From NCBI GenBank assembly GCA_937871165.1, contig CALMXK010000136.1, forward strand, positions 1 through 37,896: 37,896 nt of DNA. The letters run 5' to 3'. Below, piece after piece: positions 1 through 37,896 of the stretch; position 1 is the first letter of the stretch; every line of letters begins with the position of its first letter. The stretch is from an uncultured Actinomycetes bacterium. GTDB taxonomy: Bacteria; Actinomycetota; Thermoleophilia; Miltoncostaeales; Miltoncostaeaceae. The notes beneath the pieces are model-generated. The model did not search any database and was not told where the DNA came from. It was given only the letters and a program-made list of their open reading frames with translations. Both the position numbers and the translations under genes were made by a program.

Positions 1-5
1 TTTTT

Positions 6-75
6 AATGAGACGGCGACCACCGAGATCTACACTAGATCGCTCGTCGGCAGCGTCAGATGTGTATAAGAGACAG
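6..75 (+). other. Illumina Nextera P5 adapter (artefact)
   Basis: This is the Nextera P5-side adapter: the P5 flow-cell sequence (with one T-to-G difference near its start), the 8-base index TAGATCGC, the Read 1 linker and the Tn5 mosaic end finishing in GTGTATAAGAGACAG. It is library sequence, not genome, and follows five T residues. It is open in the frame of the truncated gene that follows, so a naive gene call would give that gene a false adapter-encoded N-terminus. Confidence 0.98.
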
Positions 76-243
76 ATGATCGACGACTCGCTCGCCCGCT
101 TGAGCTCGATCGCCGCAGGGCTCGCCCACCTGGCGCCGCAACCCATGGTGGAACGGCTGGTGCGCGAGAGCATCGGACATGGGGTCCAGGCGGACGACGT
201 CTGCGTGATCGCCGTCCGGCGCGAGCGCCCGTCGCCCGAGTGA
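76..243 (+). CDS. SpoIIE/PP2C-type phosphatase, C-terminal fragment
   Basis: Only the last 55 residues remain; the 5' part is cut off by the contig end and replaced by adapter. The tail has the layout seen at the end of SpoIIE/RsbU-type serine phosphatase domains: a helix with LVRESIGHG, then ADDVCVIAVRR, where the DD pair before the last beta strand matches the metal-binding Asp region of these PP2C-like enzymes. Such phosphatases dephosphorylate STAS anti-anti-sigma factors and so release a sigma factor. The neighbours (sigma factor, anti-sigma kinase, STAS protein) fit that role well. The sensor domains that would tell what signal it responds to lie outside the window. The ATG at 76 is internal, not the true start. 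Confidence 0.75.
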   Translation: MIDDSLARLSSIAAGLAHLAPQPMVERLVRESIGHGVQADDVCVIAVRRERPSPE

Positions 244-258
244 CCCTGGTCGGGTCAC
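240..258. terminator. Hairpin between convergent genes
   Basis: A perfect 7-bp stem, GTGACCC with GGGTCAC around the 5-base loop TGGTC, overlaps the phosphatase stop codon and ends 9 bases before the sigma gene's stop. It has no T-tract on either side. Its position between two convergent genes suggests a bidirectional terminator. Confidence 0.55.
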
Positions 259-266
259 CCTCGAAT

Positions 267-956
267 CTAGTGGTCCCCGACCTGGTCGCGCAATGTCGCG
301 AGCGCACGGGTGATCAACCGCGACACATGCATCTGCGAGATGCCGACCCGTTCGGCGATCTCGGACTGGGTGAGTCCTTGCGCGAACCGCATGAGCAGGA
401 TGTTCTGTTCGCGTTCGGGCAGTTCTGCGACCCGGTCGCTCAGGATCGCACGGGCTTCGGCCTGATCGAACCCGCTGTCGTCCGCTGCGATGTCGAGCGT
501 CGATTCGTCGTCGTCGTCGCTCGGTGTGCGCGACAGACTCATCGGCTGGTATGCCGCACCGACAGCGATCGCGTCGAGCACGCCGTCGGTGCTCAGATCG
601 GTATGTGCGGCCAACTCGGCGATGGACGGGCTGCGTCCGAGCTTGGTGGACAGCTCCTGGAGCGCCTGATTGACCGTCCGATGGGATTCCTGCAGCCCTC
701 TCGGAACGTGGACCATCCAGGTGCGATCGCGAAAGTGCCGACGGATCTCGCCGAGGATCGTCGGCGTTGCGAAGCTTGCGAGGTCCACGCCGCGCGTAGG
801 ATCGAACCGGTCGACCGCTTTGATCAGCCCGATGGTGCCGACCTGGATCAGGTCGTCGAGCGGCTCGCCGCGACGGGCATATCGCCCGGCGAGCGCCTTG
901 ACCAACGGCATGAGTTCTAGGATCCGCCGGTCACGGTCCGCGCGCTGGTCGGTCAC
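267..956 (-). CDS. RNA polymerase sigma factor, SigB/SigF/SigG type
   Basis: A group 3 (general stress or sporulation type) sigma factor of 229 residues from the chosen GTG. Region 2 covers about residues 15-85, with DLIQVGTIGLIKAVDRFDP and then FATPTILGEIRRHFRD; region 3 about 90-160; region 4 about 175-225 with the helix-turn-helix LTQSEIAERVGISQMHVSRL. It has no extracytoplasmic-type shortening. The frame stays open to an ATG at 1079, but that start would add 41 residues unlike the family and leave only 5 bases to the divergent anti-sigma gene. The GTG at 956 starts just before the conserved region and leaves a 128-base shared control region. Its activity is presumably held by the RsbW-like kinase encoded next to it. 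I cannot tell SigB from SigF by name. Confidence 0.92.
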   Translation of the reverse strand: MTDQRADRDRRILELMPLVKALAGRYARRGEPLDDLIQVGTIGLIKAVDRFDPTRGVDLASFATPTILGEIRRHFRDRTWMVHVPRGLQESHRTVNQALQELSTKLGRSPSIAELAAHTDLSTDGVLDAIAVGAAYQPMSLSRTPSDDDDESTLDIAADDSGFDQAEARAILSDRVAELPEREQNILLMRFAQGLTQSEIAERVGISQMHVSRLITRALATLRDQVGDH

Positions 957-1049
957 GTCAAACCCAGGACGACAGGTGTGCACATGCGCTGCATCGGACC
1001 AAAGACTACGGACGTGTGAACGTGTCTGTCGAGAATATTTCGAATGAAT

Positions 1050-1075
1050 GTTTCGACTCCGAACAAAGAGGGTAG
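1050..1075 (+). promoter_or_regulatory. SigB/SigF-type promoter of the anti-sigma gene
   Basis: GTTT (1050-1053), 16 bases, then GGGTAG (1070-1075) closely matches the promoter pattern known for actinobacterial and Bacillus stress sigma factors (GTTT, 14-17 bases, GGGTAT). Transcription should start about 1082, only a few bases before the GTG at 1085, so the message may be leaderless. The AAAGAGGG within it could instead be a poorly spaced ribosome site. It suggests that the sigma factor encoded opposite drives its own antagonist. Confidence 0.6.
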
Positions 1076-1084
1076 ACACCTACG

Positions 1085-1525
1085 GTGAGCCACCCCGGAC
1101 CACATCCTTCGACCGCCGATTCCAGCGTGGAGCTGCGACTTCCCGCAACGGCAAACCACGTTGTCGTGGCGCGGCAGGCGCTGAGCGGTGTGGCAGACAC
1201 GTTCGGGTGGGACGCGTCGTTTTCGGATGACGTTCGGTTGGCGCTCAGCGAGGCCTGCACGAACGTCGTTCAGCACGCATATCGCAATGTCTCCTCGCCG
1301 GGCGACATGATGATCTCCATCCTTGTGGAAGCCGGCCGGCTGCTTGTCGCCGTCAGCGACGACGGTGTTGGAATCGTGGCGCCGTCGCGAAGCAACGGAC
1401 TTGGACTTGGCCTGCCGCTGATGCGCACCCTGTCCGACGATTTGCAGCTGGACTCGAGCGACGGCCACACCGAGGTTCGGATGGCGTTCTCGCCGACGGT
1501 GGCGGTGGCGCATGCTGGGGAGTGA
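1085..1525 (+). CDS. Anti-sigma factor serine kinase (RsbW/SpoIIAB-like)
   Basis: A 146-residue GHKL-fold ATPase. The N-box is at about 49-65 (DDVRLALSEACTNVVQHAY, with Glu56 and Asn60 in the Mg-ATP positions), the G1 box DDGVG at 92-96, and a Gly-rich G2 region NGLGLGL at 104-110. Proteins of this family bind and silence a sigma factor, and also phosphorylate a STAS anti-anti-sigma protein on Ser; the unphosphorylated STAS protein pulls them off the sigma factor. Sigma factor, STAS protein and a phosphatase tail are all encoded within 2 kb. The GTG start at 1085 sits just after a stress-sigma-type promoter. It overlaps the next gene by 14 bases, so the two are co-transcribed. Confidence 0.9.
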   Translation: MSHPGPHPSTADSSVELRLPATANHVVVARQALSGVADTFGWDASFSDDVRLALSEACTNVVQHAYRNVSSPGDMMISILVEAGRLLVAVSDDGVGIVAPSRSNGLGLGLPLMRTLSDDLQLDSSDGHTEVRMAFSPTVAVAHAGE

Positions 1526-1817
1526 GATCACGCTCCGCGTCGATCCGGGCGAGGTCGGTCAGAACGTCCTTCGCCGAACCGTCCGTGCCGTGTGCGCACC
1601 GACGACGCTTCCGTTGGATCGCGTCGACGACCTGCTGATCATCTGTGACGAGCTTCTTGCACACGACGGGTGGGACAGGGCCTTCACCCTGACTGCACTC
1701 ACCGACGGTGTTCGCGTGATCGTCCGTGAGATGGATGCCGGGCCGATCGTTCCCGCGCTTGCAAGTTCCGTCGTCACCGACGACGGGCAGCTTGCGATCA
1801 CCGTGCTCGCCCGCTGA
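1512..1817 (+). CDS. Small degenerate HATPase-like protein, function unknown
   Basis: A 101-residue protein overlapping the anti-sigma gene by 14 bases. Its layout echoes that gene at low similarity: an N-terminal strand and helix, DRVDDLLIICDELLAHDG at about 36-53 in the place of the N-box, and TDGVRVIVREMDAGP at about 64-78 in the place of the strand before the G1 box. The Asn of the N-box and the DxGxG glycine box are absent, and there is no G2 lid, so it is unlikely to hydrolyse ATP. It may be a shortened, non-catalytic relative that binds the sigma factor, the STAS protein or the kinase. The relationship is my reading of the pattern and would need a profile search. The ATG at 1512 is the only reasonable start. 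Confidence 0.6.
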   Translation: MLGSEITLRVDPGEVGQNVLRRTVRAVCAPTTLPLDRVDDLLIICDELLAHDGWDRAFTLTALTDGVRVIVREMDAGPIVPALASSVVTDDGQLAITVLAR

Positions 1818-1833
1818 TCGCGCCGGCGATCAG
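1814..1833. terminator. Hairpin between convergent genes
   Basis: A perfect 8-bp stem, CTGATCGC with GCGATCAG around the loop GCCG. It includes the stop codon of the upstream gene and ends 3 bases before the stop codon of the convergent STAS gene. There is no T-tract. It is a likely bidirectional terminator. Confidence 0.6.
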
Positions 1834-1836
1834 TCG

Positions 1837-2178
1837 CTACTCGCTCCGATCAACCCCGTCGGTCGACGCCACCTCGGGGATGCGCCCCCGCAGATTGATG
1901 AGCTCAAGCAGTCGGGCGACCGCCGGAGAGGGGCAGCAGATCGCAAAATGCCGACCTGCGCCGTTGGCGAGTCCCTGGGCCTCGACCAGTGCCCGGATGC
2001 CGCTTGAATCCATGAAGGAGACGTCGGAGAGCTCGAACACGATCGGGCCCTCGGTCTCACGGATGGTGTCCGTCAACTGCTCGGCCGTTGCGACGTCCAC
2101 CTCGCCATGAAAGCGTGCGACCGTCGTTTGGCCCGTCGACGCGACCGCTACACGAAGAATGTGTCCCGAGTCGGTCAT
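1837..2178 (-). CDS. STAS-domain anti-anti-sigma factor (SpoIIAA/RsbV-like)
   Basis: A 113-residue single STAS domain. The phosphorylation loop reads VSFMDSSGIRALVEA (residues 53-67), with the Ser pair after Asp57 as the expected phosphate acceptor, as in SpoIIAA and RsbV. In the unphosphorylated state such proteins capture the anti-sigma kinase and free the sigma factor. The frame is open upstream to 2364, inside gnd, but ATG 2178 starts the domain correctly. No ribosome site is visible; a -10-like TAAGTT lies 8 bases upstream, so it may be leaderless. It also lies only 29 bases downstream of gnd on the same strand, so read-through from pgi-gnd is possible. Confidence 0.9.
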   Translation of the reverse strand: MTDSGHILRVAVASTGQTTVARFHGEVDVATAEQLTDTIRETEGPIVFELSDVSFMDSSGIRALVEAQGLANGAGRHFAICCPSPAVARLLELINLRGRIPEVASTDGVDRSE

Positions 2179-2186
2179 CGAAAGCG

Positions 2187-2192
2187 AACTTA
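2187..2192 (-). promoter_or_regulatory. Possible -10 box of the STAS gene
   Basis: On the minus strand TAAGTT fits the TAnnnT form of actinobacterial -10 boxes. It ends 8 bases before ATG 2178, which would give a leaderless message. I see no clear -35. Confidence 0.35.
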
Positions 2193-2207
2193 GCAGACGG
2201 CCGCGGG

Positions 2208-3218
2208 CTACTTCTTCTCGTGATGGCCGCCGAACTGCTTGCGCATCGCGGAGAGCACCTTGTCGGCGAAGAGCCCTTCGCCGCGAGAGCTGAAGCGTTC
2301 GAACAGTGAGGCGGTCAACACGTGGGCGGGGACACCGGTTTCGACCGCCGCTTGCACCGTCCACCGTCCCTCGCCGCTGTCGGACACCCGGCCGCTGAAC
2401 TCCTCAAGGTCGGGATCGTCGTGCAGGGCGATCGCCGTGAGATCGAGCAACCAGCTGGCCACGACACTGCCACGCCGCCACAGTTCGGCGATGGCGGCGG
2501 TGTCCAGGTCGTACTGGTAGTACTCGGGGTGGGTGAGCGGCGCGGTCTCCGCGTCGTGCACCTGGTCCGCTTTGCCCGCGTTCGCCTTGCGCAGAATGGC
2601 GAAGCCCTCCGCGTAGGCCGCCATGGCGCCGTACTCGATGCCGTTGTGGACCATCTTGACGAAGTGACCGGCACCCGCCGGACCACAGTGCAGGTATCCC
2701 TGCTCTTCGGTTCCCCCGTCACCGGCCCGGCCGGGCGTGCGCGGCGCGGACGCGATTCCCGGGGCCAGCGTGGCGAAGATCGGATCGAGCCTGCCCACCG
2801 CGTCGGCGTTGCCGCCGATCATCATGCAGTAGCCGCGCTCAAGTCCGAACACGCCGCCGCTCGTGCCGACGTCGATGAAGTCGATGCCGCGTTCGGCAAG
2901 CTCCGCGGCACGTGCCATGTCGTCGCGGTAGTAGCTGTTGCCGCCGTCGATGACCACGTCGCCGGTGCTGAGAACCTCGGCGACATCCGCGATCACCCGC
3001 GCGGTGATGCCTGCCGGCACCATCACCCACACCGCACGTGGTCCATCGAGCTTCGACGCGAGTTCCGCGAGCGTGTACGCGGGAATGGCGCCTTCCGCGG
3101 CCAGGGCGGTGACGGCGTCGGCGTTGACGTCGAACACCACGCACGTGTGGCCGTCGCGCATCAGGCGTCTGACGATGTTCGCGCCCATGCGTCCCAGCCC
3201 CACCATGCCAAGTTGCAT
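2208..3218 (-). CDS. gnd: 6-phosphogluconate dehydrogenase, decarboxylating (short Gnd type)
   Basis: Oxidises 6-phosphogluconate to ribulose 5-phosphate and CO2 with NAD(P)+, in the oxidative pentose phosphate pathway in the cytoplasm. The 336-residue protein opens with the Rossmann motif [13 protein letters not shown], followed by [11 protein letters not shown] and the catalytic segment [13 protein letters not shown], whose Lys is the catalytic base. It is the short form of about 300-340 residues (YqeC/GntZ-like), not the 470-residue E. coli form. The frame is open to ATG 3263, but ATG 3218 starts directly at the Rossmann strand and has GAGGA 7 bases upstream, so I prefer it. It follows pgi by 49 bases and is probably in one operon with it. 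Confidence 0.93.
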
Positions 3219-3267
3219 GGTGGTCCTCGGTGTGTCCGAACCAGATGAAGTAGTCATGACCACCAGC

Positions 3268-4902
3268 CTACTGACGTCGACGTGCCTCGCGATAGCGTCG
3301 AATCAGCGCGTTGGTGGATGCGTCGTGGGTCAGCTCGGGCGCGGCGACGGCGGTGAGCTCCGGGGTGATGCGTTTGGCGAGCACCTTGCCGAGCTCCACG
3401 CCCCACTGGTCGAACGAGTTGATCTGCCACACGGCACCCATGGTGAACACGCGGTGCTCGTACAGGGCGATCAGCTGCCCAAGCACCGACGGGGTGAGCC
3501 GCGGCGCAAGGATCGTCGTCGTCGGGCGGTTGCCCGCGAACACGCGATGGGGCACCTGATGCGGTGGTACACCCTCGGCTTCGACCTCGTCGCGGGTCTT
3601 GCCGAAGGCCAGGGCCTGCGTTTGCGCGAAGAAGTTCGCCATCAGCTGGTCATGGTGTCCGTCGACCTCATGGCGAGGATGCATGAACCCGATGAAGTCC
3701 GCGGGGATCAGCCGCGTCCCCTGGTGGATCAGCTGGTAATAGGCATGCTGCCCGTTGGTTCCCGGGGTGCCCCAGACGATCGGCCCGGTTTCGTATCGCA
3801 CGGGTTCACCGTCGAGCGTGACCGATTTGCCGTTGCTCTCCATGTCCAGCTGTTGCAGGTACGCCGGGAAACGCGACAGATAGTTGCAGTAGGGGAGCAC
3901 GGCCTGCGTGTGCGCCCCGAAGAAGTTGGCGTACCAGATGCCGAGCAGACCCATCATCATCGGCACGTTCTGCTCAGGCGGCGCCGTGCGAAAGTGTTCG
4001 TCCACGGTGTGGAAGCCGGCGAGCATCTCGTCGAAGCCCTCCGGACCGATGGACAACATGATCGACAGGCCGATGGCGGAATCCATGCTGTAGCGCCCAC
4101 CGACCCAGTCCCAGAAGCCGAACATGTTGGCGGGGTCGATGCCGAACTTCATCACCTCGTCGGCATTCGTCGAAACGGCCACGAAGTGTCTGGCCACCGC
4201 AGCGTCGTCGCCGAGCTTGCCGAGCAACCACCGGCGGGCCGAGAGCGCATTCGTGATGGTCTCGATGGTTGTGAAGGTCTTCGACGCGACGATGAACAGC
4301 GTCTCTTCGGGATCCAGGTCGGCGGTGGCCTCCCAGATGTCGTCGCCGTCGACGTTCGAGACGAACCGAAACCGCATCGCCCGGTCACTCTCGTCGCGAA
4401 GGGCTTCGACCGCCATGGCCGGGCCGAGATCCGAGCCGCCGATCCCGATGTTCACGATGTTGCGGATGCGGCGCTCCGAAAACCCGCGCCACGCACCCGA
4501 GCGCACCCGGCGGGCGAAGTCCCGCATCTGGTCGAGGACCGCGTGCACGTCCGCGCTGACGTGTTGGCCGTCGACCTCGAGATCGGTGCCTTCGGGGAGC
4601 CGCAGCGCCGTGTGGAGGACTGCGCGGTCCTCGGTGACGTTGATGTGCGCGCCGCGAAACATCGCGTCCACACGTGCCGGGACACCGGTGGCGTGTGCAA
4701 GGGCGCTGAGCAGGTCGATCGTCGTCGACGTCGCCCGGTGCTTGGAGAAGTCGACAACCAGGTCGCCGACCTCGAGGGTCATCGCATCGGCGCGCTCAGG
4801 ATGATCCGCGAAGAGCGTCCGAAGATGCGTCCCCGCGATCTCGCGATGATGGTCGGCGAGCGCCGCCCAAGCCGGTGTGTCGATGATCTGGTCGTCGGCC
4901 AC
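3268..4902 (-). CDS. pgi: Glucose-6-phosphate isomerase
   Basis: Interconverts glucose 6-phosphate and fructose 6-phosphate in glycolysis and gluconeogenesis. The protein has 544 residues, normal for the bacterial long form. Visible signatures are [14 protein letters not shown] for phosphate binding, the first family signature [13 protein letters not shown], and [14 protein letters not shown] near the C-terminus, which contains the second. The start is GTG 4902, with GGAGG 4 bases upstream. Gnd follows on the same strand, which puts the entry to glycolysis and the exit of the oxidative pentose pathway in one operon. A 108-base gap separates it from the AAA+ gene upstream, enough for its own promoter. 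Confidence 0.96.
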
Positions 4903-5010
4903 ACGTCCTCCAAACGATCATTGCCGAATGGGGTGAACGCTACCTTGCCGCTCCCTGGACGAACGGATAGGCGTGGGTCCAGTCGTCGCGTCGACCCTGT
5001 CCGGAGGCCA

Positions 5011-6321
5011 CTAGGTCAGGCGATGATCGTCGATGTAGGCGAGGGTGTCGTCGTACATCCCACCGCGATTTGCGGCCATTGCGTGCTCGACCGACGCGGA
5101 GAACCACTTCGGGGCCGACGGACGGATCTCGCGCAGCGCCCGTGTCATATGCCCGGGGCCGACGGCGGGCGTCGCGCCCAGTGCGTCATTTGCGGCGAGT
5201 TCCTGCGCACGTTCGCAAAGTTGCGTCAGGTCGTTGCCCGAGAAGTGCACGGTGCGCTCGACAATCCATCCGACGTCCAACCCGGCGAGGGTGACGGTCC
5301 GAAACTGAAACCGAAGGATCGCCTCACGCGCGCGGGCATCCGGCGGGGCGACGAGGAGGGTTCGGTCGATCGCGCCGCTGGTGAGCAGCGACACGTCGAT
5401 GTGCCACGGCTCCGTGCTGCCGGCGACCGTGGTGATCCCGCGATTTGCCGCAGTGTTCGCCAGTTCGGCCGCGAGGCGCGTCACCAACCGGCGATCTGGC
5501 GCGTCGTCACCGGTCGCCCGCACGCCGACACGTTCAATGTCATTCAAAAACAGCACGCAGGGGGCTGCGGCACGGGCGGCGTTGAAGAGGCGATGGATGT
5601 TCTCGCGCGGGTCGCCGGGCCACTCGAGCGACGAGCCCATCTCGATCGGCAGAAAACCCGCGTTCAGCTCGCCGGCGAGCGTGCGGGCGAAGAAGCTCTT
5701 TCCACAGCCGGGGGGACCAAACATCAGGACGCCGCCGATCTGCCGATCGGGGTGCTCTGCGAGTGGCTTGAGTACCACGTCGCTGATGCGTTGCTTGACG
5801 GCATCGACGCCGATGATGCTCTTGAAGGACAGCCGGGGGCGCTCGATGGTCTCGGGATCGATCACCAGCACGGTGGGCGTCGGCGGCGCGTCGAGGTCGT
5901 CGGGAAGCGCGTGCGGCACATCTGCGGCCGGTGGCGCATCGGGGGCCGTCGCGGGCGTCTGCGCGTCGGGGAGCGGCGGTGGGGTGGAGTGCGTTTCGCC
6001 TGCGGGCGGCACGAAGCCGGACCAGACGTCGGGAACGGCCTCCTCGTGGTAGTTCGCGAGGGCGTCTGCGACGCGGTTGAACGCGTTTGCTCGACGGTCG
6101 TGCGCCACTTCGGCGCAGGCTCCGGCCGCACGGTACCCGTCGGGATTGTCCGGATGGGCCGACATGATCGTCTCGGCGTGGACCATCGCTTCGATGGACC
6201 GTCCGGCGTCCAACAGGAGCGTGATCAGCTTGAGTCGCGCCGCGACATCGTCCGGATGGGTCGCGACCATCGTCTCGAGGTGGGCCAAGGGACTGGCTGT
6301 GGAAGCATCGATTGTGCCCAT
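5011..6321 (-). CDS. TPR/AAA+ ATPase with altered catalytic motifs
   Basis: A 436-residue protein of unknown role. Residues about 12-90 look like TPR-type helix pairs (LAHLETMVATHPDD, then AETIMSAHPDNPDGY). About 100-155 is a Pro/Ala-rich linker, and 165-425 is an AAA+ module of the FtsH/VPS4/p97 kind. Walker A is intact (GPPGCGKS, 202-209). Walker B reads VLFLND (256-261) in place of the usual hhhhDE. The Sensor 1 position holds Thr303 instead of Asn, and the arginine-finger region reads GAIDR, keeping only the second Arg. It may bind ATP but hydrolyse it slowly, or act as a scaffold. No membrane segment or signal peptide is seen. It is alone on this strand and divergent from the aldolase gene. 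A start further upstream is not supported. Confidence 0.82.
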   Translation of the reverse strand: MGTIDASTASPLAHLETMVATHPDDVAARLKLITLLLDAGRSIEAMVHAETIMSAHPDNPDGYRAAGACAEVAHDRRANAFNRVADALANYHEEAVPDVWSGFVPPAGETHSTPPPLPDAQTPATAPDAPPAADVPHALPDDLDAPPTPTVLVIDPETIERPRLSFKSIIGVDAVKQRISDVVLKPLAEHPDRQIGGVLMFGPPGCGKSFFARTLAGELNAGFLPIEMGSSLEWPGDPRENIHRLFNAARAAAPCVLFLNDIERVGVRATGDDAPDRRLVTRLAAELANTAANRGITTVAGSTEPWHIDVSLLTSGAIDRTLLVAPPDARAREAILRFQFRTVTLAGLDVGWIVERTVHFSGNDLTQLCERAQELAANDALGATPAVGPGHMTRALREIRPSAPKWFSASVEHAMAANRGGMYDDTLAYIDDHRLT

Positions 6322-6387
6322 TGCCTGGATCTATCGGCGCGACCGCGCTGAAAGTTAATGGGCATTTGACGCGTCTTGAGGACACCC

Positions 6388-6402
6388 CGCCCGTTTCGGG
6401 CG
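6388..6402. repeat. 15-bp inverted repeat between AAA+ and aldolase genes
   Basis: CGCCCG, TTT, CGGGCG is a perfect inverted repeat in the 135-base gap between the two divergent genes. It lies 55 bases upstream of the aldolase start. It could be an operator or an mRNA leader hairpin; nothing else supports either. Confidence 0.3.
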
Positions 6403-6456
6403 CAAAGTGCGTCAGGCAGACTAGAAGGAGCAATCTTCGACGAAGGGACACCGGAA

Positions 6457-7533
6457 ATGGCGAAGACCACCACCGCCACGCTCGCAGGGATCGAGGCGAT
6501 CCTCGGCGACTCCGCATCAGGCCTGCTCGACCATACGTGCACGACGATCGCCAAGGAGCGCATCGCCGCGCCCGGCCCGGATTTCGTCGACCGCGTGACA
6601 TCGGCGAGCGACCGCTCGTCGCGCGTGTTGAAGTCGCTGTCGGACATGTACAACCACGGTCGCCTGGCGGGCACCGGGTACCTGTCGATCCTTCCGGTGG
6701 ATCAGGGAATCGAGCATTCCGGCGGTGCGTCGTTCGCCAAGAACCCCGACTACTTCGACCCGAACCGCATTGTTGAACTTGCGATCGAGGGCGGCTGCAA
6801 CGCCGTCGCATCGACCCTCGGCGTGCTGGGACAGACGGCTCGGCGCTACGCGCACCGCATCCCGTTCATGCTCAAGATCAACCACAACGAGTTCCTGAGC
6901 TACCCGAACGGCTACGACCAAATCATGTTCGCGTCGATCAAACAGGCGTTCGACATGGGCTGCGTCGCGGTCGGCGCGACCATCTACTTCGGGTCCGAGG
7001 AGTCCAAGCGTCAGATCCAGGAAGTCTCGCAGGCGTTCGCCGCCGCGCACGAGCTCGGGATGGCCACCGTGCTGTGGTGCTACCTGCGAAGCCCCGACTT
7101 CAAGACGAAGGAACACGACTACCACGTCGCGACCGACCTCACCGGCCAGGCGAACCACCTGGGAGTCACGATCGGGGCGGACATCATCAAACAGAAGCTG
7201 CCGGAGACCGTCGCCCCCGGCTTCGACGATCTGAAGTTCGGCAAGTCCGACCCGCGGATGTACAGCGAGCTGATGAGCGACAACCCGATCGACATGACCC
7301 GCTACCAGATCGCCAACTGCTACATGGGCCGCATCCCGCTCATCAACTCGGGCGGCGCGTCCGGAGCGAATGATCTGGGCGATGCGGTCTTCACGGCCGT
7401 GGTGAACAAGCGCGCAGGTGGCGCGGGCCTCATCAGCGGTCGCAAGGCGTTCCAGAAGCCGCTTGCGGACGGTGTCGCGCTCTTGAACGCGATCCAGGAC
7501 GTCTACCTCTGCAAGGACATCGACCTGGCCTGA
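6457..7533 (+). CDS. fbaB: Fructose-bisphosphate aldolase, class I (FbaB/DhnA type)
   Basis: Cleaves fructose 1,6-bisphosphate to dihydroxyacetone phosphate and glyceraldehyde 3-phosphate through a lysine Schiff base, without metal. The 358-residue protein has the archaeal/E. coli FbaB layout: [17 protein letters not shown] early, then MLKINHNEF, and [10 protein letters not shown], whose Lys is the expected Schiff-base residue. The phosphate loop INSGGASG and a GRKAFQKP segment are near the C-terminus. ATG 6457 is chosen over the in-frame ATG 6376 because AAGGGA lies 8 bases upstream and the protein then starts like its family. It is a single-gene unit: divergent from the AAA+ gene and followed by a strong hairpin. 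With pgi nearby, much of upper glycolysis is local. Confidence 0.93.
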
Positions 7534-7541
7534 TCGCCCGA

Positions 7542-7580
7542 CGGATCGTCGCCCGTCGCCAGATGGCGGGCGACGATCCG
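7542..7580 (+). terminator. Strong hairpin after the aldolase gene
   Basis: A perfect 14-bp stem, CGGATCGTCGCCCG with CGGGCGACGATCCG, encloses an 11-base loop 8 bases after the aldolase stop codon. There is no T-tract. This is the strongest hairpin I found in the window; it may end transcription or protect the 3' end of the message. Confidence 0.7.
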
Positions 7581-7638
7581 CATGGCGCGTACGTGCGCCG
7601 AGCCGTTTTGGATTTCGACGGCGCCTCGCCGGTGGTGT

Positions 7639-7668
7639 ACTTCACACAGTGAAGTTCCTCACTGGAAC
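7639..7668. promoter_or_regulatory. Three interlocking inverted repeats upstream of egtB, including a Crp-type site
   Basis: Within 30 bases three perfect dyads share arms: ACTTCAC-ACA-GTGAAGT (7639-7655), CAGTGA-N6-TCACTG (7647-7664) and GTTCC-N5-GGAAC (7654-7668). The middle one contains GTGA-N6-TCAC, the core of Crp/Fnr-family operators. It ends 33 bases before the egtB start. A Crp/Fnr-type regulator is encoded at the far end of the egtBD operon. Confidence 0.5.
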
Positions 7669-7697
7669 CGGGTGGTTGCGTTCGCAATCCTGCCCGA

Positions 7698-8945
7698 ATG
7701 CGATCGGCGAACGACATCGCGGAACTTCTTGAGCGGACCCGGGAGCGCACCCACGCGCTGTACGCACCGCTCGGTGACGACGATGTCGTTCGGACACCCA
7801 CGTCCATCATGAGCCCACCGGTGTGGGACCTCGGCCACATCGCAGCCTACGAAGAGCTGTGGGTGGCCTGCACGCTCGGTGGCATGCGGTCCCTGTACCC
7901 CGAGCTTCAGCGAACCTACGACGCCTTCGAGACGCCGCGTTCAAGCCGCACGGAGGTGCCGCTGCTCGGACGTGTCGAGTGCGAGCGCTATCTGGCGCAG
8001 GTCCAGGACCGAACGCTTGAGGTCTTGGATCGCATCGACATGCATGCGGACGTTCCGCTCGCCGAGAACGGCTTCGTCTTCGATCTGGTTGCACAGCACG
8101 AGGCACAGCACACCGAGACGGTGTTGCAGACCCTCCAGCTGTTTGACGCGGGCGAGTACCGGCCGCCCCGGTCGCCCGCGTCCCATGCGGCGGTTGCCGC
8201 ACGTGGCAGGGTCGAGATCGCGGGCGGGGACGTCGCAGTCGGATCGGACAATCGTGCGTTCACGTACGACTGCGAGCGGCCGCGCCACCATGTGCACCTG
8301 GCGCCATACGCCATGTCGCGCACACAGGTCACCAACGCCGAGCACGTCGCCTTCATCGAGGACGGCGGATACGAGCGCCAGGAGCTGTGGAGTCGCGACG
8401 GGTGGTCGTGGCGCTGCGCCAACGGCGTGAACGCCCCGCTGTATTGGCGTCGCGGCGACGGGGGCGCATGGCTGACACGCTCCTTCGACGAGTACCGCCC
8501 CGTCGAAGCCGACCACCCGGTCTGCCACGTGTCGCTCTACGAGGCACAGGCACATGCGACGTGGGCCGGTGCGCGATTGCCGACCGAAGCTGAGTGGGAA
8601 CACGCCGCCGCGGGCGCGATCGTGGACGATGCTCGCCTGGACCAACTGTGCTTCGAAACCGCCGCGGTGGGTGCGTCCGGCGGTGGGCGCTCCACGGTCG
8701 GCTGCGAGGACATGTTCGGCAACGTCTGGGAGTGGACGTCCACGCTGTTTGCCCCGTACACGGGGTTCAAAGTGGATCCCTACCCGGAATACGCCCACGT
8801 CTTCTTCGGCGGCGACTACTTCGTGCTTCGCGGCGGGTCCTGGGCCACCCAGGCGATCGCCATGCGGACGACGTTCCGCAACTGGGATCACCCGTTCCGG
8901 CGTCAGATCTTCGCCGGGTTTCGTCTCGCATGGGATGGTGTGTAG
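7698..8945 (+). CDS. egtB: EgtB: iron-dependent sulfoxide synthase of ergothioneine biosynthesis
   Basis: Joins hercynine (trimethyl-histidine) to gamma-glutamylcysteine or cysteine with O2 on a mononuclear iron, forming the sulfoxide that leads to ergothioneine. The 415 residues comprise an N-terminal DinB-like four-helix domain (about 1-160) and a C-terminal formylglycine-generating-enzyme-like domain. The iron triad is visible: His47 in WDLGHIAAYEELW, and His134 and His138 in AQHEAQHTE. The FGE part shows RLPTEAEWEHAA, GNVWEWTSTLF and the end FRNWDHPFRRQIFAGFRLAWD. From memory that end resembles mycobacterial enzymes that use gamma-glutamylcysteine, but egtA and egtC are not in this window. 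It is coupled to egtD by a one-base overlap and preceded by a Crp-like operator. Confidence 0.95.
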   Translation: MRSANDIAELLERTRERTHALYAPLGDDDVVRTPTSIMSPPVWDLGHIAAYEELWVACTLGGMRSLYPELQRTYDAFETPRSSRTEVPLLGRVECERYLAQVQDRTLEVLDRIDMHADVPLAENGFVFDLVAQHEAQHTETVLQTLQLFDAGEYRPPRSPASHAAVAARGRVEIAGGDVAVGSDNRAFTYDCERPRHHVHLAPYAMSRTQVTNAEHVAFIEDGGYERQELWSRDGWSWRCANGVNAPLYWRRGDGGAWLTRSFDEYRPVEADHPVCHVSLYEAQAHATWAGARLPTEAEWEHAAAGAIVDDARLDQLCFETAAVGASGGGRSTVGCEDMFGNVWEWTSTLFAPYTGFKVDPYPEYAHVFFGGDYFVLRGGSWATQAIAMRTTFRNWDHPFRRQIFAGFRLAWDGV

Positions 8946-9937
8946 TGCAGATCAGTCCGCCGATGAACCGACTCCGTATCCATCGCCACAGCGTCGATCC
9001 CCACGCGGGTCTTTTGCGTGACGTGCGCGCGGGCCTGGGTGGGGCGGTCAAGACGCTCCCACCGAAGTACTTCTACGACGCCGTCGGCAGTGATCTGTTC
9101 GAACAGATCACGGAACTTCCCGAGTACTACCAAACGCGCACCGAGCTGCAGATCCTGCTTCGCGACGCGTCACGCATCATCGACCACCACCGCCCGACGG
9201 AGCTCGTCGAGTTGGGCTCGGGGTCGTCCAGAAAGACCGTTGCGCTGCTCGACGCGATGGCCGACGCCGGGCTGCTTCGGCGCTTCATCCCGTTCGACGT
9301 GTCCTCGAGCGCCATCGCCGACGCCGCCGAGCGCCTGTGCGACCGCTTTCCCGAACTGCAGGTGGAGGGCGTGCTCGGCGACTTCGACCACCACATTCCG
9401 ACGATCCCGCCCCGCGGGACCGACGGGCGCAGGATGGTGATCTTTCTCGGCGGCACGATCGGGAACTTCCACCCGGATGACCGCGCGCCGTTCCTTCGTG
9501 ACCTGCGGGGACTGTTGCGCTCGGGCGACAGCCTGCTGGTGGGGATCGACCTGGTCAAGGATCCGGCGGTCCTCGAAGCCGCCTACAACGACGGGGCGGG
9601 AGTGACCGCCGCGTTCAACCGCAACGTCCTGCACGTGATGAACCGGGAACTCGGATCGGACTTCGTTCCAGAGCGGTTCACCCATGTGGCGATCTACGAT
9701 CGCGAGAACGCCTGGATCGAGATGCGTCTGCGCTCCGACGTCGCCCAGCGGGTCACGGTGCCCGCGCTCGACATGGTCGTGGACTTTGCCGTGGGCGAAG
9801 AGATGCGCACGGAGATCTCGGCCAAGTTCACCCCGCAGCGGTTCGCCGACGAGCTGTCGGCGGCGGGGCTTGCCGACACCGAGTTCTTCACCGATGACGA
9901 CCGGCGCTTTGCGGTCGCTGTCGCCGAGGTCGCCTAG
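8945..9937 (+). CDS. egtD: EgtD: histidine N-alpha-methyltransferase
   Basis: Transfers three methyl groups from S-adenosylmethionine to histidine to make hercynine, the first step of ergothioneine synthesis. The 330-residue protein carries LPPKYFYDAVGSDLFEQI and LPEYYQTRTE near the N-terminus, the SAM-binding loop VELGSGSSRKT, and IFLGGTIGNFHPDD, all typical of the EgtD (DUF2260) family. The GTG at 8945 shares its first base with the egtB stop (TAGTG), implying translational coupling; ATG 8963 is the alternative and loses only six residues. It feeds its product directly to EgtB. The 3' end overlaps the convergent Crp-type gene by 4 bases at CTAG, so the two stop codons are interlocked and no terminator separates them. 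Confidence 0.94.
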   Translation: MQISPPMNRLRIHRHSVDPHAGLLRDVRAGLGGAVKTLPPKYFYDAVGSDLFEQITELPEYYQTRTELQILLRDASRIIDHHRPTELVELGSGSSRKTVALLDAMADAGLLRRFIPFDVSSSAIADAAERLCDRFPELQVEGVLGDFDHHIPTIPPRGTDGRRMVIFLGGTIGNFHPDDRAPFLRDLRGLLRSGDSLLVGIDLVKDPAVLEAAYNDGAGVTAAFNRNVLHVMNRELGSDFVPERFTHVAIYDRENAWIEMRLRSDVAQRVTVPALDMVVDFAVGEEMRTEISAKFTPQRFADELSAAGLADTEFFTDDDRRFAVAVAEVA

Positions 9938-10665
9938 GATTGCGCGTCGTCGGCCGGATCGTCGCGGTACGGGATCCAGATCGTCCGATTGTCGATCACG
10001 AGGTCGCCGCTTGCGGCCAGGCGCCCCATCGCGATGGTCACTGACTCGCGGACCGCGCCGACCATGTCTGCAAGTTGTTGGTGCGTGAGGCGCAGATCGA
10101 GGCGAAGTCCCTGAGGCGTCGCGCGTCCGAACCGTTCGGCGAGCTGGCCGATTTTCATGAGCAGGCGGTGCTCAACCCGTGGCTCGAGTGCGGTGGCCGC
10201 GGCGAGCTCCCGGTCAGCGATCTGTGCGGCGAGCTGACGCACGAGCGCCTGCACGAACACCGGATTGGCGATCCATCGCTCAAATCGGGTGTTCGGCACC
10301 ATGATCAGCTGTGACGCCCCAAGTGCGCGCACCGAGAACTTCGGGGCCGGGCCCGACGCGTGCGAGCGAAGAAGGATGTCGCCCTCCTCCACGAGCGTCA
10401 CCGTGCGGTGCCGGTCGGCGGCTCCGTCATAGTCGAGCGCGAGTCGGCCGGTCGCCACGAGTGCGCAGTGAATGTCGTCGCCACTGATCTCGAACTGCTC
10501 CCCGGCGTCCACGCCCACGACCGACAGGCCGCCGAAAAGGTCGTCGATCACCGATGCGTCGAGCCCTTCGACCAGGTCGAGATGGGCGACGTCGGCGCCG
10601 CGTGCCACTGCGGTGTTGTTCGGTTTTTGCACTCTTTGCTCACCCCCAACGAGTTCGGCCATCAT
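9934..10665 (-). CDS. Crp/Fnr-family transcription regulator
   Basis: A 243-residue regulator with an N-terminal cyclic-nucleotide-binding-like beta barrel (about 30-140), a dimer helix, and a C-terminal winged helix with LTHQQLADMVGAVRESVTIAM. The Arg-Glu pair in the recognition helix matches the residues by which Crp reads GTGA half-sites. The effector is unknown: the cNMP phosphate-binding cassette is not clearly conserved, and there is no Fnr-type cysteine cluster. The start is uncertain. ATG 10665 or 10662 leaves only 30 bases to the divergent gene, while GTG 10632 or 10608 would fit the domain better and leave room for promoters. It is convergent with egtBD, whose upstream region holds a GTGA-N6-TCAC site, so it may control that operon. 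Confidence 0.88.
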   Translation of the reverse strand: MMAELVGGEQRVQKPNNTAVARGADVAHLDLVEGLDASVIDDLFGGLSVVGVDAGEQFEISGDDIHCALVATGRLALDYDGAADRHRTVTLVEEGDILLRSHASGPAPKFSVRALGASQLIMVPNTRFERWIANPVFVQALVRQLAAQIADRELAAATALEPRVEHRLLMKIGQLAERFGRATPQGLRLDLRLTHQQLADMVGAVRESVTIAMGRLAASGDLVIDNRTIWIPYRDDPADDAQS

Positions 10666-10695
10666 ACGTATGGGGTTGTGTGGCAGTCTTGATCA

Positions 10696-11349
10696 ATGTC
10701 GCTGCTCGCTTTCCTGCACACATCGCCGGAGAATCGGCGGCTGGTGACTGGTCGGCTCCGGCGTTCGCCGCCGCCCGGGCTCGTGATTCACCGGGTTGAT
10801 GAGAGCCTGCTCACCGGCCTTTGGACGTCCCTCGGTGCGCGTGACGACGCCGTCCTCGCGGCCGTCGAACGTCTTGGACGGCTCGGCGCCGGCCGGGTGA
10901 TCTGCACCTGCACCACGATCGGCGCCAGCGCCGAGGCCGCCGGTGCGCGCTGTGGGATTGCGACCACCCGCATTGACCGACCCCTGATGCGGGCCGCCGC
11001 TCGTCGTGGCAACGACGTCGCCGTGGTGATCGCCGCCGGGTCGACGCGGGCGAGCACCCTCGCCTTGATCCATGAGGAGCGCGTCCATGCCGGCCGGACC
11101 GGGCGGGTGACGCCGATCGACATCCCCGGCGCGTGGAACAGCTATCTGGCGGGCCGCAACGACCTGTATCTGGAACAGGTTGCCACGGCGGCGCGCGACG
11201 CACTCATGAACCACGACGTGGTGGTCCTCGCACAGTTGTCGATGGCGCCCGCCGCCGAGGGACTCGGCCCGAACGTCCTGACAAGCCTCGAGTTCATGAT
11301 GGCCGACGTCCACGAATTCGCTGAGTCGGCGTCTCGCCCGCACCTATGA
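10696..11349 (+). CDS. Asp/Glu-racemase-superfamily protein
   Basis: A 217-residue protein. The first cysteine region reads RVICTCTTIGASAEAAG (about 67-83) and the second active-site region reads VVVLAQLSMAPAAEG (about 175-189). That layout fits the Asp/Glu/hydantoin racemase and arylmalonate decarboxylase superfamily, where two cysteines on opposite sides usually do the chemistry. Here the second site has Ser in place of Cys (QLSMAPA), so a true racemase activity is doubtful; the substrate is unknown. It is divergent from the Crp-type gene with a 30-base gap, and 7 bases upstream of the alpha/beta hydrolase gene, with which it may be transcribed. No strong ribosome site precedes ATG 10696. 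Confidence 0.7.
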   Translation: MSLLAFLHTSPENRRLVTGRLRRSPPPGLVIHRVDESLLTGLWTSLGARDDAVLAAVERLGRLGAGRVICTCTTIGASAEAAGARCGIATTRIDRPLMRAAARRGNDVAVVIAAGSTRASTLALIHEERVHAGRTGRVTPIDIPGAWNSYLAGRNDLYLEQVATAARDALMNHDVVVLAQLSMAPAAEGLGPNVLTSLEFMMADVHEFAESASRPHL

Positions 11350-11350
11350 T
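11345..11350 (+). promoter_or_regulatory. Possible -10 box of the alpha/beta hydrolase gene
   Basis: TATGAT differs from the -10 consensus by one base and ends 6 bases before ATG 11357, a geometry that would give a leaderless message. It overlaps the upstream gene's stop codon. No good -35 is seen. Confidence 0.4.
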
Positions 11351-11356
11351 GCGCCA

Positions 11357-12223
11357 ATGAGCATTCGACGCATTCCGTGTGGTGAGATCACCTTGTCGGT
11401 GGTCGACGAGGGGGAGGGGGAGCCGGTCGTGCTGCTGCACGGCTTCCCGGAGAACAACCACTCGTGGCGCCACCAGATCCCGGCACTGGCCGGCGGCGGC
11501 TACCGTGTGCTCGCGCCGGATCTGCGCGGCTACGGTGAGTCCGACGCACCACCGGCGGTTGCCGACTATGCGTTCCCGCACCTCGTGGGCGACATCGTCG
11601 GTCTGCTCGACGCGTGCGACGCGGATCGGGCGCACATCGTGGGGCATGACTGGGGCGGCAGCATCGCGTGGGCCATCGCCGCACTGATGCCCGCCCGGGT
11701 GCGCAGCCTCACCATCCTGAACAGCCCGCATCCCGTGGCGTCGGCCGAGACCCGGCAGGTGACCGAACAGGCCCAAAAGAGCTGGTACATGCTGCTCTTT
11801 CAATTTGCGGGTGTGGCCGAGGAGTGGTTGACCGGCAACGATTTCGCGAACCTGCGGGCCTTCGTGTTCGACACCGCGGCGTCCGGGACGTTCTCGCAGG
11901 AGGACCGGGCGATCTTCTGCGCGGCGCTTGCGCGCCCGGGCAGGATGACGGCCGCGCTCAACTACTACCGCGCGAACATCCCACCCGAGAATTGGTTGAA
12001 GCCCCCGCCGGATCTTCCGCCCGTCACAGTCCCGACCACGATCATCTGGGCGGAGGCCGACGCGTACATGAGCGGCCTGCTCCTTGAGAAGTCCATGGAG
12101 AAAGTGACGGGACCGCTGCACGTGGAACGCCTGCCGGGCGTGAGTCACTGGGTGCAGCAAGAGGTTCCGGATGCGGTGAACGCCCTCCTGCTCCAGGCGC
12201 TTCGCGACGTCGACACTCAGTGA
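11357..12223 (+). CDS. Alpha/beta hydrolase, epoxide-hydrolase-like
   Basis: A 288-residue alpha/beta-hydrolase-fold enzyme. The oxyanion-hole motif HGFPE (about 29-33) and the nucleophile elbow GHDWGG, with Asp rather than Ser as nucleophile, are the marks of soluble epoxide hydrolases and haloalkane dehalogenases; HGFPE favours epoxide hydrolase. A cap domain lies between about 135 and 215, with acid and His residues at ITIWAEAD-like and GVSHWVQQE segments near the C-terminus. Such enzymes open epoxides to diols through an Asp-ester. The substrate is unknown. It stands 7 bases after the racemase-like gene and 235 bases before the alcohol dehydrogenase gene; that gap shows no gene or clear hairpin. 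Confidence 0.88.
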   Translation: MSIRRIPCGEITLSVVDEGEGEPVVLLHGFPENNHSWRHQIPALAGGGYRVLAPDLRGYGESDAPPAVADYAFPHLVGDIVGLLDACDADRAHIVGHDWGGSIAWAIAALMPARVRSLTILNSPHPVASAETRQVTEQAQKSWYMLLFQFAGVAEEWLTGNDFANLRAFVFDTAASGTFSQEDRAIFCAALARPGRMTAALNYYRANIPPENWLKPPPDLPPVTVPTTIIWAEADAYMSGLLLEKSMEKVTGPLHVERLPGVSHWVQQEVPDAVNALLLQALRDVDTQ

Positions 12224-12458
12224 GGTCGAACAGGACGTGACGCAGTTTGGCGCAATGTTCGCCCGAGCTGCGATTTGACCGGTCGGCACCGGATGTCAGG
12301 GGCGTCGAGGACCGAAATCGGCCCATGCGGATAGGATTTGTGCGCCTTGGCCCCGGCGGGTCGGGGTGCTTGCCACTTCGACAGAAAGCCACGGTGGGTC
12401 GGTCCGACGAACACCAATGCCGTGGCGACGACGGTCGCCGACCGCGACGCCACGCACG

Positions 12459-13469
12459 ATGAAAGCCGCTGTGTACTACGGCGCCGGGTCGATTCGCATC
12501 GAGCACCGGCCCGATCCCACAGCCGGCGCCGGCGAGATTGTTGTCGCGATGCGCGCCTGCGGCCTGTGCGGCAGTGACCTGATGCAGTGGTACCAGGACC
12601 GCCGCGCCCCGGTCGTGCTTGGCCACGAACCGGTGGGGGAGGTCGTCCAGGTCGGCGATGGCGCGGCGTTCGCCATCGGCCAGCGGGTGTTCGTCCATCA
12701 CCATGTCCCATGTTTCGACTGCGACCTGTGCCGCGCCGACCGCCACACGCTGTGCGAGCGCTTCCGTGCAACCGCGATCGACCCCGGCGGACTCGCCGAG
12801 TACATCCGCGTCCCCGCCGAGAACGCCACGCACGACGTGCTCGTCCTCCCGGACCACGTGGACGACGTGGCAGGGACCCTCATCGAGCCGGTCGCCTGCA
12901 TCATCCGGGGCCAGCGCCTGGCAGGGGTCGCACGTGGGTCGCACGTCGCGGTGGTCGGCGCCGGGTCGATGGGACTCCTCGAGATCCAGGTGGCGCGAGC
13001 ACTGGGTGCGAGCGCCATCGTCGCGGTGGAACCCGATGCGGACCGTGCGGCCCGTGCAGCCGCATGCGGAGCGCGCGTGACCGACGGACTGGACGCGGCT
13101 GCGGTGGAGCGCACATTTGGCGGGCGGCTTGCCGACCAGGTGTTCGTGTGCACGCACGCGCCGTCGGCGATCGCCGAGTCGATCCACATGGCGGGCCCGG
13201 CAGGAGTGGTGCAACTCTTTGCCGTCCCGGAGCCCGGTCACACCGTCGCCATCGACTTCGGTGCGATCTTCTTCCGCGAGGTCTCGATTCAGTCGACGTA
13301 TTCCGCCGGTCCGAACGACACCCGTGCCGCGCTCGAAATGATCGCCGACGGGCACATCGACCCCGAGTCGGTCATCACCCACCAGGTCGGACTCGGCGAT
13401 GCCGCGCGCGCGTATGAGCTTGCGGCCACCGGGCAGGCGATCAAGGTCGTGGTGCTCGCCGAGGGCTGA
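12459..13469 (+). CDS. Zinc-dependent medium-chain alcohol dehydrogenase
   Basis: A 336-residue NAD(P)-dependent enzyme of the threonine/sorbitol dehydrogenase branch. Catalytic zinc ligands are visible at CGLCGSD (Cys37) and GHEPVGEV (His56-Glu57). The four structural-zinc cysteines are Cys85, Cys88, Cys91 and Cys99, and the cofactor loop is VVGAGSMGLLEIQVARALGA. It oxidises a polyol or secondary alcohol; the exact substrate cannot be read. ATG 12459 starts at the standard MKAAVYYG strand; the longer open frame upstream has no family match. No ribosome site is obvious. It might act with the hydrolase upstream, oxidising a diol, but this is only suggested by position. Confidence 0.9.
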   Translation: MKAAVYYGAGSIRIEHRPDPTAGAGEIVVAMRACGLCGSDLMQWYQDRRAPVVLGHEPVGEVVQVGDGAAFAIGQRVFVHHHVPCFDCDLCRADRHTLCERFRATAIDPGGLAEYIRVPAENATHDVLVLPDHVDDVAGTLIEPVACIIRGQRLAGVARGSHVAVVGAGSMGLLEIQVARALGASAIVAVEPDADRAARAAACGARVTDGLDAAAVERTFGGRLADQVFVCTHAPSAIAESIHMAGPAGVVQLFAVPEPGHTVAIDFGAIFFREVSIQSTYSAGPNDTRAALEMIADGHIDPESVITHQVGLGDAARAYELAATGQAIKVVVLAEG

Positions 13470-13481
13470 TCGTCCAGGCGG

Positions 13482-13496
13482 GCCGGGATATCCGGC
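13482..13496 (+). terminator. Weak hairpin after the alcohol dehydrogenase gene
   Basis: GCCGG, loop GATAT, CCGGC forms a 5-bp GC stem 12 bases after the stop codon. There is no T-tract. It is a possible but weak terminator. Confidence 0.3.
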
Positions 13497-13588
13497 TCGC
13501 GGCGCGTGACATTCAATGACTCATGTTCGCGGGCGGAATGCCGAAAAGGTGCAGTGAAGTCCCTCCCGCCTCATCGGAGTACCGCATC

Positions 13589-13831
13589 ATGCGCCGTCGT
13601 CTTCTCGCGATCGCCCTCAGCGCCGTCCTCGTCGTTCCCGCCGCCTCTGCATCGGCCGCGACGCAGTCCCATTCGCTGCGCGTCGGTGGATCGATCTGCA
13701 AGCCCTGCAAGCCCCGTGCCGGTGGCACATGGCGTGTTGCGTTCCCCGGAATCAAATGGGTCCGCACTCCCAGCGGGACGTGGACGCGGCGGTGGGTGCC
13801 ACGCAAGTTCGTCTGGGTGCGTTTCCACTAG
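13589..13831 (+). CDS. Small secreted, strongly basic protein, unknown function
   Basis: An 80-residue protein I do not recognise. Residues 1-23 form a classic signal peptide (MRRRLLAIALSAVLVVPAAS and ASA as cleavage site). The mature part of about 57 residues has 8 Arg and 4 Lys, no Asp or Glu, five Trp and a single CKPC pair (residues 37-40). The tail GTWTRRWVPRKFVWVRFH alternates aromatic and basic residues. It could be a cell-wall- or polyanion-binding peptide, or antimicrobial; none of this is shown by homology. ATG 13589 is preferred over 13523 because it begins the signal peptide and has CGGAG about 9 bases upstream. It lies alone between the dehydrogenase and the tRNA genes. Confidence 0.65.
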   Translation: MRRRLLAIALSAVLVVPAASASAATQSHSLRVGGSICKPCKPRAGGTWRVAFPGIKWVRTPSGTWTRRWVPRKFVWVRFH

Positions 13832-13959
13832 GGTCGCAGCCGGCGAACTGCCGCGAATTCCTGACGCGCAACACACGGTCGCCACGAATGCGCGCCACCA
13901 GGCGTGCAGCTGACATTGCAAGTGCGGGGCGGACGACGGCCGGTGCGCTATCATCATCC

Positions 13960-13980
13960 GGCGCCGGATCCTTCGGCGCC
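13960..13980 (+). repeat. GC-rich hairpin just upstream of tRNA-His
   Basis: GGCGCCG, 7-base loop, CGGCGCC forms a perfect stem ending 4 bases before the tRNA. It may be part of the tRNA leader removed by RNase P. I see no clear promoter in the 153 bases before the tRNA. Confidence 0.4.
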
Positions 13981-13984
13981 CCAT

Positions 13985-14058
13985 GGTGAACGTAGCTCAG
14001 TCGGTAGAGCTCCTGGTTGTGGTCCAGGCGGTCGAGGGTTCGAGTCCCTCCGTTCACC
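13985..14058 (+). tRNA. tRNA-His (anticodon GTG)
   Basis: Full cloverleaf: acceptor GTGAACG/CGTTCAC, D stem GCTC/GAGC, anticodon stem CCTGG/CCAGG with loop TTGTGGT (anticodon GTG at 14019-14021), and T stem GAGGG/CCCTC with TTCGAGT. The extra G at 13985 opposite C at 14058 is the G-1:C73 pair that marks tRNA-His. The CCA end is not encoded. Confidence 0.97.
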
Positions 14059-14080
14059 CTCCCGGGGACCGTGACACCCT

Positions 14081-14162
14081 GCGGGTGTGGCGGAATTGGC
14101 AGACGCGCTAGGTTTAGGTCCTAGTGGGGCAACCCGTGGAGGTTCAAATCCTCTCACCCGCA
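14081..14162 (+). tRNA. tRNA-Leu (anticodon TAG)
   Basis: Class II tRNA with a long variable arm. Acceptor GCGGGTG/CACCCGC, anticodon stem CTAGG/CCTAG with loop TTTAGGT (anticodon TAG, reading CUA), T loop TTCAAAT, discriminator A. It starts 22 bases after tRNA-His, so the two are probably co-transcribed. No CCA is encoded. Its 3' end is only 10 bases before the trigger factor start codon. Confidence 0.96.
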
Positions 14163-14172
14163 TCGAGGTTCA

Positions 14173-15597
14173 ATGGCGATTCGCACTGAGGTCGTACCCG
14201 TCGAAGAGAACCGCGTCCGTATCGACGTCGTGGTTCCCAAGGAGGAGGTCGACAAGAAAATCGACCGAACCCTCAAACGACTTGGCCGAGAGGTCCGTAT
14301 TCCGGGCTTCCGTCCCGGCAAAGCTCCGGCGAAGGTCGTCGCCCAGCGCTTTGGCCAGGAAATCGTCTTCGAGGAGATGCTGCGCGATGCGCTCGGTGAG
14401 TGGTACGGCCAGGCCATCGCCGAGACCGGCGTGCGCCCGATCGACGATCCCGAGATCGACATGGACGACGAGGTCGGCGACGAGGGACTGAAGTTCAACG
14501 CCACGATCGCCACCCGTCCCACCGCGAAACTCGGCGAGTACAAGGGCCTTGAGGTCGCGAAGGGCACGCCCGAGGTGCCGGAAGAGATGATCGAGGAGGA
14601 AATCGATCGCCTGCGCGGCCTCTCGTCACGGCTCGAGCCGGTGGAGCGCGGTGCACAGGTCGGCGATTTCGTCACGATCGACTTCGACGGATCCGTCGAC
14701 GGCGAGCAGGTGGCCGGCGCTTCGGCGCGCGACTACCTGGTCGAGGTCGGAGGGCCGCGGCTCGTCGCGGCATTCTCGGACCGCCTCGTGGGCGTCGAGC
14801 CGGGTGGAACGACCACGTTTCCGATCGACTACCCCAAGGAAGACGGACGCGCGGAACTCGCCGGAAAGACCGTGCAGTACACGGTCACCGTCAAGGGCGT
14901 TCAGGAGAAGGTCCTGCCGGAGCTGACCGACGAGCTCGCAAGTGAGATCTCGGAGCACGACACCGTGGCCGAGCTTCGCGCATCCGTTGCGGCGCGCCTC
15001 GAGCAGTCGGCGCAGGCGGAGGTCGACGAACTGTTTCGCCGCATGGTCATCGACGCGGCGGTCGCCAAGGCGACGGTCGACATCCCCGAGGTCATGACGC
15101 GCAACCGGGTCGACGCGATCCTGCATGAGACCTCGCACCGACTGCCGCAGGGGATGACCCTCGCCCAGTACTTCGCCATGTCCGGCACGTCGCTCGACGA
15201 GACGCGTGCCGAGCTTGCGCCTGACGCCGAGATGGCGATCCGTCGCGAACTCGTCGTTGAGGCGGTCGCCGAGGCCGAGAACGTGGTCGTCACCGACGAG
15301 GACATCGAGACGCAGGTGCGCACCGACGCGGTCGCCGCAGGTCGTGACGCCGACGAGCTGATGGCCGAGCTGAACAAGTACGGCGGCGTCGAGACGCTGC
15401 GCGACGACATGGTGATGCGCAAGGCCGTGGACCTTCTCATCGAACACAGCACGCCGATCCCCGTCGCCCTCAAGGAGGCGCGCGATCAGTTGTGGACGCC
15501 TGAGAAGCAGAAGGAAGCCGCCGGCGAGTCCGGTGGCCTGTGGACGCCGGACACCCCGGTCAAGAAGAAGCGCACCACAAAGAAAGCCGACGCATGA
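14173..15597 (+). CDS. tig: Trigger factor (ribosome-bound chaperone and prolyl isomerase)
   Basis: Binds the ribosome exit tunnel and shields nascent chains. The 474 residues comprise the ribosome-binding domain, with the signature [17 protein letters not shown] (about 47-63, normally GFRxGK), the FKBP-type PPIase domain (about 160-245, [15 protein letters not shown]), and the C-terminal helical cradle to about 435. It ends in a Lys-rich, probably disordered tail (KKKRTTKK). ATG 14173 lies 10 bases after the tRNA-Leu 3' end, with GAGG about 4 bases upstream, so the message may begin at a processed tRNA end. The stop overlaps the clpP start (ATGA), as in the widespread tig-clpP-clpX order linking folding and degradation. 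Confidence 0.96.
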
Positions 15598-16181
15598 GCC
15601 CGCTCATCCCGATGGTGATCGAGCAGACCTCGCGTGGCGAGCGCTCCTTCGACATCTACTCCCGGCTGCTCAACGAGCGCATCATCTTTCTCGGAACGCC
15701 GGTCGATGACCAGATTGCAAACCTGATCATTGCGCAATTGTTGCACCTTGCCAGCGAGGATCCGGACAAGGACATCTCGCTGTACATCAACAGCCCCGGA
15801 GGCGATGTTTACTCGGGTCTGGCGATCTACGACACCATCCAGTTCATCAAGCCGGACGTGCAGACGATCTGCTGCGGCATTGCAATGAGCATGGGAGCGT
15901 TTCTTCTTGCAGGTGGCGCGAAGGGGAAGCGTATGGCCCTGCCGAATTCGAAGATCCTGATCCATCAGGTTTCGAGCGGTTTTCGCGGGCAGGCGACAGA
16001 CATCGAGATTCACGCACGGGAGATCCTCTCGCTGCGCGCACAACTCGATGAGATTCTGGCGGCCAACACCGGACAGTCGGTCGAAAAAGTTGGAACGGAC
16101 ACCGAGCGTGACTACTTCATGAGTGCCGACGAGGCACAGGAGTACGGGATCATCGACCAGGTGATCCGTCCTACACACTGA
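15594..16181 (+). CDS. clpP: ATP-dependent Clp protease proteolytic subunit
   Basis: Serine protease that forms a double heptamer and degrades proteins fed by ClpX. At 195 residues it has the normal length. Catalytic residues: Ser99 in [14 protein letters not shown], His124 in [12 protein letters not shown] and Asp173 in TDTERDYFM. The start ATG 15594 overlaps the tig stop codon by 4 bases; the open frame upstream (15540) lies inside tig. ClpX follows after an 18-base gap. Actinobacteria often carry two clpP genes in tandem; only one is present here, and another may lie elsewhere. Confidence 0.97.
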
Positions 16182-16199
16182 TTCGACGAGAAGGCGCCC

Positions 16200-17486
<1,287 letters not shown>

Positions 17487-17559
17487 CGCGCGGCGTCGGC
17501 GTTCGGACGTCCGTTCCAAACGTGCGTCGACCAAGGTGACACCGCAGGGACGCTGACCG

Positions 17560-17580
17560 TGCCGCGACATGATCGCGGTA
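17560..17580. terminator. Hairpin between clpX and the convergent MFS gene
   Basis: An 8-bp stem with one G-T pair, TGCCGCGA with TCGCGGTA around the loop CATGA, in the 103-base gap between two convergent genes and 9 bases from the exporter's stop. No T-tract is present. It is a likely terminator for one or both directions. Confidence 0.5.
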
Positions 17581-17589
17581 CGGCGCTCG

Positions 17590-19053
17590 TCAGGCGGTCT
17601 GCATCTCCGGTTCGGGCTCGGGCACATGGCCGTGTCCAGGGCGCCCTGCAGACTCCTTGCCGGGAAGGAACGCCGCGAGCACGACCATCACGACACAGAT
17701 GGCGGCGTCCAGCCAGAAGGCGAAGCGCATGCCACCCGCCGTTGCGGCAAGCACATTCTCCCCGCCCTTCGCCAGCGACGTTGCACGTGAGGCCATCACG
17801 TTGACGACGACCGCCGCGCCGGCAGCAGCCGCAAGTTGCTGACCGGTTCCGAGCATGGAGCTGCCATGTGAATAGAGATGGCCGGGAAGCGCCGACAGGC
17901 CGACCGTGAAGACGGGGGTGAACGCGAAAGCGAGCGCCACCATCAGCGCGATGTGCAGCGCAAGGATCCACCACACCGGCGTGGTGACCGTGATCTGTGT
18001 GAATCCGAGCAGCACCAGCAGGATGACCGTACATCCGGGCAGCACCAGAACGCGTGCGCCGTGGCGATCGAAGAGCTTGCCGACCAGCGGGCCGAGAAGT
18101 CCCATGGCGAGGCCACCGGGCATCATGAGAAGCCCCGTTTGCAGCACGCTGACGTCGCGGACGTTCTGCAGGTAGATCGGCAACAGGATCATCACGCCGA
18201 GCATGCCCATGAACGCGGCACACATCACGGCAAGGCACAGCGTGTAGCGGCCCGAGCGCAACACGCGCAGATCGAGCAGCGGCCCCGAGCCCTTTTGCAG
18301 TTGGATCTGGCGGAGTGCGAAGATCGCCACGCCGACGACACCCACCGCGGTCGCGACCGCAGGCGACACCGGGTGCGGACCTTCGCCACCGAGTTGGCTC
18401 AGTCCGTACACCAGCGCACCGAAGCCGAGCGCGGCGAGCATGACGCTCAGCACGTCCAGGGAACCGGCGCCGGTGGGGGCGCTGCGCGGCAGACTGCGCC
18501 GACCGAGCACCAACATCGCAATCGCCACGGGAAGCACCACCCAGAAGATCCAGCGCCACGACATGAACTCGAGGACCACGCCCGACACCGTCGGTCCGAG
18601 CGCAGGCGCCACCGACATGGCGAGCGTGACGCTTCCCATGACCGAACCGCGCTCGTTGGCCGGCACGAGCACCATGAGCGTGGTCATGAGCAGCGGCATC
18701 ATGATCGCCGTGCCGACCGCTTGGACCACGCGGGCGCCGACCAGTACCGGGAAGGTCGGGGCGAGTGCGGCAAGAAGCGTCCCGATGCAAAACACGACCA
18801 TCGCCAGCGTGTACGCCTGCCTGGTGGACACCTTCTGCAGGAACCAGCCGGTGGTGGGAATCACGACGGCCATCGTCAGCATGAACGCGGTCGACAGCCA
18901 CTGGACGCTGCGTTCGTTCACCGAAAACGCCTCCATCAGGCGCGGCAGCGCGTTCATCATGATCGTCTCGTTCAAGATCACGGTGAACGTGGCGAGCACC
19001 AGCCACACCAGTACGGTGCGATATGGGCGAGCTTCGGCGGATGTGGCGGTCAC
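17590..19053 (-). CDS. MFS multidrug exporter, DHA2 (EmrB/QacA-like) family
   Basis: A 487-residue inner-membrane protein with about 14 hydrophobic segments, as in 14-helix drug:H+ antiporters. The segment ALGPTVSGVVLEF, in the place of motif C in helix 5, marks export rather than uptake. A cytoplasmic loop carries GKLFDRHGAR, the second half's motif A, and the C-terminal tail is charged (EPEPEMQT). The start is GTG 19053 with AGGAG about 6 bases upstream. It lies 91 bases downstream of the TetR gene on the same strand and is probably controlled by it. The substrate is unknown. Confidence 0.92.
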   Translation of the reverse strand: MTATSAEARPYRTVLVWLVLATFTVILNETIMMNALPRLMEAFSVNERSVQWLSTAFMLTMAVVIPTTGWFLQKVSTRQAYTLAMVVFCIGTLLAALAPTFPVLVGARVVQAVGTAIMMPLLMTTLMVLVPANERGSVMGSVTLAMSVAPALGPTVSGVVLEFMSWRWIFWVVLPVAIAMLVLGRRSLPRSAPTGAGSLDVLSVMLAALGFGALVYGLSQLGGEGPHPVSPAVATAVGVVGVAIFALRQIQLQKGSGPLLDLRVLRSGRYTLCLAVMCAAFMGMLGVMILLPIYLQNVRDVSVLQTGLLMMPGGLAMGLLGPLVGKLFDRHGARVLVLPGCTVILLVLLGFTQITVTTPVWWILALHIALMVALAFAFTPVFTVGLSALPGHLYSHGSSMLGTGQQLAAAAGAAVVVNVMASRATSLAKGGENVLAATAGGMRFAFWLDAAICVVMVVLAAFLPGKESAGRPGHGHVPEPEPEMQTA

Positions 19054-19107
19054 GCAGTCTCCTGTCGGGATCGGTCCCGGGCGGTGGGCAAGCGCGCATT
19101 GTAGATC

Positions 19108-19125
19108 CGCGACGACGACGTCGCG
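19108..19125. repeat. 18-bp inverted repeat between TetR and MFS genes
   Basis: CGCGACG-ACGA-CGTCGCG is a perfect dyad 20 bases downstream of the TetR stop and 55 bases upstream of the exporter start. It could be an operator for the exporter or a hairpin ending the TetR message. It does not resemble the two palindromes upstream of the thiolase gene. Confidence 0.35.
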
Positions 19126-19144
19126 ACCCGGGCACTTCGACGCG

Positions 19145-19792
19145 CTACAGCCGGGAGGCCAGTCCGTCGAGAATCAGGTCGAGACCGAGGTGGAACAGAG
19201 CCTCGGAACCTTCGATCGGCGACAGCGTCTGCACGAGGCGACCAATCGACGGATGGGTCGCGGCGATGTCCGCCGGCGGCTCGACCGGCGCCGATGAATC
19301 CGCGGCGTTCGCCGCATCGATCAGAGTGAACCCGATGGCGTAGCGAATCACCGTCCGCTCGGCGCCGATCGCGGTGTCCTCGTCGAATCCGGCATCGAGG
19401 AGTGCCGCGAGCGCGGCAGCCGCGACGTCGCGACCGTGTGACCAGGCGGTCACCGCATGGGTGGCAAGCAACCCGAATGCGAACGGGTGGGCTCGACCGA
19501 CGTCGCGGTAGCACGTGCCGAATGCGCGCAGATGAGTTCGCCAATCGGTGAACGGGCCCGCGGCACTGAGGCGGTCGCCGAACTCCTCGACGAGCAGACG
19601 GCGCACGCCGTCGAGGATGTCCTCCTTGCCGCGCACATGGCGATAGACCGCCATGCCCTGCACACCGAGCGCGTCGCCGAGGCGGCGAATGGACAACTGA
19701 TCGAGGCCTTCGGCATCGATCACGTCGAGCGCGGTGGCGACGATGCGCTCGGCCGAGAGTGGCGGGCGTTGGATGTCTGGCTTGCTTGACAT
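19145..19792 (-). CDS. TetR-family transcription regulator
   Basis: A 215-residue repressor-type protein. The N-terminal helix-turn-helix is at about 15-60: LSAERIVATALDVIDAEG, then LSIRRLGDALGVQGMAVYRHV. The C-terminal ligand-binding part resembles that of TetR(A)-like proteins at the pattern level. The ligand is not readable. It sits between an exporter gene (downstream, same strand) and the acyl-CoA operon (divergent). Its ATG at 19792 overlaps the -35 box of the divergent promoter, and two palindromes lie in the 63 bases between them, so it may control both sides. If so, the inducer could be an acyl-CoA or the compound that is exported. Confidence 0.9.
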   Translation of the reverse strand: MSSKPDIQRPPLSAERIVATALDVIDAEGLDQLSIRRLGDALGVQGMAVYRHVRGKEDILDGVRRLLVEEFGDRLSAAGPFTDWRTHLRAFGTCYRDVGRAHPFAFGLLATHAVTAWSHGRDVAAAALAALLDAGFDEDTAIGAERTVIRYAIGFTLIDAANAADSSAPVEPPADIAATHPSIGRLVQTLSPIEGSEALFHLGLDLILDGLASRL

Positions 19793-19814
19793 GTATTCGG
19801 TGGGAATCTAGATT
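19786..19814 (+). promoter_or_regulatory. Promoter of the acyl-CoA oxidation operon
   Basis: A consensus -35 TTGACA (19786-19791), 17 bases, then -10 TAGATT (19809-19814, four of six consensus bases). This is the best sigma-70-type promoter I found here. The -35 overlaps the start codon of the divergent TetR gene. Transcription would begin about 19821, some 35 bases before the thiolase start. Confidence 0.65.
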
Positions 19815-19816
19815 CC
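19803..19816. promoter_or_regulatory. Candidate operator 1 (over the -10 box)
   Basis: GGAATCTAGATTCC is a perfect 14-bp palindrome that covers the -10 box of the operon promoter. A bound repressor would block polymerase. The adjacent TetR-family regulator is the obvious candidate. Confidence 0.5.
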
Positions 19817-19827
19817 GTGACGCGGCA

Positions 19828-19842
19828 GTTTACACCGTAAAC
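19828..19842. promoter_or_regulatory. Candidate operator 2 (downstream of the start site)
   Basis: GTTTAC-ACC-GTAAAC is a perfect 6-3-6 dyad just downstream of the expected transcription start and 13 bases before the thiolase start codon. Its sequence differs from operator 1, so the two sites may bind different regulators. Confidence 0.5.
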
Positions 19843-19855
19843 AGATGGGGAACGA

Positions 19856-21052
19856 ATGACAGCGCAGGCTCGCGAGCTCAACGACGTGGTGATCGTCTCG
19901 GCGGCGCGAACGCCGATGGGCAGCTTCCTCGGTTCGCTCTCCACCGTCCCGGCGCCGCAACTTGGCGGAACTGCGATCCGCGCGGCAGTGGAGCGGGCCG
20001 GCATCGCTCCGGCTGACGTCGAGTTGGTCGACATGGGGTGTGTCCTTCAGGCCGGAACCGGCCAGGCACCCGCGCGACAGGCTGCCTTGGCCGCCGGCCT
20101 GCCCGACGGCGTCCCTGCGATGTCGGTCAACAAGGCGTGCGGGTCGGGCCTTCAGACGGTGATCGATGTCGCGCGCGCCATCGCGCTCGGTGAGGTGAGC
20201 GTCGCAGTGGCGGGGGGCATGGAAAGCATGTCGCTTGCTCCTCACCTGACGCAGGGGCTTCGCACCGGACACAAGATGGGCGGCTACGAGCTGCTCGACT
20301 CCATGTTGTTCGACGGGCTTGTCGACCCATTCAGCGGCGCGCACATGGGCAACCACGCGGAGTTGTGTGCCCGTGACCACGGCTTCTCGCGCGAGGACCA
20401 GGATGCCTTCGCCATCGAGAGCTACCGCCGCGCGGTCGCGGCACAGGCCGCGGGTGCCTTCGACGCCGAGATCGTTGTGGTGACCGTACCCGGTCGGCGC
20501 GGAGACGTGGTGGTCGACCGCGACGAGGAACCCGAGCGCGGCGACCCGTCGCGGATGCTGACGCTGCGTCCGGCCTTCGAGGCGGACGGCACTGTGACGG
20601 CCGGCAACGCATCGACGATCAACGACGGTGCAGCGGCGGTCGTGCTGATGAGCGCCGACGAGGCTGCCCGTCGCGGTTCGCCGGTGCTCGCGCGCATTCG
20701 CGGTTGGGGGGTGCACGCACAGGCGCCCAAACACTTTACAACGGCCCCTGCGCCTGCGATTCGCAAGGCGCTCGCGCACGCCGGGGTCGACCAGTCCGAC
20801 GTGGACCTGTGGGAGATCAACGAGGCGTTCGCCGTCGTCGCGCTCGCCAACATGAAGCTGCTCGGTATCGACCACGATCGCCTGAACGTCCACGGCGGGG
20901 CGGTCGCGCTCGGCCACCCGGTCGGCGCCTCCGGCACACGCTTGCTGACGACCCTGCTCTCGACGATGAAGCAGCGCGAGGCCCGATTCGGTGGCGTCTC
21001 GCTGTGCATCGGCGGTGGCGAGGGGATCGCGATGATCGTGGAGCGTTCATGA
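19856..21052 (+). CDS. Acetyl-CoA acetyltransferase (thiolase)
   Basis: Cleaves 3-ketoacyl-CoA, most likely acetoacetyl-CoA, to acetyl-CoA, or runs in reverse. The 398 residues are normal for thiolase II. Active-site residues: nucleophile Cys95 in NKACGSG, NEAFAVV, the His in GGAVALGHPVGASG, and the second Cys in LCIGGGEG. It is the first gene of a four-gene operon and overlaps the next by 4 bases (ATGA). A promoter with two palindromes precedes it. Whether it favours short or long chains cannot be settled by eye; the 3-hydroxybutyryl-CoA-type dehydrogenase that follows suggests C4. Confidence 0.95.
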   Translation: MTAQARELNDVVIVSAARTPMGSFLGSLSTVPAPQLGGTAIRAAVERAGIAPADVELVDMGCVLQAGTGQAPARQAALAAGLPDGVPAMSVNKACGSGLQTVIDVARAIALGEVSVAVAGGMESMSLAPHLTQGLRTGHKMGGYELLDSMLFDGLVDPFSGAHMGNHAELCARDHGFSREDQDAFAIESYRRAVAAQAAGAFDAEIVVVTVPGRRGDVVVDRDEEPERGDPSRMLTLRPAFEADGTVTAGNASTINDGAAAVVLMSADEAARRGSPVLARIRGWGVHAQAPKHFTTAPAPAIRKALAHAGVDQSDVDLWEINEAFAVVALANMKLLGIDHDRLNVHGGAVALGHPVGASGTRLLTTLLSTMKQREARFGGVSLCIGGGEGIAMIVERS

Positions 21053-21912
21053 GATCGGTTGGAATCGTCGGGTCCGGCCAGATGGGGCGCGGCATCGCGC
21101 AGGTGGCCGCCGAGCACCGGCTGAACGTTGTGATGGTCGACGAGTCGAGGTCGCTCGCCGAAGCCGGCGTCGGACTGATCGACACGGGCCTCGCTCGTCT
21201 GGTGGAGCGCGGAAGGATCGATGCCGACAGCTACACCGCGACCATGTCCCGCCTGCACGCCGGGGACTCGATGGCCGACCTGGCCGACTGCGACATCGTC
21301 ATCGAGGCGGCGCCGGAGGACGACCAGATCAAGTTCGCCATCTTCCGCGAGCTTGATCGCGTCTGCTCGCAGTGGACGATCCTCGCGTCCAACACCTCGT
21401 CCATCCCCATCACATGGATCGCAAGCGTGACCGGGCGTCCGGATCGCGTGATCGGCATGCATTTCATGAACCCGGTGCCTGTGATGCACCTGGTCGAGGT
21501 CATCCGCGGCGAAGGGACGAGCGACGAGACGGCCGCGACGATCCATGGCCTTGCGGCCGACTGGGGCAAGACCACGATCGAGTCGACCGACACCGCCGGA
21601 TTCATCGTCAACCGCATCTTGCTGCCATTCCTGAACGAGGCCTACATCGCACTCGAACAGGGCGTCGGTACGGTGCAGGACATCGACACCGGCGCTCGCC
21701 TTGGGCTGAACCACCCGATGGGTCCGCTGGAGCTCTCGGACCATGTGGGCCTCGACACCTGCCTGGCGGTGCTCGAGGTGTTGCACCGTGATCTGGGGCA
21801 CGATCGGTACCGTCCCGCGGAGATTCTGAAGCAGTATGTGGAACGCGGTCGCCTCGGCAAGAAGAGCGGCGCCGGGTTCTACGAATACGACGAACGTGGG
21901 GTCAGAAAATGA
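21049..21912 (+). CDS. 3-hydroxyacyl-CoA dehydrogenase (3-hydroxybutyryl-CoA type)
   Basis: Interconverts 3-hydroxyacyl-CoA and 3-ketoacyl-CoA with NAD(P)+. The 287 residues are the length of single-domain Hbd enzymes. Rossmann loop GSGQMGRGIAQVAA at the N-terminus; SNTSSIPIT; the catalytic His in IGMHFMNPVPVM followed by LVEVIRG with the paired Glu; and the C-terminal NHPMGPLELSDHVGLD and GKKSGAGFYEYD. It begins at ATG 21049 within the thiolase stop and ends overlapping the next start by 4 bases. It takes the enoyl-CoA hydratase product and passes it to the thiolase. Confidence 0.95.
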   Translation: MRSVGIVGSGQMGRGIAQVAAEHRLNVVMVDESRSLAEAGVGLIDTGLARLVERGRIDADSYTATMSRLHAGDSMADLADCDIVIEAAPEDDQIKFAIFRELDRVCSQWTILASNTSSIPITWIASVTGRPDRVIGMHFMNPVPVMHLVEVIRGEGTSDETAATIHGLAADWGKTTIESTDTAGFIVNRILLPFLNEAYIALEQGVGTVQDIDTGARLGLNHPMGPLELSDHVGLDTCLAVLEVLHRDLGHDRYRPAEILKQYVERGRLGKKSGAGFYEYDERGVRK

Positions 21913-22696
21913 GCACTGTTCACGTCGCCATCGACACTCATGTCGCGACCATCACAATCGACCGTCCCGAAGCCCGAAACGCCCTGTCACCCGAGGTGCT
22001 TGCCGATCTGATCGACGCCGCCGCGGCGCTCGAGACGAATGACGCCGTTCGCGTCGTGGTGCTCACCGGCAGCGGCGCCATCTTCATCGCCGGTGCAGAC
22101 ATCGCCAGAATGGCTGCGATGGACGGCGCGGCCGCGCTCGAGTTCTCACGTCTTGGCGGGCGCTTCGCGGCTGCCATCGAGGGATCGCGCAACCCGTGGA
22201 TCGCGAAGGTCAACGGGGCTGCGCTCGGCGGAGGGTGCGAAGTCGCCCTTGCCTGCGATGTTGTGATCGCCGCCGACTCGGCCATCTTCGGCCAGCCCGA
22301 GGTCACGCTCGGCACGATGCCCGGCTGGGGTGCGACGCAGCGGTTGCCGCGCCGGGTCGGTATCGGCAAGGCGCTCGAGCTGTGCCTGGGCGGTGCGGTG
22401 ATCGACGCGACCGAAGCCGGCCGGATCGGTCTGGCCGACACGGTCGTCCCCGCCGACCAGTTGGACACGGTCGTGACCGCCCTGGCCGTCAAGATCGCCG
22501 CCAACGCCCCGGAGGCCGTTGCCGACACCAAACGCGTCCTGCGCGCCGGGTACGACCTGCCGCTCGCCGAGGGGCTTGCGCGCGAGGCCGAGCGATTCGC
22601 AGCGACGTTCACCCGCGGCGACACGGCCGAGGGGATGGGCGCGTTCCTCGAAAAGCCCCGGCGCACACCGACGTTTCATCGCTCGCAGGAGGCCTG

Positions 22697-22697
<1 letters not shown>
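21909..22697 (+). CDS. Enoyl-CoA hydratase (crotonase family)
   Basis: Hydrates 2-enoyl-CoA to 3-hydroxyacyl-CoA. The 262 residues show the crotonase signature: IFIAGADIARM for the oxyanion hole and CoA binding, NGAALGGGCEVALACD with one catalytic Glu, and FGQPEVTLGTMPGWGATQRLPR with the second. Both glutamates needed for hydratase activity appear present, which argues for a true hydratase rather than another crotonase. Its start overlaps the previous stop (ATGA), and its stop shares one base with the next start (TGATG). Confidence 0.93.
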
Positions 22698-23854
<1,157 letters not shown>

Positions 23855-23864
23855 CCGTTTGCCG

Positions 23865-23899
23865 CGGGGCGTTTCGCCACCTGCACAGAGCGCGCCCCG
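23865..23899 (+). terminator. Hairpin after the acyl-CoA operon
   Basis: CGGGGCG pairs with CGCCCCG across a 21-base loop, starting 10 bases after the stop codon. There is no T-tract and the loop is long. It is a plausible end of the operon before the nitrogen genes. Confidence 0.4.
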
Positions 23900-24012
23900 T
23901 GATGTTGGACATCCGGCCACACCCACCCCGGGGCTGACCTTCCTACCATCGCGAGGTCCCTCGGGTTGTCCGCGGGATCGCAGTGGGGGCTGCGCGATGA
24001 AGGAGGAATCGG

Positions 24013-24369
24013 GTGAGGCTGGTCATTGCGATCGTGCGCCCAGAAAAGGCCAACGATGTGCTCACGTCGCTGTACCGCGCCGACGTGCGCGGACTGTCCA
24101 TGAGCCGGGTTCAAGGCCATGGTGGCGAGACCGAGCGCGTCGAGACATACCGTGGAACGACGGTCAAGATGGGGCTCTCGGAGAAGGTGCGATTCGAGAT
24201 CGCGGTTTCCGACGACTTCGTCCAAACCGCGATCGACGCGATCGTGGATGGCGGGAAGACCGGTGAGGTCGGTGACGGCAAGGTCTTCGTCATCCCGCTC
24301 GAGCGTGTGGTGCGAATCCGCACCGGTGAGGCGGACAGCGCCGCCGTGACGCCGGAGGGTGCGCAATGA
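24013..24369 (+). CDS. PII nitrogen-signalling protein (GlnB/GlnK family) with altered T-loop
   Basis: Trimeric sensor of ATP/ADP and 2-oxoglutarate that gates ammonium uptake. At 118 residues it aligns without gaps to E. coli GlnB numbering through the T-loop. The B-loop TGEVGDGKVF and the C-loop RIRTGE are intact, as is Lys58. The T-loop differs: Tyr51, the residue uridylylated or adenylylated in most PII proteins, is Val, and Gln39, a Mg/2-oxoglutarate ligand, is Glu. It therefore should not be modified at that site. The GTG start has a near-perfect AAGGAGGA 5 bases upstream. It overlaps amtB by 4 bases, so AmtB is its likely partner. Confidence 0.9.
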   Translation: MRLVIAIVRPEKANDVLTSLYRADVRGLSMSRVQGHGGETERVETYRGTTVKMGLSEKVRFEIAVSDDFVQTAIDAIVDGGKTGEVGDGKVFVIPLERVVRIRTGEADSAAVTPEGAQ

Positions 24370-25661
24370 CGGATGCACTGGGTGCCATCGACACGGGCGA
24401 TACCGCTTGGATGATCGTGGCGAGCGCGATGGTGTTGCTCATGACCCCCGCGCTCGGTCTCTTCTATGCCGGATTCGTGCGGTCCAAGAACGTCCTGAAC
24501 ACCTTCATGATGAGCATCGCCGCCTTCGGCGTCGCCACCGTGGTGTGGGCGCTTGTCGGCTACTCCTTGGCGTTTGACACCGGCAGCGGCTTCATCGGTG
24601 GGCTCGGGCACGTCTTCATGAACGACATCGGTTTTGGTCCGCGTGACGGCCAGACGATTCCCCACCTGCTCTTTTTCGTGTTCCAGACGACGTTCATCGT
24701 CGTGACGGCGGCCCTGGTCTCCGGCGCGGTGGTCGAGCGGATGCGGTTCGGGGCGTATCTGGTGTTCATGGCGCTCTGGTGCGTCGCGGTCTACGCGGTG
24801 CTCGCGCACTGGGTGTGGGGGCCCGACGGGTGGCTCTTCACCAACGGTGTCCTCGATTTCGCGGGCGGTGTGCCGGTCGAGATGGCCTCGGGCTTCTCGG
24901 CGTTCGCCGCGGCCCTCGTTGTCGGCGCCCGCAAGGACTACGGACGCTTGGCCGACGTGCCGCACAACGCGCTGTTCATTCTGCTCGGCGCGGGCCTGCT
25001 GTGGTTCGGCTGGATCGGCTTCAACGGCGGCTCCGGCTTCTCCGTGGGCAACCAGGGAATCCTGGCGGTGGTCAACACCTTGCTGACACCGGCGTTCACA
25101 CTGATCATGTGGTTCATCTTCGACCTGCTTCGCGGGCGCAAAGTCACCGCCGTAGGCGCTGCCACGGCGATTGTCGTGGGCTGCGTCGGGATCACTCCCG
25201 CGGCCGGTCTGATCAGCCCGACCTGGGCGATGGCGCTCGGCATCGTGGTCGCGGTGCCGAGCTACGCGATGATCATGTGGCGTCCGCGGACGCGCCTCGA
25301 CGAGACGCTCGACGTGCTCGGAGCGCATGGGCTCGCCGGACTCACGGGCACCCTCGCCATCGGCGTGGTTGCGCAGAAGTCGTGGAACGGGGTGGGCGAC
25401 GGCGCGCTGTATGGCAACGTCGACCAGCTGCTGTGGCAACTCATCGCGGTGCTCGCCGCAACCACCTATGCGTTCGGCATGACCTACGTGCTGCTTCGTC
25501 TCGTGGGGTGGGTGATGCCGCTTCGGGTCTCGCGCAAGGATGAGGCCATCGGACTCGACATCACCGAGCACGGGGAAGAGGCGTACGCCAGCGGCGAGGG
25601 CGCCATCTTGCTGGTGCAGGACCTGGACGGCACGATCGAGGGTGAGAAGGTGCGCGTGTAG
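24366..25661 (+). CDS. amtB: Ammonium transporter (AmtB family), Glu/His pore variant
   Basis: Inner-membrane ammonium channel of 431 residues with about 11 helices. Family landmarks: GLFYAGFVRSKNVLN, the pore Phe region FQTTFIVVTAALVSGA, WGPDGWLFTNGVLDFAGG, GWIGFNGGSGF and the C-terminal GLDITEHGEEAY that contacts PII. The twin-His pore pair is half replaced: Glu172 stands where E. coli has His168 (DFAGGVPVEMASG against DFAGGTVVHINA), while His321 (GAHGLAG) is kept. The same change is known in yeast Mep1/Mep3. The start ATG 24366 overlaps the PII stop, the usual glnK-amtB arrangement. Confidence 0.95.
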   Translation: MTDALGAIDTGDTAWMIVASAMVLLMTPALGLFYAGFVRSKNVLNTFMMSIAAFGVATVVWALVGYSLAFDTGSGFIGGLGHVFMNDIGFGPRDGQTIPHLLFFVFQTTFIVVTAALVSGAVVERMRFGAYLVFMALWCVAVYAVLAHWVWGPDGWLFTNGVLDFAGGVPVEMASGFSAFAAALVVGARKDYGRLADVPHNALFILLGAGLLWFGWIGFNGGSGFSVGNQGILAVVNTLLTPAFTLIMWFIFDLLRGRKVTAVGAATAIVVGCVGITPAAGLISPTWAMALGIVVAVPSYAMIMWRPRTRLDETLDVLGAHGLAGLTGTLAIGVVAQKSWNGVGDGALYGNVDQLLWQLIAVLAATTYAFGMTYVLLRLVGWVMPLRVSRKDEAIGLDITEHGEEAYASGEGAILLVQDLDGTIEGEKVRV

Positions 25662-25700
25662 CCGCTTCGGCGTCGGGGGGGTGGCGTCATGCGGCGCCGG

Positions 25701-25706
25701 TAGCGT
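25701..25706 (+). promoter_or_regulatory. Possible -10 box of the EEP-family gene
   Basis: TAGCGT (TAnnnT form) ends 6 bases before GTG 25713, which would make the message leaderless. No ribosome site is present in the 51-base gap after amtB. Confidence 0.35.
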
Positions 25707-25712
25707 TGGCGT

Positions 25713-26708
25713 GTGCACCGTCGCCCCCCACTACGTCTGGTATCTGCAGCCGTGCTGCTCGGCACCTGCGCCGCGGTCGCGATCTGCCGTGTGATCGCGC
25801 CGCGAAACATCGTGATGGTCGGGCTCGCGACCATGTCGCCGGTCGCGATCATTCTGGCCGGTGTCGCTGCGCTCGCGTGCCTGTCGGCGCTCGCGCGGGA
25901 TCGCGCGCGCTGGGCACCATGGATGCTCGCGATCAGTGGAGGGTTCATGGTCCTCCACCTGGTGTGGTTCGCCCCTGCCGTCGTGGGAGGGCAACCGCCG
26001 CGTCCGCCGGGCGCGACGCCGGTGCGTGTGATGAGCATCAACATGCTCGGCGGACGTGCAGACGCCGGCCAGATCGTCGAGGTGGCACGTCGCGCAGACG
26101 TGGACATCCTCGTCGCGCTGGAGATCACCGACGGCGGGTTGCGCAATCTTCGGGACGCAGACATCAGTCGGCTGCTGCCATACCGCTACGGTGCGGCTGC
26201 TCCGAGCCCGGCTGGCACGATGGTCTTCCTCCGTGAGCGCGCCGGGCCCGTGGTGCAGCTCGCGACGAGCCTCGGTGGCCTGTCGCTCACCACGGCGGTG
26301 CGTGGCCTGCCGGTTCGCATCGTCGCCGCCCATCCGGCGTCGCCCGCCGACTTCGCCCGCTGGCGCAGCGACCTTCACGCCGTCGCTGAGGCCGCCGCCA
26401 CCACGAGCGCCGACCTCGTGATCGGCGACCTGAACGCGACCGTCGACACCAGGCCGCTCCGCGACCTGATGGCACGCGGCGGGTACAGGGACGGCGCGGA
26501 GCTCGCGAACATCGGGTGGGAGCCCACGTTCCCGGCAAACGGTGTGCGTCGGCGCCTGGGCATCCCGATCCCGGCGATCCTGCCGATCGACCATGTGCTC
26601 GTGCGCGCCGACGGCGGGGCCGACCGTGTTCGCCTGGTCGGTATCCGCGACACCGACCACGCCGGTGTGATCGCGGACGTCTGGATCCCGGCAACGGGCC
26701 GGGGGTGA
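25713..26708 (+). CDS. Membrane-anchored endonuclease/exonuclease/phosphatase-family protein
   Basis: A 331-residue protein with about three N-terminal hydrophobic segments (roughly 10-27, 35-60, 70-90), followed by an EEP domain facing outward. The metal and catalytic motifs can be followed: VMSINMLGG (Asn), ILVALEIT (Glu), IVAAHPAS, VIGDLNATVD (Asp and Asn), PIDHVLV and DTDHAGVIADV (Asp-His). This layout resembles DNases or phosphatases anchored to the membrane in many actinobacteria. The substrate may be DNA, phospholipid head groups or other phosphodiesters; I cannot choose. The GTG start lies just after a -10-like box. It is followed by valS after 50 bases and is probably an independent gene. 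Confidence 0.82.
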   Translation: MHRRPPLRLVSAAVLLGTCAAVAICRVIAPRNIVMVGLATMSPVAIILAGVAALACLSALARDRARWAPWMLAISGGFMVLHLVWFAPAVVGGQPPRPPGATPVRVMSINMLGGRADAGQIVEVARRADVDILVALEITDGGLRNLRDADISRLLPYRYGAAAPSPAGTMVFLRERAGPVVQLATSLGGLSLTTAVRGLPVRIVAAHPASPADFARWRSDLHAVAEAAATTSADLVIGDLNATVDTRPLRDLMARGGYRDGAELANIGWEPTFPANGVRRRLGIPIPAILPIDHVLVRADGGADRVRLVGIRDTDHAGVIADVWIPATGRG

Positions 26709-26744
26709 CATCGGACGCGGGCGATGGGGCGGGCGGCGGTCCGC

Positions 26745-26750
26745 TAAGCT
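26745..26750 (+). promoter_or_regulatory. Possible -10 box of valS
   Basis: TAAGCT (TAnnnT form) ends 8 bases before GTG 26759, the spacing expected for a leaderless message. I see no good -35 and no T-box leader. Confidence 0.35.
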
Positions 26751-26758
26751 GCCGGGTC

Positions 26759-29305
26759 GTGACCGACCAACCCGCCCGCTTCGATCCCGCCGCCGTCGAA
26801 CCTCGTTGGATGACCCGTTGGCTTGACTCCGGGGTCCTGCGGGGCGATCCGACGAGCGGCAAACAGCCGTACGTCATCGCCATCCCGCTGCCGAACGTGA
26901 CCGGCTCCCTGCACATGGGGCACGCCCTCAACAACACGATGCAGGATCTCTTGATCCGCTGGCACCGTATGGCCGGCCGCGAAGCCGAGTGGGTGTGCGG
27001 CACCGACCACGCCGGCATCGCAACGCAGGCGGTCGTCGAGAAGCAACTCGCGGCACAGGGGCTTCAGCGTCGCGACATGACGCGCGAGGACTTCCTGGAG
27101 CGCGTGTGGGCGTGGAAGGACCAGTCCGGCGGCGAGATCATCACCCAGCAAAAGCGCCTGGGGTGCACGCTCGACTACTCACGTGAGCGCTTCACGCTCG
27201 ACGACGGCTACGCGACCGCGGTGGCCAAGGTGTTCGTGCACCTGTACGAGAAGGGCTACATCTTCCGCGGCAACCGCCTCGTGAACTGGGATCCGGGCCT
27301 CGGAAGCGCCGTGTCGGACCTTGAGGTGGAAAACCGCGAGGTCACCGACACGATGACCAAGATCGCCTACCCGCTGAGCGACGGAAGCGGCGAGATCGTG
27401 GTCGCCACCGTCCGTGTCGAGACGATGCTCGGCGACACCGCCGTGGCCGTCAACCCCGATGACGAGCGCTACCGCACGCTGATCGGCAAGACCGTGACAC
27501 TGCCGCTCGTCGGACGTGAGATTCCGATCATCGCCGACGAGCACGTGGATCCGGCCTTCGGGACCGGCGCGTTGAAGGTCACGCCGGCGCACGATGCGAA
27601 CGACTTCGAGATCGCCGCCCGCCATGGCCTCGACGCGGTCAACGTGATCGGCGAGGACGGCCGCATGGGTGCCGAGGCCGGTGCCGCATACGCCGGACTG
27701 ACGGTCGCCGAGGCGAAGACACGCGTGAGCGCCGATCTGGCTGCAGCGGGCGTGCTTCGCGGCACGGAGGACTACCTGCACCAGGTGCCGTTCTCACATC
27801 GCAGCGGTGAGCGCATCGAACCGCTCCTGTCACTGCAGTGGTTCTGCGACATGGAGACGCTCGCCAAGCCAGCGATCGAGGTGGTCAAGAACGGCCGCGT
27901 CACGTTCACGCCGGAGCGCTTTGGTCGCGTCTATCTGGACTGGATGGAGAACATCCGCCCGTGGTGCGTGTCGCGTCAGTTGTGGTGGGGTCATCGCATC
28001 CCGGTGTGGTACCGCGGCGAGGAGATCCACGTCGGCCTCGGCGAGCCCGACGGCGAGGGCTGGGAACGCGACCCCGACGTGCTCGACACGTGGTTCAGCT
28101 CCGCCCTGTGGCCCTTTGCCACGCAAGGCTGGCCGCAGGAGACACCCGAGCTCGACACGTTCTACCCGGGCCATGTGCTTGTCACGGGCCGCGACATCAT
28201 TTTCCTGTGGGTCGCACGCATGGTGATGATGGGGATCGAGTTCGTGGGTGACATCCCGTTCTCGGACGTCGTCATCAACCCGATCATCCAGGCACCCGAC
28301 GGGCGCCGCATGAGCAAGAGCCTCGGCACCGGCATCGATCCGCTCGAGCTCGTTGACGCCCATGGCGCCGATGCCGTTCGCTTCGGACTGCTGCTCATGG
28401 CGAGCACCCAGGACGTGCGCTTCAACGAACAGCGCATCCTGCAGGGGCGCCAGCTCGGGACCAAGATCTGGAACGCCACGCGCCTGGTCGTGGAGCGGGG
28501 CGGACGCGCAGGGCAGGCGACGCCGACACCGACCACGATGGCCGACCGCTGGATCACCTCGATGCTTGCGCAGACCGTCGCAACCGCGACGCGCCTGATC
28601 GACGAGTACGACTTCAGTGCGCTCGCGGACCTGATCTACCACGCGATCTTCGACGATTTCTGCGACTGGTATCTGGAGCTGCTGAAGGCCGGGGCGGCGG
28701 ACGGCGCGGTTGCCGGATACGTCTGGGAGCAGCTGCTGACGCTCGCCAATCCGATCATGCCGTTCGTGACCGAGGAGTGCTTCGCGCATATGCCGGGCGC
28801 CGAGGGCATGCTCCTGACACACCCGCTGGCCGTCGCGCCATTTGCCGATGATGGCGATGCCACGGCGGGCATCGCGGCCATCCAAGAGGCGGTCACGGCG
28901 CTGCGCGCGTTTCGTCAGGAGAAGGCGATCAAGCCGCGGCAGGAGCTCACCGTCGGCGCGGAGGGCGTGCCCACACTCGACCGCGACGCGGTCGCGGCAC
29001 TCGCGCGGATCGTGTGGTCGGACGACCTCGGCGAGGACCCGTCACCGGTGGTCGTGCCGTCCGGGGGACGTCTGCTGATCGCGCGGGTCGCCCTGCAGAT
29101 CGACACGGCGGCCGAACGTGCCCGTCTTGATCAGGCGATCGCCGCTGCCGAGGGTGAGCTCGAACGGGCGCACCGACAGCTCGCCAACGAACGGTTCACG
29201 AGCCGCGCCCCGGAACATCTGGTGCAGGCGGAGCGGGACAAGGCTGCACGGTTCACCGCCGAGATCGCAGCGCTTGGCCTTGAGCGCGATCGGCTCGTCG
29301 ACTGA
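26759..29305 (+). CDS. valS: Valyl-tRNA synthetase
   Basis: Charges tRNA-Val. The 848 residues contain the class I motifs HMGHAL (HIGH-type, about residue 57) and RMSKSLGTG (KMSKS-type), with GTDHAGIATQAVVEKQL typical of ValS. The editing domain lies between, with the tRNA-binding helical domain and a C-terminal coiled-coil arm (from about 785) after it. WFSSALWPFATQGWP and VTGRDIIFLWVARMV separate it from IleS and LeuS. The frame is open upstream to 26516, but GTG 26759 (VTDQPARFDPAAVEPRW) is the family start. The stop TGA is followed after one base by the folC start, so the two are translated in tandem. Confidence 0.96.
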   Translation: MTDQPARFDPAAVEPRWMTRWLDSGVLRGDPTSGKQPYVIAIPLPNVTGSLHMGHALNNTMQDLLIRWHRMAGREAEWVCGTDHAGIATQAVVEKQLAAQGLQRRDMTREDFLERVWAWKDQSGGEIITQQKRLGCTLDYSRERFTLDDGYATAVAKVFVHLYEKGYIFRGNRLVNWDPGLGSAVSDLEVENREVTDTMTKIAYPLSDGSGEIVVATVRVETMLGDTAVAVNPDDERYRTLIGKTVTLPLVGREIPIIADEHVDPAFGTGALKVTPAHDANDFEIAARHGLDAVNVIGEDGRMGAEAGAAYAGLTVAEAKTRVSADLAAAGVLRGTEDYLHQVPFSHRSGERIEPLLSLQWFCDMETLAKPAIEVVKNGRVTFTPERFGRVYLDWMENIRPWCVSRQLWWGHRIPVWYRGEEIHVGLGEPDGEGWERDPDVLDTWFSSALWPFATQGWPQETPELDTFYPGHVLVTGRDIIFLWVARMVMMGIEFVGDIPFSDVVINPIIQAPDGRRMSKSLGTGIDPLELVDAHGADAVRFGLLLMASTQDVRFNEQRILQGRQLGTKIWNATRLVVERGGRAGQATPTPTTMADRWITSMLAQTVATATRLIDEYDFSALADLIYHAIFDDFCDWYLELLKAGAADGAVAGYVWEQLLTLANPIMPFVTEECFAHMPGAEGMLLTHPLAVAPFADDGDATAGIAAIQEAVTALRAFRQEKAIKPRQELTVGAEGVPTLDRDAVAALARIVWSDDLGEDPSPVVVPSGGRLLIARVALQIDTAAERARLDQAIAAAEGELERAHRQLANERFTSRAPEHLVQAERDKAARFTAEIAALGLERDRLVD

Positions 29306-29306
29306 C

Positions 29307-30650
29307 ATGACGTCGCAGGAAGCGACCCGGTACGTCGAGTCGCGCGAAATCTTCGGGATGCGGTTTGGGCTCGAGCGCATGCTCGCGGTGCTCGACGGCC
29401 TTGCGAACCCGCAGCGGTGCGCGCCCGCCATCCACGTGGTCGGGACCAACGGCAAGTCCTCGACGACGCGCTTCGCCGCCGCGATACTCCGCTCGCAGGG
29501 GCACCGGGTCGGAAGCTACGTCTCACCGCATGTGGAGGGGTGGCACGAGCGGATCATGGTGGACGAGGTGCCGGTCGATCCCGAACGGTTTGCCGACGCG
29601 ATCGGCCAGGTGGCCGAGTGCGCCACTCGGATCCTGACCGACCCGAACGACGTGTTCACGCAGTTCGAAGTGCTCACCGCGGCCGCATTCGTGGTGTTCG
29701 CGGACGCCCAGGTGGACGCGATGGTGGTCGAGGCCGGACTTGGCGGACGCTTTGATGCGACCAACGTGTTCGGCGGGAAAGCCACTGTTGCGCTGACCGG
29801 CATCGGACTGGAGCACACCGCCATCCTGGGTGACACCGAACGGGCGATCGCGGCGGAGAAACTTGCCGTTGCACGTGACGGATCGACCAGGCTCGTCGTC
29901 GGTGCCCTGTCGGCCGCTGCGTCTGAACCGGTCCGAGCCGTCTGCGCCGAACGTGGGCTCGATCCCTGGTTCGTCGGTGAGGACGTCATCGTCACCCGGC
30001 GTGACGACGACTTTTCGGTGCAAACGCCGAGCGCCCGGTATGAGCGCCTGCGCATCGGGGCTCGGGGCGGATTTCAGGTGGACAACGCCGCGACGGCTGT
30101 CGCCGCGGTAGAACGGCACGCCGGTGAGCCGCTTGACGCGGACGCGCTTCGTGATGCCCTTGCGGCCGCGCGCGTCCCGGGGCGACTCGAAGTCGTGGAG
30201 GCTGACCCGGTGATCATCCTCGACGGTGCGCACAACGCCGACGGGATGACGGCACTGGCAGCCGCTGTGGCGCAGATCGTGGGCGAGCGACCCGTCGTCG
30301 CCGTGCTCAGCATCTTCTCGGACAAGGACATCCCGACGATGTGCGCAACCGTCGGGACCTTCGCCGAGCAGGTCGTCGTGACCCGTTCGGCGAGCGCACG
30401 AGCGACTGACCCGGCAGAGATCGCGACCGTGCTGGGCGCGATCGGAATACGCGTCGTCGTGGAACCATCCCCGGGACGGGCGCTTGCGATGGCAGGGGCG
30501 ATGGCGGGAGCGGGAGGAGCGGTCGTGGTCTGTGGGTCACTTGCCCTTCTTGCCGAAATTCGCAACATCGCGCTGCAAGGATGGTCCGATCGCCCTGGTA
30601 TGCTCGCCCGCGGAAACGCCCCGGAAATCGTCAAGAAACCCGAAAGGTGA
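29307..30650 (+). CDS. folC: Folylpolyglutamate/dihydrofolate synthase
   Basis: Adds glutamate to dihydropteroate or folate, an ATP-dependent Mur-ligase-type reaction. The 447 residues show the P-loop VVGTNGKSSTTRF (about 44-56), SYVSPHVEGWHERI, VEAGLGGRFDATNV, IGLEHTAILG with the Mg-binding His, and VIILDGAHNADGM in the C-terminal domain. The start ATG 29307 is one base after the valS stop. Its own stop overlaps the next start in GTGA. The valS-folC pair is common in Gram-positive genomes. Confidence 0.94.
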   Translation: MTSQEATRYVESREIFGMRFGLERMLAVLDGLANPQRCAPAIHVVGTNGKSSTTRFAAAILRSQGHRVGSYVSPHVEGWHERIMVDEVPVDPERFADAIGQVAECATRILTDPNDVFTQFEVLTAAAFVVFADAQVDAMVVEAGLGGRFDATNVFGGKATVALTGIGLEHTAILGDTERAIAAEKLAVARDGSTRLVVGALSAAASEPVRAVCAERGLDPWFVGEDVIVTRRDDDFSVQTPSARYERLRIGARGGFQVDNAATAVAAVERHAGEPLDADALRDALAAARVPGRLEVVEADPVIILDGAHNADGMTALAAAVAQIVGERPVVAVLSIFSDKDIPTMCATVGTFAEQVVVTRSASARATDPAEIATVLGAIGIRVVVEPSPGRALAMAGAMAGAGGAVVVCGSLALLAEIRNIALQGWSDRPGMLARGNAPEIVKKPER

Positions 30651-31195
30651 CGACCCTGGTCCCTGCAGCAAATGTCTTCGATTCGCTTTCTTCGTTCTTC
30701 GACTCGCCCATCTGGAAGTTCATCTCGTGGATGCTGATCGCATTCCTGGTGCTGATGTGGCTCGCCCTCGCGGTCTGGGTCTACAAGGACGCGCGCCGGC
30801 GCAACAACTCGCCCGGATATCCGCGCCTGATGGCCATCATCGCGCTGCTGATCCCGTACTTCGGGCCGCTCTTGTACATCGCGGTGCGCCCGTCGGAGAC
30901 ACTCGACGAGATGAGCGATCGCGAACTCGAGACACTGGCGCTGACCCGGGAGGCCGCGCTTCGGTGCGGCGACTGCGGGTTTCCGACCGAGCCCGGCTAC
31001 CTGATCTGCCCCTCCTGTCAGCGCAAGCTGAAGGAACCGTGCCCGCAGTGCGCGCGGCCGGTGGATCCCCGGTGGACCGCATGTCCGTGGTGCGAACACC
31101 ACATCTCGAATCCCCTGCTGCGAAGCGACCGATCGTTCGGACGCCAGGACAGCATCCCATCGAATACACCAACGGCACTTGAGGAGCCCAATTGA
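30647..31195 (+). CDS. Membrane protein with double zinc ribbon, unknown function
   Basis: A 182-residue protein with two hydrophobic segments (about 22-47 and 59-80) around a basic loop ([15 protein letters not shown]), then a cytosolic-looking C-terminal part. Four CxxC pairs follow (CGDC, CPSC, CPQC, CPWC), the pattern of a double zinc ribbon that binds two zinc ions. The N-terminal part recalls PLDc_N-type small membrane domains (WVYKDARRR, then [10 protein letters not shown]). The GTG start at 30647 overlaps the folC stop by 4 bases, and the end overlaps the ndk start by 4 bases, so it is embedded in the operon. I do not know its role; it may tether a partner through the zinc ribbons. 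Confidence 0.75.
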
Positions 31196-31596
31196 GCGAG
31201 CGTACCTTCATCATGGTCAAACCGGACGCGGTGGCACGAGGCCTGACCGGCGAGGTCTTGGCGCGAATCGAGCGCCGCGGGTTGAAGGTGACCGCCCTCA
31301 AGATGGCCGTCATGGACCGCGCCGTCGCCGAGGAGCACTACGGCGAGCATCGTGAGCGCCCCTTCTTCGGTGAGCTTGTCGACTTCATCACCTCCGGTCC
31401 GGTCGTGATGATGCGCGTCGAGGGCCCCGGTGTGATCGCAGTGATGCGCACCATGGTCGGCGCCACCAATCCCGCCGATGCCGCGCCGGGAACCATCCGC
31501 GGAGACCTCGCCCTCGAAGTCGCCGCGAATGTGGTGCACGGGTCGGACAGTGTCGAGGCGTCTGAGCGGGAGCTCGCCCTGCACTTCGGCGCGTAG
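31192..31596 (+). CDS. ndk: Nucleoside diphosphate kinase
   Basis: Transfers the gamma phosphate among NTPs and NDPs through a phospho-His. The 134 residues are normal. Catalytic His116 is in [16 protein letters not shown], with [14 protein letters not shown] at the N-terminus and [18 protein letters not shown]. The start codon is the rare TTG at 31192, overlapping the previous stop as TTGA, with GAGGAG 5 bases upstream. It is part of the valS-folC unit by overlap. Confidence 0.97.
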
Positions 31597-31628
31597 CGCT
31601 CCGACACCGCATGGCGAATCCCTAGACG

Positions 31629-32219
31629 ATGTCGATGATCCTGCTCGCGTCGCGCTCGCCGCAGCGACGCGGGTTGCTTCGGTCGATCGGTGTGGAGCAC
31701 CGCGTCGTGGCAAGCGGGTACCCGGAGGACGACCTTCCGGGCCTGCGACCCCACGACGTGGTGCTTGAACACGCGCGTGCCAAGGCGCGTGACGTCGCCG
31801 CGCGGTCCGGCATCCCCGCAGGCGGCGCCGTGCTCGGGGCCGACACCGCGGTCGTGATCGACGACGAGGTGCTCGGAAAGCCCGAGGACCGCTCCCATGC
31901 CGACAACATGCTGTCGCGCTTGTCGGGCGTCACCCACACCGTCCTGACCGCCATCTGTCTGGTTGACGCGGCAGGGGAGGAGTCCGTCGTCGACGCCGCC
32001 GACGTCACCTTCCGCACGCTGACCCCGGCTCACCGGGAGTGGTACCTGGACCGCGGCGAGTGGCAGGGGCGCGCCGGCGGATATGCGATCCAGGGGTCCG
32101 GCGCCGGCTTCGTGAGGGCCATCCAGGGCGACCAGACGACGATCATCGGTCTGCCGGTGGCGACGCTCATCGACTTGCTTGAGCGGCGCGGGCTCGCCCC
32201 CTGGCGTTTGTCCGGTTGA
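31629..32219 (+). CDS. maf: Maf-family nucleotide pyrophosphatase
   Basis: Hydrolyses non-canonical or methylated nucleoside triphosphates, such as dTTP/UTP or m5UTP, to monophosphates; linked to septum formation and house-cleaning. The 196 residues carry LASRSPQRRGLLRSIG at the N-terminus, AVLGADTAVVIDDEVLGKP, and GGYAIQGSGAGFVRAIQGD, all family hallmarks. The start ATG 31629 lies 32 bases after ndk. Maf genes often precede mreBCD, as here. Confidence 0.93.
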   Translation: MSMILLASRSPQRRGLLRSIGVEHRVVASGYPEDDLPGLRPHDVVLEHARAKARDVAARSGIPAGGAVLGADTAVVIDDEVLGKPEDRSHADNMLSRLSGVTHTVLTAICLVDAAGEESVVDAADVTFRTLTPAHREWYLDRGEWQGRAGGYAIQGSGAGFVRAIQGDQTTIIGLPVATLIDLLERRGLAPWRLSG

Positions 32220-32237
32220 GGTGCGAGGATGGCGCCT

Positions 32238-34137
<1,900 letters not shown>

Positions 34138-34255
34138 TACAGACGATCCGACAGGAAGGTTCGGCAGCGGCCCCACCGACGCCGGCCTCGATGCCCAGAC
34201 CGAGCGCCCCACCACTCCGGCGTCCACCGGTGGCGACCCGGCACCCAGCGACGGG

Positions 34256-35278
34256 GTGACCGACCGGACCGCCGTCATCGACGCACCACCGGCGGGGGAG
34301 CCGGCGCCCGCCGACGCGGAAACCCTTGCGGATGGTGATGTGCCGCCGGCACTTCCGCCGCGCCATCGCCACGTCACGCCACGCCGAATCGCGATTCGCC
34401 GCGGCGTCGTGCTCGGGTTGCTCGTGGTTGCGATCCTCACCTCCACGGCGTTCGTCAACGAGAGCTCCGACGGGTTGCTGCACTCTGGAAAGAGCGGTGT
34501 CACGTCGTTCAGCGGGCGCGTGCAGGACGTTGCCGTCGCGGCGGTGCGCCCGGTCCGTGACGGCTGGCAGTGGTTCTCCGATCTGCGGACCGCCAGGGAC
34601 GACCGAAACCGCCTGCAGAAGGAGGTCGATCAGCTTCGCGCCGATGCGGTGGGGCAGGAGGTCGACACCCAACGCCTCGACGACCTGGAGCAAATCCTGC
34701 AGGTTCGCGACGAGGCGCCGAGCGACTACCGCGCTGTGACGGCAAGCATCATCAGTCGTCCCCTTGTCGACGTGGCCAGGGAGGCGCGCATCGACCGGGG
34801 CGCGGGTGACGGCATCACCGAAAACTCCCTGGTCTTGGTGCCAAACGACGGGAAGGTGCCCGCGACGCGGCTCGGCATTCTCGTCGGACGAGTCACGCAC
34901 GTTGACGCCCACACGGCCGACATCGTGTTCCTGACGAGCACGACCACCAAGATCGCCGCCCGAACCCTGCATACCACCACAAAGCTCGGCCTGCTCACGG
35001 CGAACGCCCTCGGCGATCTCAGCGTCTCGGGCGTGCCGGGCAGCCAAGCGCTGTCGCTCGAAGATCCGGTGGTGACGGTGGGCGTCGGGACCGACCGGCT
35101 GATGTCTCCGTATCCGCCGGACATGTTGATCGGCTACGTATCGGACTTCGGTGGGGTCGAAAGCGGCGGGGACTGGACGGTGCAGGTGACGCCGTATGCC
35201 GACCCCAACAATCTGCGCACCGTCATGATCTACGTCCCGAAGACCGCGCTTGCGAAGCGCCGGGCGGGGATCCAATGA
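34256..35278 (+). CDS. mreC: Rod-shape protein MreC
   Basis: Bitopic protein that links MreB to PBP2 and activates it. From GTG 34256 it has 340 residues: a Pro/Ala-rich cytoplasmic tail, one membrane helix (about 50-66), a coiled coil (about 107-135), and the periplasmic beta domains. The last include AREARIDRGAGDGITENSLV and DMLIGYVSDFGG, as in the family. The frame is open upstream to an ATT at 34133 that overlaps the mreB stop; those 41 codons are as Pro/Thr/Asp-rich as the known tail and rich in G/C at third positions, so the true N-terminus may be longer. There is no ATG, GTG or TTG in that stretch. The stop overlaps mreD (ATGA). Confidence 0.9.
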   Translation: MTDRTAVIDAPPAGEPAPADAETLADGDVPPALPPRHRHVTPRRIAIRRGVVLGLLVVAILTSTAFVNESSDGLLHSGKSGVTSFSGRVQDVAVAAVRPVRDGWQWFSDLRTARDDRNRLQKEVDQLRADAVGQEVDTQRLDDLEQILQVRDEAPSDYRAVTASIISRPLVDVAREARIDRGAGDGITENSLVLVPNDGKVPATRLGILVGRVTHVDAHTADIVFLTSTTTKIAARTLHTTTKLGLLTANALGDLSVSGVPGSQALSLEDPVVTVGVGTDRLMSPYPPDMLIGYVSDFGGVESGGDWTVQVTPYADPNNLRTVMIYVPKTALAKRRAGIQ

Positions 35279-35859
35279 GCGACGCCTTGGAAGCGCTCAT
35301 GCCTGATCACGACGTTTCCGCCGCCGAGGTGAAGGAGCGGCGAGTGATCGCTCCGGCGATCTGGATGCTTGTCGTGGCGATCGTCATCCAGTCCGTGCTT
35401 CCGGCGGTGTCGCTGTGGTCGGCGCCGCCTGCCGTCCCGGACCTGATGATCGTCGTGGTCTGCGCGATCGCGGTCAAACGCGGCGTGCTCGCCGGGGCGC
35501 TCGCCGGATTCACCGGTGGATTTCTGGTTGAGCTGCTCGGCCCGGGCGGCTCACTCGGGGTCATCGCCTTCGGCGCGGTACTCATCGGCGCGTGGTGCGG
35601 CCGTTTCGCCGAGTCCGGCGGACGGATGACCTGGTGGATGTTCACGTCGATCGCGGCCGCCGCCGGCGGCGTCGTGCCACTGTGGTTCGGGCTCGTGGAC
35701 ACGTTGCGCGGCGTCGGTCTGCCACTTGACGTGCTGATTCCGACCATCGCGGTGCCCCATTTGACGTTGGCCGCCATCATGGCGCCGCTCGTGTGGTGGG
35801 TCGCACGCCGACTGCTCGGTGCCCCGCAGGTCGTCGAACCGGGGATGATGCCCCGATGA
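35275..35859 (+). CDS. mreD: Rod-shape protein MreD
   Basis: Small polytopic membrane protein of the elongasome. The 194 residues hold about five hydrophobic segments, beginning at about residue 25 (VIAPAIWMLVVAIVIQ), with SAPPAVPDLMIVVVCAIAVKRG and GFTGGFLVELLGPG, the latter matching the conserved GFxxGLxxDL region in weakened form. Sequence in this family is poorly conserved; assignment rests mainly on size, membrane segments and place between mreC and mrdA. It overlaps both neighbours by 4 bases (ATGA at each end). Confidence 0.88.
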   Translation: MSDALEALMPDHDVSAAEVKERRVIAPAIWMLVVAIVIQSVLPAVSLWSAPPAVPDLMIVVVCAIAVKRGVLAGALAGFTGGFLVELLGPGGSLGVIAFGAVLIGAWCGRFAESGGRMTWWMFTSIAAAAGGVVPLWFGLVDTLRGVGLPLDVLIPTIAVPHLTLAAIMAPLVWWVARRLLGAPQVVEPGMMPR

Positions 35860-37811
35860 CCGATCACGGACACATCGACGGGCCGCTGGTCGACGGACCG
35901 GGAACGGCGGCGTCACAACGTCGCCTCGCCCTGTTCGGCTCCGTTGTGGGTGTGCTCCTGCTCGCCCTCGTGCTGCGCCTGTGGTTTTTGCAGGTCGTCG
36001 GTGCACAGGACTTCCAACAGCAGGCCACCGCCAACTCGATCCGCACCGTCGTCGTGCCCGCGGCCCGCGGCGTCATTGTCGACCGCAAAGGTCGTCCCAT
36101 CGCCCGCAATCGCAACGGCTGGGACGTGGTGGGCATCGCGACCGATCTGAACAACGAGCGCAGCCTGGCGATGCTCGGCCGGCTGGCGCGGGCACTCGGC
36201 GAGAAACCGCAACGGCTGCAGAACATGGTGCGGGCGAACGCGAACTCCAAGCGGCGCGATCCGGCACGCCCGATCGTGTTCAAGGACGACATCGATCCCA
36301 AGAGCGACCTGTTCCTTGCGCTGAACGAGCGGCTGGACGAGTTCCCAGGGATCCGCCTCCAACCGAGCCAGAAGCGTTTCTACCCCGACGGGGAGTACGT
36401 CTCACATCTCGTCGGTGCGGTCGGCCCGATTCCGCGCGAGCGTGCCGCAGCCCTGAAGAAGGCCGGGTACCGGGCGGATGCGACCGTCGGCGTCGGCGGT
36501 CTCGAGCAGTACTACGAGGCGTATCTGAGAGGGCAGGACGGCACACGCAAGGTCGAGGTCGACGTGAGCGGTAACGCCACCGCCCGCGGGGTGATCTCCG
36601 AGGTCCCGGCACACGCGGGCGCGACCGTCCAGACATCCATCGACCTGGATGTGCAGACCATGCTGGCCCGGGAGCTTCGCGAGAAGGTGCTGCTCCAGGG
36701 TGCGCAGTACAGCGGCGGCGGCGGCGTGGTGCTCGACATCCAGACCGGTGAGGTGGTGGCGCTCGCCTCATTCCCGTTCATGGATCCGAACAAGATCAGC
36801 ATCGGGAAGGCCCCGAACTACAACAAGAACAAGCGCGAACCGGCGCGAAACCGCGCCACCTGGGCGTATCCGCCGGCATCGACGATGAAGACCGTCACGG
36901 CGATCGCGGCACTCGAGGCGGGCGTGCTCTCACCCACCGAGCTCATCCGCTCACCGAAGAAGATCAAGATCCTCGATCGCGAGTACAAGAACTTCCGCGA
37001 GCTGGATCAGGGGTGGATTCCGTTGCCCGTCGCCCTGGCGGTTTCCAGTGACACCTACTTCTACCAGGTGGCCTACGACCGGATCTACGAGCGGTCAACG
37101 CCCGATGAACAGCGCTCCGGCGACAACGCGCTCTACAAGTGGTCCACGGCGCTCGGGTTCGGCCAGCCGACCAACATCGACCTGATGCCGGGTGAATTTG
37201 CCGGTGACGTCCCCAACCGGCTCTGGAGGACCCAGAACCTGGAGAAGGGCAGCCCCGGCTGGAACCAGTGGCGTGCCGGTGACACCGTCAACATGTCGGT
37301 GGGACAGGGCGACCTGAAGGTCACCCCGCTGCAGATGGCACGTGCATACGCGGCCATTCTCGACCCCGAACACCGATTGCAGACACCCACGATCGCGCAC
37401 AAGATCGTCGACTCGACGACCCAGCAGACCATCTTCGAACCCGCCAGGGCACGCAAGGTGCCGACGGAGCTTCCCCCGATCTCGCCCGGAACACTCGAGC
37501 CGATCCTTCAGGGCCTGGTGGGTGCGACCACGAGCGGTGACGGCACGGCGTCGTCGGTCTTTGGTCGGTTCGGCGGCCTGATGGCCGGCAAGACCGGCAC
37601 TGCGGAGAACGCGCCGCGTCCCGACCATGCGTGGTTTGTGGGGTACGGTCCGGCGACCCCGGGTCTCCAGCCGAAGTACGTTGTGGCGGTCGTCGTGGAG
37701 AACGCCGGACTCGGCGGATCTGTTGCCGCACCCATCGCCTGTCATACACTTGCGGTTGCACTTGACGTCGATTACCGCAAATGCGGCAACGGCTCAGGGA
37801 AGTCCGACTAA
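35856..37811 (+). CDS. mrdA: Penicillin-binding protein 2 (peptidoglycan transpeptidase, elongation)
   Basis: Class B transpeptidase that crosslinks peptidoglycan in the elongasome with RodA. The 651 residues comprise a short tail, a membrane helix (about 25-47), the pedestal/dimerisation domain (from about 52, VPAARGVIVDRKG), and the transpeptidase domain. Active-site motifs: Ser342 in PASTMK, SSD (397-399) and KTG (579-581). The C-terminus after the KTG motif is full, so the gene is complete. The start ATG 35856 overlaps the mreD stop, and the stop TAA shares a base with the next ATG. This is a beta-lactam target. Confidence 0.95.
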   Translation: MTDHGHIDGPLVDGPGTAASQRRLALFGSVVGVLLLALVLRLWFLQVVGAQDFQQQATANSIRTVVVPAARGVIVDRKGRPIARNRNGWDVVGIATDLNNERSLAMLGRLARALGEKPQRLQNMVRANANSKRRDPARPIVFKDDIDPKSDLFLALNERLDEFPGIRLQPSQKRFYPDGEYVSHLVGAVGPIPRERAAALKKAGYRADATVGVGGLEQYYEAYLRGQDGTRKVEVDVSGNATARGVISEVPAHAGATVQTSIDLDVQTMLARELREKVLLQGAQYSGGGGVVLDIQTGEVVALASFPFMDPNKISIGKAPNYNKNKREPARNRATWAYPPASTMKTVTAIAALEAGVLSPTELIRSPKKIKILDREYKNFRELDQGWIPLPVALAVSSDTYFYQVAYDRIYERSTPDEQRSGDNALYKWSTALGFGQPTNIDLMPGEFAGDVPNRLWRTQNLEKGSPGWNQWRAGDTVNMSVGQGDLKVTPLQMARAYAAILDPEHRLQTPTIAHKIVDSTTQQTIFEPARARKVPTELPPISPGTLEPILQGLVGATTSGDGTASSVFGRFGGLMAGKTGTAENAPRPDHAWFVGYGPATPGLQPKYVVAVVVENAGLGGSVAAPIACHTLAVALDVDYRKCGNGSGKSD

Positions 37812-37826
37812 TGGCAACCGTTTCTC
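37811..37826 (+). CDS. Start of the next gene, probably rodA (truncated)
   Basis: ATG 37811 overlaps the mrdA stop (TAATG), and five codons (MATVS) are left before adapter sequence. In the mre clusters of actinobacteria this position is normally rodA, the glycosyltransferase partner of PBP2. Too little sequence remains to confirm. Confidence 0.4.
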
Positions 37827-37896
37827 CTGTCTCTTATACACATCTGACGCTGCCGACGAGCGATCTAGTGTAGATCTCGGTGGTCGCCGTATCATT
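37827..37896 (-). other. Illumina Nextera P5 adapter (artefact)
   Basis: The reverse complement of the Nextera P5-side adapter: mosaic end CTGTCTCTTATACACATCT, Read 1 linker, index GCGATCTA (reverse of TAGATCGC) and P5. The same index appears at the other contig end, in inverted orientation. It is library sequence, not genome. Confidence 0.98.

What the first reader, a model, noticed from the sequence alone, without database searches (positions are those of the whole stretch)
1512..1817. Degenerate HATPase-like partner inside a partner-switching locus
This small protein overlaps the anti-sigma kinase gene and keeps a trace of its fold, but lacks the N-box Asn and the glycine boxes. A non-catalytic relative co-translated with the kinase could be a decoy or an adaptor, an uncommon addition to the usual kinase/STAS/phosphatase set.
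Basis: inference. Interest (0 to 1): 0.5.

Follow-up and report, generated by a model that had tools for sequence, protein, structure and literature searches.

The report
Kinase-dead anti-sigma partner of RsbW kinase
A short gene next to a stress-response kinase encodes a catalytically dead copy of the same fold, and in relatives that have it, it is nearly always translated with the kinase or fused to it, which suggests that the kinase carries its own dedicated sigma-factor holder.

Summary
ORF 1512-1817 overlaps the RsbW-type kinase gene by 14 bases. The best structural matches of its AlphaFold model are RsbW, SpoIIAB and UsfX anti-sigma factors. N-box Asn and glycine boxes are gone.

It belongs to a family ("DEG") without an accepted Pfam match, found in Thermoleophilia (Actinomycetota). 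Of 109 distinct strong members in 100 of 399 class genomes, 54 are fused behind a kinase, 53 lie just downstream of one, 2 do neither. Catalytic Asn: 107 of 107 kinases, 1 of 107 partners.

DEG genomes rarely hold the separate kinase-dead gene that class-mates carry upstream of sigma (2 of 60). The best tree joins DEG to that gene, not to the kinase, but the alternative is not rejected.

Best reading: DEG is the sigma-holding half of a two-part anti-sigma factor; the kinase is the catalytic half. That division of labour is shown in Mycobacterium smegmatis (PMC7693655); I found no report of the halves coupled or fused. Sigma binding and kinase-DEG contact are untested.

The parts
1512..1817 (+). 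DEG: kinase-dead RsbW-fold protein, 101 aa; beta1-alpha1 with the conserved Arg kept, N-box Asn and G1/G2 boxes lost, some 20-24 residues shorter than other members
1085..1525 (+). KIN: RsbW-type serine kinase, 146 aa; N-box (SEACTN) and glycine boxes (DDGVGI, GLGLGL) seen in the sequence
   Evidence: HATPase_c_2 E 7.2e-24; closest solved structure by sequence B. subtilis RsbW 6m36, E 7.9e-16
1512..1525 (+). 14-base overlap of the KIN end and the DEG start (translational coupling inferred)
   Evidence: in relatives
267..1079 (-). SIG: sigma-70 family factor with regions 2, 3 and 4; the true start is probably lower, perhaps the GTG at 956, because the listed ORF runs through the promoter-like site
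   Evidence: profile match 285-935
1837..2178 (-). STAS anti-anti-sigma protein, convergent with DEG
   Evidence: STAS E 2.2e-16
1050..1075 (+). SigF/SigB-type promoter-like site GTTT-N16-GGGTAG, ending 9 bases before the KIN start codon (consensus recalled)
76..243 (+). C-terminal fragment of a SpoIIE/RsbU-type PP2C phosphatase, cut by adapter at the contig end
   Evidence: (SpoIIE E 0.0025, below cut-off)

Best explanation
DEG is a kinase-dead protein of the RsbW/SpoIIAB/UsfX fold and works as one half of a two-part anti-sigma factor. The upstream gene product (KIN) supplies catalysis and phosphorylates the STAS protein. DEG, probably related to the kinase-dead gene that other families of the class keep upstream of the sigma gene, keeps the beta1/alpha1 region and holds the sigma factor, as UsfX/RsbW1 does in mycobacteria. 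Overlapping genes, or fusion into one chain, fix the halves at 1:1. When a PP2C phosphatase dephosphorylates the STAS protein, it displaces sigma, which then transcribes KIN-DEG and restores the brake. Shown by calls: fold (predicted), motif loss, pairing and fusion, gene neighbourhood, promoter-like site. Inferred: that DEG holds sigma, that KIN phosphorylates this STAS protein, that KIN and DEG touch, and the feedback.
For: Fold: window DEG model pLDDT 77.2, pTM 0.69; its ten best entries are RsbW, SpoIIAB, UsfX or the Rv1364c RsbU-RsbW protein, Z 10.1-11.0; Foldseek best 6m37 RsbW E 1.4e-4. Profile A1 finds only three PDB sequences at E up to 10, all RsbW: Mtb anti-sigma-F 0.0094 and 0.011, B. 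subtilis RsbW 0.21. Pairing: 107 of 109 distinct DEG domains are fused to (54) or within 400 bases behind (53) a kinase; 40 of 41 named loci (17 fused, 23 split); a candidate DEG start overlapping the kinase stop as NTGA in 20 of 23 split pairs. Motifs: KIN Glu 107/107, Asn 107/107, G1 Asp 106/107; DEG Glu 3/107, Asn 1/107; alpha1 Arg 107/107 KIN and 101/107 DEG. That Arg is B. subtilis RsbW Arg23 by the alignment, which contacts the STAS partner (PMC7340262). Replacement: a separate strong UP gene in 2 of 60 DEG genomes; the UP profile's best place is the DEG locus in 53 of the 56 genomes with any match. Best tree: kinases one group 100/96, DEG one group 95/94, DEG with 8 of 10 same-class UP rows 100/95. 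Analogy: in M. smegmatis kinase-negative RsbW1 binds SigF, while the kinase RsbW2 phosphorylates RsfB and does not bind SigF (PMC7693655). Promoter-like sites upstream of KIN in 21 of 40 loci against 19 of 1340 control windows.
Against: The AU test does not reject a tree with all 19 UP rows as one clade apart from DEG and KIN (p 0.371). In the best tree 4 of 19 UP rows (L144, L145, L149, L152, all from outside the class) fall on the kinase side and 2 of 10 same-class UP rows (L131, L132) lie away from DEG; no named UsfX was in the tree, so common descent with UsfX is not shown. Two DEG genomes do have a separate UP gene. In M. smegmatis RsbW1 did not copurify with RsbW2. KIN keeps the Arg and could hold sigma itself, as B. 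subtilis RsbW does. The window copy has the longest end branch (2.43) and is shortened, so it may be partly degraded. Promoter-like sites are seen in only 5 of 23 split loci. 11 of 109 members showed neither SIG nor STAS within 2 kb of the stretch held. The 60 DEG genomes were the first of my list, mostly the strongest members, not a random draw; the 38 genomes were picked as UP carriers, so 38 of 38 is by construction.
Confidence: 0.55

Rival explanations
1. DEG is a regulatory pseudokinase subunit: KIN is both kinase and sigma holder, and DEG completes an obligate KIN:DEG dimer through beta1/alpha1, leaving one active site per dimer and tuning kinase activity or asymmetric sigma binding.
For: 1:1 pairing and fusions; the fused model has two domains of the same topology with pTM 0.77; RsbW dimerises through beta1 and alpha1 (PMC7340262) and DEG is predicted to keep both.
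Against: No coordinates or inter-domain error were available, so no interface was seen; RsbW1 and RsbW2 did not copurify in M. smegmatis; the UP profile scores DEG above KIN in nearly all genomes where it matches either.
Confidence: 0.25
2. DEG is an RsbW3-like antagonist or decoy: it binds the anti-sigma factor and frees sigma.
For: M. smegmatis RsbW3 lacks RsfB kinase activity in vitro and raises SigF activity by pairing with RsbW1 (PMC7693655; called a heterodimer in PMC10950880).
Against: 58 of 60 DEG genomes checked lack a separate strong UP-type gene for it to antagonise; it could still antagonise KIN. A decoy fused 1:1 to the kinase seems of little use (inference).
Confidence: 0.1
3. 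The window copy is a decaying remnant of the family without function.
For: Longest end branch in the tree, 20-24 residues shorter, same-genus relative only 32% identical.
Against: Intact in-frame ORF with coding composition, conserved Arg kept. The family is under purifying selection: median dN/dS 0.34 for DEG and 0.16 for KIN in 140 comparisons, all below 1, many of them the same genomes under two locus ids; the window was not among them.
Confidence: 0.06

Closest known systems
UsfX / RsbW1 (mycobacterial anti-SigF; PDB 8jzt, 8ih8)
   Same: RsbW fold, kinase activity absent (RsbW1), linked to a SigF-type sigma, a separate kinase exists (PMC7693655); best PDB sequence match of the DEG profile, weakly
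   Different: usfX/rsbW1 forms an operon with the sigF gene downstream of it (PMC10950880) and the kinase RsbW2 is encoded elsewhere; DEG lies behind, or is fused to, the kinase, and most DEG (104 of 107, not the window copy) have also lost the catalytic Glu
RsbW / SpoIIAB (Bacillus)
   Same: predicted fold, beta1/alpha1 elements, conserved Arg in alpha1
   Different: RsbW does both jobs in one catalytic protein; DEG has no intact N-box or G1 box
Rv1364c (M. tuberculosis; PDB 3ke6)
   Same: partner-switching modules joined in one chain
   Different: joins PAS, PP2C, GHKL kinase and STAS domains, not a kinase and a kinase-dead anti-sigma-like domain
RsbW3 (M. smegmatis)
   Same: RsbW homologue without detected kinase activity
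   Different: antagonist that pairs with RsbW1, which is a second kinase-negative RsbW; 58 of 60 DEG genomes checked have no separate strong UP gene

Membership tests
RsbW/SpoIIAB-type GHKL fold | beta1-alpha1-alpha2-beta2-beta3-...-beta4-beta5 fold that matches RsbW above other folds | tested here: met
   (Z 10.1-11.0, rmsd 2.6-3.4 A over 94-100 residues; LvrC 8.9; next 7.4); predicted model, residues 74-101 weak
RsbW serine kinases | N-box Glu and Asn, DxGxG G1 box | tested here: not met
   Glu 3/107 (window among them), Asn 1/107, DxGxG 2/107 in DEG
UsfX/RsbW1-type kinase-negative anti-sigma factors | RsbW fold without kinase motifs | tested here: met
   kinase-negative status of RsbW1 from PMC7693655
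UsfX/RsbW1-type kinase-negative anti-sigma factors | gene directly upstream of the sigma gene in one operon | tested here: not met
   DEG follows KIN, and in the window the sigma gene is divergent from KIN
UsfX/RsbW1-type kinase-negative anti-sigma factors | common descent with sigma-adjacent kinase-dead genes rather than with the kinase | tested here: inconclusive
   best tree joins DEG to 8 of 10 same-class UP rows, AU test does not reject the alternative, no named UsfX in the tree
UsfX/RsbW1-type kinase-negative anti-sigma factors | binds the cognate sigma factor | not testable with these tools
   no complex prediction or binding assay offered
RsbW3-like antagonist | binds another kinase-negative anti-sigma factor | not testable with these tools
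   no separate strong UP gene in 58 of 60 DEG genomes checked

The most novel reading that the evidence does not exclude
A genetically hard-wired asymmetric anti-sigma factor: KIN and DEG form a heterodimer (one chain in the fused lineages) with one catalytic and one sigma-holding half, so that phosphorylation of the STAS protein and sigma release happen on the two halves of one particle. It would take the place of the symmetric RsbW/SpoIIAB dimer in several families of Thermoleophilia.
Probability: 0.35. Interest if true: 0.7.

Novelty: new variant of a known kind. Interest (0 to 1): 0.5.

Why it matters
B. subtilis RsbW holds sigma and phosphorylates its antagonist with the same protein. A lineage in which these jobs may sit in two coupled or fused domains, one of them dead, is a natural separation-of-function system, and would let one test directly whether sigma holding needs the nucleotide site. 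It would also give a role to the C-terminal half of the fused proteins: in 5 of 5 tested, Pfam recognises only the N-terminal HATPase domain above its cut-off.

Tried and rejected
Single-protein scan of genome contigs confirmed nothing. Pfam and NCBIfam scans of the 16-row family gave weak or scattered hits: HATPase_c_2 in 3 of 16, best E 0.0027 (18.1 bits against a cut-off of 27.4); one row hits RsbA_anti_sig at 2.1e-4. Considered and rejected: a recent tandem copy of the kinase (kinase profile 3.5 bits on the window protein; separate groups in the tree); an unrelated small protein; a single-genome oddity. Matches above E 0.01 were not relied on. The fused-protein lists are filled by the kinase domain and say little about the DEG half. 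Inter-domain geometry could not be read because no coordinates are given. The E-value of the window protein is circular, since it was a row of A1; one search repeats it without that row, with a different placement of the gap. 'His at the Asn position' holds for gap-free numbering only; the profile alignment opens a gap there.

Rows left out: one search covers the window, the matches down to about 1.5e-16 that I fetched, and none of the weaker ones; G211:C1:2172735, G016:C139 and G367:C257 were not fetched. G015 (4.2e-14) shows SIG then DEG with no kinase in the 3.3 kb held (L143) and is not among the 109. The two pairless members (L122 G055, L210 G243) are not in the 107-pair counts. One search used 60 of the 100 DEG genomes. 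The tree used the first 34 of 77 non-redundant pairs. The composition of the sigma gene came from an out-of-frame slice and is not used. Of the 93 phylum genomes with a match, neighbourhoods were read only for the loci returned.

Papers: PMC7693655 outline, passages and section 19; PMC10950880 passages; PMC7340262 passages; all others only in search listings. That I found no report of kinase-DEG tandems or fusions rests on searches of an open-access library, and subscription journals are mostly absent. The papers behind 8jzt and 8ih8 were looked for and not found there.

After the one-time check I lowered the best explanation from 0.60 to 0.55 and raised the first rival from 0.22 to 0.25, because 4 of 19 UP rows lie on the kinase side of the tree and no named UsfX was in it. 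I also withdrew the wording that the pair is the rule in the class, since 163 of 399 class genomes have no match at E 0.01.

Full report
Observation. ORF 1512-1817 (+) overlaps the kinase gene 1085-1525 by 14 bases. Around it lie a sigma-70 family gene (267-1079, -), a STAS gene (1837-2178, -) and the tail of a PP2C phosphatase (76-243) cut by an adapter-bearing contig end. The small protein has no significant Pfam match, but its codon-position composition resembles the kinase and STAS genes.

Fold. With 40 relatives from named records, AlphaFold2 gives pLDDT 77.2 and pTM 0.69; residues 74-101 are weak. The ten best entries in the second-look alignment are RsbW, SpoIIAB, UsfX and Rv1364c structures (Z 10.1-11.0, rmsd 2.6-3.4 A over 94-100 residues); LvrC follows at 8.9 and the next fold at 7.4. 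Foldseek agrees (6m37, E 1.4e-4). The fused relative L161 folds as two domains with the same order of main strands and helices (pLDDT 83.3, pTM 0.77).

A family. Searches of 101 genomes with the small protein and with the kinase hit the same contigs side by side in many cases. A 16-row profile finds matches in 236 of 399 genomes of the class at E 0.01 or better, weak relatives included, and none in 163, many of them in the window's own family. In 30 of 30 best loci the kinase lies before DEG. Of 109 distinct strong domains from 100 genomes, 54 are fused to the kinase, 53 lie within 400 bases downstream of one on the same strand, 2 do neither. Of 41 loci fetched with a fused query, 40 have the pair (17 fused, 23 split); the other is a Eubacteriales locus in STAS-kinase-sigma order. 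In 20 of 23 split pairs a candidate DEG start overlaps the kinase stop as NTGA. Outside the class the profile finds only weaker relatives (E 8.7e-10 and worse); in the 16 such loci returned, the matched gene lies directly upstream of a sigma gene in 16 of 16 and by eye lacks the N-box Asn four residues after the Glu in 16 of 16; in 3 of them (L150, L151, L160) my kinase profile scores it above the DEG profile.

Residues. In 107 pairs, KIN has the catalytic Glu and Asn in 107 each and the G1 Asp in 106. DEG has Glu in 3 (one is the window), Asn in 1, a DxGxG motif in 2. The alpha1 Arg is in 107 KIN and 101 DEG; the Asp at the start of alpha2 in 105 KIN and 96 DEG, plus Glu in 8 DEG. By the alignment these are Arg23 and Asp42 of B. 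subtilis RsbW, which contact the STAS protein; beta1 and alpha1 form the RsbW dimer interface (PMC7340262). Two other contact positions, Lys44 and Glu49, are lost in most DEG. Kinase and DEG profiles match each other at probability 82.7, E 9.5e-6 in a single comparison. DEG evolves faster than KIN but under constraint: median dN/dS 0.34 against 0.16 in 140 comparisons, many repeating the same genomes under two locus ids.

Origin. Other families of the class carry a DEG-like gene directly upstream of sigma ('UP'), as UP-SIG or UP-SIG-KIN. A profile of 11 UP proteins finds a strong separate UP gene in 2 of 60 DEG genomes (G213, G141). In 53 of the 56 genomes with any match the best place is the DEG locus, in G070 the kinase; G000 itself has no match at 1e-5. 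In 38 genomes picked as UP carriers UP is confirmed in all 38, as expected from the choice. The best tree has all kinases in one group (100/96), DEG in one group (95/94) and DEG with 8 of 10 same-class UP rows (100/95), on only 126 columns. The other two same-class UP rows lie elsewhere, and 4 UP rows from outside the class lie on the kinase side. The AU test does not reject all UP as one clade (p 0.371). Descent of DEG from UP is therefore favoured, not shown, and kinship with mycobacterial UsfX in particular rests on weak profile matches. The UP profile's own best PDB match is B. subtilis RsbW (1.2e-16), then UsfX (5.5e-6).

Regulation. A GTTT-N16-GGGTAG site lies at 1050-1075, 9 bases before the kinase start codon. 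Such sites lie within 350 bases upstream of the kinase domain in 21 of 40 loci (16 of 17 fused, 5 of 23 split) against 19 of 1340 control windows. That this consensus belongs to SigB/SigF-type sigma factors is recalled. Autoregulation is inferred.

Mechanism. In M. smegmatis, kinase-negative RsbW1 binds SigF, RsbW2 phosphorylates the STAS protein RsfB and does not bind SigF, and RsbW3 antagonises RsbW1 (PMC7693655; PMC10950880). The most economical reading is that KIN works like RsbW2 and DEG like RsbW1, here coupled or fused. Against certainty: RsbW1 did not copurify with RsbW2, sigma binding is untested, and KIN could hold sigma itself. The chief rival is a regulatory pseudokinase in a KIN:DEG dimer; a decoy is less likely.

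Verdict. Observation confirmed; interpretation partly supported. A new variant of the known partner-switching anti-sigma factors: an unnamed kinase-dead family tied one-to-one to its kinase in Thermoleophilia.

Noticed in passing
window 5-75 and 37827-37896: Illumina adapter sequence at both contig ends; 40 matches to the window's first 1500 bases were scored in the draft genome, nearly all of them this adapter at contig ends.
   Followed up: partly
window 7698-9937 (+): Two ORFs that read like EgtB and EgtD (ergothioneine biosynthesis); recognised from the translation, no search run.
   Followed up: no
window 2208-4902 (-): ORFs that read like 6-phosphogluconate dehydrogenase and glucose-6-phosphate isomerase beside the sigma locus; recognised from the translation only.
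   Followed up: no
L122 (G055) 3357-4105: Second DEG copy convergent with a divergent kinase instead of behind it.
   Followed up: no
L133 (G093) 1968-6841: One f3 locus holds two UP-type genes, a sigma gene, two kinase matches (one weak) and four STAS matches within 5 kb.
   Followed up: no
L112 (G139) 3212-5521: A fused KIN-DEG gene flanked by two sigma genes.
   Followed up: no
L144-L146, L148-L160: In 16 of 16 best loci outside the class (Actinomycetota) a kinase-dead RsbW-like gene sits directly upstream of a sigma gene, a wider pattern than the mycobacterial case.
   Followed up: partly
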